Positions 1 through 64,000 of a DNA stretch of 64,000 bases are shown here, in pieces (the first letter of the stretch is position 1; each line of letters opens with the position of its first letter). The DNA is from Geitlerinema sp. PCC 7407. GTDB taxonomy: Bacteria > Cyanobacteriota > Cyanobacteriia > PCC-7407. The DNA lies in the NCBI RefSeq assembly GCF_000317045.1, contig NC_019703.1, positions 4,224,934-4,288,933 of the forward strand, given 5' to 3'. Made by a program: the position numbers and the translations under genes. Under the pieces are notes generated by a model. That model was not told the DNA's origin, made no database searches, and saw only the letters and a program-made list of their open reading frames with translations.

Positions 1-41
1 AATTAATTTGCCACAGTTTCAAAGGTTGGTGAAAGCTCACA

Positions 42-2435
42 ATGGCTAATGAAGCAAATACTTGTCGTCACTATGTCGTGCCAAAGCTGGAAAAGGCAGG
101 CTGGGACGGACTAGAACATACCTACACTGAGCAGTACTATTTCACCGCTGGAAAGCTGAAGCCAAAGAGTCGACACCAATTACGGGGTCACAAGAAGTTT
201 GCGGATTACGTGTTGCTTTACGCAGGTAGTTTTCCCTTAGCCATTGTGGAAGCAAAGCAGAAACGGAAAGATCCGAATGACGGGCTTGACCAAGCTAAGG
301 ACTATGCACAAATTTTAGGTGTAAAGTTCGCCTATTCGACCAATGGTCAGGGGATTGTAGAGCACGACTTTACAACAGGTCTTCAGTCAGACGTGATGGA
401 TTCATTTCCAAGTCCTGACGAGCTATGGCAAAGGTTGAGAAAAAGCCAGGGCTTGAATGATGAACTTATCGCAGAATGTCTTTCAAAACCTTTTGATGCA
501 ATCGCAGATAAACTACTAGCTCCGTTCAATCCCAACAATGGCAAGGAACCTCGTTACTATCAGAGAATTGCGATCAACAGAGCAGTAGAAGTGATTTTGA
601 GGGGACGACAGCGTCTGTTGATCACAATGGCTACAGGAACAGGAAAAACAAGTGTTGCTTTTCAAATCTGCTGGAAATTGTCTCGTATTGGATGGAATGC
701 AACGGGAGAGCACCGATCGCCTCGTATCCTATTTTTAGCCGATCGAAATGTACTAGTCGATGATCCAAGGAATAAGGATTTTGCGGCTTTTGGTGAAGAC
801 AAAATTCGAAAGATTCAAGGTAGTGCCACAAAAGGAAGAGAGCTATATTTTGCTACTTATCAGGCGATCGCCCAAGACACAATGCGCCCTGGTTTGTATC
901 GCGAATATAGTCCCAACTATTTTGATCTGATTATTGTGGATGAGTGTCATCGGGGCAGCGCCAGGGATGAAAGTAACTGGCGAGCAATTCTGAATTATTT
1001 TCAACCTGCCTATCAGCTGGGTTTGACAGCAACACCCAAACGGGAAGACAACGTAGACACCTATGCTTACTTTGGCAATCCCATCTACACCTACAGCTTG
1101 AAGCAAGGGATCGAGGATGGATTTCTTGCCCCCTATCGGGTGTATCGCATTTCTACTCGATCGGATAGGGATGGATGGCAAGCTGCTGAAGGAGAACTGG
1201 ATCGCTATGGCCGCACTATTCCAACAGAGCTATATCAAACACCAGACTTCGAGCGGAAACTGGTCAGAAAGTCGAGAACTTGGGCGATCGCCCAACACAT
1301 TACAGATTTTTTGAAGCGCACTAATCGCAACGCCAAAACCATCGTTTTCTGTGTAGATGAAGAGCATGTCAAAGAGATGGTAAAAGCACTCAATAATCTG
1401 AATGCTGATATCACCAAAGACAACCCAGACTACATCAGCCGCATCACCTCAGATGCCAAAGAACTGGGTAAAGCCAAGCTCTATGACTTCAAGGACGTAC
1501 AGAATACAAGCCACGTGATCGCGGTAACGTCCAAGCTATTAACAACAGGTGTTGATGTGCCCCTATGTCAGAACGTGGTTTTGGCAAGGGTGATACGTTC
1601 CATGACAGATTTCAAGCAAATCATCGGACGTGGCACCCGCGTCAAGGAAGAAAAGGGCAAAACTTACTTTAATATTCTGGATTACACCAACAGTACGGTC
1701 CTATTTGACGATAAAGAGTTTGATGGAGAACCGGACCTGATCCAAGAGTCTGAGATTGATGATAAGGGGCAAACAATTCCGAGTAGTGAGCACACCCAAG
1801 ATTTTGAGCAGGATGAGGAAGATCCCAACTATGGCTGGCATGGCCTACCCTCCGAAGAAGACGACGAACTACCGCGTAAGTTCTATGTAGATGGAGACAC
1901 CGAAGAAATTGTTGATGAACGGCGCTACGACCTGACCGAGGATCAGCAACTTCAGCTATCCCGACTAGTGGACTTTACACGGGAGGAGGTCAGAACGCTA
2001 TATCGCTCCTCAGTAGAAATACAGCAGCGTTGGGTAGACCCAGGGCAAAGGTCAGAAATTCTCGACCTACTGGCAGAACGAGGCATCAACTTTGAAGACC
2101 TGAAGGAAGTTGCTGGCTTACCTGATGTTGATCCCTTGGACCTGCTGTGCCACATTGCCTTTGATGAGCCTGCTTTGACCTATCGGCAACGAGCAGAGAA
2201 GCTAAAACGTCGCAGTCCTGACATTTTCACTCGCTACGGTGAAGATGCCAGGGTGATTTTGGAGACTTTGCTAGACAAGTATGCCGAGCATGGCGTGAGC
2301 GAGCTGGATGTGCCAACAACCTTCAAGGTCAATTTCCCGGGATACAACCTTCAGGAGATTGCTGACAAGTTTGGCGGGGTAGAGCGGTTGCAAGCGGCAA
2401 TGCTACAACTCCAAAATCTCCTGTATTCTGCTTAG
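42..2435 (+). CDS. hsdR: Type I restriction enzyme, R (motor/nuclease) subunit
   Basis: This is the DNA translocase and endonuclease subunit of a type I restriction-modification complex; with HsdM and HsdS it cuts unmethylated foreign DNA. The 797-residue protein has a PD-(D/E)xK-type nuclease region near the N-terminus (D55, then E70-A-K72 in VEAKQ). A superfamily 2 helicase follows: Walker A MATGTGKTS near residue 196, DECHRG near 300, LTATPKR near 327 and QIIGRGTRV near 526. The layout and length fit EcoEI-type HsdR. The ATG at 42 fits the N-terminus of the family. It is first of a four-gene operon; hsdM starts 24 bases downstream. HIP1 octamers inside the gene suggest long residence in cyanobacteria. 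No frameshift is seen. Confidence 0.95.
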   Translation: MANEANTCRHYVVPKLEKAGWDGLEHTYTEQYYFTAGKLKPKSRHQLRGHKKFADYVLLYAGSFPLAIVEAKQKRKDPNDGLDQAKDYAQILGVKFAYSTNGQGIVEHDFTTGLQSDVMDSFPSPDELWQRLRKSQGLNDELIAECLSKPFDAIADKLLAPFNPNNGKEPRYYQRIAINRAVEVILRGRQRLLITMATGTGKTSVAFQICWKLSRIGWNATGEHRSPRILFLADRNVLVDDPRNKDFAAFGEDKIRKIQGSATKGRELYFATYQAIAQDTMRPGLYREYSPNYFDLIIVDECHRGSARDESNWRAILNYFQPAYQLGLTATPKREDNVDTYAYFGNPIYTYSLKQGIEDGFLAPYRVYRISTRSDRDGWQAAEGELDRYGRTIPTELYQTPDFERKLVRKSRTWAIAQHITDFLKRTNRNAKTIVFCVDEEHVKEMVKALNNLNADITKDNPDYISRITSDAKELGKAKLYDFKDVQNTSHVIAVTSKLLTTGVDVPLCQNVVLARVIRSMTDFKQIIGRGTRVKEEKGKTYFNILDYTNSTVLFDDKEFDGEPDLIQESEIDDKGQTIPSSEHTQDFEQDEEDPNYGWHGLPSEEDDELPRKFYVDGDTEEIVDERRYDLTEDQQLQLSRLVDFTREEVRTLYRSSVEIQQRWVDPGQRSEILDLLAERGINFEDLKEVAGLPDVDPLDLLCHIAFDEPALTYRQRAEKLKRRSPDIFTRYGEDARVILETLLDKYAEHGVSELDVPTTFKVNFPGYNLQEIADKFGGVERLQAAMLQLQNLLYSA

Positions 2436-2459
2436 AGCTAGTTCATTTGATCGAGGGAC

Positions 2460-4271
2460 ATGCCAAAGGGAACCCGGAAGCGGAGTGATAAACCTGCCAC
2501 TACTGAGCAAAAGCTAGCCAGCATCATCAAGTCGGCGCGAGACAAGATGCGGACGGATAAGGGGTTGAACGGAGAACTCGATCGCCTCCCCCAGCTCACC
2601 TGGATCCTTTTTCTCAAGTTGCTGGACGACTCAGAAAAACTTCTAGAGGCAGAGGCAGCTCTGTGCGGGCAGCCCTACAAGCCCGTGATCGCGGCTCCCT
2701 ACCGTTGGCGGGACTGGGCAGCCGATGAGGAGGGCATGAGCGGCGATCAGCTTCGAAATTTTATCAGTAATGACACGGTCACCCTACCCACAGGTCAGGA
2801 AGTGCAGGGGTTGCTGGCCTACCTGCGATCGCTGCAATCCAAATCAGGACGCGAACGCGCCGATGTGATCGCCAAGGTCTTTCGGGATGTTACTAACCGC
2901 ATGACCAGCGGTGCCTTACTGCGAGATGTCCTGAATCTGCTCAATCAGATTCACTTTGACAAAACCGAAGAAGTCCACATCCTCAGCCGTTTCTACGAGG
3001 GAATGCTGAAGGAAATGCGGGACGCAGCTGGCGACTCGGGGGAGTTCTATACGCCTCGTCCTGTCGTCAAATTTATGGTGGAGGTCACGGACCCGCAGCT
3101 GGGGGACATGATTCTGGATCCAGCTTGTGGGACTGGCGGCTTCCTGGTCGAGGCTTATGAGTACCTGAAGCCTCGGTGCAACACCAAGGACTGGAAGGTC
3201 TTGCAAAACAGCCTCATGGGTGGTGAAGCGAAGTCGCTCCCCTTTCTACTCGCGAACATGCACCTGCTGCTGCACGGGATCGAGTATCCCAATATTGATG
3301 ACAAAAACAGCTTGCGCTTTTCGATCGCCGAGATGGATGAGAGTGACTGGGTAGATGTCATCTTGACCAATCCTCCCTTTGGGGGTGAGGAAGAAGCCGC
3401 GATCCAGGACAACTTTCCGCCAGGGCGCAGAACCAAAGAAACAGCCTTGCTGTTTTTGCAGCTGATCATGCGGCGATCGCGCAAAGATGCCCGCAAGCCG
3501 GGACGGGCAGCCGTGGTCTTTCCCAATGGAGTCCTGTTTGGCGATGGCATCTGCGGCCGGATCAAAGAAGACTTGCTCAACAACTACAACCTGCACACCA
3601 TCGTGCGGTTGCCCAATGGCACCTTCGCGCCCTACACCAGCATCCCCACCAACCTGCTATTTTTCGACTGCTCTGGCCCCACCGAAGATGTTTGGTACTA
3701 CGAGATTCCGTTGCCGGAAGGGCGCAAGACCTTTAGCAAAACCAAGCCCATCCAGGACAGCGACTTTGACGGCTGTCGGGCTTGGTGGAAAAACCGGGAA
3801 GCCAATGAGCAGGCCTGGAAATATCCGTTTCGGGATGCCTATCACAAAGCACTCAAGGAGGCTCGATCCCACTGGGAAGCAGCCAAGACAGCGGAGGAAG
3901 CAGCCAAGAGTTTGGGCCAAGCAGCTCAGCAACTAGAGGAGAAAATCAAGAATCTGGAGGCGCAGATTTTAGACTTTACTCCCGCGAAGGAAGCAAAAGA
4001 GCTTAAGGCACAGGTACAGACGCTTAAGGCTGAGGGGAAGTCTCTGCAAGCGCAAGAGCAAGAAAAGCGGGAACTGGCTAAGGATAGTCAGGTCAAGGGA
4101 GATGGGATTTATTGGGCGGTGTACAACCTCGATCAGAAGAATCCCAATAGTCAGAATGAGTTTGAGCACTTGCCCCCTGAGCAGCTGCTCGCAGATATCG
4201 CCAAGAAGGATCAGCGGGTAGCGGAATTGATGGCTGAGATTAAAGAAGTATTGGCGACCAGAAAGCAATGA
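2460..4271 (+). CDS. hsdM: Type I restriction-modification, M (N6-adenine methyltransferase) subunit
   Basis: This is the modification subunit, which transfers a methyl group from S-adenosylmethionine to adenine N6 at the site read by HsdS. In the 603 residues, the SAM-binding motif DPACGTGGF lies near residue 220 and the catalytic NPPF motif near 303. The N-terminal region resembles HsdM_N. Residues about 465-545 are rich in A, E, K and Q and likely form a coiled coil, a known contact surface for HsdS. Its stop overlaps the start of hsdS by 4 bases (ATGA), so the two are probably translationally coupled. The gene is intact. Confidence 0.96.
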   Translation: MPKGTRKRSDKPATTEQKLASIIKSARDKMRTDKGLNGELDRLPQLTWILFLKLLDDSEKLLEAEAALCGQPYKPVIAAPYRWRDWAADEEGMSGDQLRNFISNDTVTLPTGQEVQGLLAYLRSLQSKSGRERADVIAKVFRDVTNRMTSGALLRDVLNLLNQIHFDKTEEVHILSRFYEGMLKEMRDAAGDSGEFYTPRPVVKFMVEVTDPQLGDMILDPACGTGGFLVEAYEYLKPRCNTKDWKVLQNSLMGGEAKSLPFLLANMHLLLHGIEYPNIDDKNSLRFSIAEMDESDWVDVILTNPPFGGEEEAAIQDNFPPGRRTKETALLFLQLIMRRSRKDARKPGRAAVVFPNGVLFGDGICGRIKEDLLNNYNLHTIVRLPNGTFAPYTSIPTNLLFFDCSGPTEDVWYYEIPLPEGRKTFSKTKPIQDSDFDGCRAWWKNREANEQAWKYPFRDAYHKALKEARSHWEAAKTAEEAAKSLGQAAQQLEEKIKNLEAQILDFTPAKEAKELKAQVQTLKAEGKSLQAQEQEKRELAKDSQVKGDGIYWAVYNLDQKNPNSQNEFEHLPPEQLLADIAKKDQRVAELMAEIKEVLATRKQ

Positions 4272-5458
4272 ATAGCGATCGGAGTTTAGTCAGAATTAGA
4301 AAAATTCTGCAACTTCAACGGCGATGGATACAGTTAGAACCACTGAAGCAATATCAGGAAATTGGACTGCGTTCTTTTGGTAAAGGCATATTCCATAAAA
4401 CTCCAGTTTATGGGGCTGAGCTAGGCAATAAGCGAGTCTTAGAAATTCATCCTGGAGATTTAGTTTTTAGCAATGTATTTGCATGGGAAGGCGCAGTAGG
4501 AGTTGCAGCAGAAGCAGAAAGAGGCATGATCGGCTCTCATCGGTTTATTACCTATACTCCTATTGACAACTCATGCAGCGTTGAATATTTACAGCTTTTC
4601 TTTCATTCTCCAGAAGGCTTAGAGGTTATTAGAAAAGTGTCGCCAGGTTCGGCAGGACGCAACCGTACTCTAAACCTAAAACAATTCGATGATGCAATGA
4701 TTCCGTTACCTCCGATCGCAGAACAACGGCGAATTGTTGCCCGAATCGAGGAACTAGCCGCCAAGATTGAAGAGACACGAGGGTTAAGGAAGAGTGCGAT
4801 TGAGGAAACAAAGGCTTTTCTCAAAGCAGCAATGGGGCAATTCTTTAAGCCAAATTCTGGATATGAATCAGTTGGCTTAAAAGATGCTTGCATTGCCATT
4901 ATTGATAATTTACACTCTAATCCAGTTTATTCAAGCGAAGGAATTCCTTGTATTCGCTCATCGGATGTTGGCTGGGGAAATCTTAACTTAGATACAGCAC
5001 GTAAAACTAGTGAAGAAGAATATCAACGCCGAACGGTTAGAGGTGAACCTACGATTGGTGACATAGTTTTTGTTCGGGAAGGTGGCGGAACTGGTAAAAC
5101 AGCGCTCGTTAAAGAGAGACAGAGATTTAGTCTTGGACAAAGGGTGATGATGCTGCGCCCAGATCAAGACAAGGTTTTACCAAAGTTCTTTCTATACCAA
5201 CTTCTTTCTCCATTTCTACAAGAAGAGCAGATTCAACCTAGATGCACTGGATCCGCATCTCCTCATCTCAACATTGGGGATCTGAAAAAGTTTCCATTTT
5301 TGCTTCCATCACTACATGAGCAACAGAAAATTGTTAATTATCTAGATAGTATTCAGGCAAAAGTAGATCAAGCTAAGAAACTTCGAGAGGATGCCTTAAA
5401 AGAATTTGATGCTCTCTTACCTGCGCTCCTGGACAAAGCCTTTAAGGGTGAGTTATAG
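4268..5458 (+). CDS. hsdS: Type I restriction-modification, S (specificity) subunit
   Basis: This subunit sets the bipartite target sequence of the enzyme. The 396-residue protein has the usual two-fold layout. A first target recognition domain ends in the conserved PLPPIAEQRRIVARIEEL stretch and helix (about 155-200). A second ends in LPSLHEQQKIVNYLDSI and a closing helix (about 345-396). The repeated EQ-(R/K)-(R/K)-IV motif marks the two spacer helices. The recognition domains are clearly more AT-rich than hsdM just upstream, as expected for segments exchanged between strains. The target sequence cannot be predicted from this read. The ATG start lies inside the hsdM stop. Confidence 0.93.
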   Translation: MNSDRSLVRIRKILQLQRRWIQLEPLKQYQEIGLRSFGKGIFHKTPVYGAELGNKRVLEIHPGDLVFSNVFAWEGAVGVAAEAERGMIGSHRFITYTPIDNSCSVEYLQLFFHSPEGLEVIRKVSPGSAGRNRTLNLKQFDDAMIPLPPIAEQRRIVARIEELAAKIEETRGLRKSAIEETKAFLKAAMGQFFKPNSGYESVGLKDACIAIIDNLHSNPVYSSEGIPCIRSSDVGWGNLNLDTARKTSEEEYQRRTVRGEPTIGDIVFVREGGGTGKTALVKERQRFSLGQRVMMLRPDQDKVLPKFFLYQLLSPFLQEEQIQPRCTGSASPHLNIGDLKKFPFLLPSLHEQQKIVNYLDSIQAKVDQAKKLREDALKEFDALLPALLDKAFKGEL

Positions 5459-5470
5459 AGGAAGCAAGCC

Positions 5471-6643
5471 ATGAACAGAGAAGACTTTGAAAACAGTCCA
5501 GTGGGCAAACTGGTACTCATTGAGCAAGGCGATTCCCCCTGCTATGCCTTTGTGCCCAACCCACTACCCCCCAATACCCAACTTGACAACATCATCTGGC
5601 GCTCTCTCTCCGAAGCCGATCGCGCTTTAGGTGAGTTAGCGGGCTTAGGGCGCACCATGCCCAACCCTAACCTTCTGATTCGTCCCTTTATTCGTCGAGA
5701 GGCTGTTTTATCTTCCAAAATTGAGGGCACACAAACTGAAATCGCCAACCTGTATGCCTACGAAAACGGGCAGCTTTCCCTTCCTGGCCTCAGTCCCCAG
5801 CCCCCAGAAGCCGACATGCAAGAAGTGCTGAACTATGTCAATGCTCTGGAATATGGCATTGAACGGTTGGCAACTCTTCCCATTTGCAAGCGTTTTCTCT
5901 GTGAACTGCATGAAAAGTTGCTGAAAGGAGTTCGAGGTGAGAATCGAGCCCCTGGTCAGTTCCGACAGTCCCAAAACTGGATTGGCTCATCCAGCGCCTG
6001 CATTCAAGACGCACGGTTTGTGCCCCCACCGGTGCCAGATATGAGCGCTTGCCTCAACGCCTTTGAGACTTATGTAAACGGGAAGTGTGACTTCCCGCCC
6101 CTTATCCGCATTGGGTTAATTCACTACCAGTTTGAGAGTATTCATCCCTTTTCCGATGGTAATGGCCGTATTGGGCGGTTGCTCATTTCCCTTCTACTCC
6201 TCAACTGGAACTTGCTACCCATTCCCCTGCTGTATCTCAGTGCCTTCTTTGAGCGCAATCGCCGCCAGTACTATGACTTGATGCTAGATGTCAGCAAGAA
6301 AGGTAACTGGTCTGACTGGCTCTCCTTTTTTCTACAAGGCGTGACTGAACAATCGCGGGATGCCCTTATTCGTGCCAAAAAACTTCAAGACCTACAGATT
6401 GAATGGCGCGATCGGCTTTCCCAGGCTCGTACCTCAGCTCTTTTGCCTCGCCTTTCCGATAGCCTTTTCGAGTCACCCCTGATCACGATTCCTCAAGCTC
6501 AGAAGCTTTTAGAGGTCACTTACAAATCAGCTCAACTCAACGTTGAGAAGCTTGTTCAAGCAGGGATTTTAGAGCAAATTGACGATTTTTCTTACAACCG
6601 CGTCTTCGTAGCGCCAGAAATCCTAAGAATCGTTGGTGAGTAG
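5471..6643 (+). CDS. Fic family protein (probable AMP-transferase), in the hsd operon
   Basis: Fic-domain proteins usually transfer AMP from ATP to hydroxyl side chains of target proteins. The 390-residue product carries the active-site motif HPFSDGNGRIGR near residue 225, matching HxFx(D/E)GNGRxxR. The N-terminal stretch SSKIEGTQ near residue 81 matches the (S/T)xxxE(G/N) inhibitory helix, so this is probably a self-inhibited class II Fic. A C-terminal winged-helix-like region follows. A ribosome site (GAGGAAG) precedes the ATG, and only 12 bases separate it from hsdS, so it is the fourth gene of the operon. Fic genes are recurrent neighbours of type I systems; the target of this one is unknown. 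Confidence 0.9.
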   Translation: MNREDFENSPVGKLVLIEQGDSPCYAFVPNPLPPNTQLDNIIWRSLSEADRALGELAGLGRTMPNPNLLIRPFIRREAVLSSKIEGTQTEIANLYAYENGQLSLPGLSPQPPEADMQEVLNYVNALEYGIERLATLPICKRFLCELHEKLLKGVRGENRAPGQFRQSQNWIGSSSACIQDARFVPPPVPDMSACLNAFETYVNGKCDFPPLIRIGLIHYQFESIHPFSDGNGRIGRLLISLLLLNWNLLPIPLLYLSAFFERNRRQYYDLMLDVSKKGNWSDWLSFFLQGVTEQSRDALIRAKKLQDLQIEWRDRLSQARTSALLPRLSDSLFESPLITIPQAQKLLEVTYKSAQLNVEKLVQAGILEQIDDFSYNRVFVAPEILRIVGE

Positions 6644-6672
6644 TAATACTTAAATTTTACTTTAAGACACAA

Positions 6673-6703
6673 AAGTACAATTCTCGCGAAGTGAATTGTA
6701 CTT
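6673..6703 (+). terminator. Perfect 11-bp hairpin downstream of fic
   Basis: Arms 6673-6683 and 6693-6703 (aagtacaattc / gaattgtactt) are perfect inverted repeats around a 9-base loop. It sits 30 bases after the fic stop. No clean T-run follows, so it may stabilise the mRNA end rather than terminate alone. Confidence 0.5.
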
Positions 6704-6749
6704 GAGTACAACTTGCTTTTCTCGCCCGACTTAGCGAGCTTTCGGCGAT

Positions 6750-6765
6750 CGCGCATTTATGCGCG
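6750..6765. terminator. Short GC-rich hairpin between fic and the toxin gene
   Basis: Arms cgcgca and tgcgcg flank a TTTA loop, followed on the plus strand by TTTCTC. The hairpin lies between the convergent fic and VapC45-like genes and could terminate either way. Confidence 0.45.
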
Positions 6766-6826
6766 TTTCTCTGGGATCAGTGCCCAGCGTTATCCCTCAG
6801 CTCATGCGCCATCAACTAATTTGCCG

Positions 6827-7273
6827 TCAAAGTCCTATGTATTGATTTAGCTCGGTCAGCAGGTCGTTATGGGTTTTCCACTCTTTGACCTTGCCATCCT
6901 GATAGACCTTGGCGATGAAGGGGGATGGGTGCTCACGGGCAAACTCCCGCATGGCAGGAAACGCTTTGCGAAAAGCCTCAATCATGTCTTGCCCCGATAG
7001 CTTCTGGGACGTCAACACGAACATTCGGATATTGGAACTCGCAACCGCCAATCGCTCCGATGTACGCCTAGCGATCCTGCTGTCCTTGGTCAGGACGATC
7101 CAGCCTCGTTTTCCGACTTCGGGCAGCCACTCCTCATCCCTGGCCCCTTGGGGAAAGTGATCGTCGTGGATTGCTACGGTGATGCCTGCTTTTTGCAGCG
7201 CCGATGCTACAGTCACACAGCCCAGACAGCGATCGATGAAAAAAACTGTTTGTTTGGGTTCCGTCTCTGTCAT
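6827..7273 (-). CDS. VapC45-like PIN-family toxin
   Basis: The 148-residue protein resembles the VapC45 PIN-like family, predicted ribonuclease toxins. Acidic residues expected at a PIN active site are visible in FFIDRCLG near the N-terminus, in the DEEWL segment and in LTKDSRI. Its ATG overlaps the stop of the upstream DUF433 gene by 4 bases, the usual antitoxin-toxin coupling. RNase activity and target are inferred from the family, not shown here. It lies in the element next to the restriction operon and could help keep the island in the host. Confidence 0.78.
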   Translation of the reverse strand: MTETEPKQTVFFIDRCLGCVTVASALQKAGITVAIHDDHFPQGARDEEWLPEVGKRGWIVLTKDSRIARRTSERLAVASSNIRMFVLTSQKLSGQDMIEAFRKAFPAMREFAREHPSPFIAKVYQDGKVKEWKTHNDLLTELNQYIGL

Positions 7274-7971
7274 GCAGCGTTAGGCAGCTCACACCGGATA
7301 GCTTCTTCGATGAAATCGCGATCGCATTGGTAATCCTCAGCCAGATCGGCCATGGAGTCCCCAGCCCGATAGCGCTCTGCCAAAATGCTGGTCGGGATCC
7401 CAGTCCCTTCGATTACCAAACGGCCAAAGGCAACGCGCGGATCGATCACAACAATGCGAGGATTATTTTCTTCCTGGGAACGAGTAAAGGGGTAAAGCTT
7501 GATGGCCAAACCAGAATCATCCGGTTCAATCCGTTCAAGGTGAGTCTTGAGCGAATCTTTCAATTCCGTTTGGCCCGCGGCTGACGCGTTGATGAGTTCT
7601 CCGTAGCGCTCGATAAACAGATCCACGCCGTCGGTACGAAACTCCTCATGGGCCAGTGGGTGAGAAACTTGTACCTGATCCTCGAGGAAATCAAGGGCAG
7701 CACGCACTTTACCTAGATCGATGTTGTGGTGCTGACGAATTGCCCGCAAAACGTGCACTTCGACCATGTTAGTAAAGGACAGCAACCTTGGCTTTCGGTC
7801 GGCGATCGGAATCAATGGTGAAAAAAACGCTTTGCCCTCTACCGTGGGGTACTTGCGGCCTACAGTCCAAGAACGAATAGTAGCCACCGGAATCCGCAGA
7901 TATCGGGCTGCATCGCTAATTGAGTAGGTTGGGATATTTCTAGGATCCAAACCACCATAAAACTTGTTCAT
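7270..7971 (-). CDS. DUF433 antitoxin (VapB45-like)
   Basis: The 233-residue protein has a MerR-like N-terminal DNA-binding segment (SISDAARYLRIPVATIRSW, about residues 17-35) and a C-terminal DUF433 domain (about 172-228, with the GTGIPTSILAERY core). This layout matches VapB45-type antitoxins that partner VapC45. It lies directly upstream of the toxin with a 4-base overlap. The ATG at 7971 is preceded by GAGGAGG. A 6-bp inverted repeat (TCCTCT/AGAGGA, 7981-8002) covers the ribosome site and might be an autoregulatory operator, which is inference. Confidence 0.8.
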   Translation of the reverse strand: MNKFYGGLDPRNIPTYSISDAARYLRIPVATIRSWTVGRKYPTVEGKAFFSPLIPIADRKPRLLSFTNMVEVHVLRAIRQHHNIDLGKVRAALDFLEDQVQVSHPLAHEEFRTDGVDLFIERYGELINASAAGQTELKDSLKTHLERIEPDDSGLAIKLYPFTRSQEENNPRIVVIDPRVAFGRLVIEGTGIPTSILAERYRAGDSMADLAEDYQCDRDFIEEAIRCELPNAA

Positions 7972-8154
7972 ACTTGGCCCTCCTCTATTGGATTCAAGAG
8001 GAAAATGGCTTCGCTTCCCCTATGTGCCGACTAGCATCATAGTGAATTCTCCTGCACCTTCAATTATCCGGGTAAATTGCAGCAGTCTACCAATCGTCTG
8101 TGAAGTCCTAGTAGAGAGGGCTTGCCGTACTTTCCGCCATCCTCAAAACGGCAA

Positions 8155-9159
8155 TTAGCCAAACGAACCCATGGGATCCTTGGTTTTTCGTTGGTGTTGG
8201 AGCGATCGCAGCTGGGCGATCGCCTCCTTGAGCTGCTTGGCAATGTGGGACTCATAGCGGCTCAGCAGCAAAACCTGCTCTGAGATGGCGCTTGTTGTCC
8301 GGGCTCGATACTCCGCCAGATCCCGCTGGTAGCGATCGCCCTCTTGCCGAATCTCCTGCTCAATTTGCTCAATCTGCTCTAAGCGCTGACCAAAGTGGTC
8401 TAGGAGCAGCCGATAGGAATCGCGGCCATCCTTCCAGCACCGCCTCGACCCAGGGGGTAGTGCGAGATGCAGCCCCCGGAAATAGCAATAGGCCTCAGCA
8501 TAGGGGTGGTTTTCCTGCTTCAAGCCCTCTAGCCACGCCTGAGACCGCTCATGGTAGGTGCCCCTAGCCGCTATGGTGAAGCCGGTGTCTGGGTTACCGG
8601 GAATGCCCTTGATTGGGTACTCGTTCTGCAACTGCTTCAAATCAGCACAGGTGACCCCTTGCCAGTCCTGCCAAGCATCCGCGAAGTACTTGGACCCATA
8701 GGCTGGATAATCCTCCAGAACGTGCCGATCCAGGTACCAGCGCAATAGCCGCTTTTCCGTCGCCAGATTCGTTGGATGATACTGACTCCAAGTGTCATTC
8801 ACCTCCGCAGGTCGGGACGCAGGATAGCGCTGGTTAGTAGAGGGAGGCCGGACCGGGGGCATCAGCTGGGCATTGCCTAAAGCTGCCTCTGCCTCCCACA
8901 GACGATGCTGACGCTGGATGCCCATCGCGATCGCCTGGACCAAGTGCCACTCGATCGCCCCCTGAGGCTCATACTCATCGACCAAGCTCTGTAGGAGCCC
9001 CTGAAAAGTCGCTAGATCCTCCCCCGCCAGCAACGGGGGTTTTTGGGCCAGCAAGCCATGCTTGGTGGCATTGCGGGAGGCGATCGCCCTCCCCCGCTCC
9101 GTCCTCGGTCCCTTCGATTTCGCCCCATTCATACGACACACCTCAGGGCTCGCAGCCAT
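8155..9159 (-). CDS. Unknown protein with N-terminal KSKGPRTERG...NATKHGL motif
   Basis: The roughly 334-residue protein opens with a basic motif, NGAKSKGPRTERGRAIASRN followed by ATKHGL. This recurs in many uncharacterised bacterial proteins, often near mobile DNA. The rest is polar, with a long C-terminal helical region rich in E, Q and R (about 270-330) that could form a coiled coil. No enzyme motif is recognised. I chose the ATG at 9159 because GGGAGGT lies 6 bases upstream; a TTG at 9174 is also open. It follows the primase-like gene by under 40 bases and is probably co-transcribed. Function unknown. Confidence 0.75.
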   Translation of the reverse strand: MAASPEVCRMNGAKSKGPRTERGRAIASRNATKHGLLAQKPPLLAGEDLATFQGLLQSLVDEYEPQGAIEWHLVQAIAMGIQRQHRLWEAEAALGNAQLMPPVRPPSTNQRYPASRPAEVNDTWSQYHPTNLATEKRLLRWYLDRHVLEDYPAYGSKYFADAWQDWQGVTCADLKQLQNEYPIKGIPGNPDTGFTIAARGTYHERSQAWLEGLKQENHPYAEAYCYFRGLHLALPPGSRRCWKDGRDSYRLLLDHFGQRLEQIEQIEQEIRQEGDRYQRDLAEYRARTTSAISEQVLLLSRYESHIAKQLKEAIAQLRSLQHQRKTKDPMGSFG

Positions 9160-9197
9160 ACCATGACCTCCCAAAAACTCCGCGATCGCTGACTTAG

Positions 9198-11930
9198 CTA
9201 AACCGTACCGTTGTCTACTACTTCCAGATCCTCAATCTGGACGTCACGGACCCCCATCCCCGGCACCTTGATTTTGGCCGTTTGGTGCCCGATGCTGAGC
9301 AGCTGGACCTGAGTATCAAGCGCCTTCGAGAAGACCCAGCTTCCACAGCTAGAATGAGTGACTTTTTTCCTGTCACAAGCGTCACTCTTGTCAGCAAAAG
9401 CCTGAAAGCTTCGCCCAATGGCCATTTTGGCCGTGACAGGTGGTGTGACGCGTCGTGTGACAGGTGGGAGCATCACAGGCGATAGCACCTTCGAAGCGTC
9501 ACCCGTGACAGGTGGCTCCTTCAGGCTGACAGATGCCTCCTCAGACCTGTCATCCCCAGAAGCGCTGTCCTCACTGGCTTCTGACAGTTGTGACGGTTGT
9601 GACGTTGCCAAAGCCACCTTGTCTATCTGAAGCGATCGCCTACTGCCACCGCGAGAGCGCGTGATATGGATCCCTTTCCCCCTCAGACCAGGCTCCAAGC
9701 GCTTGAACGCCTTGCCCAACGCCGTAGGAGTACGGGGCCAGAGCCGACTCTTTCGGCTCGGTTCATCCACATACTGCGCTAGCTCAGTCAACAGCTCACT
9801 GGCAGTTCCCCGCCAAGTGCTTCTGGCCTCCATCAGCCGGAGAAGCGCGATCGCGACGATATCTGCCTCCAACGCTGTCTCATTAGCTTCTTGGCGGTTG
9901 CTGGCATACACCCGGAGAAACGTACCAGGATCTAGGCCAAGCGCCGTCTCAGCGGCGATCGCAAACCGCGCAAAATCCGCCATTCTCGGCAATCGCTCCA
10001 CCTGTACCGCCGACAGCTGCTTGAGAGTTTGGCTCAGGGTCGTCAGCAGCGCCCCCAAAATGCGCCCCCGTCCCCGCTCCAATCGCTCCTCTAGCTCCGC
10101 CTCCGTCAGCCGAGCCTCCTCAGAAATCACTGGCAGCTGGATCAGCAGCGATCGCTCTAGCAAATCCCCCCGACTCATCAGATCATCAATGCTCGTCAAG
10201 ATCTGCGGACGGATAAACTCAAACACCGTTTCCTCACCGTTCTCATACAGCGTACGAGTTGTAAAACCGCCCCCTGTACTGATTCGGCATAGGGCATCCG
10301 ACTGATCCGCGCTCAAGTGGGAAAGGTTGTCGTAGGCCAATATCCACCGGTTTTCCGCTTGAATGGCCAAATTCCGCAAATCTGAGACATGGGGAATCAG
10401 AGGCGCTTTGCCCGGATCCACAAATGACTTTAGCAGCCTTGCCGTAAAGCTTTTCCCTGTACCCTGCTCCCCCGAAAGGACCAGAATCGGGTGGGGATAG
10501 CTGGGGGAAAAGCTAAACAGCAGCCAAGTACTCAGCAGCACCCAAGCCTCCTCATCCAGGTTGAGGAGATTTTTTAGCTCAGACAGATTCCCTCCTACGA
10601 CCGGCACCGGCAAGGGAAGCAGGTTCTCCGTCCTGCGAAATCGGACCGGATAGTCCGAGACGAGCCGCCATCCGGCAGCGTCGATCTCAACCGCTTGCCA
10701 GTCATCTCGGCCTAGATCGAGATAGAGCTTTTCCCCGTGGGCAGCCACTCGCAAATGCACCGCTTGGGTATCTCCTTGATAGATTGCCTGCCCTTCCAAA
10801 ACCCCTAGTACCTGCTGCAACGACTCCGCCCCAGACGTCTTGCCGTGCTGCGTAAAGAGCTCGTATTGCAGCCACTGCTTAAAGCGTTTCCCCCTAACGG
10901 GCAAGGTTTGGCGGACGTCTCCCAGGACCAGATCCACATAGGCTGTGTTGTCCGGAGTATGGAAGTAGTGCCCCTGTTTAGCAATTTCAAGCAATCGCTG
11001 AGCAATAGTTTGCTCCGGGGTGCGCGTTTTTTTCTGGCCAGCCGGTGCTTGAAGGGGGATCGGGCGTTTCGGAGCGATCGCCGCCAAAATCTGCTCAGCC
11101 GTCACCTGGTCTCGCTCAACCCAGTCAACTAGGTCAAGCCCGCCATTTTTGGGCAAGCGATCCCAGACAGGAGACTTGGGAAAGGCATACAGCCATTGAG
11201 CCTCCGGAAAATCCTGCTCAACCTCCAGACAATGCTGAATCCCTGGCAAGTCTTGATCCGGGCACAGCACGACCTTGGCCCCCTTCAAGTCTTCCAAGTA
11301 GTTCGGGTAACCATACTGACGCCACTTTCCGGCCCCACCAATCGAGCAAGTAGCAGGCAGCCCCAGGCTCAGGGCCAGATCGACCTTACCCTCACCTTCC
11401 AAACAGAGGATGGGTTTGCCCTTGGCGATCGCCTCCTGATTAATGGGATCCTCAATCCGATACAGTCTCAGCTTTGACCGGATTTCAGGGGGCACCCCCT
11501 TAACCCATGCATTCCCGTTCCAGTGCGACTGGAAGATTTTCTTCTGACCCTCGCCATTATCGTTGCGGGTCACCCTCAGCAAAGGCGCGCCATCCACATC
11601 TTTATAAGTGAACTCCCGCCTAGATCTGGGCCGAATCGACTTCTTAGGTCGGTCCTCACTCAGGAAATACTGCCCCCAGATGTCCTTGGAGCCCCGATAA
11701 ACATAGCCAGAAACTTCAGCATCCTGTTCTACGTAGGTGTGGCAAAGGACAACGCCCTCACCCAATCGGCAATCCCCATCTTTGGTCCGTCCACAAATCG
11801 GGCAGGGGTTATTTTTCCCAGAAAGCTGATATTTCGAGGAATGGCTAGAATGGGAAAAATGATCATGTTGATTAGAGCGATCGCCCCCACTGTTACTAGG
11901 AGCGATCGCTTTTTGCTGCTTTTCAGACAT
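9198..11930 (-). CDS. Primase/helicase-like protein of a mobile element (zinc finger, TOPRIM, P-loop)
   Basis: The 910-residue product is probably the element's replication protein. In order it has a zinc-finger-like CPICGRTKDGDC segment near residue 43 with a further Cys in VVLCH, and a TOPRIM-like region (CLEGEGK near 175; CPDQD near 223). A P-loop ATPase follows (GEQGTGKS near 487, Walker-B-like WILAYDN about 40 residues later). The tail is low in complexity and rich in PPVT. No archaeo-eukaryotic primase catalytic motif is seen, so priming activity is uncertain. I place the start at the ATG at 11930, which overlaps the upstream stop as TAATG; the frame stays open to 11969. DNA encoding the tail carries iteron-like repeats. 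Confidence 0.8.
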   Translation of the reverse strand: MSEKQQKAIAPSNSGGDRSNQHDHFSHSSHSSKYQLSGKNNPCPICGRTKDGDCRLGEGVVLCHTYVEQDAEVSGYVYRGSKDIWGQYFLSEDRPKKSIRPRSRREFTYKDVDGAPLLRVTRNDNGEGQKKIFQSHWNGNAWVKGVPPEIRSKLRLYRIEDPINQEAIAKGKPILCLEGEGKVDLALSLGLPATCSIGGAGKWRQYGYPNYLEDLKGAKVVLCPDQDLPGIQHCLEVEQDFPEAQWLYAFPKSPVWDRLPKNGGLDLVDWVERDQVTAEQILAAIAPKRPIPLQAPAGQKKTRTPEQTIAQRLLEIAKQGHYFHTPDNTAYVDLVLGDVRQTLPVRGKRFKQWLQYELFTQHGKTSGAESLQQVLGVLEGQAIYQGDTQAVHLRVAAHGEKLYLDLGRDDWQAVEIDAAGWRLVSDYPVRFRRTENLLPLPVPVVGGNLSELKNLLNLDEEAWVLLSTWLLFSFSPSYPHPILVLSGEQGTGKSFTARLLKSFVDPGKAPLIPHVSDLRNLAIQAENRWILAYDNLSHLSADQSDALCRISTGGGFTTRTLYENGEETVFEFIRPQILTSIDDLMSRGDLLERSLLIQLPVISEEARLTEAELEERLERGRGRILGALLTTLSQTLKQLSAVQVERLPRMADFARFAIAAETALGLDPGTFLRVYASNRQEANETALEADIVAIALLRLMEARSTWRGTASELLTELAQYVDEPSRKSRLWPRTPTALGKAFKRLEPGLRGKGIHITRSRGGSRRSLQIDKVALATSQPSQLSEASEDSASGDDRSEEASVSLKEPPVTGDASKVLSPVMLPPVTRRVTPPVTAKMAIGRSFQAFADKSDACDRKKVTHSSCGSWVFSKALDTQVQLLSIGHQTAKIKVPGMGVRDVQIEDLEVVDNGTV
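9358..9603. repeat. Cluster of GTGAC iteron-like motifs in the 3' part of the primase-like gene
   Basis: GTGAC or its complement GTCAC begins at 9358, 9372, 9381, 9433, 9445, 9457, 9498, 9505, 9590 and 9599. The 11-mer GTGACAGGTGG is perfect at 9433, 9457 and 9505 (spacings 24 and 48), and CCTGTCAC, its inverted core, is at 9369-9376. Copies occur in both orientations and in more than one codon frame, which a pure peptide repeat would not need. This could be a replication origin beside its replication gene. Confidence 0.55.
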
Positions 11931-12292
11931 TAGCCCGCCTTTCGCCCCCGCTTCTTCGGTTGGTTGCAAGGCAGAGTCGCTAGATACGCTTCGATCGCTT
12001 TCCGATGTGCTTCGGGATTATTGCGATGAAGACCCCAATCAGCCAGCAGCAGCGCGTTATAGCGAATCACTCGGCTGTTCCAAATGTGGTAATGGATCCC
12101 CTCAATCAGGGTCGACCCTTTTTGCAGCCGGTACTTTTTCAAGGTCTCTGCACTAATCCCCAACAAAGACGCCGCTTCGTGCTTATCAACCAGATGCAGG
12201 CAATGCAGCGGGCTTTGATGATACGTACTGGGAGAAATAGTCGCAACAGACCGTAGCACATAGTCCTTTCCAGGACTGCACTTGTCGTTCAT
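11930..12292 (-). CDS. Small helix-turn-helix protein (AlpA/excisionase-like regulator)
   Basis: The 120-residue protein has a MerR/excisionase-type helix-turn-helix (DKHEAASLLGISAETLKKYR, about residues 36-55). It ends in a basic tail (QPKKRGRKAG). Such small regulators commonly precede the primase gene of integrative elements and control excision or replication. Its TAA stop overlaps the ATG of the primase-like gene, so the two are coupled. A perfect 18-base palindrome lies 13 bases upstream of its start. The exact role, excisionase or activator, is inferred from context. Confidence 0.75.
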   Translation of the reverse strand: MNDKCSPGKDYVLRSVATISPSTYHQSPLHCLHLVDKHEAASLLGISAETLKKYRLQKGSTLIEGIHYHIWNSRVIRYNALLLADWGLHRNNPEAHRKAIEAYLATLPCNQPKKRGRKAG

Positions 12293-12305
12293 AATTTGAG
12301 TATTA

Positions 12306-12323
12306 GCCTACCGATCGGTAGGC
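12306..12323. promoter_or_regulatory. Perfect 18-base palindrome, probable operator
   Basis: GCCTACCGATCGGTAGGC is fully self-complementary and sits 13 bases upstream of the helix-turn-helix gene start (12292), where a promoter or ribosome site would be. Its place suggests autoregulation by that protein. Confidence 0.6.
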
Positions 12324-12382
12324 CACGAATCTGCTAGCGGATCGTCTGCAAAACCAGGCCGCTCAGCAGGTTGACGAAAGGT

Positions 12383-12430
12383 AAACCCCTTGTAAGATTC
12401 CAGCTGCAACTGGATCTGCAAGGGGTTTTT
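12383..12430 (+). terminator. Long hairpin with T-run in the element's non-coding block
   Basis: Outer arms 12383-12392 and 12419-12428 (aaaccccttg / caaggggttt) pair perfectly, and inner segments around 12396-12403 and 12410-12417 pair with one bulge. TTTTT follows on the plus strand (12426-12430). It reads as a rho-independent terminator for rightward transcription, although no plus-strand gene is visible just upstream. A small RNA or leftover leader is possible. Confidence 0.6.
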
Positions 12431-12896
12431 CACGTTTGCGAAAAATTGAACAAGAATTACATTTCAAACGCGAACACCTTTCTGACTACGATAACAGCTG
12501 AAACTCGAAATGAGATCAAAATTGATCGACTTTTTTGGGTATTTCCGACACATTTTGCGGAAACTTCAGTCGACTACCGTTAGAACAATCATGTGTAGTT
12601 TAAGAAGTGGCTTAAATTCTTTCACATCGTGTGTACGATACGAAAAGGAGCCCGATCTGATTGGTCTAGAGTCAAGTCAGAAGAGCTTGTTCACTTGTTC
12701 ACATGAAATTGACTTCTACTTCCGACTGAAAGATCTTGCCAACACAAGGAGTGGCTTATTTTTTTTCACATCGTACACACGAAACGAAAAGGAGCCCGAT
12801 CTGGTTGGTCTAGAGTCAAGTCAGAAGGGCTTGTTCAAATGAAATTGACCTTTACTTCCGACTGAAAGATCGTACTTACACTCTGAAAGATCTTGC
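12431..12896. other. Non-coding block of the element between the regulator and integrase genes
   Basis: This stretch is visibly more AT-rich than its surroundings. It holds the tandem duplication listed separately, but no convincing gene. A plus-strand open frame crosses both repeat copies only because the unit is a multiple of three; an 8-base deletion in the second copy breaks it. Confidence 0.6.
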
Positions 12897-12899
12897 TTA
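12607..12899. repeat. Diverged tandem duplication of a ~144-base unit
   Basis: Unit 1 is 12607-12750 and unit 2 is 12751 to about 12899. Shared blocks include gtggctta, tttcacatcgt, acgaaaaggagcccgatct, ggtctagagtcaagtcag and acttccgactgaaagatc. Unit 2 lacks 8 bases around ttgttcac (present twice in unit 1) and has an extra ctgaaagatc segment near its end. The integrase stop codon (12897-12899) lies at the edge of unit 2. Possible roles are integrase or excisionase binding, an origin, or a duplicated gene end. Confidence 0.75.
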
Positions 12900-14075
12900 C
12901 AACTCAGGCACCTGAACATAATCGGTAGGTTTTGCGTATACGCGATCGATCATCTGGGCAGAATTTCCAACCCACTTAGCAATCTGGACACTCGAAATAT
13001 CGGCTTCGCGGCAAAGGCTACAAAAAGTGTGGCGGGTTTGGTAGGGGTTGCGATACTCGATATCTGGCAGTTCGCTGAGGATCGTTACCCATGCCCTGGT
13101 TGTAAAGTTGTGCCAGTCAATGAAGCGATTTTTGGGACTGGGAAACACCAAAGCTTCCGGATCAGCGGTTCTCGGCTGAATTGCCTTGAGCAGAGTGTTG
13201 AGTTGAGGATTGATCGGGAATTTTCGCTTACTCTGCGTTTTGAGCCCTTTCTTCAGGATTGGACGATGGGTTGCACCAATAACGACTGCCTGGTCAAACG
13301 TGATTGCTGTACGCCCAATATGCTTCCATTGGAGGGCGATCGCCTCTGATGGCCTGCACCCCGTAAAGAAGAGAAACTCTACCAAAGGGGCATAACAACG
13401 GTAGTACCGATTCTCCTTAAATGCCGCAATGATCCGATCGCGCTCCTCACGATTAAAAGGATTGACCTCTTCTTCTTCGGTGCCAGATTTTTTCACCTTA
13501 ATCTCAGCAGCCATACTCTGAAACGGATTGGAGCCAATCAAGCTAGACTTTCTTGCCCAGTTACAGCATGCAGCAAGGTGCATCATGAGCCGCCTAGCCG
13601 TACCAGCAGGAACATTAGCTGTCAGCCAATCAAACACTGCTTGAGCATCGGACAGATACTTGTGCGGACAGTTCTCAAGATGCTTAGCAACCCAACCATA
13701 CATTCGCAGAGTCGAAGGCGACTTACCCGCTTTTCTCGCCTCCACATAGCACTGCCAAATTTCAGACAGACTCATCGAAGCCTCAGGCTGTATGTCCGGC
13801 TCCGATACTGACAAAAACGACTCCGGTTTGTATTTTTCTAGCGAAGGATCAAAATAGCTTCCTCCGTGGGCAAGCTGCAAAGCCATATCATCTTCAATCT
13901 GCCTTGCCCTTGCCTCAGCTATTCGCCGATACGCTTGGGTATCAGGAATACCCAAAGTCATCGCATACCGCTGGCCATTGAAGCGAAATCGGAGTCTTAA
14001 ACGTCCCCGGAAACTCTCAACTGAAACTGTTCCTTTCGGACTCTTACCCGTTGACGTTCTATCGTTGCTGAGCAT
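12897..14075 (-). CDS. Tyrosine-family site-specific integrase
   Basis: The 392-residue recombinase should integrate and excise the element. The N-terminal part (about 14-75) resembles the DUF3596 arm-DNA-binding domain, a core-binding SAM-like region follows (about 100-180), and the catalytic domain covers about 200-385. Visible active-site residues are Arg in FFTGCRPSEAIAL, Arg in PYQTRHTF and the Tyr nucleophile in DRVYAKP. The usual first His of the HxxR box is Tyr, and the later His/Trp position is Asn (WVGN), which may be a subgroup trait. The gene abuts a tRNA-Thr, the probable attachment site. Short direct repeats upstream could be arm sites. Confidence 0.9.
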   Translation of the reverse strand: MLSNDRTSTGKSPKGTVSVESFRGRLRLRFRFNGQRYAMTLGIPDTQAYRRIAEARARQIEDDMALQLAHGGSYFDPSLEKYKPESFLSVSEPDIQPEASMSLSEIWQCYVEARKAGKSPSTLRMYGWVAKHLENCPHKYLSDAQAVFDWLTANVPAGTARRLMMHLAACCNWARKSSLIGSNPFQSMAAEIKVKKSGTEEEEVNPFNREERDRIIAAFKENRYYRCYAPLVEFLFFTGCRPSEAIALQWKHIGRTAITFDQAVVIGATHRPILKKGLKTQSKRKFPINPQLNTLLKAIQPRTADPEALVFPSPKNRFIDWHNFTTRAWVTILSELPDIEYRNPYQTRHTFCSLCREADISSVQIAKWVGNSAQMIDRVYAKPTDYVQVPEL

Positions 14076-14084
14076 AGTTCCCGT

Positions 14085-14131
14085 AGTTCAAGTGAACTGA
14101 TACCCAAACGATACCCAAACGATACCCAAAA
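14085..14131. promoter_or_regulatory. Candidate integrase arm sites: three 11-base direct repeats plus an inverted repeat
   Basis: GATACCCAAAC occurs at 14099-14109 and 14110-14120, then GATACCCAAAA at 14121-14131, head to tail. Just before them is AGTTCA-ag-TGAACT (14085-14098). They lie between the integrase start and the tRNA-Thr, where arm-type or excisionase sites are expected. Confidence 0.55.
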
Positions 14132-14205
14132 TGCCCCTAGAATCCCCAATCTTTGCAAGATTTTTAGTTCTGACGCACTAGTTCAGGACTAGAAGCCAGA
14201 AACGC

Positions 14206-14239
14206 AAAAGCCCGGAAACCGCGCCGTTTCGGGGCTTTT
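14206..14239 (-). terminator. Terminator downstream of tRNA-Thr
   Basis: Arms 14206-14219 and 14226-14239 (aaaagcccggaaac / gtttcggggctttt) pair with a single mismatch around a 6-base loop, with T-runs at the ends of the stem. It lies 7 bases past the tRNA 3' end and serves the tRNA transcript. Confidence 0.8.
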
Positions 14240-14246
14240 GACTGAA

Positions 14247-14319
14247 AGCTGGTGACAAGACTCGAACTTGCGACCGGCTGATTACAAATCAGCTGCTCTA
14301 CCAACTGAGCTACACCAGC
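14247..14319 (-). tRNA. tRNA-Thr (anticodon TGT), probable attachment site of the element
   Basis: Read on the minus strand, the 73-base gene has a 7-bp acceptor stem (GCTGGTG/CACCAGC), a D-loop with AGTTGGTAGAG, the anticodon loop CTGATTTGTAATCAG giving anticodon TGT, and a T-arm with GGTTCGAGTC-type sequence (here CAAGTTCGAGTCTTG). CCA is not encoded. Its 3' end faces the integrase gene, the usual geometry when a tRNA 3' end is the attachment site; no second copy of that end was noticed to the left in the window. Confidence 0.95.
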
Positions 14320-14496
14320 AGTGAAAAATATCATAGCAAAATGTGCCCCGCAGAGGCGATCGCGTTGAGGAAATGGGCGGGCGATCGCCTTCCGCAAGAT
14401 TTGCGTTGCGCAGAGTCCCTCGGTATCATCTATACTTTGGGTTTCTAAACTCAGTATTCCGATCGGTTAACCGTGGATTGGTAAGGAGCGTAGGGC

Positions 14497-15564
14497 ATGC
14501 TTCCGTGGCGACTCAGAGGCCCCAAGCGATGGGGGGCGCTCTTCCTAGCAGGATTGGGGCTGGCCTGGGCGATCGCTGCTTGCAGTCGTCCCCCGATTCC
14601 TGGTGGCTCTGCCACGGCGGCCCCTGAAGAGGTGGAGCTGACCCTCGTGTCCTTTGCCGTGACCAAAGCGGCCCACGAAGCCATCATCCCAAAGTTTGTT
14701 GAGCAGTGGCAACGGGACCATGACCAAATTGTGCGGGTCCGCCGGAGCTATGGCGCGTCCGGCTCCCAAACCCGCGCGGTCATCGATGGCCTCGATGCAG
14801 ACGTGGTGCACTTGGCCCTCGCCCTCGACACCGAAAAGATCGAGAAAGCTGGCTTGATCGAGCCGGGATGGGAGCAAGAGCTACCCAACAACAGCGTGGT
14901 CAGCCAGTCCGTCGCGGTGATCGTGACGCGCGAGGGCAACCCCAAGAATATTCAGCGCTGGGAAGATCTGACCCGAGACGGCGTGCAGCTGATCACGGCG
15001 GATCCCAAGACGTCGGGAGCCGCCCGCTGGAATTTCTTGGCGCTGTGGGGAGCCGCGATCGCCGACCAAAAAAGCCCATCTGAGGCTAAGCAGTTCGTGC
15101 AGCGGGTCTACGGCAACGCGCCCATCCTGGCTCGGGACGCTCGGGAAGCCAGCGCCGCTTTCCTCAAGCAGGGCCAGGGAGACGCCATGATCAACTACGA
15201 AAACGAGATTATTCTGGCCAACCAGCTCGAAACGTCGCTGCCCTACGTGGTCCCCTCGGTCAACGTGTCCATCGACAACCCAATCGCCGTTGTGGATCAA
15301 AATGTCGACAAGCACGGCAATCGTGAGGTCGCTGAGGCCTTTGTGCGCTATCTCTTCACGCCCGAGGCTCAGCGAGAGTTCGCCAAAGTGGGATTTCGGC
15401 CTGTTGACCCGGGGCTGCGGCAAGATGCGGCCATCATGGCCCAGTATCCCGCCATTGAGACGCTCTACGAGGCCGCAGATTTTGGCGACTGGGACACAAT
15501 CCAGGCCCAGTTCTTTGCCGATGGCGCAGTCTTTGACCAAATCCAAGACGCTCTCCGCCGCTAA
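14497..15564 (+). CDS. sbpA: Sulfate/thiosulfate ABC transporter, substrate-binding lipoprotein
   Basis: This protein captures sulfate (or thiosulfate) on the outer face of the cytoplasmic membrane for the CysT-CysW permease. The 355 residues begin with a signal peptide ending in a lipobox (AWAIAAC, lipid-modified C29). The mature part shows family features such as LVSFAVTKAAHEAI, RRSYGASGSQTRAV and DNPIAVVDQN. Length is typical. An AAGGAG ribosome site lies upstream of the ATG. It is followed by cysT and cysW; no ATPase gene (cysA) is adjacent. Confidence 0.94.
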   Translation: MLPWRLRGPKRWGALFLAGLGLAWAIAACSRPPIPGGSATAAPEEVELTLVSFAVTKAAHEAIIPKFVEQWQRDHDQIVRVRRSYGASGSQTRAVIDGLDADVVHLALALDTEKIEKAGLIEPGWEQELPNNSVVSQSVAVIVTREGNPKNIQRWEDLTRDGVQLITADPKTSGAARWNFLALWGAAIADQKSPSEAKQFVQRVYGNAPILARDAREASAAFLKQGQGDAMINYENEIILANQLETSLPYVVPSVNVSIDNPIAVVDQNVDKHGNREVAEAFVRYLFTPEAQREFAKVGFRPVDPGLRQDAAIMAQYPAIETLYEAADFGDWDTIQAQFFADGAVFDQIQDALRR

Positions 15565-15603
15565 CCCTTTCCCGTTTTATTGTGCGATCGCATGGGGTCC
15601 TTC

Positions 15604-16446
15604 ATGGCTGTTTCTTCTCCTCCCGCCGCTTCTCGTGCTTCATCGTGGCTTGGGCGATTGTCCTGGCCGTGGCGGATCACCATTGGCTACCTGACGCTGA
15701 TGCTGCTGCTGCCCATTGCGGCGCTGCTGCTCCGGGCCAGCCAGGTAAATTTCCAAGATTTTTGGGCGATCGCCGCTAGCCCGATCGCCCTCTCGGCCTA
15801 CGATGTCACCTTCGTCACGGCCCTGGTCACGGCCCTGATCAACGGCGTTTTTGGCACCCTGGTGGCCTGGGTGTTTGTGCGCTACGACTTTCCCCTCAAG
15901 CGCCTGATTGACGCGGCGGTTGACCTGCCCTTTGCGCTGCCCACCGCCGTCGCTGGCCTAACGATCGCCACGGTCTACAGCGACAAGGGCTGGATCGGCA
16001 GTCTCCTGGCACCGCTGGGGATCCAGGTCTCCTTCACGCGGCTGGGGGTCGCGATCGCGATGCTGTTCATCTCTTTTCCCTTTGTGGTGCGGACCGTGCA
16101 GCCGGTGCTGCGAGAAATGGAAAAAGACATCGAGGAAGCGGCTTGGAGCTTGGGGGCTTCCCACAGCGAGACCTTTTGGCGGGTGATTTTGCCGCCGCTG
16201 CTGCCCGCCATCCTGACGGGGGTGGCTCTGGGCTTCTCGCGGGCGGTCGGCGAATACGGCTCCATCGTGATCGTGGCTTCCAATCTGCCGTTTCAGGACT
16301 TGATTGCGCCGGTGCTGATTTTCCAGCGCCTTGAGCAGTATGACTACGCCGGGGCCACCGTGATCGGGACCGTGATGCTGATCATCTCGCTGCTGCTGCT
16401 GTTTGTGATTAACCTACTCCAGGCTTGGGGACGACGCTATGGCTAA
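15604..16446 (+). CDS. cysT: Sulfate ABC transporter permease CysT (CysU)
   Basis: This is one of two membrane permeases of the sulfate importer. The roughly 280-residue protein has about six hydrophobic helices and the EAA-loop contact for the ATPase ([18 protein letters not shown], about residues 170-190). The start is uncertain: ATG codons at 15592 and 15604 and a TTG at 15580 are in frame, with no strong ribosome site. It begins about 40 bases after sbpA, and its end overlaps cysW by 8 bases. Confidence 0.92.
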
Positions 16447-17329
16447 TGCAACGCCCTCGATGAACTCGACGAAACCCAACCCAGGGAGCGATCGCCCCCG
16501 CAACTTCCTCGACAAAGAGCAGGGCCTGCGGCTCGTCCTGATTGGGGTAGCACTGCTCTACATCTTTTTGATCCTGTTTGCCCCGGCCCTGAATGTCTTT
16601 GTGCAGGCTTTTAGCAAGGGGATTGGACCTTTCTTCAGCAATCTGACCGCGCCGGACTTTGTGGCGGCGGTCCAGATGACGCTGATTATTGCTTTTATCG
16701 TGGTGCCGCTGAATGCCATTTTTGGGCTGTGCGCCGCCTGGGCGATCGCCCGTCACCAGTTTCCGGGTCGGGCTTTGGTGATCAGCATCTTGGACCTGCC
16801 TTTTGCCATCTCCCCGGTGGTGGTGGGCCTGATGCTGGTGCTGCTGTACGGGCGCAGCGGCTGGTTTGGCCCGCTCCTGAGCGCGACCGGCTTCAAGGTC
16901 ATCTTTGCTCTGCCCGGCATGGTCCTGGCCACCGCCTTCGTAACCCTGCCCTTTGTGGCGCGCGAGGTGATTCCGGTGCTCGAAGAGGTGGGCGTCGACC
17001 AAGAGGAAGCGGCCCGCACCCTGGGGGCCAGCAACTGGCAGATTTTTTGGCGCGTTACCTTGCCCAACGTGCGCTGGGGCTTGCTCTACGGCCTGATCCT
17101 CACCAACGCTCGGGCCATGGGTGAATTTGGGGCGGTGGCAGTGGTCTCGGGCAACATCATCAGCAAAACCCAAACCCTGCCGCTGTTTGTCGAAGAGGCC
17201 TACAAGCAGTACCAAACCCAGGCAGCCTTCTCTGCGGCGGTCCTGCTGGCCTGCCTCGGTCTCGTGACGCTGGTTCTCAAGGAAATCCTGGAGCGCAAAA
17301 CCCAGATCAACCACGTTTCTGAAGAGTAG
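16439..17329 (+). CDS. cysW: Sulfate ABC transporter permease CysW
   Basis: This is the second permease of the importer, forming the channel with CysT. The 296 residues include about six membrane helices and an EAA motif ([18 protein letters not shown], about 181-198). A polar N-terminal extension of about 30 residues precedes the first helix. The start overlaps cysT, so the two are coupled. The operon ends here, facing the convergent rre1 gene. Confidence 0.92.
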
Positions 17330-17356
17330 GCCGCCCTGCAAAATCCATACAAAATA

Positions 17357-17393
17357 GCGATCGCCCGAGTGCTCTCACTCCAGGGGCGATCGC
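17357..17393. terminator. Hairpin between convergent cysW and rre1
   Basis: Arms gcgatcgccc (17357-17366) and gggcgatcgc (17384-17393) are built from two HIP1 octamers facing each other around a 17-base loop. The hairpin lies between convergent genes and may terminate both. Confidence 0.5.
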
Positions 17394-17425
17394 CCATTTC
17401 CAGTCCCATCTCATCAAGCTGGCCC

Positions 17426-18073
17426 CTAGGCCATACTGTTTTCGATCGCCCAGCGCGCTAGCTCCGTCCGGTTGTGGAGGCCGGTCTTGCCCAGCATATT
17501 GCTGACGTGGCTTTCAATGGTTCGCTGGCTGACGTTGAGCTCTTCGGCAATTTCGCGGTTCGCCATGCCCCGCGCCACGTACTGCACCACTCGCAGTTCC
17601 GTTGGCGTCAGCTCTACGTCGAAGGGCACCTGAATCTTGGGTCCAGCCTCACCGCCCTTATTTTGGTGCTGGATCAGGCGCGAAGCCTGCTTGAGGGAAG
17701 ACTCCACTTGAGCCACCAATTCCTCAGGCTCAAAGGGCTTCACCATGTAGACATCGGCTCCGGTATTCAAGCCCTTGACCCGATCCTGGCTCTGGCCCTT
17801 GGCCGACAAAAACAATACCGGAATCCAACTGGTGCGGGCATCTTCTCGAACATGCTTGACCAGAGAATACCCGTCCATCTCTGGCATCATCACATCACAG
17901 ATGATCATGTCAGGGATGTCCCGCTCAAGAACCTCAAGTGCCTCGCGACCGTTCTCGGCTGTAATGACTTCGTACCCGCGGAACTCTAGGTAATCCTTGA
18001 CAAGCAAGATCAAGTTTGGGTCGTCATCGATGAGCAGAAGTCGCTTGTGATCTCCCACGCTGGTTTCCTTCAT
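17426..18073 (-). CDS. rre1: Response regulator of the NarL/LuxR class, Rre1/Ycf29-like
   Basis: This is a DNA-binding response regulator. The 215 residues hold a receiver domain (about 10-125) with phosphoacceptor D60 (IICDVMMPEMDG), acidic pocket residues D16-D18 and the conserved Lys in VKPFEPEEL. A LuxR-type helix-turn-helix follows (about 150-210, ELRVVQYVARGMANREIAEE). Overall it resembles cyanobacterial Rre1 and plastid Ycf29, a conserved regulator linked by others to Hik2 and stress responses. The orthology call rests on remembered family likeness. About 400 non-coding bases lie upstream, and it stands as a single gene. Confidence 0.85.
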   Translation of the reverse strand: MKETSVGDHKRLLLIDDDPNLILLVKDYLEFRGYEVITAENGREALEVLERDIPDMIICDVMMPEMDGYSLVKHVREDARTSWIPVLFLSAKGQSQDRVKGLNTGADVYMVKPFEPEELVAQVESSLKQASRLIQHQNKGGEAGPKIQVPFDVELTPTELRVVQYVARGMANREIAEELNVSQRTIESHVSNMLGKTGLHNRTELARWAIENSMA

Positions 18074-18469
18074 ACTGTGCTACTCGCCGTGCCTGAATTT
18101 ATCAAAATTTATCAGCAGGCTTGATGCTACGCTGCTCAGTAGTATTGCACTTCTCCGCGGCTTCTGCTGCCATTTTCCATCGATTTCTTCAAGGCTAGTG
18201 TCAACCGTGAATTCAGTGTCAGAGGAATGTAGTAGAAGTGCAGAATCAGTACTGAATTTATCGAGATATTATAGACGTCTTTCCCTCTGAGGATCTGACA
18301 AGATCCTCTCAAAGCGCCGAAATTCTGTTAAGTCTTATCTCAGAGCTCTCGCTCAGATAGACCCTCGCTTCTCTATCGTACAAAGATTTCGGCATCCGGA
18401 AGTTGCGTCTGTCTAGAGGACAGAACCACCGCTCAGCACTGCTTTTCTAGCGTGCCCTTGTCGAGCTTG
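18074..18469. other. Non-coding region upstream of rre1
   Basis: No gene is visible. The part next to rre1 has two TTTATCA-type boxes and probably holds its promoter. A perfect 8-bp hairpin (gaggatct-gaca-agatcctc, 18289-18308) lies in the middle; without a T-run it is not a clear terminator. Confidence 0.5.
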
Positions 18470-18943
18470 CTAGCTAACAGTTTGGTCGTTGACCGGGGGG
18501 CGATCGCCCGTCTCAGGCGTCTCAGGCGTCTCAGGCACTGGCACCGGCAGAGGACGATGAAGAAATGCAAACTCCTCCACCACGCGATCGCCCAGTAAAT
18601 GCTCCTGGATAATTCGCTCGATCACCTCTGGCGTCGCGCTGTGGTACCACACCCCGTCCGGGTACACCACCAAAATTGGACCTTGCTGGCACACTCGCAA
18701 ACAGTTGGCCTTTGTTCGAAACACACAGCTAGGACGATCCACCGTCGGCGTGTCCAGCTTTAGCTCCTTTAGCCGCTTCTTGAGGTAGTTCCAGGCCTCG
18801 ATGCTCAGCGCCTTGTCACAGCACACCGGCACCGTCTGATCAGCACAGATGAAGAGATGACGCTGAATTTTATTGAGGCCGAGCTTTTCGACGCAGGCGG
18901 GCAGAGACTCGGCGGGAGAAGACTTGGCGACCGGTTCAGTCAT
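18470..18943 (-). CDS. Thioredoxin-like [2Fe-2S] ferredoxin, cotranscribed with minE
   Basis: The 157-residue protein resembles thioredoxin-fold [2Fe-2S] ferredoxins of cyanobacteria. Candidate ligands are C33, C41 or C42, and the closing pair C81-x3-C85 (CLRVC). The segment [20 protein letters not shown] is a family hallmark. The C-terminus is a proline- and glutamate-rich tail with three ETP repeats encoded by a 9-base DNA repeat. It starts 8 bases after the minE stop, so it belongs to the minCDE transcript. The electron partner is unknown. Confidence 0.85.
18511..18537. repeat. Three 9-base tandem repeats (tctcaggcg)
   Basis: Copies at 18511-18519, 18520-18528 and 18529-18537 (last base differs) encode ETP three times near the C-terminus of the ferredoxin-like protein. 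Being in frame, copy-number changes would only lengthen the tail. Confidence 0.8.
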
Positions 18944-18951
18944 GGGGCGCC

Positions 18952-19296
18952 TCAGACCTTCGGTTCGGCCGGGAGAGAGTCCTCAGCCTCAGGCACGGCT
19001 TCATCCTCTGAAGAGTCATTGCGCACCCGACGAATGGGCAGGTTCGCAATCAGCGCTGTCATCCGCTGACTGCTCTCGAGGGAGAACTCTAGGCCATCCG
19101 CATCTAGTTCGACGTAGCGCGAGACCACTTCCAGAATCTCTCGGCGCATCGATTCGACCATCGAAGGAGTTAGATCAGCGCGGTCATGGGCCAAGACCAG
19201 ACGCAGACGCCGCTTTACCTCTTCTCGGCTGGTGTCCGTAACCCGAGGAAACAGTCGTTCTAGAAGTTCAGTAAGCATGGATCTTGCGGCAAGCAA
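18952..19296 (-). CDS. minE: Cell division topological specificity factor MinE
   Basis: MinE stimulates the MinD ATPase at the membrane and drives Min oscillation. The 114-residue protein starts with an amphipathic membrane-targeting segment ([18 protein letters not shown]). The MinD-contact stretch [13 protein letters not shown] (about 26-38) and the dimerisation domain follow. The final 25 or so residues are an acidic tail beyond the usual E. coli length (88). It is third in minC-minD-minE, separated from minD by about 146 bases. Confidence 0.93.
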
Positions 19297-19442
19297 CTAA
19301 AGGAAAGGGGGCGAAGGCCAACTCGACTGATGCCTCGGACTACACATTAGCCTTCGCACGTGCATCAAGCAATCATTGATCCCATGGGCCAGAGTTTCCC
19401 ATCCTCTCCACCCGATCGCTAGGCAATCAGGTTTAGAAAGGT

Positions 19443-20249
19443 TTAGAGAATTTTGGTGGACAGGAGCCGTTTGATCCGAGAGAAGAAGCTGTCCCCAGGC
19501 CCGTTGAGGTCCAAAAACTCAACTTTTTGCCCTTCCAGGCGTCGGGCGACATTTTCGAAGGCGGTCCCAGCCATGGACGGTGTCTCAGACAGCACCAGCG
19601 GCTCGCCGCGGTTGGTGGAGACGATGACCCGCTCATCGTCAGGAATCACGCCAATCAAGGGGATCGCCAAAATCTCTTGGACGTCCTCCACCGACATCAT
19701 GTCGTTGACCTGGACCATGTTCGGTCGGATGCGGTTGATGATCAGGCGCATCTGCTTGATGCCTTGGGCTTCTAGCAAGCCCACGACGCGATCGGCGTCT
19801 CGCACAGCAGAGATTTCGGGGGTGGTCACCACGAGGGCTTCTCGCGCCGCGACGATGGCGTTCTGGAAGCCCATCTCGATGCCGGCGGGGCAGTCAACCA
19901 GGATGTAGTCATACTTGCCCGTGAGCGCCGCGATGAGCTGCTTCATTTGCTCTGGGCGAACGGCGTCTTTGGTGCGATTTTGGGCGGCAGGCAGCAGGGC
20001 AAGACGATTTTGCCGCTTGTCTTTGACGATGGCTTGCTCTAGGCGGCACTCTCCGGCCAGAACCTCTAGCGCTGTGTAAACGATTCGATTTTCTAGGCCC
20101 AGCAGCAGGTCTAGGTTGCGGAGACCAAAATCTGCATCAACCACGATGACTCTGCGACCTTGTTGGGCAAGCGCCATGCCAAGGTTCGCGGTGCAGGTGG
20201 TTTTGCCAACCCCGCCTTTTCCAGAGGTAACTACAATGACGCGACTCAT
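19443..20249 (-). CDS. minD: Septum site-determining ATPase MinD
   Basis: MinD is a ParA/MinD-type ATPase that binds the membrane with ATP and carries MinC, so that FtsZ rings form only at mid-cell. The 268 residues include the deviant Walker A GKGGVGKTT (residues 10-18), DADFGLRN, DCPAGIE and the C-terminal amphipathic membrane helix (FFSRIKRLLSTKIL). Length is typical. It lies between minC (203 bases upstream) and minE. Confidence 0.97.
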   Translation of the reverse strand: MSRVIVVTSGKGGVGKTTCTANLGMALAQQGRRVIVVDADFGLRNLDLLLGLENRIVYTALEVLAGECRLEQAIVKDKRQNRLALLPAAQNRTKDAVRPEQMKQLIAALTGKYDYILVDCPAGIEMGFQNAIVAAREALVVTTPEISAVRDADRVVGLLEAQGIKQMRLIINRIRPNMVQVNDMMSVEDVQEILAIPLIGVIPDDERVIVSTNRGEPLVLSETPSMAGTAFENVARRLEGQKVEFLDLNGPGDSFFSRIKRLLSTKIL

Positions 20250-20452
20250 GAACGAAAGATGGATTTTATGAAATGGATGAACTGGCGGTTAGTAGAGTGC
20301 ACTGCCCACGCAAGCTTTCCCGTTATCTTAAAGCGCTTGGGGCATTCCACCAAGGACTTGGGGAGAGAGAGTGGGGCAATGATGACAAGCGGGGTTGCAG
20401 GAGTCTGGGAGGGGGCTGCCGCAGGGGAATCTGGGCAGCTGGGCTGGGGAGG

Positions 20453-21259
20453 TTAGGCGCGCGGCTGCTGCTGCTTGAGAAAGTCGGCCGCTTGGGCGAT
20501 GCGGATGCCGTCGGGGGTGACGTAGGCGACTTCGGGGTAGTACTGGGCAGGAGGATTTTCGGGGGCGCGGGCGACGTAGTCGGCGATGCGGATTTGGGTG
20601 GGCTCCATTTGCAGGGCCATGATGCGGCAGCGGGTGTTGCCGGCGGCTCCGGCGTGGGCGATGCCGCGCAGGCGTCCCCAGATCAGGATGTCACCGTCAG
20701 CCACAACGGAGCTGCCGGGGTTGATGTCGCCGCAGATGATAACGGTGCCAGGGTGACGCACTTCGGCGCCCGATCGCAGGGTGGTTTGGAGATAGAGGGG
20801 TTCGTCGAGAACTTTGGCGGCGCTGTCGTCAGGGGATTGGGTCAGGTGGGCGATCGCCGATTGCTGTTCGACGGAGTAGCCTGCGGTGGCGGCGGCCACA
20901 GCGGTCTGGCGACGGCTGGTGTAGACGCGCTTGAGCTGGAGCTGGACTTCGGCGAGGGCGTCGGCGATCGCCTGAAGCTGGCGGCTATCGAGTAGGCGAT
21001 CGCGGGCAATCAGGTGCACCGTCGTGTTGGGCTGCCAAAAGCGATCGCCCCCCGTCAGGCGCTGCTTGAGCTGCTGCCACAGTTCGGTCCAGGTCGTTGG
21101 CAGGGGAGCGGGGGTCGTCTCAGACGCTGCCTCCGCAGGCAGCGTCAGCAACAGTCGACCGCCCTCGCTCTTGAGGCGAACTTGCCGATGGCGATCCGGA
21201 TCCGAGGACGACTCAGGAAGGGGCGTGACAGCCGGGGGCTGGGGGGCGTCGGCACTCAT
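20453..21259 (-). CDS. minC: Septum formation inhibitor MinC
   Basis: MinC blocks FtsZ assembly away from mid-cell. The roughly 268-residue protein has an N-terminal FtsZ-acting domain and a C-terminal right-handed beta-helix domain (about 155-265) with repeated turns such as VIICGDINPGSSVVADGDIL and IWGRLRGIAHAGAAGN, which binds MinD. A long polar N-terminal extension is common in cyanobacterial MinC. The start may be 21259 or an in-frame ATG at 21289; neither has a clear ribosome site. It is first of the min operon. Confidence 0.94.
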   Translation of the reverse strand: MSADAPQPPAVTPLPESSSDPDRHRQVRLKSEGGRLLLTLPAEAASETTPAPLPTTWTELWQQLKQRLTGGDRFWQPNTTVHLIARDRLLDSRQLQAIADALAEVQLQLKRVYTSRRQTAVAAATAGYSVEQQSAIAHLTQSPDDSAAKVLDEPLYLQTTLRSGAEVRHPGTVIICGDINPGSSVVADGDILIWGRLRGIAHAGAAGNTRCRIMALQMEPTQIRIADYVARAPENPPAQYYPEVAYVTPDGIRIAQAADFLKQQQPRA

Positions 21260-21382
21260 GAAAATCAAGCCTGGTTTGCGATGGATCAAATATATTGGGA
21301 GTCCTGGCAGACAGCAAGCCGCCCGCTCAGGGATCCTAGCGTAGCGGCGCTGCCAAAGACCACTCCCAACCGCAAGAGAACC

Positions 21383-22714
21383 CTAGGCCTCGGAGTGCTG
21401 GCTCAGGCGGCGATACACCGTGGCCAAACCGTCTGCATCGCCCACATTGCCGGGAAAGAGGACCACGGGCAAGTCGGGGAAGCGGGGATGGTCAGTCGGG
21501 GTGCGAACCAGAGAGCAGCCAGCGAGGACTTGGCCCAGCAGGCGGGCCGTCCGCAAGGCCAGCCCCGTACTCAGCACATCATTGGAGGTGATGCCTCCCT
21601 TGCTGATCAAAAATCCAAGGGTTGGCGGCAGCCCCCGGACAATTTCCATCAGTAATGCCGAAACATTGGCCCCGAAGTCGAGGCGAGCCTGGGTCGTCTC
21701 AAAGGTGAGCTCCCGCCGACTGGTGTAGATCACCGGGGTTTTGCCCGCTGCGTGGGCTGCTTCGGCCTGGGCGATCGCCTCAGAGCGCAAAGCAGCCTGG
21801 GCCTGAGTCCCCTCATCCCGCAGACGCTCCACCGCAACTTCGATCCCGACCACTCCCGGCTCCTGGAGCAGATGCTCTAGCTGCTCGGTGCTCTTGCGCA
21901 CGTGGGAGCCCACGATCACCGCCCCCGGTGCCCCTTGGCGGGTGTATTTCGCCATAGCCTCTGGGGCGACGGGCTGGGGCGGCAGCGCCGCGAGGGCCGT
22001 CAGCAGGCTGGCCGCGCTGCGAAACAAAAACCGCTTGCCTTCGGCGGCCACCGCCAGCACGTCAGCCGCAAAGCGATCGAGATCGGCCTGGGTTTCGGCG
22101 TCTACCGCCGCGCACTGATTGTTCGCCAGGTGCCGGAGGCGATCGCGACTATCGGAGCGCACATCCGCCAACAAAAAGCGCTCCACGGCCGCTGCTGCAA
22201 TCCGTCCCTGGGTCTTTTCGGCCACATAGTCCGGCAAATAGCTGTGGTGGTAGCCAAACACCGAGTCCTTCGCGAACTCCGTCTCGTGGACCGGCGTCGG
22301 CACGCCCTTCACCATCAGATAGTGGACGCTCTCGCGCGTAAAGCGTCCTCCCTCAAAGAAGGCCGGCACCAAGAAGTGAGCATCAAACGGCCCCAGCTCC
22401 TCGGCAATCACATCAGTTTCGATGGGGTAGTGGCCCCGCAGCGTCGAGTCAGACCGGCTGACCACCAAAAAATCATGTACCCCTGCCTGGGCGATCGCGA
22501 TCTTGAGGTTGTGGCAGACCTCACGGGTCACCGCCGCCGCCTGCTCGGGCGGCAGCGATCGCGTATTGGTCAGCACAAAGAAAATCGGCGCCTCATCCCG
22601 CAGCCCCAGGCACAGCGTCTCCACGTCCCAGCGCGTCAACAGCAAACAGCTGTGCACCGTTTGCGACCCGGTTGGATCGTCATCTAGGACAATAATTTTG
22701 GGCGTTTCGGTCAT
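21383..22714 (-). CDS. Four-carbon acid sugar kinase family protein (DUF1537)
   Basis: The 443-residue protein fits the four-carbon acid sugar kinase family (OtnK/DtnK type), ATP-dependent kinases of sugar acids such as erythronate or threonate. The N-terminal substrate domain opens with LDDDPTGSQTVHSC (about residues 10-23) and contains VSRSDSTLRGHYP. The C-terminal nucleotide domain has LGFLISKGGITSNDVL. No partner dehydrogenase, isomerase or aldolase is adjacent, so the substrate is open; some family members repair damaged or odd metabolites. It is read toward the min operon, with about 90 bases between. Confidence 0.88.
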   Translation of the reverse strand: MTETPKIIVLDDDPTGSQTVHSCLLLTRWDVETLCLGLRDEAPIFFVLTNTRSLPPEQAAAVTREVCHNLKIAIAQAGVHDFLVVSRSDSTLRGHYPIETDVIAEELGPFDAHFLVPAFFEGGRFTRESVHYLMVKGVPTPVHETEFAKDSVFGYHHSYLPDYVAEKTQGRIAAAAVERFLLADVRSDSRDRLRHLANNQCAAVDAETQADLDRFAADVLAVAAEGKRFLFRSAASLLTALAALPPQPVAPEAMAKYTRQGAPGAVIVGSHVRKSTEQLEHLLQEPGVVGIEVAVERLRDEGTQAQAALRSEAIAQAEAAHAAGKTPVIYTSRRELTFETTQARLDFGANVSALLMEIVRGLPPTLGFLISKGGITSNDVLSTGLALRTARLLGQVLAGCSLVRTPTDHPRFPDLPVVLFPGNVGDADGLATVYRRLSQHSEA

Positions 22715-22731
22715 GGCACCAGCAAAGCTTT

Positions 22732-23451
22732 CTAGGGACGCTGACCCTGTAATTTTCTCATCTCTTCGCGCACTCCCACGGCAATTTGCAGCGCCTCATT
22801 GAGCAAGCGAGCGTGCTCACTCGCCTGATCGCTCACCTGGAGCGCCGTCAGCGTCTTGAGATTATTGGCAAAAAGCTCCGGATTGAGGCGAATAAACTGG
22901 GCGTTTTTGCGCAAAATTCGCTCCGTTCGCAGCGCCCGCACAATATCTTCGCGCGTCAGATCAAGGGCCTCAATCACGCGATCGCGATCTTGAATCGCCA
23001 CCCCCGGATTGCCCACCGCTTCGATTTGATCATTAATATCGATCGCCCGCACCACCGCATTGAACTGGGCGATTTCGTCGAGGAGATTGGCCAGATGGCG
23101 ATGGCGGCGGCTAAAAGCAATCCGGCGCAGATCGTCAATGAGCAGACCCAGCGCCACCGAGCCGTGGATGATCACCAACAGCAGCAATCGCTCTGGCATC
23201 ACTATGCTCAAGAGGCCGCAGCTCAGGGTCAGCAGCACCACAATCAAACCCGTTTTGGCCAGCTCCGCCGCAAACTTTTTCCAGGTCGAAGGCCGATACA
23301 CAGCGTCTAGCCCGACCCCGCTCAGCCGCCTGATCTCTCCGCGCGTAAATTCTAAGCCCTGAATATCCGGTCGCACCGCACAGCCCTCTTCACTCTGGGA
23401 TGGCCCGTTTTTCCAAAATAGCAATTGTTGTCTGGGAGTTGATCTGGGCAT
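22732..23451 (-). CDS. Conserved-looking two-helix membrane protein, function unknown
   Basis: The 239-residue protein has two adjacent hydrophobic segments (about 65-85 and 87-107, including GLIVVLLTLSCGLLSIVM). The rest is soluble and mostly helical, with heptad-like leucines near the C-terminus (about 195-235). No enzyme motif is recognised. It lies 17 bases upstream of the DUF1537 kinase on the same strand, so the two may be co-transcribed. The layout resembles small two-TM cyanobacterial proteins without a name. Confidence 0.7.
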   Translation of the reverse strand: MPRSTPRQQLLFWKNGPSQSEEGCAVRPDIQGLEFTRGEIRRLSGVGLDAVYRPSTWKKFAAELAKTGLIVVLLTLSCGLLSIVMPERLLLLVIIHGSVALGLLIDDLRRIAFSRRHRHLANLLDEIAQFNAVVRAIDINDQIEAVGNPGVAIQDRDRVIEALDLTREDIVRALRTERILRKNAQFIRLNPELFANNLKTLTALQVSDQASEHARLLNEALQIAVGVREEMRKLQGQRP

Positions 23452-23544
23452 TTGCTGATTGCGCCGCGCACCCGCCCATGCCGTTGACCTCAGTGGCCAG
23501 ACTCATCGCTCTCGCGCAAAGTTCCGATCTCGCCCTCTTGGGGG

Positions 23545-23994
23545 CTAGGCGTCGGGGGGCGGTGGGGGAGCTGAGCGGATCTCGGTTTCGGCGATCGCCA
23601 CGTCACTCACCCGGGTGCTGAGGCGCTGCAACACCGTGCGCGTACTCGCCAGGGTCCGCCCTGCATCCTGATCGGCTCCCGCTCCCAAGCGAATCTGAAT
23701 ATTGGGTCCCGAGCGCGCCAGCCGAATAATCGCCCCATCCACCACAGACATCCGATCTACCCGTTTACCGTCTAAATAGGTCCCGTTGGTGCCCAAGTTG
23801 ACCACTTCCCACTGAGACCCCTGGCCCCGCAGCTCGACATGATGACGCGAAACCACTGCACTGTAGAGAACCACATGGTTATCGGTCGCACGTCCAATCC
23901 GCACTATAGGCTCATGCTCGAAGGTCCAGCTCTGGACTGGGATCGATTGAATCGGATGCAAAAGAGTCAGCGTAATCACATTTGGGAGCGCCAA
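23545..23994 (-). CDS. FHA-domain protein
   Basis: The 149-residue protein is almost all a forkhead-associated domain (about 25-105), which binds phosphothreonine peptides. Core residues are visible: GR in IVRIGRATDNHVV, SRHH in VVSRHHVELRG, and NGT in NLGTNGTYLDGKRV. It should read out Ser/Thr kinase signalling, but the partner is unknown. A second FHA gene follows upstream on the same strand about 475 bases away. Confidence 0.9.
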   Translation of the reverse strand: MALPNVITLTLLHPIQSIPVQSWTFEHEPIVRIGRATDNHVVLYSAVVSRHHVELRGQGSQWEVVNLGTNGTYLDGKRVDRMSVVDGAIIRLARSGPNIQIRLGAGADQDAGRTLASTRTVLQRLSTRVSDVAIAETEIRSAPPPPPDA

Positions 23995-24469
23995 TAAGTA
24001 TCGTTGTCAAAGATAACGATCAGGAAAAAGCTACCATAGCCTGCTGCGCTCCCCGACAGAATCGAGGCAAAACGGCAGCTGCCCCCTTCATCTGCTCGGC
24101 TAGGGAGCCAGTTCAGCCTGCCACCAGCAGCGATCGCATTTTCGCAAGAAACAAGGACGACGTCAGAAACCCCTGAGCTTGGCTCATCCGGAGAGAGCTA
24201 GGGTGGAGAGTCAGCCCTATACACACGGCCAAAACGCTATAAAAGCAAGACGACTAGGGGTGACTTTCAGAATACTCGAAGAGTTTAATTTTGACATCCA
24301 CAGCCAGCCAAAGCCATGGTGATTCCTAAACTTCACGATTTGGGTGCCTAGCAGGCAGGACTGGCCCTTCAGAACTGGCCGCATCCGGGGCAACGCTTCC
24401 CATCAGAGGCGATCGCCCTCGCAGTCGGCCCAGGGTATTCCACAACCACCGTTTTGGCAGGCGGGGCGC
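23995..24469. other. Non-coding gap between two FHA genes
   Basis: I see no gene, RNA or strong hairpin here. It contains a few HIP1 octamers and should hold the promoter of the FHA gene that starts at 23994. Confidence 0.5.
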
Positions 24470-25132
24470 TCAGGATGCTTGGAACAGGAACGTCACCAGA
24501 TCGCCTTTGCCCAGGGAAATGCGATCGCCCGATCGCAGGCGATGGCGATTGCCGGGCAGCAGAGATTGATGATTGATATAGGTGCCGTTGGCGCTGCCCA
24601 CATCTTCAATAAAATAGGCGTCTCCCTCCAAGCGAATGTCGGCGTGGATGCGGGACACGATGTCTGAGCTGGGGAAACCCGACACATCCACATCCGGCGG
24701 AATCCGATCATTGGGCTTGCCGATGTGAATCACGCTGAGATGAAGAGGCAGCTCGATCTGCGTGTTGGTCTGGATGTGGAGCAGGCGAGCTGAGATTTGC
24801 TGAAGCTGGGTCTGGGAGCCTTCTGTCGCGCGCGCAGCAGCTGGCTCCATCATCGGCAGAGGGGCCGGGGGCAGGATCGGCTCAGCGGGCAGATCGAGGG
24901 CGGGCTGGGGCACACTCCCTAGATCTGGCAGAGGCGGCAGCGGTGGCGCTGCCCCAGGAAGGGGCTGGGCCGCTTTGAGATTAAAGCCGCACTGACCACA
25001 AAAGAGGGCGTCCGTCTGCACGGTGGTGCCGCAGTTGGGGCAGGCTTCGGTGGCTGGCAAAGGCGTATAGCAGGCTTCGCATTGAACCGCACCATCGGGG
25101 TTGGGGTGATTGCAGTTTGGGCAGACAATCAT
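24470..25132 (-). CDS. Zinc-ribbon plus FHA-domain protein
   Basis: The 220-residue protein starts with two zinc ribbons (CPNCNHPNPDGAVQCEAC at 4-21 and CPNCGTTVQTDALFCGQCG at about 32-50). A proline/leucine-rich linker follows (about 58-105), then an FHA domain (about 125-215). The FHA core shows VIHIGKPNDRIPP, DIVSRIHADIRLEG and GSANGTYINHQSLLPG. It probably binds phosphothreonine peptides on kinases or their substrates. Such ribbon-FHA proteins are common in cyanobacteria. Confidence 0.9.
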   Translation of the reverse strand: MIVCPNCNHPNPDGAVQCEACYTPLPATEACPNCGTTVQTDALFCGQCGFNLKAAQPLPGAAPPLPPLPDLGSVPQPALDLPAEPILPPAPLPMMEPAAARATEGSQTQLQQISARLLHIQTNTQIELPLHLSVIHIGKPNDRIPPDVDVSGFPSSDIVSRIHADIRLEGDAYFIEDVGSANGTYINHQSLLPGNRHRLRSGDRISLGKGDLVTFLFQAS

Positions 25133-25260
25133 AGTCGGTATGGGATCAGGCCGCTCACGGCGGAGCGCGGTGTGAAGGGAAGTGGGGCAGTGAGGATAAC
25201 AGGGAACGCGGGCGATCGCCCACCAGGATTCATCGTGATTGTGGCGCGATCGCCCAGGCT

Positions 25261-25992
25261 CTAGGCCACCTCGTGTGACAGTTTTGCGCCAGCGGCGCTA
25301 TCGAGCAGCCACAGACACTCTTGCTGGGGGCGAACTAGCCGAGCGGGATAGAGGTTGTCGTCGTCGGTGGGGGCAAAAATATGGTCCAAGGCCGCCTGCT
25401 TGCTCGCACCCGCAACCATAAATACAACAGACCGAGCACAGTTGAGCAGCGGGACTGTAAAGGTAATTCGGGGCTGACCGTCTTTATTACCAACCGTCAC
25501 CAGGCGATCGCACACCTGAAGAGCCTGGGTGTGAGGGAAAAGAGAAGCTGTATGGCCATCATCTCCAATTCCCAGCAAAATAACATCAAATTGCGGAAAT
25601 TCTCCCGGCGCCGTCCCAAAAAAGTCTTGCAGCTGGGCGGCATGTTTGGCGGCGGCCACGGCGGGGTCGGCCTCGTCCGTCGGCATGGGATGAATGTTTT
25701 CGGGGGGCAGAGGGACGTGATCGAGCCAGGCTTGGCGGGCCATCCCCTCGTTGCTGTCGGGGTGGTCGGCGGGCACGTAGCGCTCGTCTCCCCAAAAGAC
25801 GTGAACCTTGTCCCAGGGCAGAGGCTGCTGGGCGAGGGCCTCGTAGAGGGGTCGGGGCGTGCCTCCCCCCGAGAGGGCGATGGTGCATTGGCCCCGAGCC
25901 GCGATCGCGGATTCTAGGCGCTCGACGACCACAACCAGCGATCGCTCGATCAACGCCGCCTTGTCAGGCAGCACTTCAACGGAGGGCTTCAT
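25261..25992 (-). CDS. pgl: 6-phosphogluconolactonase
   Basis: This enzyme hydrolyses 6-phosphogluconolactone to 6-phosphogluconate, the second step of the oxidative pentose phosphate pathway. The roughly 243-residue protein has the family signatures TIALSGGGTPRPLYEAL (about 43-59), HVFWGDERYVP and LGIGDDGHTASLFP. The start at 25992 (MKPSVEVLPD) gives the usual length; the longer open frame to 26316 adds a basic, unlikely extension that overlaps the divergent gene. It is divergent from the DUF2064 gene, with about 220 bases between. Confidence 0.95.
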   Translation of the reverse strand: MKPSVEVLPDKAALIERSLVVVVERLESAIAARGQCTIALSGGGTPRPLYEALAQQPLPWDKVHVFWGDERYVPADHPDSNEGMARQAWLDHVPLPPENIHPMPTDEADPAVAAAKHAAQLQDFFGTAPGEFPQFDVILLGIGDDGHTASLFPHTQALQVCDRLVTVGNKDGQPRITFTVPLLNCARSVVFMVAGASKQAALDHIFAPTDDDNLYPARLVRPQQECLWLLDSAAGAKLSHEVA

Positions 25993-26214
25993 GGGATTCG
26001 GGTCTCCATAACGGCGGTCTGGCAATGACGGAGGGCTCGTCCGCAGCGCCAGAGTTGCCGCAAGTGTAGCGCGGGTTTTTGCCCCTTCCGAAGCTTTTCC
26101 AGAGTGATTTTGGTTTGTGTCCCTCGGTAGAGATTGGGGGCTGCTTCGAGGAAGCTGAGAGAATGGAAACGGGCGATCGCCCTGCCAGATGTGCCTGGGA
26201 GAGTCTCTTCTTCG

Positions 26215-26922
26215 ATGTCTATGGCGATTTCGAGCGACTGCATTTTGATCTTTGTAAAAGTGCCGGGGACGAGCCCAGTCAAGTCTCGACTGGCGCGCAC
26301 GGTGGGCGAAACCCACGCCACGGCGCTGTATCGCTGCTTTGTGGCGGACTGGCTCGATCGCCTGCGCCAGCTACCGGCGGATCGACTGGTGTTTTACGCG
26401 CCTGCGGGGGCCGACGTGGCGGCATGGCTCGGCCCTGAGGAGCGCTACTACCCCCAGAGCGAAGGGGATCTGGGCCAGCGAATGGCAGCAGCCTTTCAGA
26501 TAGCGTTTCGCCAGGGCTACCGGCGATCGCTCGTGGTCGGGAGCGACAGCCCCGATCTACCCCTCGACATCTTGCAAGAAGGCTTTGCCGCGCTGGAGTG
26601 GTGCCATGGGGTCCTCGGGCCTACCGAGGACGGCGGGTACTATACCCTGGGCTTTTCGGTACAGCACTTCACGACGGTGGTCTTCGAGCAGATTGCTTGG
26701 AGCACCAGCACCGTGCTTGAAACGACCCTGGCTCGCTTTGCGGGCTGCGATCGCACGGTTCACCAGCTTCCCCTTTGGTCAGACATCGACACCCTCGAAG
26801 ACCTGCAGGCCTACTACCAGCGCAACCACGACCAAGACCATCTGCGCACTGTTCAGTATTTACAGGCTCACCCGGATCTGTTGGCCCTGATGTCCTTGGC
26901 CGCCCTCCCGGGTCGACCCTAA
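26215..26922 (+). CDS. DUF2064 nucleotidyl/glycosyltransferase-like protein (TIGR04282-type)
   Basis: The roughly 235-residue protein matches the DUF2064 family with a GT-A-like fold: ILIFVKVPGTSPVKSRLA at the N-terminus, VVGSDSPDLPLDIL and GPTEDGGYYTLGF in the middle, and DIDTLEDL near the end. The family was named for arsenosugar gene sets, but its reaction is not firmly known. It is paired with a GT2 gene of the matching TIGR04283 type about 20 bases downstream. I place the start at ATG 26215; an upstream in-frame start at 26134 adds a poor extension. Confidence 0.87.
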   Translation: MSMAISSDCILIFVKVPGTSPVKSRLARTVGETHATALYRCFVADWLDRLRQLPADRLVFYAPAGADVAAWLGPEERYYPQSEGDLGQRMAAAFQIAFRQGYRRSLVVGSDSPDLPLDILQEGFAALEWCHGVLGPTEDGGYYTLGFSVQHFTTVVFEQIAWSTSTVLETTLARFAGCDRTVHQLPLWSDIDTLEDLQAYYQRNHDQDHLRTVQYLQAHPDLLALMSLAALPGRP

Positions 26923-26941
26923 CCTCCTTGTGTTGCCCACT

Positions 26942-27673
26942 ATGGTCGATGTATCCGTGATCATTCCGGTTCTGAAAGAAGGCCCCGCCATCCAGGCGGC
27001 CCTGGAGCGCCTGGCCGCTCAGCAGGGAGGCCTGACCTTCGAAGTGATTGTGGTGGACGGCGATCGCGACGGCTCCACGCTCCAGCACATCGCCGACTGC
27101 GGGGTGCCAGTGCGGGGCATCACCGCGCCAAAGGGCCGGGGCAGCCAGATGAATGCGGGCGCCCAAGCGGCCCAGGGGGAGGTGCTGCTGTTTTTGCACG
27201 CCGATGCTGAGCTGCCGCCCCAGGGTCTGGCCCAGGCGCTGGCGGTCATTCGCCAGGGGCGCGGAGTGGCGGGGGCCTTTGACCTAGCCATTGACTCCCC
27301 CCGGCGATCGCTGCGAATGTTGGCTCGGTGCGCTTCCTGGCGATCGCGCTTGACCCGGATTCCCTACGGCGATCAGGCCCTGTTTTTGCGGCGCAGCACC
27401 TTCTGGGAGGTCGGCGGCTACCCCCCACAGCCCCTGATGGAAGACGTGGCCCTCATGGAAGCGCTCAAGGGCCGGGGCGATCGCCCGATCTTTTTGCGCG
27501 ATCGCGTCCGGGTCTCGGCCCGCCGCTGGGAGCGCGAAGGCATCCTCTACTGCACCCTGCGCAACTGGACCTTGCTCACCCTCTACTCTCTCGGCGTCTC
27601 GCCAGAGCGGCTCTACCGGTGGTATCACCCCAGCCGCCATCCCAGCCAGGGGCGATCGCGCGTCTCCTCTTAG
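26942..27673 (+). CDS. GT2 glycosyltransferase (TIGR04283-type)
   Basis: The roughly 243-residue family 2 glycosyltransferase has the GT-A start VSVIIPVLKEG, nucleotide-binding VVDGDRDGS, donor-site HADAELPP (DxD-like) and GDQALFLRR with a later ED pair (MEDVAL). It is the usual partner of the DUF2064 gene upstream. Neither arsenite methyltransferase nor the radical-SAM arsenosugar enzyme is present in the window, so an arsenic role is unproven. The C-terminal helix (WTLLTLYSLGVS) may associate with the membrane. Confidence 0.88.
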   Translation: MVDVSVIIPVLKEGPAIQAALERLAAQQGGLTFEVIVVDGDRDGSTLQHIADCGVPVRGITAPKGRGSQMNAGAQAAQGEVLLFLHADAELPPQGLAQALAVIRQGRGVAGAFDLAIDSPRRSLRMLARCASWRSRLTRIPYGDQALFLRRSTFWEVGGYPPQPLMEDVALMEALKGRGDRPIFLRDRVRVSARRWEREGILYCTLRNWTLLTLYSLGVSPERLYRWYHPSRHPSQGRSRVSS

Positions 27674-27864
27674 CCGCCACATCGAGGCCCAGAATTTCGC
27701 GCTGAGCGATCGCCATCCCGCCCTAACTTTTGTGACATTCACGGGTTTGCGATGACTGTGGACGTCTTTAGAAATTTGGCTGGAGTCTTTTAATCAATCC
27801 AGTAAGCTTGAGAAGACTCCTCATCCACACAAAATTCTCTAGGCCAACTCACAGTCAAACTACG

Positions 27865-28635
27865 ATGAAAGCGACTAGCAGCCGATCTTACGCGCCCTTT
27901 GCCTCTCGGGCTCTCAAAGTTGTTGGCATTATCTTGGTAGTGTCCTTTGTTTTAGACCTGATTACCCTGCTCATTCCTGCTAACTTCCTCAGTCCAGAAT
28001 GGCAGATCAACTTCATTACTCAGGTGGTTGATCGCGGCGTGATTCCGCTAGTCGGCATCTCTTTTATCTTCGTTGCAGACTGGATTGATCGGACAAGCGG
28101 CGCTACCCCTCCTCAAAGCGCAGGCCAAGCCGTCGAATTTTGGACGCTGCTGTTCGCGAGCTTGCTGGGCCTGATTTATCTGTTGGCGGTCCCCCTGCAC
28201 CTTAACAACGTCCGCCTCGAGAGCAAGCAATCCCTAGAGCAGATCAGCGAAGAAGCACGGGCCGCTGAGGGCCAGATTGATTCGCGGCTGGGCCAAGAGG
28301 TCGAGCGCCAGCGCAGCCAGATCACGGAGCTGGTCCAGGACGAGCAGCGCCTCAATGAAGCCATCAACAGTGGCCAGATTCCCCAAGAGCAGCAGTCTTT
28401 GCTGCGCCAGTTCCGCAACGATCCCCAGGCCCTGAACGCGTTCCTCGACAAGCAGTCCCAGGAGATTCGCACTCGGATCAAGACGGAGATTGGCACGCGC
28501 AAGCTGGCCGCCGAAAAGCAAACTCGCAACCAGGCCATCAAGTCGGGCCTGCGGACAGGCATTAGCAGCTTGCTGCTGGCCGCTGGCTACATCTTTATTG
28601 GCTGGACAGGGCTGCGCAATTTCGGTTCGCGCTAG
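27865..28635 (+). CDS. HpsJ-like membrane protein
   Basis: The roughly 256-residue protein resembles the HpsJ family linked to hormogonium polysaccharide secretion and gliding in filamentous cyanobacteria. It has about four hydrophobic helices (about 16-38, 55-72, 92-114 and 228-248). Between the third and fourth lies a long charged helical region (about 118-225), probably a coiled coil. It stands alone, away from other hps genes, so the role is inferred. The start is ATG 27865; the earlier ATG at 27808 adds a basic extension. Confidence 0.7.
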   Translation: MKATSSRSYAPFASRALKVVGIILVVSFVLDLITLLIPANFLSPEWQINFITQVVDRGVIPLVGISFIFVADWIDRTSGATPPQSAGQAVEFWTLLFASLLGLIYLLAVPLHLNNVRLESKQSLEQISEEARAAEGQIDSRLGQEVERQRSQITELVQDEQRLNEAINSGQIPQEQQSLLRQFRNDPQALNAFLDKQSQEIRTRIKTEIGTRKLAAEKQTRNQAIKSGLRTGISSLLLAAGYIFIGWTGLRNFGSR

Positions 28636-28741
28636 GGCGATCGCGCATTTCAGCAGGTCTGGGATTGCCGAAAGCTGGGTGGGCACGCTGAGGATATCTC
28701 CAAGGCCCCGTGCCCGCTCCCTCTCAAGCAAAAAAATCGTC

Positions 28742-29656
28742 ATGTTTTCAATTTTTATCCTGACCTACAACGAAGAGCTCGACATCGCAGCGTGCATCGA
28801 GTCAGCGTTGCTGTCCGACGATGTGATTGTGGTGGATTCCCTCAGCAGCGATCGCACGGTTGAGATCGCCCAGCGCTACCCCGTCCGCGTTGTTCAGCAC
28901 GCCTTCGAGAGCCACGGCAAGCAGCGGACCTGGATGCTCGAGACCGTCGAGGCCAAGCACGAGTGGGCTTACATCCTCGAAGCCGACGAGCGCATGACGC
29001 CCGAGCTTTTCCAGGAGTGTCTTGAGGCGATCGCCAACCCCCAGGCGGTGGGCTACTACGTCGCCGAGCGCGTGATGTTTATGGGCAGCTGGATCCGCCA
29101 CAGCACCCAGTATCCGCGCTACCAGCTGCGGCTGCTCCAGCGCGGCAAGGTTTGGTTTGGCGACTATGGCCACACCGAGCGGGAAATCTGCGACGGCCCC
29201 ACCGATTTTCTCAAAGAAACCTATCCCCACTACACCAGCGGCAAGGGCATGAGCCGCTGGATCGACAAGCACAATCGCTACTCCAGCGACGAGGCGATCG
29301 AAACGCTGCGTCAGCTCGAGCAGGGGCAGGTGAGCTGGCAGCAGCTTTTCCGGGGCAAAACCGAGGTAGAGCGGCGGCGCGCCCTCAAGGATCTGTCCCT
29401 GCGCCTCCCCTTTCGGCCGCTGGTGCGCTTTTTCTACATGTATTTTCTGCTGGGCGGCATCCTCGATGGGCGAGCAGGCTTTGCCTGGTGCACCCTTCAG
29501 GCATTTTACGAGTACTTGATTGTGCTCAAGGTTTGGGAGCTTCAGCACATGCCGGTGCCCACCCTCGATGAGCAGGGGATGCCCCAGTCAACCGCGAGAA
29601 AAACAGGCCTTTCGGAGGCCTCAGCGGCCCCATCTCAGGAGATAAACGCCCCATAG
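28742..29656 (+). CDS. GT2 family glycosyltransferase
   Basis: The roughly 304-residue protein is a family 2 glycosyltransferase of the LPS-core or beta-1,4-glucosyl type. It starts with FSIFILTYNEELDIAACIES and has IVVDSLSSDRTVEIA and a DxD-like EADERMTP donor site (about 82-89). A membrane-proximal segment follows (about 225-255, FFYMYFLLGGILDG). The open frame runs upstream to 28490 but overlaps the HpsJ-like gene, so I chose the ATG at 28742. The substrate is unknown. Confidence 0.9.
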   Translation: MFSIFILTYNEELDIAACIESALLSDDVIVVDSLSSDRTVEIAQRYPVRVVQHAFESHGKQRTWMLETVEAKHEWAYILEADERMTPELFQECLEAIANPQAVGYYVAERVMFMGSWIRHSTQYPRYQLRLLQRGKVWFGDYGHTEREICDGPTDFLKETYPHYTSGKGMSRWIDKHNRYSSDEAIETLRQLEQGQVSWQQLFRGKTEVERRRALKDLSLRLPFRPLVRFFYMYFLLGGILDGRAGFAWCTLQAFYEYLIVLKVWELQHMPVPTLDEQGMPQSTARKTGLSEASAAPSQEINAP

Positions 29657-29821
29657 GCCGGGGGATCAATCAAAAGCGAGGACTTTTGGTTGAAAAGTCA
29701 GCGCGATCGCCACAAGAATGTAAATTGTGATACGGAGGCGCATGAGATCTATCGCCCTGAGATAATCTGGTAGGTGGGTCAAGGTGAGAGGTCTTCAGAG
29801 ATATTGCAACAAATCTTTACG

Positions 29822-29847
29822 GGCTCTACTACTATTAGTAGTAGGCC
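29822..29847 (+). promoter_or_regulatory. Leader hairpin upstream of the DUF502 gene
   Basis: Arms 29826-29833 and 29837-29844 (ctactact / agtagtag) around ATT pair perfectly and extend by GGC/GCC past a one-base bulge. It lies about 80 bases before the GTG start. It may be a leader structure, or the terminator of the upstream gene. Confidence 0.4.
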
Positions 29848-29924
29848 GAGTCTTGCGCTCCCCGGGTTTTGCGGTCCAGAGGGACCCCCTTTGATTAGCC
29901 AGTGATAAGGAGAGTGGATTACCT

Positions 29925-30680
29925 GTGCTCCAACGCTTCAAACAGGACTTAAAGAACGATCTGATTGCAGGTCTTCTTGTGGTTATTCCGCTAGCCACAA
30001 CCATCTGGCTGACCATCACGGTGGCAAACTGGGTCGTCAATTTTTTGACCCGTGTCCCCAAGCAGCTCAACCCCATTAATGATCTCGATCCGTTTGTGAT
30101 CAACTTGATCAACTTGGCGGTGGGGCTAGCGGTGCCCTTGATGTGCATCCTGATCATTGGCCTGATGGCCCGCAACATCGCCGGGCAATGGCTGCTGGAT
30201 TTGGGCGAGCGGATCTTGCAGGCGATTCCCTTTGCAGGCTCGATCTACAAAACGCTCAAACAGCTGCTGGAAACAGTGCTCAAAGATTCGAGCGGCAAGT
30301 TTCGGCGGGTGATTTTGGTGGAGTACCCGCGACGCGGGATGTGGGCGATCGCCTTTGTGACGGGCAATGTCGGCGGAGACTTTGGGGCGGCTTTCCCAGA
30401 GCCGATGCTCAGCGTGTTTATTCCCACGACGCCCAACCCGACGACGGGGTGGTACGCTATTGTGCCGGCTCGCGACGCGATCGATCTGGGCATGCCGGTC
30501 GAAGACGCCTTCAAGGTGGTGATCTCCGGCGGGATCGTCACCCCGGCGACGCTGGCGAACCTGCCCGAAGGGGTCAGCGATCGCATCAATAGCCGGGTAA
30601 CCGGCGATCGCAAAATGACGCCCCTCTTGGTCAATCCCCAGGGCCAATCCATCACCGTCGAGGAAGAAGAGCCCGCCTAG
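29925..30680 (+). CDS. DUF502 family membrane protein
   Basis: The 251-residue protein matches DUF502, found in cyanobacteria and plant organelles (COV-like). Two hydrophobic segments lie near residues 14-37 and 62-87. A conserved soluble part follows, with PFAGSIYKTLKQ and FIPTTPNPTTGW. The start is GTG at 29925, supported by a TAAGGAG ribosome site. Function in bacteria is unknown; plant relatives affect vascular patterning. A strong hairpin lies downstream. Confidence 0.9.
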   Translation: MLQRFKQDLKNDLIAGLLVVIPLATTIWLTITVANWVVNFLTRVPKQLNPINDLDPFVINLINLAVGLAVPLMCILIIGLMARNIAGQWLLDLGERILQAIPFAGSIYKTLKQLLETVLKDSSGKFRRVILVEYPRRGMWAIAFVTGNVGGDFGAAFPEPMLSVFIPTTPNPTTGWYAIVPARDAIDLGMPVEDAFKVVISGGIVTPATLANLPEGVSDRINSRVTGDRKMTPLLVNPQGQSITVEEEEPA

Positions 30681-30705
30681 AGCGAACACATTTTTTGACC
30701 TTCAG

Positions 30706-30756
30706 CAAGCCTAGGGATCCCGAAATATCCCCATCGGTTCGGGAATCCTAGGCTTG
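30706..30756. terminator. Long hairpin between the DUF502 gene and nusB
   Basis: Arms 30706-30724 and 30738-30756 (caagcctagggatcccgaa / ttcgggaatcctaggcttg) match at 17 of 19 positions around a 13-base loop. It follows the DUF502 stop by 25 bases and is followed by TTAAGATTATT; it likely terminates that gene. Confidence 0.7.
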
Positions 30757-30801
30757 TTAAGATTATTAACGTTTGAACCTCCGCAACTGAAGAGAGCCGC
30801 T

Positions 30802-31428
30802 ATGCAAGCCCGTCGAATCGCCCGTGAACTTGCGCTGCTGAGCATGAGCCAAATGCCGACCAAGCCAGAGCAGCTAGACAAACAGCAACTGCAAAATCTC
30901 TTGGTATCGGCCGTCCGGACCCTCACCGCCGAAGCCCAAGACACCCTCGAGACGGCCTCCGCTGAGCTCCAGCGAGGCAGCGATCGCCTCCTGACCAGCG
31001 AAACTCGGGCTGCCGACCTGGCCAGCGCTCGCCGGATGGTGCAAGAAGCCATCGAGCTCACCCAGGTCGCCATCAACCGGATTGGTCAAGCCATCGATTT
31101 TCCGGAGCTGATCCAGCTGACCAACCAGACCGAGGTCCGCACCTACGCCCTCCAGCTCGCCCAGACCACCGCCAGCAACCGCACCGAAATCGACACGGTC
31201 TTGAACGAGTCGATGGTGAACTGGCAGCTCTCGCGCTTGCCCAAGGTCGACCGGGATATCCTGCGCATCGCCGTCAGCGAAATCATGTATCTCGGCACCC
31301 CCGCCCAGGTCGCCATTGACGAGGCCGTGGAGCTCGCCAAACGCTACAGCGACGATGACGGCCGCCGCTTTATCAACGGAGTCCTGCGCCGAGTGATGGA
31401 CTATCTGAAAACCAAGGCCGCAAAATAG
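30802..31428 (+). CDS. nusB: Transcription antitermination factor NusB
   Basis: NusB joins NusA, NusE and NusG at boxA of rRNA leaders to prevent early termination. The roughly 208-residue protein begins ARRIARELALLSMSQ and ends with the conserved DRDILRIAVSEIMYLG, AIDEAVELAKRYSDDDGRRF and INGVLRR. It is longer than E. coli NusB (139), with an extra middle helix typical of cyanobacteria. The start is the ATG at 30802 (MQARRIA); an upstream in-frame start at 30754 overlaps the hairpin. Confidence 0.95.
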   Translation: MQARRIARELALLSMSQMPTKPEQLDKQQLQNLLVSAVRTLTAEAQDTLETASAELQRGSDRLLTSETRAADLASARRMVQEAIELTQVAINRIGQAIDFPELIQLTNQTEVRTYALQLAQTTASNRTEIDTVLNESMVNWQLSRLPKVDRDILRIAVSEIMYLGTPAQVAIDEAVELAKRYSDDDGRRFINGVLRRVMDYLKTKAAK

Positions 31429-31609
31429 GTCACCAAAACCAAACCTCCGACCGCAATCCTTGGTTCATGGCAGGACAAATTGCTGTAGGTTTGAGTTGAA
31501 AGAAATTGTTACATCAGCCAGGACTCTGGGCGCTGGTGCCTTGCCCACTGCCAGGCGGTTCATGAGTCAGGTGAGGGGTTCTGACTGCTCGTCGTGTTAG
31601 GAAACAGTT

Positions 31610-33517
31610 ATGGTATTCAATTGGTTTCGTCGCCAGTTTAGTCGCCCGGAAGAGGCTCAAGAGCAACAACCCACGCAGGAAGAAGCGCCCGAGGTTGCTG
31701 AGGAATCAGCGGCAGAAGGCGAGGAATCTGGTGAAGCGCAAGCAGCCGACGACTATCTAGAGTGGGCCAAGGCGGCTTACCAGAATATCAAGAAGCAGCA
31801 GGAAACCCAGGAACCTGACGAACTGGAAGAACCGGCAGCACCAGAAGAACCGGTGGCAGAAGCTGAGCCTGAACCTATTCCAGAGCCAGAGCCTGAGGCA
31901 GAGCCAGAGCCTGAAGTCGCGGAACCAGAGCCTGAAGTGGCTGCACCGGAGGTCGCCGAACCAGCGATCGCCGAGTTAGCGGTTGCCGAGCCAGAGGTCC
32001 CTGAACCCGAACCAGAAGTCATCGAGCCAGAAGAGGCCGAGCCGGTCGCAGCAGCAGAAGTCCCAGCGCCGGAAGCTGAGCCGGAGACCGTAGCAGCCGA
32101 GACAGCCCCTGAGGCGATCGCGCCTCCAGAACCCGAAACCGAACGCCCAGAGGCAGAAGCTGCCGAACCAGAAGTCCCTGAACCCGAGCCCGTCGCTGAG
32201 GCCGCTGAGCCAGCGGCCCCCGAGGAGGCCGAGCCGGAGGCAGTCGAGCCCGAACCACCCGTCGTCGCAGCCAGCGCTGCTGAACCCGCAGCGCCCGCGA
32301 TCGCCGAAGAGCCCCCGACCCCCGAGGCAGAAGCGCCCGCTGATGCCCCAGAAGAGGTTGTCGAGGCCGCTCCCCTTCCCTTCTGGGCCCAGGCCGAAGC
32401 CGATCGCCAGGAGCGGATGGAGCGCCTGCGAGCCACCGCCATGGAGGAGCCCGAGCCAGAGGTCAGCACCCCGAGCAGCGCTGCGACCGAAGAGTTTGTG
32501 CTGCCCATCGACTTCGACGAAGGCTTCCTGTGGTCAGCTGAAATTTTGGCGGCCCAGGGTCGCCGCCCAGACCAGGTGTCCATCGAAGAAATCACCTGGC
32601 TCAAGCGTCTGCGCCAAGGTCTCGACAAGACTCGGCGTGGCCTGATCAACCAGCTCAAGGCCATTGTGGGGCAAGGCCCGCTCAACCAAGACGCCGTGCT
32701 GGAGATCGAGGCGCTGCTGCTCCAGGCCGACGTGGGCTATGAGGCAACCGACCACATCATCACCGCCTTGCAAAGCAAGCTGCGCGAGGAAACCCTGCCG
32801 CCCGAAGAGGCGATCGCCTACCTCAAGCAGATTCTGCGCGAACTCCTCGACACCCCCCTCAACAACACCGCCAACTACGCCTTTGCGCCCGAGCCGGACA
32901 CCCTAAACATCTGGCTGATGACCGGCGTCAACGGTGCGGGCAAAACCACCACCATCGGCAAGCTGGCCCACCTCGCCAGCAAGTCCGACTACAAGTGCCT
33001 GATCGCGGCGGCGGACACCTTCCGGGCCGCCGCCGTCCAGCAGGTGAAGGTATGGGGCGATCGCAGCAGCGTCGAGGTCATCGCCAACCCTGGCAAAAAC
33101 ACCGACCCCGCCGCCGTCGTCTATGACGCGATCGCTGCTGCCCAGTCCCGCGACATCGAGCTCCTGCTCGTCGACACCGCCGGCCGCCTCCAAAACAAGA
33201 AAAACCTTATGGAGGAGCTCGCGAAAATCCGCCGCATTGTCGATAAAAAGGCTCCCGACGCCAAAATTGAATCGCTCTTGGTTCTCGATGCCACCCTCGG
33301 CCAGAACGGCCTCCGCCAAGCAGAGGTCTTCGCTGAAGCCGCCCAGCTCAGCGGCGTTGTCCTCACCAAGCTAGACGGCACCGCCAAGGGGGGCATTGCC
33401 TTGGCCGTCGTCCAGCAGCTCGGGTTGCCCATCCGGTTTATCGGTGCTGGCGAAGGCATCGAGGACCTGCGGCCCTTCTCCAGCTACGAATTTGTCGAAG
33501 CCCTACTCAACGGTTAA
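31610..33517 (+). CDS. ftsY: Signal recognition particle receptor FtsY with very long acidic N-terminus
   Basis: FtsY docks ribosome-SRP complexes at the membrane through its GTPase. The last 300 or so residues (about 320-635) are the NG domain, with TGVNGAGKTTTIGKLA near 436, DTAGR and TKLDGTAKGG. The first 280 or so residues are a low-complexity acidic region rich in P, E, A and V (many EPEPE and AEP runs). It is far longer than the A domain of most FtsY proteins. An MVFNWFRRQF start may bind membrane lipid. A terminator follows. Confidence 0.96.
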   Translation: MVFNWFRRQFSRPEEAQEQQPTQEEAPEVAEESAAEGEESGEAQAADDYLEWAKAAYQNIKKQQETQEPDELEEPAAPEEPVAEAEPEPIPEPEPEAEPEPEVAEPEPEVAAPEVAEPAIAELAVAEPEVPEPEPEVIEPEEAEPVAAAEVPAPEAEPETVAAETAPEAIAPPEPETERPEAEAAEPEVPEPEPVAEAAEPAAPEEAEPEAVEPEPPVVAASAAEPAAPAIAEEPPTPEAEAPADAPEEVVEAAPLPFWAQAEADRQERMERLRATAMEEPEPEVSTPSSAATEEFVLPIDFDEGFLWSAEILAAQGRRPDQVSIEEITWLKRLRQGLDKTRRGLINQLKAIVGQGPLNQDAVLEIEALLLQADVGYEATDHIITALQSKLREETLPPEEAIAYLKQILRELLDTPLNNTANYAFAPEPDTLNIWLMTGVNGAGKTTTIGKLAHLASKSDYKCLIAAADTFRAAAVQQVKVWGDRSSVEVIANPGKNTDPAAVVYDAIAAAQSRDIELLLVDTAGRLQNKKNLMEELAKIRRIVDKKAPDAKIESLLVLDATLGQNGLRQAEVFAEAAQLSGVVLTKLDGTAKGGIALAVVQQLGLPIRFIGAGEGIEDLRPFSSYEFVEALLNG

Positions 33518-33545
33518 CTCCCGGCCTACCTTCTGTGCAGGCCCT

Positions 33546-33587
33546 CGAACCTCTCCCAACAGTGCCTGTTGCGGAGAGGTTCGGTTT
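33546..33587 (+). terminator. Terminator of ftsY
   Basis: Arms 33546-33556 and 33573-33583 (cgaacctctcc / ggagaggttcg) are perfect and continue inward as caaca/tgttg with a bulge; GTTT follows. It lies about 28 bases after the ftsY stop. Confidence 0.8.
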
Positions 33588-34060
33588 ATCACCCGCCGTT
33601 TCAGACCCTTCGGGTGTACAATCAAGCCACTTCCTTCGAGATTCTTGTCAGCACAAGGCCTGCTCGTAGCCTTGGAGGTTGATACTGCCAGGGCTTCAGC
33701 GCCCTCTCCAGACCCTTTCTGCGGCAGCGCTGTCCAGCATGGAGACGAGCTTCTGAGAACTGGAAAGGGCGATCGCCCTGACCCGTTTCAAGGACTTCGG
33801 CCAAATTGCCCAAAAAGCTCACAGGTTTTCTTCCCACGTTCCTTGCATCCGCTAGAATCTATGCCAATCCTTTGGTAGAACGAGGCTTTTTTAGTCGCGA
33901 TCGCTGGATTTTGGCTCTATTCCCGCCCTGCGGGAGCGCTCTCTTACCGCATCGGATTTACCCTGCGAGAGCTATTCCCGCTCTGTTTTTGGGCTTTTTG
34001 CCTGTTTAAAAAACCTATTTTCAACGCTTTCGCTTAAAAGGCCTGCTTATTCTTGCTCGA
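33588..34060. other. Non-coding gap between ftsY and the GAF-SpoIIE gene
   Basis: No gene is supported. A short tcccgc/gcggga hairpin and T-rich stretches occur between 33880 and 34030, which probably holds the promoter of the phosphatase gene. Short open frames on either strand have no convincing start or family likeness. Confidence 0.5.
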
Positions 34061-35521
34061 ATGACGACTGTGCCTGTTCCAAAACAGCCTTCTCAACCCT
34101 CTGACAGGTCTGGTGGCTCCACACCCGATGGAACGCCCGTGTTTGCCCTCAAGGAGCTGGTCTCTCGCCTGCACCGCGAGCAAAACAAAACCCAAGACTT
34201 GTTAAGCTCCCTGGGCTTTGCCCTGCGCAGTTTCAACAATCTCAATCAATTTCTAGAGCTCATTCCCCTGATTGCCAGCCGCGTAACCGACGCAGACGGC
34301 GGCGCCCTGATCCTGCTGAAACACGGGACGCCTCGTCTTGAGCGGCTGCACTGCCAAAACCGTCATCAGTGCTCGAGTATTCGCCAGGCCCTCGAAAGCG
34401 CCACGCGCCAAATCGCCGACTCCCACAGCACCACTACGACCCTCGCTCCGATCACCGCAGCCCTGGACCACCAGGTCAGTCGCTATCTCGGGCCGCAGGT
34501 CCAGCTGTTCGGCACCGCCATTTTGGTGAAAAACATCGAGCGGGGCCGCCTGTACGTCTTTAGCCACGACCCCAGCTATGCCTGGACAGAGACGCGCCAG
34601 AAGCTTGTGCGCCTGGTGGCAGACCAGACAGCAGTGGCGATCGACAATGACGAGCTGTCGATGGAGCTGCGCAAGCGGGAACGCCTCGATCGCGAGCTGG
34701 AAATCGGCGCTGAAATTCAGCTACAGCTGCTGCCTCGCCAGTGCCCCAAAATTCACGGCATTTCCTTGGCGGCCCGCTGCCAGACGGCCAGCCGGGTGGG
34801 AGGCGACTACTACGATTTCATCCCGGCGAGCTATGGCCAGATGCGCCCCAACCAGCAGAGCAACAGCGAGCTTGGCCGCTGGAGCATTGCCATCGGCGAT
34901 GTGATGGGCAAGGGCGTGCCCGCTGGCCTGATTATGACGATGCTGCGGGGGATGCTGCGGGCGGAGGTGCTCAACGGCCACGCGCCGGCGCGCATTTTGC
35001 AGCATCTCAACCAGGTGATGTACACGGACCTGGAAAACTCCAATCGCTTTGTCACGCTCTTTTATTCGGAGTATGACCCCCGCACGCGGGTCTTGTCCTA
35101 CAGCAATGCGGCCCACAATCCGCCGCTGCTGTGGCAGGCGGCCACCCAGACGGTGCGGCGCCTCGATACGCTGGGGATGCTGATTGGCTTGGACATTGAT
35201 ACGCGCTATCAGAGTGCGCAGATTCAGCTCCAGGCGGGCGATACGCTGATGTACTACACCGATGGCTTCACGGATGCGGCCAATCAGGGGGGCGATCGCT
35301 TTGATGAGGAAAACCTGAGCCGGGCGTTCCAGTGGGCCTGCCGTCAGTACCACGACCCCCAGGAGATCTTGGATTATCTCTTTGGCCAAGTGCAGCAGTT
35401 TATTGGGCCCGATCGCCGCAACGGGGACGATATGACGCTGATTATTCTGCGGGTCCAAGACCCTGTGGAGGAGGCGCCGGAGGAGACAGAAGACAGCGAG
35501 TCTGGGGAGGAAAGCCCCTAG
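34061..35521 (+). CDS. GAF-domain SpoIIE/RsbU-type PP2C protein phosphatase
   Basis: The 486-residue protein is a sensor-linked Ser/Thr phosphatase. A GAF domain (about 60-195) follows a short coiled segment. A linker helix (ERLDRELEIGAEIQLQLLPR) leads to a SpoIIE-type PP2C domain (about 235-465) with metal-binding motifs VGGDYYDF, AIGDVMGKGVPAGLIMTM and MYYTDGFTDAAN and a late Asp in NGDDMTLI. Relatives dephosphorylate anti-sigma-factor antagonists in partner-switching or stress pathways. Partners are not in the window. The tail is acidic. Confidence 0.92.
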   Translation: MTTVPVPKQPSQPSDRSGGSTPDGTPVFALKELVSRLHREQNKTQDLLSSLGFALRSFNNLNQFLELIPLIASRVTDADGGALILLKHGTPRLERLHCQNRHQCSSIRQALESATRQIADSHSTTTTLAPITAALDHQVSRYLGPQVQLFGTAILVKNIERGRLYVFSHDPSYAWTETRQKLVRLVADQTAVAIDNDELSMELRKRERLDRELEIGAEIQLQLLPRQCPKIHGISLAARCQTASRVGGDYYDFIPASYGQMRPNQQSNSELGRWSIAIGDVMGKGVPAGLIMTMLRGMLRAEVLNGHAPARILQHLNQVMYTDLENSNRFVTLFYSEYDPRTRVLSYSNAAHNPPLLWQAATQTVRRLDTLGMLIGLDIDTRYQSAQIQLQAGDTLMYYTDGFTDAANQGGDRFDEENLSRAFQWACRQYHDPQEILDYLFGQVQQFIGPDRRNGDDMTLIILRVQDPVEEAPEETEDSESGEESP

Positions 35522-35735
35522 CGATCGCCCCAAGGCACCTGTTTGGAGCGCAGCATGAGCCCACAAATTCCAGACCACTTGAGGCTCGGGCTGCGCTGAA
35601 GCGGTTCTTGGCGGGTTGCCGTGAAGGTCTCGGCAAATTGCTGTAAACTCCTACTGACAATGCCGCTGTGTCAAAGGTTGGGGTTCGGACGGGCGGCCAA
35701 GCAGCAAGCGTGAACCAAAGTAAGGAGTGATGAAA

Positions 35736-35978
35736 ATGAGCGATCTTTGGGTGAGCTCGGTGGGTTGGGCCCTCGATGGCAGCCTGTGGGACAGCGTGGC
35801 CCAAGGGTGGATTTGGCACGCGTCTCTGGACGGGACGATGCTGGCTCAAAATATCCAGGTGGATATTATGGCCGACATGCAAAAGGGATTTCGGAATTTT
35901 ATCGAATCCGGCCAGGTTTGGGCGCTGCTCATCGGCATGGTCCTGGGCTATATGTTCCGGAGCTTGACGGCGTACTAA
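35736..35978 (+). CDS. Small protein with one C-terminal membrane helix
   Basis: The roughly 80-residue protein has a tryptophan-rich N-terminal half and a single hydrophobic segment near the C-terminus (about 59-76, VWALLIGMVLGYMFRSL). The ATG at 35736 is 8 bases after AAGGAG; the GTG at 35727 and ATG at 35730 are too close to it. The strong ribosome site and membrane helix support a real gene, but I do not recognise the family. It lies between the SpoIIE phosphatase gene and argH on the same strand. Confidence 0.65.
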   Translation: MSDLWVSSVGWALDGSLWDSVAQGWIWHASLDGTMLAQNIQVDIMADMQKGFRNFIESGQVWALLIGMVLGYMFRSLTAY

Positions 35979-36128
35979 GACGGCGAACGGAAGTGACGAC
36001 ACCAGGTCAGGGGCGATCGCGTTCTTGGGCCGATTGTCATGGCTATCCCAGATGGGAGCGAGCTTGTCGGTTTGCGGGGCGATCGCTAGGGTAGCCTTGA
36101 TCCAGCAACGGTTTAGGACAACGAAACT

Positions 36129-37547
36129 TTGAGCACAGCATCTCCTTCTCCCCAATCTGCAACGTGGAGCCAGCGGTTTGAGTCGGCGCTCCATCCGGCG
36201 ATCGCCCAGTTCAATGCCAGCATCGGGTTTGATATCGAGCTGATCGAGTACGACATCACGGGGTCCCAAGCCCATGCCCGGATGCTCGCTCACACTGGCA
36301 TCATCACCCCCGAAGAAGGCGAAACCCTGGTCCAGGGCCTCGAGCAGGTCCGGCAAGAATACCGCCAGGGCCAGTTTCAGCCGGGAGTTGAGGCGGAGGA
36401 TGTGCACTTTGCGGTGGAGCGCCGCCTGACGGAGCTGATCGGGGATGTGGGCAAAAAACTACACACGGCGCGATCGCGCAATGACCAGGTCGGCACGGAC
36501 ACCCGGCTGTATCTGCGCGACCATATTCGGCACATTCGCCAGCGAATTCGGACCTTGCAGGGGGTGCTGCTGCGTCTCGCTGAGCAGCACGTCGAGACCT
36601 TGATTCCGGGCTATACCCACCTTCAGCGTGCCCAGCCCCTCAGCTTGGCCCATCACCTGCTGGCCTACTTTGAGATGCTCCAGCGAGACTGGGAGCGCCT
36701 AGGTGATGTGGCCAAGCGCGTGAACGTGTCGCCCCTGGGCTGCGGCGCGCTGGCGGGGACGACGTTTCCCATCGATCGTCACTACAGCGCCGAGCTTTTG
36801 CACTTCGACAGCGTCTACAGCAACAGCCTCGACGGGGTGAGCGATCGCGATTTTGCCATCGAGTTTCTCTGCGGGGCCAGCCTGATCATGGTGCACCTGA
36901 GCCGCCTCTCAGAAGAAGTCATTTTCTGGGCGTCGGAAGAGTTTCGCTTTGTCACCCTCCGCGACAGCTGCTCCACCGGCTCCAGCATCATGCCCCAAAA
37001 GAAGAACCCCGACGTGCCTGAACTGGTGCGCGGCAAAACCGGTCGCGTTTTCGGGCACTTGCAGGCGCTGCTAGTGATGATGAAGGGCCTGCCCCTGGCC
37101 TACAACAAGGATCTCCAGGAAGACAAAGAGGCCCTGTTTGACGGCGTGAAAACAGTGGAGGCTTGCCTAGAAGCCATGACCATCTTGTTCGATCAGGGTC
37201 TGGAGTTTCAGCCTGCTCGGCTGGGAGCGGCGGTGGCAGAGGACTTTTCCAATGCGACGGATGTGGCAGACTATCTGGCCGCCAAGGGGGTGCCCTTCCG
37301 AGAGGCCTACAACCTGGTGGGCAAGGTGGTGAAAACCTGCCTCAGCCAAGGGAAGCTGCTCAAGGATCTGAGCCTGGAGGAGTGGCAGGCGCTACATCCG
37401 CAGTTTGCGGCGGATATCTATGAGGCGATCGCGCCCAAGCAGGTGGTGGCTGCTCGCAACAGCTACGGTGGCACTGGCTTTGAGCAGGTCCGTCAGGCGA
37501 TCGCCCGCGCCCACGATCGCCTGGGTGCAGCAGAGGCCACGGCGTGA
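36129..37547 (+). CDS. argH: Argininosuccinate lyase
   Basis: ArgH cleaves argininosuccinate to arginine and fumarate, the last step of arginine synthesis. The 472-residue protein shows the fumarase/aspartase superfamily signature [12 protein letters not shown] (about 288-299), along with [25 protein letters not shown] and the substrate loop CTGGTTFPI-like segment [12 protein letters not shown]. Length is typical. The start appears to be TTG at 36129, since no ATG lies near the expected N-terminus. Confidence 0.96.
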
Positions 37548-37572
37548 TCGCTGCCTGATTTGCGTGAGAAAT

Positions 37573-37604
37573 ACGCCTGCGCCTGAGACTCAGCGCGCAG
37601 GCGT
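37573..37604. terminator. Shared terminator between argH and the TPR gene
   Basis: Arms 37573-37582 and 37595-37604 (acgcctgcgc / gcgcaggcgt) are perfect and continue inward as ctgag/ctcag. It lies between convergent genes and can act for both. Confidence 0.7.
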
Positions 37605-37630
37605 GCCGCACTGGTTCCTAGCTTCCTAGA

Positions 37631-38953
37631 TCAATGGTTGACCAGAGCCACAAAGCGCGGGTCATTGCGCACGGGCTCAAATTCTGTGTCCATTTTGGCC
37701 ATGGCCCGGTAGATGCCGGGGTTGAGCATGATGGCCTTTTGCAGATACAAAAAGGTCTGGCCGAGCTGCTTTTGGGCAATGCACCAGGCCGCTTTGCTGT
37801 ACCAGGCGCTGGGGTTGTTGGGCTGGAGGCGCAGGGATTCGTCGAGGCTGGCCATGGCTTCTTCGGGTTGGCGGAGTTGCCAAAGCAGCAGTCCCCGCAC
37901 CAGCCAAGCATAGTGGTTGCGGGGATGCAGCTCTAGGGAGCGATTGATGTTCATCAGGGCGGCTTCTGGGCAGCCCATGTGCTCTAGGGCAACGCCCCGG
38001 TTGTACCAGCTTTTGGGGTCATGGGGGTTGAGGGCGATCGCCCGATCGTAGCTATCGACGGCTTCTTCGTAGCGGTTGAGCTTGCCCAGACTGACGCCGC
38101 GCTGATACCAGTTGCGCGGGTCGTCGGGCTGCAGGCTGACCACCTGATCGAGGCTGGCGATCGCCTCTTCGTAGCGGCCCACCCGCTGGAGCGCGTAGCT
38201 GTAGTGCTTCCAGGCGTCACAGTCCTTGGGGGCGACAGCCAAAGCCCGCTCAAAGCTCGTCACGGCTTCGGCGTAGTTGCCCAGCTGCTCCCAGGCTAGG
38301 CCGCGATGCTTCCAGGCATAGTCGCAGTCTGGCTTGAGGGCGATCGCTCGGTCAAAGCTGGCGATCGCCTCTTCGGGCCGCCCCAGCTCCACCAGCGTCG
38401 CTCCCCGGTTGTACCACGCGCGATAGTGGCGAGGATGCAGCGCCAAAGCCGTGTCTAAACTGGCGATCGCCTCTTCCCGGCGATCGAGATGGACCAGCGC
38501 CTTGCCCAGGTTATACCAAGTTTTGTAGTCTCCCGGCTGGAGTTTGAGCGCTGTTTCGTAGCCCGCCACCACTTCTTCATAGCGGCCCAGCTTTTGCAGC
38601 ATATAGCTACGAAACGTCCACGCTTCGTAGTATTCCGGGTGATGCTCCAGGGCGGTCTCAAAGCTTTTGAGCGCCTCGTCGTCTTGACCCTGGCGCTCTA
38701 GGACCAAGCCGCGACCATACCAAGCCGTCGCCAAGTCAGGCTGGAGGGCGATCGCCCGGTCAAAGTTGGCGATCGCCTCATCATCGCGTCGAAGCTGGCC
38801 CAAACTCGCGCCGCGCCGGCCCCAAATCTCTGCCGAAGTCGGCTGGATCTCGAGAGCTTTGTCATAGCGAGCGATCGCCTCTTCGTAGCGCCCTGCCTCA
38901 AACAGAGCGTTACCCAGGCCGTACCACGCTTGAGAGTCACGATTCAGGATCAT
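37631..38953 (-). CDS. Tetratricopeptide-repeat protein (about 12 TPR units)
   Basis: The roughly 440-residue protein consists almost wholly of 34-residue TPR units, each with the pattern AWYNRG...LGRYEEAIASFDRAL...P. I count about twelve. TPR arrays are protein-protein scaffolds; no catalytic domain is present. The start is placed at the ATG at 38953 (MILNRDSQAW), since the upstream in-frame ATG at 39031 adds cysteine-rich sequence unlike a TPR. About 560 non-coding bases lie upstream. Confidence 0.88.
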   Translation of the reverse strand: MILNRDSQAWYGLGNALFEAGRYEEAIARYDKALEIQPTSAEIWGRRGASLGQLRRDDEAIANFDRAIALQPDLATAWYGRGLVLERQGQDDEALKSFETALEHHPEYYEAWTFRSYMLQKLGRYEEVVAGYETALKLQPGDYKTWYNLGKALVHLDRREEAIASLDTALALHPRHYRAWYNRGATLVELGRPEEAIASFDRAIALKPDCDYAWKHRGLAWEQLGNYAEAVTSFERALAVAPKDCDAWKHYSYALQRVGRYEEAIASLDQVVSLQPDDPRNWYQRGVSLGKLNRYEEAVDSYDRAIALNPHDPKSWYNRGVALEHMGCPEAALMNINRSLELHPRNHYAWLVRGLLLWQLRQPEEAMASLDESLRLQPNNPSAWYSKAAWCIAQKQLGQTFLYLQKAIMLNPGIYRAMAKMDTEFEPVRNDPRFVALVNH

Positions 38954-39031
38954 CTTGCACTGGAGCACGCGATTAAAACCCCACCGAGAAAACGAAGACC
39001 CACAGGGGCCACAGGCAGTCGCGATCGCCAC

Positions 39032-39417
39032 CCATCACCCTCTGTAACCACCGCAACAACAATAATCTCCCTTCTGCATCCACTCCCCAGGCCGTCCCAG
39101 TCCCTGAGCAGTCACCTCGCACTTCACAGACTTTCGCTCACTAATGCCCTTCCTTAGTGTGACGAAGAAAACCCGTCAGGCCACTGCCACGCCTCACGCT
39201 CAGTTGTGATGAAAATCACCGCCAATCGTTGAAAAACATTAATAAAAATTTAAGTATATACACTTAGAAAAAGAGGCGATTTTCGTCTCATATTTTTCAG
39301 CATTATTACAGTTCCACTCCTCGATTTCCAATCAAAATTGTCAGATTTAAGCCTCTATTCATGACATTTGACTTTGAGCCCGATAGTTCGCTTGTCTAGG
39401 TTGTCTCCGCAAAATCT
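39032..39417. other. Non-coding region upstream of the TPR gene
   Basis: No gene is supported. Positions about 39200-39330 are strongly AT-rich and could hold the promoter of the TPR gene that reads leftward. Confidence 0.5.
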
Positions 39418-39470
39418 TCTGCAAAAACAGAAAAGCAGATCCTCAGGATCTGCTTTTCTGTTTTTGCAGA
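39418..39470 (-). terminator. Perfect 26-bp inverted repeat (53-base near-palindrome) after the bilin lyase gene
   Basis: Arms 39418-39443 and 39445-39470 are exact complements around a single central C; the arms carry GCAAAAACAG and AAAAGCAGATCCT blocks. It lies 46 bases after the stop of the bilin lyase gene and would form a very stable terminator or 3' end structure. Its length and perfection exceed the usual need. Confidence 0.8.
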
Positions 39471-39516
39471 GTTTATTCAAAAAATAGCGAGTAAAGCTGG
39501 GCGACTATCTAGGCTT

Positions 39517-40056
39517 CTAGGCAAGTCGCTTTTCTAGATACTGGCCGATCATTTGCTGCTCGCCTGCTCGAGAAATAATGGTTTGGCGCGTGCGGTATTT
39601 GTGGCCCACTAGCTTGAGCTCTTCTTCGAAGACAGAGCCGCTGTACTCCGTGCGCAGGCAGAGAGTGTGGGGATTGGTGAACTGGAACTGGGCGGTGACG
39701 GGCTTGGGGGTGGCAAAGCCGCGATCGCGGTACAAAATCTCGCCGCGCACCCCAAAGATCGTGGAGCCCTCGGACTGGGTCCGGCCAGATACGGAGTTAG
39801 TGCTTTCCCAGATTACTTTTGCGCCGCACACTAGGACCTGATCTGCCGGTAGCTCGTGGCGCTGGGCGAGCTCTTGCAGGGCGTCGTGGCCCTGGGGCAA
39901 AAACTCAATCTCAATCAGGCTGACAACTTCTTGGGTATTGCCCTCGGGCAAGGTGTAGTAGCGACGCTCTGAGCGCCACCGTCCTTCTGATTGACGAAAA
40001 AATTCGGCAATGAGGGACTCTCCGGAGGTTTGGGTGAGATTAGCTAGGGTTGTCAC
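39517..40056 (-). CDS. Phycobiliprotein lyase, CpcS/CpcU family
   Basis: This family attaches phycocyanobilin to Cys82/84 of phycobiliproteins. The 179-residue protein has the family start IAEFFRQSEGRWRSERRYYT (about residues 16-35), then DRGFATPKPVTAQFQFTN, TEYSGSVFEEELK and YRTRQTIISRAGEQQMIGQY. The pattern is closest in memory to the CpcU-like branch, which works as a dimer with CpcS, but I cannot separate CpcS from CpcU with certainty. It lies about 10 kb from the phycocyanin operon and stands as a single gene. Confidence 0.85.
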   Translation of the reverse strand: MTTLANLTQTSGESLIAEFFRQSEGRWRSERRYYTLPEGNTQEVVSLIEIEFLPQGHDALQELAQRHELPADQVLVCGAKVIWESTNSVSGRTQSEGSTIFGVRGEILYRDRGFATPKPVTAQFQFTNPHTLCLRTEYSGSVFEEELKLVGHKYRTRQTIISRAGEQQMIGQYLEKRLA

Positions 40057-40607
40057 GGGGCGCGTACCTCTCTCTTGGAGCGTAGTTTTCGTGCGCGCCT
40101 GTCTATCAGATGAGAGACATTAACGCAAATTATCGTTACTTTTCTTGATTTAATACAGCCATCATACCGGTAACTATTACAGTCTTGCAATTCACAGAAC
40201 TTTCAGGAAACTTGGGCGTCATTTGTCAAGCATGGGCATGAGGTTTGATGGAGGGGCGATCGCCGGTTGTAGACCGAGGTCTGACGCCCTTGAGGCTGTG
40301 GGAGATGACCAATCGAAGGGCAGTTAGGTGGACAGTTGGGTGGACAGTTGAGCGATCGCCCCAAGAACCACCGCCCCATCATTGAGCAATCTCCCGCAGC
40401 GGATCGTCGCAAAAGTAACCGTCATCAGGAAAAGCGGGTGATCTGTTGGGGATAGCTGGCTGAGCGATTGGGAGACAGTTGCACAACTCGAACAAGCGCC
40501 AGTCTTTTCCCCCAGGCCCCATCCCACAATGAACTTATCGACGGAAAGCGGTTTCGACCGCCCACCTTCCCACTCTAATTCCCCCCTAGTTCCGAGAGAG
40601 GTACCCA
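40057..40607. other. Non-coding region between the bilin lyase gene and a small open frame
   Basis: Positions about 40095-40200 are AT-rich and probably carry the bilin lyase promoter. A 12-base tandem repeat lies at 40321-40350. No other gene is supported. Confidence 0.5.
40321..40350. repeat. Two and a half copies of a 12-base tandem repeat
   Basis: cagttaggtgga, cagttgggtgga and cagttg follow head to tail in non-coding DNA. They may be replication slippage. Confidence 0.7.
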
Positions 40608-40694
40608 ATGTCACCCAATTTCTGCCTTGACCTCTGGCTCGAATCCGGTCTGACCCTTGTTACGTTTTTGCTGGTGATTATCCTCCTGGGCTAG
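40608..40694 (+). CDS. Possible 28-residue single-helix membrane protein
   Basis: An ATG at 40608 preceded by GAGAGAGG opens a 28-codon frame. It encodes a short polar start (MSPNFCLDLWLESG), then a hydrophobic helix rich in L, V, T and I to the end. Cyanobacteria have many such small membrane subunits in photosystems and cytochrome b6f, but this one matches none of those I know (PetL, PetN, PsbM, PsbT, Psb30). It is offered as a candidate only. Confidence 0.35.
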   Translation: MSPNFCLDLWLESGLTLVTFLLVIILLG

Positions 40695-41065
40695 GTTGCG
40701 AAGTGGGCGAGGTTGGCCCGCTCGACGAACTTTCTAGATCGCGATCGCCCGCCTCCAGCATCTGTCCTCGATCGGTTTGGTGCCTTATCCTTCAGATTTC
40801 CCCAGCCCTTTGATTTCCGATTAACGCGGTTTCGATTCTTTATCGTTTCGACATCGTTTTAGCTTTCGACTCTCTCAATCCGCTTGTTTTGGTTGTTGCC
40901 TGAGGCTTTTGGCCTTGGCCGCTCGGTTTCGCCTGCCCTGGTTTCGGTTTCGTCCTCAGTTTTGACCTAGTTTGAGCGTTCGTCAGGGAGCTTTACCAAA
41001 GCGCTCACAGCACGCTCTGCCAATTCACTGCTTTGTCGCTCTGTCCACATCTACACGCCACCACC
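40695..41065. other. Non-coding leader of the DUF3747-SLH gene
   Basis: The stretch is T- and G-rich, with TTTCG six times between 40830 and 40952. It should contain the promoter and a long 5' leader for the SLH gene. Confidence 0.45.
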
Positions 41066-42361
41066 ATGAAAACTACCTTCGTCAAATTCGCTGCTCTGGC
41101 TACCGCTGCTGTAAGCGCTGTGAGTGCGGTAGGGGCGATCGCTCCGGTCAACGCTGCTGCTTTTGGCCAACGAGAAGTTACTCAAGACAAGTTCGCGGTG
41201 GTGGCAGCCCCCCGAGGCACCACGGGCACAGCCCACCAGCTGCTGATTTTGGAGCAGGTTTCGGATGCCAAGGCCTGCTGGAGCGAGTCCGGCAACAGCC
41301 CCACCACGATCGATCCGCTGCTGCTGACCTTCAACTTCGCAGGCATCTGCGGCCGCAGCACCGACAGCAACGGCTACTCGATCCGGATGGCGGGCCAAGA
41401 CCTGGGGCTGTCCTACAGCCTGCGCATGGTGCACCGCAACAATGACATTGTGCTGGTGGGCGTGAATGACCGCGATCGCAGCGCTCCCCAGGTTGAGATC
41501 GGTCGGGCTGGCGGCAAGACCAGCGGCTTTGCCAAGATCAACCTCAACTCTGGTTGGCGCCTGACCAAGCGCGTCTACAACGACAAAGCAACCGGTCACG
41601 TTTATCTGACCAACGACCTCACCCTGGCTCAGGTCACTGGCAGCCAGCCGAGCACGCCGAACCCAACGACGCCTACCACCAACCCCGGCACCAGCAATCC
41701 CACCACCCCGACGACGCCTCTGCCCCCGGTGACGCCGCCCATCACGCCCCCGGTTACTCAGCCCCTCGCATTCCGCGACATCGCCAACGACATCTATCGG
41801 GCCGAAATCGAGGAAGCCGTCAAAACTGGCTTTGTGGCCGGATTCCAAGACGACACCTTCCGCCCCAACGGCACCCTCACCCGGGAGCAGCTGGTGTCGA
41901 TGGTGATCGAGGCCCTCGCCAAGCAGCCCAACTCCAAAGTCGTGCTGCCCGCCCAAGCGGTGACCAAGCCCTACGGCGATGTTGAGGTGGGTCGCTGGAG
42001 CGCCGCCAAGATTCAGTTTGCGAAAGCGAACAAGATTGTCAGTGGTTATGGTGACGGCTCCTTCCGGCCGGCTCAGGCCGTGACCCGCGCCGAGATGATG
42101 GCGGTGATGCGCCGCGCCGCTGAATTTTCCCGGACCAGCCAAGGAATCAGCCCTCAGGCTCCCTCGGTCCAAGCGAACAAGTCCCTGTTCTCGGACACCA
42201 AGGGTCACTGGGCTTCTTCTTTGATTGATGAAATGGGCGCTTACTGTGAGGTTGCTTCTCCCTTCAATGAAAAGGGAACCGCTTTCTTCCCGGACACGCC
42301 AGCCCAGCGCAACTACGCAGCGGCTGCCACTCTGCGAACCATGAAGTGCGCGCAAAAGTAG
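41066..42361 (+). CDS. DUF3747 and SLH-domain surface protein
   Basis: The roughly 431-residue protein starts with a signal peptide (KFAALATAAVSAVSAVGA, cleavage after APVNA-AA). A DUF3747 domain follows (about 28-200), then a Thr/Pro linker (about 203-238). Three SLH modules end it (about 243-430; FRDIANDIYRAEIEEA, YGDVEVGRWSAAKIQFA, FSDTKGHWASSLIDEM). SLH modules anchor proteins to the cell wall polymer or outer layer. Function of DUF3747 is unknown. The start is ATG 41066, since the earlier codon at 41033 precedes the signal peptide. A clear terminator follows. Confidence 0.9.
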   Translation: MKTTFVKFAALATAAVSAVSAVGAIAPVNAAAFGQREVTQDKFAVVAAPRGTTGTAHQLLILEQVSDAKACWSESGNSPTTIDPLLLTFNFAGICGRSTDSNGYSIRMAGQDLGLSYSLRMVHRNNDIVLVGVNDRDRSAPQVEIGRAGGKTSGFAKINLNSGWRLTKRVYNDKATGHVYLTNDLTLAQVTGSQPSTPNPTTPTTNPGTSNPTTPTTPLPPVTPPITPPVTQPLAFRDIANDIYRAEIEEAVKTGFVAGFQDDTFRPNGTLTREQLVSMVIEALAKQPNSKVVLPAQAVTKPYGDVEVGRWSAAKIQFAKANKIVSGYGDGSFRPAQAVTRAEMMAVMRRAAEFSRTSQGISPQAPSVQANKSLFSDTKGHWASSLIDEMGAYCEVASPFNEKGTAFFPDTPAQRNYAAAATLRTMKCAQK

Positions 42362-42418
42362 GGTGAGCAACCTGCTCACTAGTTGAATTCGGGTTTCGCC
42401 TGCTCCTGAGTGCCATCA

Positions 42419-42450
42419 GGGACGGTCTTCAATCAAAGACCGTCCCTTTT
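42419..42450 (+). terminator. Terminator of the SLH gene
   Basis: Arms 42419-42429 and 42436-42446 (gggacggtctt / aagaccgtccc) are perfect around a 6-base loop; TTTT follows. Confidence 0.9.
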
Positions 42451-42478
42451 CTTTGTCTGGAAATTTAGGCGCTAATGC

Positions 42479-42515
42479 GAAAGAGCGATCGCCTGTAATG
42501 GGCGATCGCTCTTTC
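42479..42515 (-). terminator. Terminator of pgk
   Basis: Arms 42479-42493 and 42501-42515 (gaaagagcgatcgcc / ggcgatcgctctttc) form a perfect 15-bp stem around a 7-base loop. It lies about 50 bases past the pgk stop; each arm contains a HIP1 octamer. Confidence 0.8.
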
Positions 42516-42564
42516 ACGTTTTTATCTCGCTTGTGCAGCTAGACCCGTGCTAGACAAGCACGTC

Positions 42565-43770
42565 CTAGGCATCGTTGAGCGCTGCGATACCAGGCAGTTC
42601 TTTGCCTTCGAGCAGCTCGAGGCTAGCGCCACCACCGGTAGAAATGTGGCTCATCTTTTCTGCCACGCCGACCTTCTCGACCGCTGCCACGGAGTCGCCA
42701 CCGCCGATGATGGTCGTGACGCCGGTGCCGGTGAGGTCTGCCAGGGTGCGGGCGATCGCCTCGGTACCCACCGCAAACTTATCGAACTCGAACACGCCCA
42801 TCGGACCATTCCAGATCACCGAGCGGCACTCAGACAGCGCCTGCTTGAAGACCTCGACAGAGTCAGGTCCGATATCCAGACCCATCCAGCCATCGGGAAT
42901 ATTCTCGATGCTGACGGTTTGGGCCGCAGCGTCAGCTGCGAAGTTATCAGCCACCACCACATCGGTCGGCAGCAGCAGATCAACGCCCTTCTCCTTCGCC
43001 TTGACTTCGAGGGCCTTCGCCAGTTCCAGCTTGTCTTCCTCGACCAGAGACTTACCGACGCTCAGACCGCGCGCCTTGTAGAAGGTGAAGATCATGCCGC
43101 CGCCAATCAGCAGCTTGTCCACCTTGTCGAGCAGGGTTTCGATCACGCCGATCTTGCTGGAGACCTTGGAACCACCCACGATGGCGGCCAGAGGACGCTG
43201 GGGATTTTCGATCGCCGCTTGGAGATACTTCAGCTCCTTGTCGATCAAGAAGCCCGCCACCGAAGGCGTCAGGTAGTGGGTGACCCCTTCCGTCGAAGCG
43301 TGGGCCCGGTGGGCAGTCCCGAAGGCATCGTTGACGTACAGGTCAGCAAGAGACGCAAGCTGCTTCGCAAATTCAGGATCATTGGCCTCTTCCTCAGCGT
43401 GGAAGCGCACATTTTCGAGGAGCACGACTTGGCCGTTTTCCATGGCAGCCACCGTTGCTGCGGCTCCTTCGCCAATGCAGTCATCGGTTTTCTTGACTTC
43501 TTGACCGAGGAGTTCCGACAGACGCTTCGCAACTGGCGTTAGACGCATGCCCTCGTTGACCTTACCCTTGGGACGACCAAAGTGGCTGCACAGAACGACC
43601 TTAGCCCCCTTGGAGGTCAGCTCTTGGATGGTTGGCAGCGCAGCCCGAATCCGGGTATCGTCGGTGATGTTGCCCTGATCATCGAGGGGGACATTGAAGT
43701 CGGCCCGCATCAAGACGCGCTTTCCAGTCAAGTCTGAGGCGGACAAGTCTGCTACAGTTCTTTTGGGCAT
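42565..43770 (-). CDS. pgk: Phosphoglycerate kinase
   Basis: Pgk transfers phosphate between 1,3-bisphosphoglycerate and ADP in glycolysis and, in reverse, in the Calvin cycle. The 401-residue protein has the substrate-binding start [20 protein letters not shown] (22-41), [19 protein letters not shown] and the nucleotide-site [10 protein letters not shown] near 370. Length is normal. It is divergent from the universal stress gene and has its own terminator. Confidence 0.98.
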
Positions 43771-43940
43771 TGCGTAAACCTCCTGAAATTGCGTCTTTTT
43801 GTCTACTTTTCGCCAGATGTATGGAGCTCCGATCTACGCTCTAGACAGAGATAGAGAAGCCCGCCGAATAGAGTAATCCTTAATTTTGATACTCTGCGCC
43901 GTCCACATTCTACCGGAGTCTGTGTACCGGAGAAGCCGCT

Positions 43941-44354
43941 ATGTTTAAGACTGTTTTGTTTCCCATTGATGGGAGTCGCGAGTCTCAAGAAGCAGCGACG
44001 ACCGTTGCTCATATTGTGAAAACTTACGAGAGTCGGCTGGTGCTGCTGTCGGTGGTAGAAGCGCCCCCCGATGAGATTGAGGTCGGCTCTCCCGAGGCTG
44101 CGACTTCGGCTGAGGCGATCGCGGCTCTCTTGCAAGCCGTGCAGGCCAACTTTGCGGCGGAGGGTATTCAGGCCGATGCCCTGGAGCGCCAGGGCAAACC
44201 GGCGTTTGTGATCTGCGATGTCGCCGACGAGCTCAATGCCAACTTGATCGTGATGGGGTGTCGGGGACTGGGCCTGACCGAAGATGGCGCTGCGGAGAGC
44301 GTCACCAACCGGGTGATTAATCTCTCTCCCTGCCCTGTTTTGATCGTTCCGTAA
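43941..44354 (+). CDS. Universal stress protein family
   Basis: The 137-residue protein is a single UspA domain: TVLFPIDGSRESQEA at the start, ALERQGKPAFVICDVADE in the middle, and the ATP-binding signature VMGCRGLGLTEDGAAESVTN leading to CPVLIVP. UspA proteins bind ATP and respond to starvation or stress; the exact trigger is unknown. It is divergent from pgk. Confidence 0.93.
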   Translation: MFKTVLFPIDGSRESQEAATTVAHIVKTYESRLVLLSVVEAPPDEIEVGSPEAATSAEAIAALLQAVQANFAAEGIQADALERQGKPAFVICDVADELNANLIVMGCRGLGLTEDGAAESVTNRVINLSPCPVLIVP

Positions 44355-44524
44355 CCCCTTCCCACTGCGCTGAGACTCCAGCCGCACGCCAGCGTGGGCT
44401 CTTCTGCTGAGCCCTGGAGCTCAGCTTCTGTGGTTTGATGCGGTGATGTCACTCCAAGGCTTGGCAGAACGCCGCAGCATCTCAGTACCGCCGCCTTTCT
44501 TCTCTACTCCCATTCGTAACCGTC

Positions 44525-45400
44525 ATGACTTCCCCCCCGATTCAGTGGTACCCCGGCCACATTGCCAAGGCCGAAAAGGCCCTCACCGAACAGCTCAAGC
44601 GGGTGGATGTGGTGCTGGAGGTGCGCGACGCGCGGATTCCGCTCTCGACCCATCACCCCCAGGTTCCTCAGTGGGTCGGCTCAAAGGGGCGCGTCCTGGT
44701 GCTCAATCGTGAGGATATGATTCCGCCGGTGGCGCAGCAGGCCTGGACGGACTGGTTCACGGCGGCGGGGGAGGTGCCTTGTTTTACGAATGCTCAGCAG
44801 GGCAAGGGAATCCAAGCAGTCTCCCAAGCGGTGCAGGAGGTGGGGGCGCACGTCAATGAGCGTCGTCGCGATCGCGGAATGTTGCCGCGGCCCATCCGGG
44901 CCGTGGTGATCGGCTTTCCCAATGTGGGCAAGTCGGCGCTGATCAACCGCTTGCTCAAGAAGCGGGTGGTGGAAAGCGCCCGCCGACCGGGGGTGACGCG
45001 GCAGCTGCGCTGGGTGCGCATTTCCGATCAAATTGAGTTGCTGGACGCGCCGGGGGTGCTGCCCTCGCGGCTCAATGACCAAGCAGCAGCCCTCAAGCTG
45101 GCGATCTGCGACGACATTGGCGAGGCGTCCTACGACAATCAGCGGGTTGCAGCGGCCCTGATCGAGATGCTGAAGGAGTTGCAGCAGTCAGCGCCCAAGT
45201 TTGTGAGCGGGTCGCCTTTACAGGAGCGCTACAGCCTTGATCCGAACTCGTGCACTGGCGAAGATTATCTGGCGCGGGTGGCGGAGCAGGCTCGATTCCA
45301 GAACGATGTCGAGCGCGTGGCGCGGCAGGTTCTGCACGATTTTCGCAAGGGGCTGATGGGCGCGATCGCCCTCGAAGTTCCGCCAGCAGTAGACCCCTGA
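44525..45400 (+). CDS. rbgA: Ribosome biogenesis GTPase RbgA/YlqF
   Basis: RbgA matures the large ribosomal subunit. The 291-residue protein shows circularly permuted GTPase motifs: G4 as NRED (61-64, in place of NKxD), then G1 GFPNVGKSALINRL near 133 and G3 DAPGVLPS near 180. The start IQWYPGHIAKAEKAL matches the family. The C-terminal helical RNA-binding domain follows. It faces the phycocyanin operon end across about 200 bases. Confidence 0.95.
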   Translation: MTSPPIQWYPGHIAKAEKALTEQLKRVDVVLEVRDARIPLSTHHPQVPQWVGSKGRVLVLNREDMIPPVAQQAWTDWFTAAGEVPCFTNAQQGKGIQAVSQAVQEVGAHVNERRRDRGMLPRPIRAVVIGFPNVGKSALINRLLKKRVVESARRPGVTRQLRWVRISDQIELLDAPGVLPSRLNDQAAALKLAICDDIGEASYDNQRVAAALIEMLKELQQSAPKFVSGSPLQERYSLDPNSCTGEDYLARVAEQARFQNDVERVARQVLHDFRKGLMGAIALEVPPAVDP

Positions 45401-45601
45401 TGGACTAGCAGATCGGCGCGTTGATACAGCGCTTTAAGACAAGGCGTCAGCAATTTGGGATCTATTGGGCGTCTTTGGACACAAAAGTGGGCCTAGCGCT
45501 TGAATCTCAACCACACCAAGGGCGATCGCCCCAGCGCCATTGAGTTTTCAAGATCTAGGCCCCAATTGCCTTAATGGCAAAAAATCGTCCGCAGCCTGGA
45601 C

Positions 45602-46354
45602 CTATCGACGAGGCACCTTGTTCAGATAGTCCACATCAAAGGCGGAGAAGCGCTGAGCGTAGTTGCCCTTGGGCGCGATCGCCGCTGCCACAGCCCGGAA
45701 CTTGCGAGGATCGCCCTCGGCCAGACGACGGTCCTGGAACTTGCGGGTGTAGAACTTCTCCAGGGTGATCCGCCAGTCGGTCTTCGCCGTACCGGCCACT
45801 TCCTGGTAGTCCACGCCGTAGCGAGGCGTCACCAGGTTGAAGGGGCGAGCCTCCATCCGACGACGCTGGTAAGGCACCGTCCAGTCGCCAAAGGCCTGGT
45901 TGTATTCTTCGCTGTCCACCAGCGCATCCACAAAGCCGTGGAAGCCTGCGGTGCCGATCTTGATGGACCAAGAGATTTTCTCCTCTTGGTTGTACGCATC
46001 GCGTCCCAAGACACGGCGCAGGCAGAGCTCAACCAAACGGTAGTTATCGTTGACGCCCACAACCAGCTTGTAGAAACGCTCAGACTTGAGCAGGCCGCGG
46101 ATGAAGTCGCGCACCGAGATCGAACCGTTGGCGAGCTGGGTTTCCAGGGTCACCTGACGGTTGAAGCGCAGCGTTTCATGCTCGCTGAAAATTTGGCGGT
46201 AGGCTGCCCAAACAAGAGCCTTCATCTCCATGGCAGAAGAAACATCTTCGACCCGATAGATGTAAGGCGTATCTTCGTTTTGATCGAGTTTTCCGAAGCT
46301 GGAAACCCGGTGATTCTGAGTTGATGGTTTATAAGCAAGCAAGGGCAGTGCCAT
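45602..46354 (-). CDS. cpcG: Phycobilisome rod-core linker CpcG (third copy)
   Basis: CpcG joins phycocyanin rods to the allophycocyanin core. The 250-residue protein is mainly a linker domain (about 20-190, with [20 protein letters not shown] and [16 protein letters not shown]). The C-terminal part contacts the core (here ending [10 protein letters not shown]). No C-terminal membrane helix is present, so it is not CpcL. It is the most diverged and last of three tandem copies; about 200 bases separate it from the second. Confidence 0.93.
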
Positions 46355-46553
46355 GCTGAGATCTCCCTTCCGTAACTATCTAGATGGTCAAAAAGTGGAG
46401 CTACAAACTGGCGGTCAAAACAGACCAATGGACGCAGGGGTGATGCTGAGTTGACGCGCTTTGGGTCTATTATCCCGTGTCTTGTCCCTCAGAACTGCCT
46501 TCCATGGGCGATTTGACTCCCCAAGGCCCCAAACTTTGGCAAGGGCGATGGAC

Positions 46554-47297
46554 CTAGCGCACGGGGAAGCTGGCCGAGGGGCTGATGGAGGCAGGAGTTC
46601 CCGTCACTTGGGCATCGCGCGTCATGTCTGGAATGCGAATGTTGGCGGTGTTCACAGACACGAAATTCATGGGGGTGACGCGCACTTCGCGAGCCATGGC
46701 CCGGAAGTTGTTGATGTCGCCCCACTTGTAGCGCTGGTCTTCGAGGCGATCGCGCCAGTAGTCGGCGTAGCGCGGCGTTACCAGGTTGAAGGGGCGATCT
46801 TTATAGCGCCGACGCTGGAACGGCACGATGTTTTCGCCAAAGTTTTCTTGGTATTCGCCGCTATTGATCAGGGCATCAATAAAGGCATCAAATCCGTGGG
46901 TGGCGATTTTGATCGACCAAGAAATTTCTTCGTCTTTGCTATAGGGAGCCCGGCCCAGCAAGCGCTTGAGGGTCAGCTCGACGATGCGATAGTTGGAGTT
47001 GGTTTCGACGACTAGCTTGCGATAGACGTCGGATTTGGCCAAGCCCCGAATGAAGTCCCGCACCGTGATGGAGCGGTTCTTGAGCTGGGTTTCCAGGGTG
47101 ACCTGGCGGTGGCTGCGCAGGGTCTCATGCTCGCTGAACACCTGACGATAGGCCGCCCAGACCAAGGCCTGAAATTCGCCATCGGAGGTGGCGTTTTCGA
47201 TGCGATAGGGCCGGGGAGACTCCTCGCTGGGGATTTCAAAGCCAGCAACGCGCTGATTTTGGGTCGAGGGCCGGTAGTCAAGAAGGGGAATTGCCAT
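46554..47297 (-). CDS. cpcG: Phycobilisome rod-core linker CpcG (second copy)
   Basis: The roughly 247-residue linker starts MAIPLLDYRPSTQNQRV and has the same linker domain as its neighbours ([20 protein letters not shown]). A distinct C-terminus includes IRIPDMTRDAQVTG. It carries no membrane helix. I placed the start at ATG 47297 by alignment with the neighbours; an upstream in-frame codon at 47381 adds unrelated sequence. Different CpcG copies often build different phycobilisome forms. Confidence 0.93.
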   Translation of the reverse strand: MAIPLLDYRPSTQNQRVAGFEIPSEESPRPYRIENATSDGEFQALVWAAYRQVFSEHETLRSHRQVTLETQLKNRSITVRDFIRGLAKSDVYRKLVVETNSNYRIVELTLKRLLGRAPYSKDEEISWSIKIATHGFDAFIDALINSGEYQENFGENIVPFQRRRYKDRPFNLVTPRYADYWRDRLEDQRYKWGDINNFRAMAREVRVTPMNFVSVNTANIRIPDMTRDAQVTGTPASISPSASFPVR

Positions 47298-47414
47298 AGA
47301 CTTTCGCCAATGAAGGGTCCATGAAACATCAAAGGGGCGATCGCCGCTGACCAGAGCACTCCTAGGAACGCAGGGACCCACAGGCCCCTCGCCAAGGGCG
47401 ATCGCTCAGGCGGC

Positions 47415-48266
47415 TTAGGCCTTGGTCTTGGCCGGAGCCGGAATGTAGCGATAAGGCAGCGCTACTTCTGTGCGACCCACCGCTACCTGGGGCGTTTGGA
47501 TATCGCGGGTCATGTCGGGAATTTCGACGGAGCGAGCGATCGCGCTGGCGCGATCAGCATCCCGCTGGTAGTTGCGCTCGGGCACCACGATGGTGCGCGT
47601 CATGTTGAAGAAGGTCGCCGGAATGCCCTGGCGCACCACCTTGAGATCGCGATCGCCCTTCTGGTAGGAGCGGCCCGTTGCCATGGCGCTACCGCCCACC
47701 GCAATGCCAATCATGCGGCCCCGCCAGTAGTCGTTGTAGCGCGGCGTCACCAGGTTGAAGGGGCGGCCATCGTAGCGGCGGCGCTGGTAGGGAACAATGG
47801 TGCCGCCAAAGTTTTGCTGATACTCGTCGCTCTCGATCACCGCATCGATGAAGCCGTGGAGGCCGCGCGTCGCAATCACGATGGACCAGGCGATTTGCTC
47901 ATCCTGACCGTAGGTCGCCCGACCGAGGAACCGCTTGAAGGTGACATCCACCAAGCGATAGTTGGAGTTGAGCTCCGCAACTTGGCTGCGATAGACATCG
48001 GACTTGCCAAGGCCCCGAATAAACTCTTGCACGGAGATCAGGCGATTGCGCAGCTGGGATTCGAGGGCGCGCTGGCGATAGCTCTCCAGGATCATGTGCT
48101 CGCCAAAGATCTGGCGGTAGGCGGCCCAGATCACTTGATCGACGTCCGCCGCAGAAGCGCTGGAGGTCAAGCGATACATAACGGGCGCGTCTTCGTTGCG
48201 AATTTCGTAGCCGTCAACCCGCTGGTTTTGGGTTTTGGGCGTGACTTTGAGTAAGGGAATAGCCAT
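47415..48266 (-). CDS. cpcG: Phycobilisome rod-core linker CpcG (first copy)
   Basis: The 283-residue linker starts MAIPLLKVTPKTQNQRVDG. It has the linker domain (about 20-190, [20 protein letters not shown]) and the longest C-terminal tail of the three, sharing VEIPDMTRDIQT with the second copy and ending AKTKA. It directly follows cpcF. The shared PDMTRD segment suggests the first two copies arose by duplication after the third diverged. Confidence 0.94.
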   Translation of the reverse strand: MAIPLLKVTPKTQNQRVDGYEIRNEDAPVMYRLTSSASAADVDQVIWAAYRQIFGEHMILESYRQRALESQLRNRLISVQEFIRGLGKSDVYRSQVAELNSNYRLVDVTFKRFLGRATYGQDEQIAWSIVIATRGLHGFIDAVIESDEYQQNFGGTIVPYQRRRYDGRPFNLVTPRYNDYWRGRMIGIAVGGSAMATGRSYQKGDRDLKVVRQGIPATFFNMTRTIVVPERNYQRDADRASAIARSVEIPDMTRDIQTPQVAVGRTEVALPYRYIPAPAKTKA

Positions 48267-48323
48267 AGGAACTTAAATCACTCGGTAGGTTCATCACAAT
48301 CGGCGATCGCAAACAGGGGATAT

Positions 48324-49013
48324 CTAGCCCTGCTCCACAGTCGCCGCATCCAGATCAGCAGCCCAGGCTGCTGTGAGCTGGCGCTGAGCCAGCAAAACAC
48401 GGGCTTTCACGGCCCCCTCGCCATCGGTGGCGAGCAAGCGCTCAAACATCGCCTGAATTTGCTCGCGCAGATCGGCGCTGGGCTGCGCCTCAGGCATCAT
48501 GAGTCCCTGCAAACCAACAATGGCAGCGTAGCGAATGGACCAGTCAGAATCCTGAAGCAAGCTCTCGAGCACTTGCAGCGTTTGGGTCTGCCGAGCGCTG
48601 CGCTCTTGAGAAGACAGACAAGACCATCGCAGCTGACCGAGCCCTTTGGCGGCCGCCCGCCGGACGCTCGGCGCAAAGTCTGTGGCGGCGGCGCTCAGCA
48701 GGGCATCGAGGGCCTGGGGATCGGCGATCGCCGACAGCGCCCGAAAGGAATAGGCCCGTGCGCCATAGTTATAGTCGTCGAGCTGCTCAAGGGTGGGAGC
48801 GATCGCCCGCTGGCCCCAAGCCACTAGCCCATCCACCGCCAAGACCGCAGCCGCAGGGTTGTTGTATCCCAGCACCTTGATCAACGTCGGAATATTGGCC
48901 TCGTCTTGGGACGCCACCAACGCTCGAACAGCGGCGACCAAGCGCTCTGGCGAGTCCGCTTGTTCTACCGCCTGAATCAGATCCATCGTTTGGGCAGAAT
49001 GGGTCACGGTCAT
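48324..49013 (-). CDS. cpcF: Phycocyanobilin lyase subunit CpcF
   Basis: With CpcE, this attaches phycocyanobilin to Cys84 of CpcA. The 229-residue protein is built of HEAT-like repeats (for example YNYGARAYSFRALSAIADPQ and DSDWSIRYAAIVGLQGLM). It lies about 57 bases after cpcE in the operon. Confidence 0.92.
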   Translation of the reverse strand: MTVTHSAQTMDLIQAVEQADSPERLVAAVRALVASQDEANIPTLIKVLGYNNPAAAVLAVDGLVAWGQRAIAPTLEQLDDYNYGARAYSFRALSAIADPQALDALLSAAATDFAPSVRRAAAKGLGQLRWSCLSSQERSARQTQTLQVLESLLQDSDWSIRYAAIVGLQGLMMPEAQPSADLREQIQAMFERLLATDGEGAVKARVLLAQRQLTAAWAADLDAATVEQG

Positions 49014-49070
49014 TTTCTTATCGAGAACTCACTGGTGGGTTCGAAGGGGTTGGCAAGCCGTGAACGCCCC

Positions 49071-49910
49071 CTAGAGCAGGGCATCCATGAGCGCCATCAC
49101 CTGACAGGCAGCCTCCGAAAGCACAACGGACTGGGAACGCTTGAAGTGGTTGTCCAGCAAGCTTTTGAGCGCAATGATTTTGAAGCTACTTTCCACCGAG
49201 GCAGACGCGATCGCCTCCGCCCCCGCCAAATAGCCACTGGTGCCAAGGTCCATCAAAATGATTCGCCGCAGCTTGACATCATCACACCCCAGCGCCTGCA
49301 CCAGGCGATCGCCATAGGGGGCTTCCTGCGTCAGGGCATACATCGCGCGCGCCGCCATACAGGCCACCCGCTCCACCGGATGATCCAAAAACGGCCGCAC
49401 CAAGGGCACCGCATCCCGGGCATCCAGCGCCTCTAGCGCCTCAATCACCCCCTCCACTGGCCGCGCCAGGTGGGGACGACCCGGCACCTGCAAAGCCGCC
49501 GCCACGCCCCCCTCAAGAAAGCGCAGCAGATCCGGCACGCAGACCGGATCGCCTAGCATTCCCAGGGATTGGGCCGCCGCCTCCTGCACATAAAAATCCG
49601 TGCAGTCTAGGCAGCGAACCAGAGGCAGCACCGCTCGGCGATCGCCCAGCTTGCCCAGCGCCCTCGCCGCATTGCGCCGGAGCGGATATCCTCCGAGCTC
49701 CGTTTGATCATCCTCATCCTCAAGCGCAGCAATGAGGGCATCCACCACCTGGGGATCCCCCTCCGAAAACTTCCCAAGCCACCACGCCGCGTAGTAACGC
49801 AAGCTGAGGTCAGGATGCTTCAAATTTGCGATCGCTTGATCAACCGTCAACGCCTCCCCGCTGCTATCCACCAGCGAAGGACTCGACGGCGGAGAGTTTG
49901 CCTCCGTCAT
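49071..49910 (-). CDS. cpcE: Phycocyanobilin lyase subunit CpcE
   Basis: The roughly 279-residue partner of CpcF carries five or six HEAT-like repeats (AIANLKHPDLSLRYYAAWWL, LGGYPLRRNAARALGKLGDR, CTDFYVQEAAAQSLGMLGDP). The dimer chromophorylates CpcA. I chose the ATG at 49910 (MTEANSPP); an upstream in-frame start at 49934 is possible. Confidence 0.93.
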   Translation of the reverse strand: MTEANSPPSSPSLVDSSGEALTVDQAIANLKHPDLSLRYYAAWWLGKFSEGDPQVVDALIAALEDEDDQTELGGYPLRRNAARALGKLGDRRAVLPLVRCLDCTDFYVQEAAAQSLGMLGDPVCVPDLLRFLEGGVAAALQVPGRPHLARPVEGVIEALEALDARDAVPLVRPFLDHPVERVACMAARAMYALTQEAPYGDRLVQALGCDDVKLRRIILMDLGTSGYLAGAEAIASASVESSFKIIALKSLLDNHFKRSQSVVLSEAACQVMALMDALL

Positions 49911-49957
49911 GACCCTCTCAGAAGAAAATGACAACTCAAAATACCCCTGCCAGCCCC

Positions 49958-50293
49958 TTAGGACTTAGCAGACTTCGACGAAGAGCTCTTGCGCGTGCTC
50001 GTCTTTGCCGGCTGATTGGCCGCCGTTGCCTCCTCCTTCGCCGGAGACGCGCTCTCCGCCACCACCAGCGGCTGAATGCTCACGATCTTGCCGCCCAAGC
50101 GGTTGATTCGCTGCATTTCCTCGTTCATCCGGCTGTAGGGAACCGAGATAAACACACTGCCGCTCTGGCGGATCGGATAGCTAAGCTTGTCCGACTGATA
50201 GGTTTGGCGCAGACCCTGCACCTCGACCCGAAACATCCGGCTGGCTGCGCTATTGAGGCTCGTATTGCTGCCTAGACCAGTTTGACCAAACAT
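49958..50293 (-). CDS. cpcD: CpcD-like rod-capping linker with extra basic tail
   Basis: The 111-residue protein has a CpcD domain (about 15-75; FRVEVQGLRQTYQSDKLSYP and MNEEMQRINRLGGKIVSIQP), which caps the outer end of phycocyanin rods. A tail of about 30 residues rich in K, S, A and T follows, ending RKSSSSKSAKS, which the neighbouring CpcD lacks. Both start MFGQT, so they are recent duplicates. The tail could bind something at the rod end; that is inference. Confidence 0.9.
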   Translation of the reverse strand: MFGQTGLGSNTSLNSAASRMFRVEVQGLRQTYQSDKLSYPIRQSGSVFISVPYSRMNEEMQRINRLGGKIVSIQPLVVAESASPAKEEATAANQPAKTSTRKSSSSKSAKS

Positions 50294-50399
50294 CGTCCTG
50301 ATGACTCCTTAACGTCCAATGGGCTCACGTCAGCAAACTCTCGAAAGCACGCGCACAAGCACCCTCCCTCTAGAGTCTGCACTCCTTGCAGCAGCAAGA

Positions 50400-50630
50400 C
50401 TAAGAAGCCGCTTTCACGCCAACAATCTTGCCGCCGAGACGATTAATCCGCTGCATCTCTTCATTGAGACGGCTGTAGGGAACCCGAATCGAAGTCGTGC
50501 CGCTATTGCGAATGGAGTAGCTCAAGCGATCCGACGCATCAGACTGGCGCAGGCCCTCAACTTCAATGGAAAAAATCCGGTTTGCAGAGTCGCTCAGGTT
50601 CGCTCTGCCCAACATTGTTTGACCAAACAT
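50400..50630 (-). CDS. cpcD: Phycobilisome rod-capping linker CpcD
   Basis: The 76-residue protein is a plain CpcD domain (FSIEVEGLRQSDASDRLSYS, LNEEMQRINRLGGKIVGVKA). It ends rod growth by capping the distal hexamer. Length is typical. The start is ATG 50630 (MFGQTMLG), shared with its duplicate; an upstream in-frame codon at 50714 adds unrelated sequence. Confidence 0.93.
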   Translation of the reverse strand: MFGQTMLGRANLSDSANRIFSIEVEGLRQSDASDRLSYSIRNSGTTSIRVPYSRLNEEMQRINRLGGKIVGVKAAS

Positions 50631-50741
50631 GCGGCGATCGCTCCTTGAAAACTTCAACACACAACAATAGATAAACAGCGGCAGATAGCCGTGGATGATG
50701 GCAAACACCTCCACGGCTAACGCATCTGCTTCAGATGAACA

Positions 50742-51617
50742 TCACGCCGGAGAAACACTCACGATGCGACCGCCCATCCGATGGATTTGCTGCATCTTCG
50801 GCAGCATCTGCTCAACCGGCACCAAGTACGTCGTATTGCTGCGACGCACCTTGGGATAGCCAGGATTGCGGATGCCAGCCACCTCAAGGCAGTAGACACG
50901 GCCGCTTTCGCCCCAAGTCCCCCCGAGCGCCTTAGACGGCGTCACATCGCCACCGCTCGTACGGTAGCTCCAGCCGCCCTCGCCAGCTGGCTTCAAAATA
51001 GAAGAAGCGCGGTTTTGAGCCAGCTCGCGGAACAGGTGGGGGCTCTTGCCAGCAACCTGAGCGCGATCGCTATTGGCATAGCCGCGATACAGGCGGAACA
51101 TCCGCGTAAAACCGGTTGTTCTCACCCCCGCATCGACGGAAAATCCACGGTAGTATGGAACAACGTTGTTACCAAAACTGTTTTCATATTCGGGGCTATC
51201 GATGTAGGAGTTAATCTCCGCGTCATAGCCTTTTTCGTTGTAGAGGTTGAGATGGTGATTGATCTCATCCTCGGTATAGGGAGCCCGGCCCAAGAGATGC
51301 TTGTAGTTCAGCTCGATAAAGCGAGTATTGGAGTTGCTGTACAAGAACTTCTGCTTGTACAGATCCGACGTCGCGATCGCGCGGACAAATTCCCGCACCG
51401 TAATATTGCCTTGACGTAGCTGAGATTCAGCCGCCGTCAAGCGCTCAAAGGCCATCACATAGTCATTGCCGAGCACTTGGCGATAGGCGGCTCGGAACAC
51501 AGCCTGGAGATCATCCTCGGTCCAGTCAGGGCGAAGTTCAACCCGGCCCGACTCATCGAAGGAGGAGATGCCTAAGCTTCTGGCTTGCACCAGCGTGGAT
51601 GCTATTAAAGCGCTCAT
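50742..51617 (-). CDS. cpcC: Phycocyanin-associated rod linker CpcC
   Basis: CpcC joins phycocyanin hexamers within rods. The roughly 291-residue protein has an N-terminal linker domain (about 25-170; [20 protein letters not shown]) and a C-terminal CpcD-type domain (about 235-290; [20 protein letters not shown]). Only one cpcC is present. The start is ATG 51617 (MSALIAST), preceded by GGGAGA. Confidence 0.95.
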
Positions 51618-51666
51618 GTTTGCTCTCCCAACACAACTTGCCAACGGGGTTTCCCCCTAAAAACAA

Positions 51667-51726
51667 TGCCCGGAAAAATTAGTAACTGCTAGCCATTAAG
51701 CCAACACTCACTGATTCTTCCGGGCA
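51667..51726 (-). terminator. Hairpin between cpcA and cpcC
   Basis: TTCCGGGCA (51718-51726) and TGCCCGGAA (51667-51675) pair, and the stem extends inward to about 13 bp with one G-U pair. On the minus strand the right arm is followed by TTGTTTTTA. It likely ends most cpcBA transcripts and leaves less mRNA for the linkers; partial read-through is inferred from the operon layout. Confidence 0.7.
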
Positions 51727-51738
51727 GCGCACAAGAGC

Positions 51739-52227
51739 TTAGCTCAGGGCGTTGATAGCGTAGTCGAGGTAAGCGTTAGCTTCCACAGCTGCTTGGCCGG
51801 TGACGCCATGGTTAGCGCGGATGTGGCGCAGAGCTTCAACGTACCAGCTAGGAGACAGGTCGAAAGCACGGTTCAGCTCGTCGAGACCAGCGAGGAGGAA
51901 CTCGTCGAGGGGACCGGTACCGCCAGCAACCAGGCAGTAGGTCACGATGCGCAGGTAGTAACCGATGTCACGAGCGCACTTCGCCTTACCACGAGCATCA
52001 GCAGCCATGTTGGCGCCTTGTTGCTGAGTGGTGTAGGGGAACTTCTGATAGACTGCCTGAGCAGCGCCGTCGATCAGCTTCTGAGAGTTCTTGGTCAGAG
52101 CGCGAGCAGCTTCCATAGCAGCAGCGGCACGCTCGTAGCGACCAAACACTTGGTGCATCTCAGCGTTGCTGAGGAAACGACCTTGGGTATCAGCAGCAGC
52201 GATTGCTTCGGTAATCGGGGTCTTCAT
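51739..52227 (-). CDS. cpcA: Phycocyanin alpha subunit
   Basis: The alpha chain of C-phycocyanin has 162 residues. The bilin-binding Cys is C84 in [13 protein letters not shown], and [15 protein letters not shown] is typical. It pairs with CpcB into (alpha beta) hexamers. It follows cpcB by about 105 bases. Confidence 0.98.
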
Positions 52228-52332
52228 TGTCGAACTATCTCCCTAAAATGTTTGTTCTGCGAGTTATTGAACTGCAATCTTTTAATGGACCAGCGCTAAC
52301 GCGCCATCCATGAAGTATTGAGGGGGTTAGAA

Positions 52333-52851
52333 CTATGCAACCGCAGAAGCAGCGCGATCGAAGTAGCCAGCCAGCTCCGACATCAGGGCGCTGCAATCAC
52401 CAGGGGTGATACCGGCAGAATCGTTAGCCACAGCAATAGCAGCCTCCTTCATTTTCTGAACGCCAGCAGCCACAGAACCACCGGGGACGCCCAGAGCTTG
52501 ATAGGTTTCGCGCAGGCCGTTGAGGCAACGATCATCCAGAACGCTGGAGTCGCCAGCCATGGTGGCGTAGGTGACGTAGCGCAGGATGATTTCCATGTCG
52601 CGGAGGCAAGCAGCCATGCGGCGGCTGGTGTAAGCGTTGCCACCGGGCTGGATCAGTTGGGGCTGCTCTTCGAAGAGTGCGCGAGCAGCGTCAGCAACGA
52701 TCTTGGAAGCGTTGCCGGTGATGCGGTTAACGGTATCCAGACGCTTGTTGCCTTCTTTGACCATGTTGGCCAGGGCATCGAACTGAGCATCGCTCAGGAA
52801 TTCACCCTTTGCATCAGCCTGAGAGACGACCTTGGCGAATGCATCTAGCAT
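52333..52851 (-). CDS. cpcB: Phycocyanin beta subunit
   Basis: The beta chain has 172 residues. Bilin-binding cysteines are C82 ([12 protein letters not shown]) and C153 (GDCSALM); N72 is the residue usually methylated. The ribosome site AGGAG lies 8 bases before the ATG. It is the first gene of the cpc operon. Confidence 0.98.
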
Positions 52852-53442
52852 GGAATCTTCTCCTAGTTACTTGGTTGTGCGTGACTTCGAGTTGAAGGCT
52901 GTTGCCTGAGCAGCGAAAGCTGTTCAGAAGCTTGGAGGTAAACTTCAGGCCACAACCCATAGGCTACCGTTGACTTTTTCTGTTCTCTACTCATTGCCAG
53001 CCCCGAGGGCAAGTCACGAGAGCAATGATTAAGAAATCTAAGAAATCTGAGAAAATTTCTGATTTGTATGAGAGACCGCAAAAAGCCTTAAACCTATGTC
53101 TTGCTTAAACTTTGCCTGCTGTTTGTACCCTCCAGGTTTTTTATACAACGCTGTCGGATGATTATTTGTTACAAGTTGTTAAGTTGCATCAAGGTGATAC
53201 GCCAGGAGACTCAAAGCCTTGTGCAGCAAGGGTTTTAGGCGAAAAAATCAACAACAGTTCGTTACAATTACAGAAGTATTTATACCCATCTTCTAAAATA
53301 AACATGAAGTTAATAGTCTTTTAATTTTTGCCAAAACCGTTCGGGAATCAGTGGTTGGTTTATCCGTAGTTCCCCCAGGGTTTCATGGGAGTTTGTTGAG
53401 AAGTGTTAAGTTTTCGCTGAGATTTTGAAGATTTAAGTTTGG
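52852..53442. promoter_or_regulatory. AT-rich leader and promoter region of the cpc operon
   Basis: This 590-base stretch has no supported gene and is much more AT-rich than the flanks, especially 53040-53440. It should contain the cpc promoter(s) and a long 5' untranslated leader, as in other cyanobacteria. I did not identify a definite box sequence. A short plus-strand frame (53112-53324) looks spurious. Confidence 0.6.
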
Positions 53443-54414
53443 TTAAGCTTGGCGTCGGCGCAGGACTTCTACGAGGGTTGTGAAGGTGTCTGGCAGGGGG
53501 GCGATCGCCTCAATCCATTGCTCTGTAAGGGGATGCTGGATTCGCAGACGCCAGGCGTGGAGCGCTTGGCCCGGGAGGTTGACGCCGACGGATCGGCCCG
53601 AGCCGTACAGCGGATCTCCGACAATGGGATGCCCCAAAAAAGTGCTGTGTACCCGGATCTGGTGCGTGCGACCGGTCTCTAATTCGAAATCAATCAGGGT
53701 GTAGTTGCCCAGACGTTCCCGGATGCGCCAGTGAGTGACGGCCCGCCGTCCTCCTTGCTCGATGGGCAGGATGGCCATTTTCTTGCGATCGACGGGGTGG
53801 CGGCCAATGGGCTGGTCTACGGTGCCTGATTCTTCGCGCGGCGCGCCATAGACCACGGCCAGATACTCGCGGCGGGCGGTTTTGGCCTGGATCTGGGCTT
53901 GCAGGTGCTGATAGGCGAGGTCCGTTTTGGCGATGACCAAGGCGCCGGTGGTTTCTTTGTCGAGGCGGTGAACGATGCCGGGGCGCTGAACGCCGCCAAT
54001 GCCGGCGAGGGAGTCGCAGTGGGCCAGGAGGGCGTGGACAAGGGTGCCTTCGCTGTGGCCCGGGGCGGGATGAACGACCATGCCGGCGGGTTTGTTGAGG
54101 ATGAGCAGGCTGTCGTCTTCGTAAAGGATGTCGAGGGGAATGGCCTCGGGCTGCAAATCAAGGGGCTCTGGGGCCGGAATGACGATTTCGATGCGATCGC
54201 CTGCTTGCAGGACGGCTTTTTTGCTGGAGCAAACTGCGCCGTTGACCGAGACTTGGCCTTGGGCGATTAGCTTTTGGATGCGCGATCGCGACAGATCGGG
54301 CACCTGCTCGGCGAGCCAGCTGTCGAGGCGCGGAGTCGAGCTGACGCCGTCGACGACTAGAATCCGGAAGTTTTCGGACGAGTCAGCAGCGAAGTCTGGG
54401 GAGGTGGGCACCAT
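53443..54414 (-). CDS. RluA-family rRNA pseudouridine synthase (RluD-like)
   Basis: This enzyme converts uridine to pseudouridine in structural RNA, likely 23S rRNA. The roughly 323-residue protein has an S4 RNA-binding domain (about 30-85, LDSWLAEQVPDLSRSRIQKL). The catalytic domain follows, with GIVHRLDKETTGALVIAKT (catalytic Asp in RLDKET) and GRTHQIRVHSTFLGHPIVGD. The start is ATG 54414 (MVPTSPDF). RluC and RluD cannot be told apart here. Confidence 0.93.
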   Translation of the reverse strand: MVPTSPDFAADSSENFRILVVDGVSSTPRLDSWLAEQVPDLSRSRIQKLIAQGQVSVNGAVCSSKKAVLQAGDRIEIVIPAPEPLDLQPEAIPLDILYEDDSLLILNKPAGMVVHPAPGHSEGTLVHALLAHCDSLAGIGGVQRPGIVHRLDKETTGALVIAKTDLAYQHLQAQIQAKTARREYLAVVYGAPREESGTVDQPIGRHPVDRKKMAILPIEQGGRRAVTHWRIRERLGNYTLIDFELETGRTHQIRVHSTFLGHPIVGDPLYGSGRSVGVNLPGQALHAWRLRIQHPLTEQWIEAIAPLPDTFTTLVEVLRRRQA

Positions 54415-54443
54415 GGCAAGCCAGAGAGCAAACGGGAGACTCT

Positions 54444-55259
54444 CTACTCTACCCAATCTTCGGCGGGAGCCCCCAGCAAAATCTGGGGTCGGCAGTGGGC
54501 AAGGGTGCTGTGGAGGTCTACGACGCTGCCAATGACGGCGATCGCCGGGGCGCTAAATCCGGTGGCTTCGACCTGGGACACGATGGTGGCCAAGGTGCCG
54601 ATGAGCTCTTCTTGCTCGGGGCGCGTGCCCCAGCGGACCAGGGCGATGGGCGTTTCGGGCGGCATCTGGGCCGTGAGCAGCTCTGCGACGATGTAGGGCA
54701 GGTTGTGGATGCCCATGTAGACAACGATGGTTTCGGAGCCGTGGGCGATCGCCTGCCAGTTCACCGCCGGCCGGTACTTGCCCGCCGACTCGTGCCCCGT
54801 CACAAAGGTCACCGAAGAGCTGTGAGAGCGATGGGTGAGGGGAATTCCGGCATAGGCCGAAGCAGCAATCCCCGCCGTAATTCCCGGCACCACTTCGACC
54901 GGCACCCCAGCCGCTACCAAATCTTCCATCTCCTCGCCGCCCCGTCCAAAGATGAAGGGATCGCCTCCTTTCAGGCGAACGACCACAGCGTGGCGCTGGG
55001 CTTGCTCGATCAGCAAGCGGGTGGTTTCTTCTTGCAAGCGGGAGTGGCGCCCGCGCCGCTTACCGGCGTCGATGAGCTCAGCAGCGGGATGGACCATGGC
55101 CAAAATGGCCGGACTCACCAGCGCGTCATAGACAACGACGTCGGCACACTCCAGCAGCGTCTTGCCTTTCACCGTCATCAGGCCCGGATCGCCGGGTCCT
55201 GCACCCACGAGATAGACTTTGCCCAAAGCAGCACGAGTTTCGACGGAAGATTCGGTCAT
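54444..55259 (-). CDS. cobA: Uroporphyrinogen-III C-methyltransferase
   Basis: CobA adds methyl groups at C2 and C7 of uroporphyrinogen III to give precorrin-2, the entry to siroheme and cobalamin. The roughly 271-residue protein has VYLVGAGPGDPGLMTVKG, DAGKRRGRHSRLQEE, VVRLKGGDPFIFGRGGEE and VVPGITAGIAASAYAGIPLT. The start is ATG 55259 (MTESSVETR). It lies next to cbiX, the chelatase of the same branch. Confidence 0.95.
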   Translation of the reverse strand: MTESSVETRAALGKVYLVGAGPGDPGLMTVKGKTLLECADVVVYDALVSPAILAMVHPAAELIDAGKRRGRHSRLQEETTRLLIEQAQRHAVVVRLKGGDPFIFGRGGEEMEDLVAAGVPVEVVPGITAGIAASAYAGIPLTHRSHSSSVTFVTGHESAGKYRPAVNWQAIAHGSETIVVYMGIHNLPYIVAELLTAQMPPETPIALVRWGTRPEQEELIGTLATIVSQVEATGFSAPAIAVIGSVVDLHSTLAHCRPQILLGAPAEDWVE

Positions 55260-55327
55260 GGAGGCCAGGAAGGAGCAATCAGCAAAACACAGGGACAAAA
55301 CGGGAGACGCGGTCTAGATTCGTCAAC

Positions 55328-56098
55328 CTAGGCCGGAACGAGGGCCAGATCCATCAGTAAATCTGCCAGATCCGGATCTGGCCCCAGGGGAGCCGCTAGG
55401 TGCAGGGCGAGGGTTGGATAATGCTGCGCCAAGGCTTGAACTTTGTCGGCGATCGCGTCAGTGGTCGTCCCCTCAAACAGAAAGTACGGCACCACGCCCA
55501 ATCGCGAATGTCCGGCTTCTATCAGACGCTGCACCTGGGCTTCAAGCTGGGGCGGCGTCATCCAGTAGGCCGCGATCGCCCCGACCTGGGTCGCGAGAGT
55601 CTCGATAGGTGCATTGGCTCCCGAGCGGCGACTGCCGTGGGCCAGCAAAATCCACGCCGCCTGGGGAAAGCGGGCTAGGCGCGATCGCACGCAGCGCACC
55701 ATCCCCGGATGGGCTCCCAAATGGGGCGTCAACACCACCTGAATGGAGCTGCCCAAACGCGTCTGGGCGATCGCCACCTCTTGGGGAATGTCGTCCATCA
55801 CGTGGGTCCCCGGCAGCAAAAACAGCGGCACTACCTGGAGCTGACGATACCCCTGCTGGGCAGCCTGCTCCCCAGCCTGCACGATTTGCTGAGCCAGAGG
55901 CAGTGGGCCGAGTTCGAGGGTAGCCGTCATCACCCCCACCTGATCTGCCGCAGCCGAAAACGGCGATCGCCACACGTGGTTTCGGGACCCTAGGCACTGG
56001 CGAAACAGATCCGCCAGGGAATTCATGGCTTGCTGGGGACGCGGATCGCGGCTGCCGTGAGACACCAGCAGATAAGCAGAATGGGTTGGGGCAAACAT
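55328..56098 (-). CDS. Sirohydrochlorin chelatase, CbiX/SirB family
   Basis: The enzyme inserts cobalt or iron into sirohydrochlorin. The roughly 256-residue protein has two tandem CbiX domains, with the expected His near the start of each (YLLVSHGSRDPRPQQAM at about 8-24, WILLAHGSRRSGANAPIE in the second half) and LFLLPGTHVMDDIP and PYFLFEGTTTDA. The start is ATG 56098. It sits between cobA and the kinase-GUN4 gene on the same strand, so the siroheme steps may be co-expressed. The metal, cobalt or iron, is not clear. Confidence 0.9.
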   Translation of the reverse strand: MFAPTHSAYLLVSHGSRDPRPQQAMNSLADLFRQCLGSRNHVWRSPFSAAADQVGVMTATLELGPLPLAQQIVQAGEQAAQQGYRQLQVVPLFLLPGTHVMDDIPQEVAIAQTRLGSSIQVVLTPHLGAHPGMVRCVRSRLARFPQAAWILLAHGSRRSGANAPIETLATQVGAIAAYWMTPPQLEAQVQRLIEAGHSRLGVVPYFLFEGTTTDAIADKVQALAQHYPTLALHLAAPLGPDPDLADLLMDLALVPA

Positions 56099-56206
56099 AG
56101 ATGCTGGGCCTTTGCAGATTTGTAAAGTATCGCCGAAGCTTAAGAAAATCTGTATCGCTCGATGCAAATCTTGGGGACGCCATCGCGGGGCGATCGCCCA
56201 CCTCTT

Positions 56207-57676
56207 CTAGCCTAGTCCGCAAGCCGTCCAGCGATCGCTCAGCCAAGCCATATGCCGCCACCAGTACGGCCCACCCACCCACTGGCGCGCAGGCAAGTGT
56301 CCCCGGGGAGCCGACGACTGAAACCGAAACAGAGCCAGGCTGCCTTGGTGAGCAGGCCAGCCCACCCGGCGACAAAAATTGCCGTAATCTTCGCCTTCCT
56401 GACGATAAATCTGCACCTGAATGCTCCAGCCAAAGCGATCGCCGCTTGCCTCGCGCCACAGCGCATCCATGAGCTGCAAATCTTCGCAGGGCAGCTGACT
56501 CACATCCTCCGCCATCAAATAGGTTTTTGGCTGCCCCAGGGACTGGCACATCAGCCGCCAGGTTTCCTCATCCGCCGCCTGCCAGCGACCCCCGTAGAGC
56601 AGCTGCACCAGCTGACCATAGTCCACCCCCGTCTCCGACACCAAAGGCGGAAACTGGCGGCGAGCCGGCGCCGATCGCGCAAACCACTGCGCCAGTCGCT
56701 GCGGCAAGGGAGCCGAAGGCGGCAGCGGCGCCAAAGCCAAGCCCGCCGCGATCGCTGGCGCAGGGGGTGGCGCAGGAGCCACGCCAGCCGGGGGGCGGGC
56801 GATCGCCTCCAGGACCGCCACCGCCGAGGGATAGCGCCGACTCACCGCGCTCTGGAGCAGCTTGTCGAGCACCTGGCCCAAGTGGTGACTCACCCGCTGA
56901 CCCGGCAGCAAGAAGTCTCGCCAAACCCAGCGATCGCTCTCTAGATCCATCATCTGAAGGGGCGGCACCTGAGTCAGCAGATGAGCGCACATCGCCCCCA
57001 AACAGTACAAATCACTTGCCGGAAACGACTGGCCCCGCAGCTGCTCCGGCGCCATATACTCCGGGCTGCCAATCACCGTGCCCACCTGATAGAGCCCCGT
57101 TTCCGACACCAGCTTCGCCACCCCAAAATCAATCAGCACCAGCCGGCCATCAGAGTTGCGGCGAATTACATTCTGGGGTTTAACATCCCGGTGAATAATA
57201 TTCCGTTCATGAATAAACTGCAGCACCGGCAGCATATCCTTCAAAACGGCCCACACCTTTTCCTCGCTGAAGACCCCTTCCGTCGCGAGCTCCTCCAGCA
57301 GCGTCGGCCCCTCCACAAACTCCTGAACCAAGTACAGCCGCTGATCCTGCTCGAAATACGCCATCAGCTTGGGAATCTGGGGATGACCGCCCAGGTCATC
57401 TAGGCGGATCGCCTCTTGCCGAAACAGCGCGATCGCCTTTTGCCAGGCCGAGCGGTTTTGCTCCGGGAACGCAAACTGCTTGATCACGCAAGGAGGCCGC
57501 GACGGCACATCTAGATCCAGCGCCAAAAACGTCCGCCCAAATCCCCCCTGTCCCAGCGGACGCAGCGGGCGATAGCGATCGCGCAATCCCAGCAGCTTCC
57601 CGCAACCCTGGCAGAATTTGCCGTCATCCGGGTTGAGAGGTTTGGGACAGGTGGGATTGAGGCAATAGATGCTCAC
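56207..57676 (-). CDS. Serine/threonine protein kinase fused to a GUN4-like domain
   Basis: The 489-residue protein has a zinc ribbon (C5, C10, C22, C25) and a Hanks-type kinase domain (about 35-300): LGQGGFG loop, K66, HRDVKPQN with D164, and DFG (183-185). A proline/alanine linker (about 300-345) follows. A C-terminal GUN4-like domain (about 350-480) has DYGQLVQLLYGGRWQAADEE, LQLMDALWREASGDRFGWSI and YGNFCRRVGW. GUN4 domains bind porphyrins and tune chlorophyll synthesis. This one lies beside cobA and cbiX, so a tetrapyrrole signal acting on a kinase is a fair inference. Substrates are unknown. Confidence 0.88.
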   Translation of the reverse strand: MSIYCLNPTCPKPLNPDDGKFCQGCGKLLGLRDRYRPLRPLGQGGFGRTFLALDLDVPSRPPCVIKQFAFPEQNRSAWQKAIALFRQEAIRLDDLGGHPQIPKLMAYFEQDQRLYLVQEFVEGPTLLEELATEGVFSEEKVWAVLKDMLPVLQFIHERNIIHRDVKPQNVIRRNSDGRLVLIDFGVAKLVSETGLYQVGTVIGSPEYMAPEQLRGQSFPASDLYCLGAMCAHLLTQVPPLQMMDLESDRWVWRDFLLPGQRVSHHLGQVLDKLLQSAVSRRYPSAVAVLEAIARPPAGVAPAPPPAPAIAAGLALAPLPPSAPLPQRLAQWFARSAPARRQFPPLVSETGVDYGQLVQLLYGGRWQAADEETWRLMCQSLGQPKTYLMAEDVSQLPCEDLQLMDALWREASGDRFGWSIQVQIYRQEGEDYGNFCRRVGWPAHQGSLALFRFQSSAPRGHLPARQWVGGPYWWRHMAWLSDRWTACGLG

Positions 57677-57691
57677 GACAAATCAGTGATG

Positions 57692-58096
57692 CTACTGCTC
57701 TTGAGCAGAGTAGGTATAAAAAGTTTCTACAGCTCCGACCGTTTCAAACTCGTAGGACGGCACCAACCCTCCAGGCAGAAACGGCAAATATCGATTGAGC
57801 GACAGCTCTGTTCGATAAAGACTGAATACAACAAAGTTCTGACGAATCGTGTTTTCAGCAATGATTTTTTGGAGCTCCCCCTGATTAGACTCTATCAAAG
57901 CGACACAGCGGTCCTGAGACATTAGGCCAAAAAGCTCAGGTATCTGTGGACACCCTTCGTCTCGTAAGTATGTGGAAAGCTGCTCTAGGGCATAGGCTTC
58001 GTACTCCTCAGGCGAAGGATTCGTCACGGCCATCGTCACACCCACCCCCGCGATCGCCAGCGCACCAAGGGATAGAGCAATTCTCAAGGGTTTCAT
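57692..58096 (-). CDS. DUF4359 small secreted or membrane-anchored protein
   Basis: The roughly 134-residue protein starts with a hydrophobic segment (LRIALSLGALAIAGVGVTMA, about 3-22) that acts as signal or anchor, and has the DUF4359 start AVTNPSPEEYEAYALEQL. Cysteines in the soluble part (RDEGCPQIP and QDRCVAL) could form a disulfide. Function is unknown. It lies 15 bases upstream of the kinase-GUN4 gene on the same strand. Start taken at 58096; 58105 is also possible. Confidence 0.8.
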   Translation of the reverse strand: MKPLRIALSLGALAIAGVGVTMAVTNPSPEEYEAYALEQLSTYLRDEGCPQIPELFGLMSQDRCVALIESNQGELQKIIAENTIRQNFVVFSLYRTELSLNRYLPFLPGGLVPSYEFETVGAVETFYTYSAQEQ

Positions 58097-58237
58097 AAAC
58101 ATCAACAGATTGCTAAAGGTAGCCTAAGAGCTCTCTCCCTAGAACCACAAGACCTAACTTTGGGTCCCCATTCAAAAAAACTCGCCTAGGGGGTAGAAAA
58201 TCCTGGGATCAGTTGCTATAATCAAAGACGCATTAAT

Positions 58238-58311
58238 GGCGAGCGTAGCCAAGTGGTTAAGGCAGCGGATTGTGGTTCCGCCATTCGGGGGTTCGAGTCC
58301 CCTCGTTCGCC
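58238..58311 (+). tRNA. tRNA-His (anticodon GTG)
   Basis: The gene has the extra 5' G (58238) that pairs with C73, a 7-bp acceptor stem (GCGAGCG/CGTTCGC), a D-loop AGCCAAGTGGTTAAGGC, anticodon GTG in GGATTGTGGTTCC, and T-loop GGTTCGAGTCC. CCA is not encoded. Confidence 0.96.
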
Positions 58312-58695
58312 CTAGATTTCAAGTCTAAGCTAGTGTTTCCTGGGAAGCTCTAAATTTCGTAGAGCTCAGGTTTCGACCAAGCAATGAGAAGCCTCAGCAG
58401 GCTCTCTCAAGTACTAGGACTACCATCAAGCAATCGTCAAAAACGATACTCCGTCCGCCAAGACAGGGTATGGTTGATCTTGCTCACAGGTCAGGCCTAG
58501 ATCCAGAACCGCGCTTTGGGGCGGCAACGGCGAGTAAACGCTGAGACTGGTTTTGTAGGCTGTCTTGCTGGCACAGCCTTTGAGGAGGCTAGCGGGCACA
58601 GAAGAAGGGAGATAGAGGCAATCTATGATTCCAAAATTGATTGCGATCGCCCCCTTCGTAAACAATGGCTTCTATTGAGGTGTCGGGGCGATCGT
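58312..58695. other. Non-coding gap after tRNA-His
   Basis: No convincing gene is seen. A 79-codon frame on the minus strand (58426-58665) has no family likeness. The last part should contain the promoter of the next gene. Confidence 0.45.
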
Positions 58696-59238
58696 ATGAA
58701 CAGTCGATGGGCAGATCGTCGGCTTAATCGCTTGAGAGAATCACTGAGAGTCTTACACGACAGCTGGGAACAATTTGCTACTGCAACCGAGGGCCTGGCA
58801 GATATTCTCTGGACCGCTTCGTCCTTGGTCCCTGCTCAGCTCCAATTTGGCTATCTCGACTGGGACACGCTGGTGGAGCTCGTTGACCCCGATGCCCCGG
58901 AGATCGTCACGCCCTACAACGTCGCCACCTGGCTCAAGCAGTGTCAAACCTTCCAAGAAGCTATCCAGTGGCTGGTTGCCGCCTTTGATGAGTATGAAAT
59001 CGTGGTTCACCCTTTGCCTACGGCAGCGGATTTCTGGCTGGGTTTTTTGGATGGGCGAATTCGCTTTCGCTCCCATCGCTTGGAAGCTCCCTTTGGCCTG
59101 AGCGATCCTTTTTTGGTGCAGTCGCCCTACGAGAGCGGTGAGGTGATCGGCTGGCGCTATGCCCAGGTGCGCGAAGGCTTGCGGCAGTTGCTGCTGTGCT
59201 GCTCGGTCGATGTGGGATGGATGAGCACCCTCGCCTGA
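58696..59238 (+). CDS. Hypothetical protein, about 180 residues
   Basis: I do not recognise the family. The ATG at 58696 (MNSRWADRRLNRL) gives an N-terminal helix followed by a mixed acidic protein with several tryptophans (SWEQFA, DILWTASS, NVATWLKQ) and AAFDEYEIVVHPLPTAADFW. No membrane helix or catalytic motif is seen. The frame stays open upstream to 58516, but with weaker coding character. Confidence 0.6.
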   Translation: MNSRWADRRLNRLRESLRVLHDSWEQFATATEGLADILWTASSLVPAQLQFGYLDWDTLVELVDPDAPEIVTPYNVATWLKQCQTFQEAIQWLVAAFDEYEIVVHPLPTAADFWLGFLDGRIRFRSHRLEAPFGLSDPFLVQSPYESGEVIGWRYAQVREGLRQLLLCCSVDVGWMSTLA

Positions 59239-59248
59239 GCAACAAAAA

Positions 59249-59268
59249 CCCTTCCCGGCCGGGAAGGG
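59249..59268 (-). terminator. Palindromic terminator between convergent genes
   Basis: CCCTTCCCGGCCGGGAAGGG is a perfect 20-base palindrome (8-bp stem, GGCC loop). On the minus strand it is followed by TTTTTG, so it fits the membrane protein gene that ends at 59308. Confidence 0.8.
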
Positions 59269-59307
59269 CTTGATGGGGCAAGAGATAAGGTCGGAGACCG
59301 TGGGTCG

Positions 59308-60102
59308 CTAGGAACGGGAGTCGAGGCCCTGCTGGGTCGGGGACTGGGAGACGGGCAGGTAGGCAGCCTCAGTGGCGGAAACAGGGCGATCGCCCGCAGC
59401 CTGGGGCACTTGGATCGCCAGCTGAATTTGTCCAGCCCCCATCCACGCCAAGTGGGTCAGCAGCGTATAGATAAAGGCGATCAGGCCAAACATTTCCATG
59501 GATTCTTCGACCATGGCGATCACGGCGTAGCCGAGGTCGCGGCCGTGGGCATAGAGATAGTAGCCGTGAAGCGCCTCGACAGCGATCGCGCCCCCGATGT
59601 AGATCCCCGCCGAGATCAAGAAAAGATTGCGGCTGCGGGACGGCAGATTCTTGAGAAAGCGGAAGTAAGACAGCGCCAACAGGCCCACTAGAGCGCCCCC
59701 AACCAAAATCCAGGTGGAATAAAGGAAACCTGTTGCGTTTAGGCCGGTCCGCAGGGGGGCAATCAGGCGCTCGTGGAGCTCAGCCGTTTCGTCCAGGGAC
59801 AGCAGGCAAAACACCAGGCTCAAAGCACCCCAGTGCCGGGTAAAGCGATCGCCCTTTGTGCGATTGAGGAGCGCGATCGCCCCCAGCAGTGCCCCGCAGG
59901 TCAGCAGCATTGCTGACGAAAACCACGCCGGAATATTGGCTTCTCCGTTCACATCCGTCAGCGGTACATACCCCATGAGGCGACCGTAGCCAAAAACGTG
60001 ATTCGCGATTTGCCCCAAGAGGCTCAGCAACATAATCACACCAACGACCCACAACAACACGCGCGCGATCGTCTTGGGAGCAATGGCAATCGTAGGCTGC
60101 AT
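59308..60102 (-). CDS. Polytopic membrane protein, function unknown
   Basis: The 264-residue protein has about six hydrophobic segments (for example VLLWVVGVIMLLSLLGQI at 14-31, WILVGGALVGLLALSYFRFL and MFGLIAFIYTLLTHLAWM). Conserved-looking acidic residues lie between helices (LSLDETAELHERL; MVEESMEMFG). No transport family is recognised. About 450 non-coding bases with paired inverted repeats lie upstream. Confidence 0.75.
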   Translation of the reverse strand: MQPTIAIAPKTIARVLLWVVGVIMLLSLLGQIANHVFGYGRLMGYVPLTDVNGEANIPAWFSSAMLLTCGALLGAIALLNRTKGDRFTRHWGALSLVFCLLSLDETAELHERLIAPLRTGLNATGFLYSTWILVGGALVGLLALSYFRFLKNLPSRSRNLFLISAGIYIGGAIAVEALHGYYLYAHGRDLGYAVIAMVEESMEMFGLIAFIYTLLTHLAWMGAGQIQLAIQVPQAAGDRPVSATEAAYLPVSQSPTQQGLDSRS

Positions 60103-60549
60103 GGATTGTCCTTTTAACAGTTCAAAAGAGCAGAAAGCAGGTGTTCAGGGGCTGCACGCGGAGATAAACCAGGTTTTCATCACCTGCGCGCTATGGTTGC
60201 TCTAGGCTTGAATTAAGCCTGGGTTAATGAGATTAACCTTAGGTTAATTCAAGGTTGCCAAACTGTTTCTAAAGCCTCTTTGAAGCAGACCGCCCAGCAG
60301 CAGTCCTCAAGCCAGAAAATGTTTTCCAGGTGTTTTTTGATCTTGAAATCAAAATCTCTAGGGGCGTGAACGCTCCTTTTTCCGTAATCTTGGTGTCTTT
60401 ACCAAATCTTTATGCGTTTTTTCCGTAGAACCTTGGCCGCAATCCTACGGAGTCATCCATCGCTGGACGTGTAGGGAGCGATCGCACGCCAGAGAAGAGG
60501 TTTTGACGGTAAGTTAAGAGACTGAATCTTTTTGTGCTCCCGCGACCCT
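60103..60549. other. Divergent regulatory region with clustered inverted repeats
   Basis: No gene is seen. Close to the membrane protein gene lie AGGCTT-gaatt-AAGCCT (60204-60220), GGTTAAT-gag-ATTAACC (60222-60238) and a third AGGTTAAT (60241-60248). The rest serves as the leader of the ABC ATPase gene. Confidence 0.5.
60204..60248. promoter_or_regulatory. Candidate operator cluster (AGGCTT/AAGCCT and GGTTAAT/ATTAACC)
   Basis: Two adjacent perfect inverted repeats and a third half-site lie about 100 bases upstream of the membrane protein start and about 300 upstream of the ABC gene. The repeated AGGTTAAT block fits a transcription factor site; the factor is unknown. Confidence 0.5.
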
Positions 60550-61401
60550 ATGACCGCCGCCGTTGTCCTTGAGAACGTTTGCAAGACTTACAATCAGCGC
60601 CCCGTGGTGAACGATCTGTCCTTTACGATCGCGCCGGGGGAAATGTTTGGGCTGCTGGGGCCCAATGGTGCCGGGAAATCGACCACGATTCGGATGGTGA
60701 CGACCTTGACTCGGCCGAGCAAGGGCCGCATCGAGGTGGCAGGCTACGACGTGGTTCGGGAAGCGCGCCAGGTCAAGCAGTCTCTGGGGGTCGTGCTTCA
60801 GCAGACCAGCGTCGACGGCGATCTGTCGGTGTGGGAAAACATGGAGTTTCATGGCCGGCTCCACCACATTCCCAATCCCAAGCGCCGCCAAGAAATCAAT
60901 CGGTGGCTGGAGTATGTGGAGCTGAGCGATCGCCGAGACGACTTGGTGAAGACGCTCTCTGGCGGCATGAAGCGGCGGCTCCAAATCGCGCGCGCCCTGC
61001 TCCATGAGCCCAAAATTCTGTTTCTCGATGAGCCAACCGTGGGGCTGGATCCCCAGACGCGCCGCCGCATCTGGGAAATTATTCGGGAGCTCAATCAGCA
61101 GGGCATGACGATGCTCTTGACGACTCACTATATGGAGGAAGTGGAGTATCTCTGCGATCGCATCGGTATCATGGATGGGGGCCGCCTGATCGAGCTGGGC
61201 ACGCTCCAGGATTTCCGCCAAAAGCACGGTGAGGGCCTCGTGATCAAGCAAACGGGCGATCGCTGGGAGTACCAGTTCTTCCCGACCAAGGCAGAGGCCA
61301 ACCACTACCTCGACACCCAGACCGACAAGACCGGCCTGATGGTTCGGGAGTCCAATCTGGAAGACATTTTTGTTGAGCTGACGGGGCACAAACTGGATTG
61401 A
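60550..61401 (+). CDS. ABC-2-type transporter ATP-binding protein
   Basis: The roughly 283-residue ATPase has Walker A GPNGAGKST (about 42-50), signature LSGGMKRR, and Walker B ILFLDEPTVGLDP, followed by the H-loop TTHYMEE. The likeness is to the DrrA/CcmA type that drives export with a separate permease. No permease gene is adjacent. The start is ATG 60550 (MTAAVVLENV). Its TGA stop overlaps the scpB start (TGATG). Confidence 0.92.
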   Translation: MTAAVVLENVCKTYNQRPVVNDLSFTIAPGEMFGLLGPNGAGKSTTIRMVTTLTRPSKGRIEVAGYDVVREARQVKQSLGVVLQQTSVDGDLSVWENMEFHGRLHHIPNPKRRQEINRWLEYVELSDRRDDLVKTLSGGMKRRLQIARALLHEPKILFLDEPTVGLDPQTRRRIWEIIRELNQQGMTMLLTTHYMEEVEYLCDRIGIMDGGRLIELGTLQDFRQKHGEGLVIKQTGDRWEYQFFPTKAEANHYLDTQTDKTGLMVRESNLEDIFVELTGHKLD

Positions 61402-61901
61402 TGGCAGTGTCACTAGCAGCCAAAATCGAGGCGATTCTGTATCTGAAGGGGCAGCCGCTGACCCTGGCCGAGATTGCTCAGTTTGCCGGGTGCGATCGCT
61501 CGAGCGCCGAAGAAGGCCTGATCACCTTGATCACAGACTACGCCCACCGCGACAGCGCCCTAGAAGTGGTAGAAACGCCCAAGGGCTACAGCTTGCAGCT
61601 GCGAGAGGCCTTTCACGAACTGGTCCAGACCCTGGTTCCGGTGGACTTAGGGGTGGGGGCGCTGCGCACTTTGGCGGCGATCGCCCTGCGCGGCCCCATC
61701 AGCCAAACTGATCTAGTTGAGCTGCGCGGCTCCGGCGCCTATCAGCACGTCCAGACTCTCGTCGAGCAGGGCTTCGTGCGCAAGCGTCGCCAGTCGGACG
61801 GGCGCTCCTTTTGGCTCCAGGTCACCGATAAGTTTTACCAATATTTTCAGATCGAGCAGCTGCCCAAGCTGGTCAGCAAAGCGTCTTCAGAAAGTGTCTA
61901 G
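61401..61901 (+). CDS. scpB: Segregation and condensation protein B
   Basis: ScpB joins SMC and ScpA to compact and segregate chromosomes. The roughly 166-residue protein starts VSLAAKIEAILYLKGQPLTL and has two winged-helix domains, with TLAAIALRGPISQTDLVELR in the second. The ATG overlaps the stop of the ABC gene by one base, so it is translationally coupled to an unrelated transporter gene. Confidence 0.93.
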   Translation: MAVSLAAKIEAILYLKGQPLTLAEIAQFAGCDRSSAEEGLITLITDYAHRDSALEVVETPKGYSLQLREAFHELVQTLVPVDLGVGALRTLAAIALRGPISQTDLVELRGSGAYQHVQTLVEQGFVRKRRQSDGRSFWLQVTDKFYQYFQIEQLPKLVSKASSESV

Positions 61902-62053
61902 GCCCTCAGGCGATCGCCCTTACCCCACTAATCTCCCCTTAACCTTCGGTTCTTTCTCCAAAGCAGCATCGGCTTTCCCCAAAAGCCACCACTGTCGATG
62001 AGCAGAGCAATAGTTTAGAGTAGAAAATGAGCTGAGCGATTAAGAGACCTTAT

Positions 62054-62401
62054 ATGGTGTTTAACCCTGACTTTCTCGGTACCCACAGCGAAGAAGGCCA
62101 AGCCAACCCCCTCCTGAAGTATCTTCAGCACCAGTCTCCAGAGGTGCTGGCTCGGGTGGCGCGCTCTGCCAGTCCAGAAATCAAGCAAATCATCTCTCAG
62201 AATGTCCAGGGTTTGGTCGGGATGCTGCCCTCGGAGCACTTCAACGTTCAAATCACCACCGACCGAGAAAATCTGGCCGGTCTACTCGCCTCTGCCATGA
62301 TGACGGGCTATTTTCTGAGCCAAATGGAGCAGCGCATGCAGCTAGAAGCTAGCCTAACGGGCTCGTTCTCTTTGTCCAAAGACGGCAAGGATGACGCTTA
62401 G
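62054..62401 (+). CDS. DUF760 protein
   Basis: The 115-residue protein fits DUF760, found in cyanobacteria and plants. It is helical, with NPLLKYLQHQSPEVLARVAR (about 18-37), the core QNVQGLVGMLPSEHFNVQI and a hydrophobic turn NLAGLLASAMMTGYFL. Plant relatives are linked to plastid biology; the bacterial role is unknown. It is a single gene after scpB. Confidence 0.85.
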   Translation: MVFNPDFLGTHSEEGQANPLLKYLQHQSPEVLARVARSASPEIKQIISQNVQGLVGMLPSEHFNVQITTDRENLAGLLASAMMTGYFLSQMEQRMQLEASLTGSFSLSKDGKDDA

Positions 62402-62455
62402 GCTCCAAGGAGTGTCTGAACAGGAAGTCCCGAGCCCCCTAGAAAAGATTACGCA

Positions 62456-63652
62456 TCAGTTGCCTTCTACTGGAAACTGACCCGGTCGTACTGCGATCGC
62501 CACAGCCTGGCCAGCGCGATTGATCTCCAGCTTCAGATCTTTGCCAATTTCGCTAGACTCGACGATCACCTGGACCTCTGAGGCATTGTTAACCGTCTTG
62601 CCATTGACTTTCACAATCACGTCTCCGGGCTGCAAATCCGCCTGGGCCGCCGGCGAACCCTCAAGCACCCGCACAATCAGCACGCCCTGATCACGGGCAA
62701 TATTGATCGGCAGCTCGCCCGTTTCGTTGAAGTCTTTGCGCAGGTCTGCGGTCAAGCTCATCATCTGAATGCCCAAGAAGGGATGCTCTGCCCGTCCCTT
62801 CGTGACCAGCTGATCGGCAATCCGCAGTGCCGTCTCAATAGGAATTGCAAACCCCAGGCCCTGAGCGTCGGCCCGAATCGCGGTGTTGATCCCGACCACT
62901 TCCCCGCGATCGTTGAGGAGGGGGCCGCCGGAGTTGCCGGGGTTGATAGCCGCATCGGTCTGAATGAAGCTCACGCGCTTGTCCGGCACGCCCACCTGGG
63001 AGCTCGAGCGGCCAATGGCGCTAATGATGCCAGCAGTGACGGTATTGTCGAGGCCCAGGGGATTGCCAATGGCGATCGCCCATTGTCCTGGCATCAAACT
63101 ATTCGACCGGCCAATGGACACCGTCGGCAAATCCGACGCCGAAATCTTGATCACGGCCACATCCGTCACCGGATCGGTCCCGACCACCCGCCCGTCCAGC
63201 TGCCGCCCGTCCTTGAGCGTCACCTTGACAACATCTGTGCCCGAGACCACGTGGGCATTGGTAATCAGTCGGCCATCCTCTGAGAGAATAAACCCAGAGC
63301 CCGTGCCGCGCTCGACGCGTTCTTGAGGCTCCGGGATTGCATTACCAAAAAAGCGCTTGAGCAGCGGATCTTGCAGAGCGCCGGTCAGGTTGTTGCTGAC
63401 GGTGCGCGAGGCGTCGATGCGGACCACTGCTGGACCTACTCGCTCCACCGCCTGGGCAATGAAGTTGGGGTTGCCCCCTTGGGCCGGCACTCGAGCCGCC
63501 GTCTCCTGCTGCGATCGCCGATTGAGCACTACCGGCACCACAGAAGCACTTGGCTGCGGACTGCTCCAGTAGCGGCTTCCCACCAGTCCTGCACCGCCCC
63601 CCAGCGCCAACAGAGCCAAATAAATTCCTAACTGCTTTGCCGAAACGCTCAT
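62456..63652 (-). CDS. HtrA/Deg-type trypsin-like serine protease with one PDZ domain
   Basis: This degrades damaged proteins in the periplasm or thylakoid space. The 398-residue protein has a signal anchor (LGIYLALLALGGGAGLVGSR, 8-27) and a trypsin-like domain with catalytic H133 (TNAHVV), D164 (TDVAVIKI) and S241 (GNSGGPL). One PDZ domain follows (about 295-390). Cyanobacteria have three such proteases (HhoA, HhoB, HtrA); which one this is cannot be told here. Its 5' end is divergent from nothing visible. Confidence 0.94.
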   Translation of the reverse strand: MSVSAKQLGIYLALLALGGGAGLVGSRYWSSPQPSASVVPVVLNRRSQQETAARVPAQGGNPNFIAQAVERVGPAVVRIDASRTVSNNLTGALQDPLLKRFFGNAIPEPQERVERGTGSGFILSEDGRLITNAHVVSGTDVVKVTLKDGRQLDGRVVGTDPVTDVAVIKISASDLPTVSIGRSNSLMPGQWAIAIGNPLGLDNTVTAGIISAIGRSSSQVGVPDKRVSFIQTDAAINPGNSGGPLLNDRGEVVGINTAIRADAQGLGFAIPIETALRIADQLVTKGRAEHPFLGIQMMSLTADLRKDFNETGELPINIARDQGVLIVRVLEGSPAAQADLQPGDVIVKVNGKTVNNASEVQVIVESSEIGKDLKLEINRAGQAVAIAVRPGQFPVEGN

Positions 63653-63732
63653 GGTCTAACTTCCTAACCCATAGCTGCGGCAGTGAACCGCTTTTCCAAT
63701 GTAATCAAAAAAATTTGTGGCTTGGGTCGTCT

Positions 63733-64000
63733 TCAAAACACGAAACGTCCAGTCATACCAAAGCTGGGGCTAAAGTGAGTACTGAAGGCGACATTCAGGT
63801 TTTCGAGGGTTTTGACAAGCCACTCTACCGTGGCATGCGTACAGGTTTCGTAATGCTTGAACAGGAGCGAAAAGCGGCGCTCGAGATAGGGCTTAGCCTG
63901 TCGGCAGATCAGCAGCAGCTTGAGCAGCAGGCTGACCGTTGCAGTCGCTCCTAGGTTGGTCGTCAGGTCCAGGAAAACTAGGTGGTGGGGCTTTTGAGGG
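63733..64000 (-). CDS. 3' end of an unknown gene, cut by the window edge
   Basis: An open minus-strand frame enters from the right edge and ends at TGA (63733-63735). The last 88 or so residues include HLVFLDLTTNLGATATVSLL, KPYLERRFSLLFKHYET and VEWLVKTLENLNVAFSTHF. The codon pattern and balanced helix-like sequence look real, and no stop interrupts it over 265 bases. I do not recognise the family. Confidence 0.6.
   Translation of the reverse strand, partial: PQKPHHLVFLDLTTNLGATATVSLLLKLLLICRQAKPYLERRFSLLFKHYETCTHATVEWLVKTLENLNVAFSTHFSPSFGMTGRFVF

Follow-up and report, generated by a model that had tools for sequence, protein, structure and literature searches.

Proteins in which a Ser/Thr kinase carries a C-terminal GUN4 domain have been described before. 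A Nostoc protein of this kind was published in 2005 with a link to chlorophyll regulation (PMC1262709), several more appear in a 2007 survey (PMC2176072), and these proteins are put forward as regulators of chlorophyll synthesis. According to a 2020 study, fusions of GUN4 to kinases and other enzymes are probably tetrapyrrole sensors (PMC7159879). Given these three reports, neither the kinase–GUN4 fusion nor the idea that it is a tetrapyrrole sensor is new. The described members (Nostoc sp. PCC 7120 alr4949, CYA_2756, CYB_0637, and Tery_1722/1723) likewise consist of a Ser/Thr kinase and a C-terminal GUN4 domain, the make-up by which we liken them to the protein discussed here; the available sections of the alr4949-type reports do not mention sub-families, a cbiX-cobA linkage, or pocket residues (PMC1262709, PMC2176072). 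What is new here is a sub-family of these fusions, its conserved linkage to siroheme genes, and its altered GUN4 pocket. The open-access literature searched contains no report of the cbiX-cobA linkage or of the PSRxWxGGxxWW loop described below, and titles and abstracts for GUN4 with cbiX, or for GUN4 with siroheme and a kinase, show no such linkage.

Two further groups are related to parts of the fusion. In the GUN4 proteins studied to date, the determinants of porphyrin binding are Phe196 and Arg214 (in Synechocystis numbering; PMC8967248), and that of bilin binding is the LxNxLR motif around Asn211 (PMC10156173). The kinases with a 4-Cys prefix (NF045510) have an N-terminal 4-Cys ribbon ahead of a Hanks-type kinase, as does the fusion, which differs from them in its C-terminal GUN4 domain and its location in a siroheme cluster.

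Domain Organization of the Kinase–GUN4 Protein

The fusion gene (56207..57676, minus strand) begins with GTG and encodes 489 amino acids; it lies in the window, the 64,000-nucleotide stretch of Geitlerinema sp. PCC 7407 DNA that was analysed. The original prediction of a zinc ribbon, a Ser/Thr kinase, and GUN4 in one chain was confirmed by separate profiles, all on the minus strand: the 4-Cys zinc-ribbon prefix (C5, C10, C22, C25; aa 4–27; 57596..57667) matches NCBIfam NF045510 with 40.7 bits against a cut-off of 24, the kinase domain (aa 36–282; 56831..57571) matches Pfam PF00069 with an E value of 8e-39, and the GUN4 domain (aa 347–469 by profile; 56270..56638) matches PF05419 with an E value of 1.4e-31 and 110 bits against a curated cut-off of 29.2. 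The kinase domain contains the Hanks-type Ser/Thr signature of glycine loop, VIK lysine, HRDxKPxN (162–169), and DFG. In the full-length alignment of the sub-family, which comprises 81 sequences including the window protein, the four cysteines as well as K66, E88, H162, R163, D164, K166, P167, N169, D183, and G185 are invariant in all 81. With its catalytic residues intact, this part of the protein is predicted to be an active Hanks-type Ser/Thr kinase.

An AlphaFold2 model of the full-length protein, based on the 81-sequence alignment, shows two confidently predicted domains separated by a disordered linker (aa 303–341; 56654..56770, minus strand; pLDDT under 50), with a mean pLDDT of 85.8 and a pTM of 0.69. 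Because of this linker, the model does not fix how the kinase and GUN4 domains are placed relative to each other. Modelled alone, the GUN4 domain reached a pLDDT of 90.5 and a pTM of 0.85 and matched solved GUN4 structures with Z scores of 17–20.8, the next match falling to Z 3.2; Foldseek agrees. The predicted fold, which reaches the C-terminus, superimposes on 1Y6I with Z 20.8 and an rmsd of 2.1 over 153 residues. The model thus contains a GUN4 fold, and profile score and fold together place the protein among the PF05419 GUN4-domain proteins; it has the fold (Z 19.5–20.8) and a GHLP core in common with canonical GUN4 (Synechocystis sll0558, 1Y6I; Thermosynechococcus 1Z3X).

In a scan of the class, the fusion forms a distinct top group present in 34 of 390 genomes above about 160 bits, followed by a drop to 148 and below. 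By sequence, the gene is a member of a distinct kinase–GUN4 sub-family. A named scan returned 80 loci with flanks, and the neighbor counts given below derive from 86 non-redundant relatives. In Microcoleus vaginatus HSN003 (L070:8933-10468), kinase and GUN4 are encoded by separate ORFs of 408 and 138 aa, respectively, a split that may be real or a sequencing error.

The genome of Geitlerinema sp. PCC 7407 (4.68 Mb, one contig) encodes three GUN4 domains: a canonical one, the kinase fusion, and a third, weaker one. The canonical GUN4 is a separate gene with the full LxNxLR and all other motifs, which leaves the kinase-fused copy free for another role. The third GUN4-like protein (L153:1913-2596) is 227 aa long, has a hydrophobic N-terminal segment, and lacks LxNxLR.

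Conserved Linkage to Siroheme Genes

The same-strand gene order in the window is DUF4359, kinase–GUN4, cbiX, cobA, an rluD-type gene, and a phycobilisome gene pair. The DUF4359 gene (57692..58105, minus strand; PF14271, E value 2e-35) encodes a 137-aa protein with a hydrophobic N-terminus and ends 15 nt ahead of the kinase start. On the other side of the kinase, also on the minus strand, are a CbiX-family chelatase, probably a sirohydrochlorin ferrochelatase (55328..56167, likely ATG at 56098; PF01903, E value 9e-41), CobA, the uroporphyrinogen-III C-methyltransferase (54444..55298, likely ATG at 55259; TIGR01469, 320.7 bits against a cut-off of 185), and an RluD-type pseudouridine synthase (53443..54456; PF00849 plus S4) that belongs to a wider conserved gene string. 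The adjacency to cbiX and cobA on one strand is thus as originally described. A promoter and terminator scan of 53300–58500 returned sites no more frequent than in shuffles and is therefore uninformative on operon structure, and no NtcA box (GTAN8TAC) lies near the cluster; the two in the window are both distant and expected by chance.

Across the 86 loci, the commonest neighbors of the kinase are cbiX (47), DUF4359 (44), cobA (41), rluD (21), Mn-catalase (17), and a Dps-type ferritin (10), and every cbiX, DUF4359, and cobA match shares the kinase strand. Among the 70 loci with 5 kb or more of sequence downstream, 41 have cbiX on the kinase strand within 5 kb of the kinase; about 40% of relatives lack cbiX beside the kinase. 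In 42 of 74 relatives, the gene immediately upstream of the kinase encodes DUF4359, without exception on the same strand. When mapped onto the fusion tree, linkage with cbiX-cobA is found in 42 of 71 scorable rows on well separated branches (the window lineage, three f25 genomes, UBA11371/UBA11372, Laspinema/Oscillatoria, Symploca, Microcoleus, and Nostocales), and the linkage label changes 13 times, compared to 22.5 in shuffles. The simplest reading is one old origin of the linkage with repeated losses, gain and loss being indistinguishable on the tree. A class-wide draw gave 9 linked loci of 15 versus none of five other kinase–GUN4 types (20 kb regions); some of the 15 come from the same species as named loci, and the control set is small.

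By same-strand linkage to cbiX-cobA (41/70, 42/71, and 9/15 versus 0/5), the fusion gene belongs to a siroheme cluster. The original prediction had been staked in part on conserved gene order and, with linkage conserved across several cyanobacterial lineages, came through that half of its test. Chance proximity was considered and rejected, because cbiX and cobA rank among the top neighbors in many separated lineages and are absent at the five other kinase–GUN4 types.

An inherited gene string could also place the kinase beside cbiX-cobA without any shared function. Genes with no siroheme role, namely rluD and the phycobilisome genes, are found within the same wider string (DUF4359-kinase-cbiX-cobA-rluD-cpcBA) in several lineages, so part of the linkage may reflect inherited order rather than shared function, and the linkage has been lost in many relatives. 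However, cbiX and cobA are retained near the kinase at roughly twice the frequency of rluD (47 and 41 versus 21 of 86), always on its strand, and the linkage persists where the outer flanks differ, as in L063, L071, and L105, loci that have lost the remainder of the string. We regard inherited order as an improbable explanation for the whole of the linkage.

The adjacent cbiX-cobA pair is also common in genomes without a kinase–GUN4 fusion, and the pathway can therefore do without the kinase. DUF4359 is present in 51 of 59 relatives, mostly at other sites in the genome. In G031 (contig C18, about 44921-47080), it occurs directly upstream of cbiX-cobA with no kinase–GUN4 gene between.

Siroheme or B12

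CobA acts in the siroheme as well as the B12 route, and a His-rich tail is a feature of the long, cobalt-type CbiX. The second CbiX of the Geitlerinema genome (L151:6627-7742) has a long His-rich C-terminal tail, from which we take it to be the cobalt enzyme. With that tail on the other copy, the CbiX in the window is more likely a siroheme ferrochelatase than a cobaltochelatase, judging by sequence features. Siroheme is used in nitrite and sulfite reduction, and siroheme proteins of the nitrite- and sulfite-reductase types are encoded elsewhere in this genome; the single match to PF13241, the siroheme dehydrogenase domain, in a scan of the genome was weak.

An Altered Ligand Loop in the Fused GUN4 Domain

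Canonical GUN4s, a set of 19 chosen by the LxNxLR motif or as solved structures, keep Arg214, LxNxLR, Trp189, Phe196, and Trp198 in all cases. In contrast, the kinase-fused sub-family has Arg214, LxNxLR, and Trp189 in none of its 81 sequences, Asn211 in nine, and Phe196 in 29, among them the window protein, although single-residue positions in the loop before GHLP vary with the alignment. At the position of LxNxLR the window protein has AxQxVG. Thus neither feature expected of a GUN4 orthologue acting as Mg-chelatase cofactor, LxNxLR or the Phe196 and Arg214 pair, is present. The rebuilt ligand loop of the window protein, GHLPARQWVGGPYWW (aa 459–473; 56258..56302, minus strand), replaces the canonical GHLPLxNQLRG; in the sub-family this loop is typically GHLPSRxWxGGxxWW, and its first Trp (position 212) is found in 80 of 81 sequences. 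The Synechocystis sll1380 and Gloeobacter glr3962 paralogues have lost the bilin motif, as has the sub-family (PMC10156173). Other GUN4 paralogues that we sampled have also lost it but keep Trp189 in 23 of 36 cases, whereas the sub-family additionally lacks Trp189 and has its own PSRxWxGGxxWW loop.

The domain had been described as a porphyrin-binding GUN4. As stated, this does not hold, as Arg214 and LxNxLR (determinants per PMC8967248 and PMC10156173) are missing from 81 of 81 sequences, and the presence of a GUN4 domain should not be equated with porphyrin binding. Because the residues known to grip porphyrin and bilin are lost, the fused domain probably senses something other than the usual GUN4 ligands, and a conserved aromatic loop at the canonical ligand-loop site would fit either a changed ligand or a docking surface.

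Nevertheless, the fused domain might still bind protoporphyrin IX, Mg-protoporphyrin, or phycocyanobilin, with the kinase reporting on the pool. The GUN4 fold is fully kept, and sensing by GUN4 fusions has been proposed in print (PMC7159879). Moreover, the Asn219Gly variant of Chlamydomonas GUN4 loses bilin binding but retains porphyrin binding (PMC10156173), and single Arg or Phe changes lower porphyrin affinity 2- to 12-fold without abolishing it (PMC8967248), so the loss of these residues weakens the case for tetrapyrrole binding rather than disproving it. Set against this are the uniform loss of three determinants that canonical GUN4s uniformly keep, including a Trp189 that most other paralogues have, and the published inference that paralogues without LxNxLR are unable to bind bilin (PMC10156173). 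On this evidence, we give a sensor of the usual ligands little credence.

Alternatively, the GUN4 domain may have no small-molecule ligand and instead act as a docking surface through which the kinase is recruited to the DUF4359 protein or a tetrapyrrole enzyme. This would account for lost pocket residues alongside a conserved fold and aromatic loop, DUF4359 is a conserved partner immediately upstream, and GUN4 has been found fused to many other domain types (PMC7159879). However, the conserved loop occupies the canonical ligand-loop site and is also compatible with a changed ligand; pure docking is possible, if on balance unlikely.

Proposed Role in the Siroheme Branch

How cyanobacteria apportion uroporphyrinogen III to siroheme on the one hand and to heme or chlorophyll on the other is, to our knowledge, poorly understood. 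With its place in a siroheme cluster and its changed GUN4 pocket, this conserved kinase is a concrete, testable candidate regulator of that split. The reading that we tentatively prefer, and which is close to evenly balanced, is that a predicted active kinase with a retooled GUN4 domain serves the siroheme branch from within the cluster DUF4359, kinase–GUN4, cbiX, and cobA. The GUN4 domain would be the input, reading the state of the branch from uroporphyrinogen III to siroheme, either through a different tetrapyrrole ligand (heme, or a compound of the sirohydrochlorin or precorrin-2 type) or by docking to one of the branch enzymes. The kinase would then phosphorylate a protein that adjusts how flux is shared between siroheme and heme/chlorophyll; candidate targets are CobA, CbiX, the DUF4359 protein, or something else. 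Of the tetrapyrrole-sensing kinase at siroheme genes first envisaged, the three-part chain, the intact kinase residues, and the linkage are retained, while the porphyrin-binding residues are not. A bolder version, which we consider rather unlikely, is that the PSRxWxGGxxWW loop confers a new specificity for sirohydrochlorin, precorrin-2, or siroheme; if correct, the protein would be the first known example of a kinase that senses the siroheme branch, and it would divide uroporphyrinogen III between siroheme and heme/chlorophyll.

Other Genes in the Linked Loci

In the literature searched for a function of DUF4359, the term occurs only in a paper on the iron response of Bacteroidetes. The gap between the kinase and cbiX ranges from 3 nt to 3.6 kb, and in several lineages the larger gaps contain the Dps-type ferritin and/or Mn-catalase genes (for example, L036:8649-9209 and L130:1936-2490, 2798-3514), hinting at a link to iron or peroxide. 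In the Nostocales loci L095 (12776-13807) and L121 (12278-13354), cobA and rluD are separated by an oppositely oriented DUF4388-response-regulator gene.
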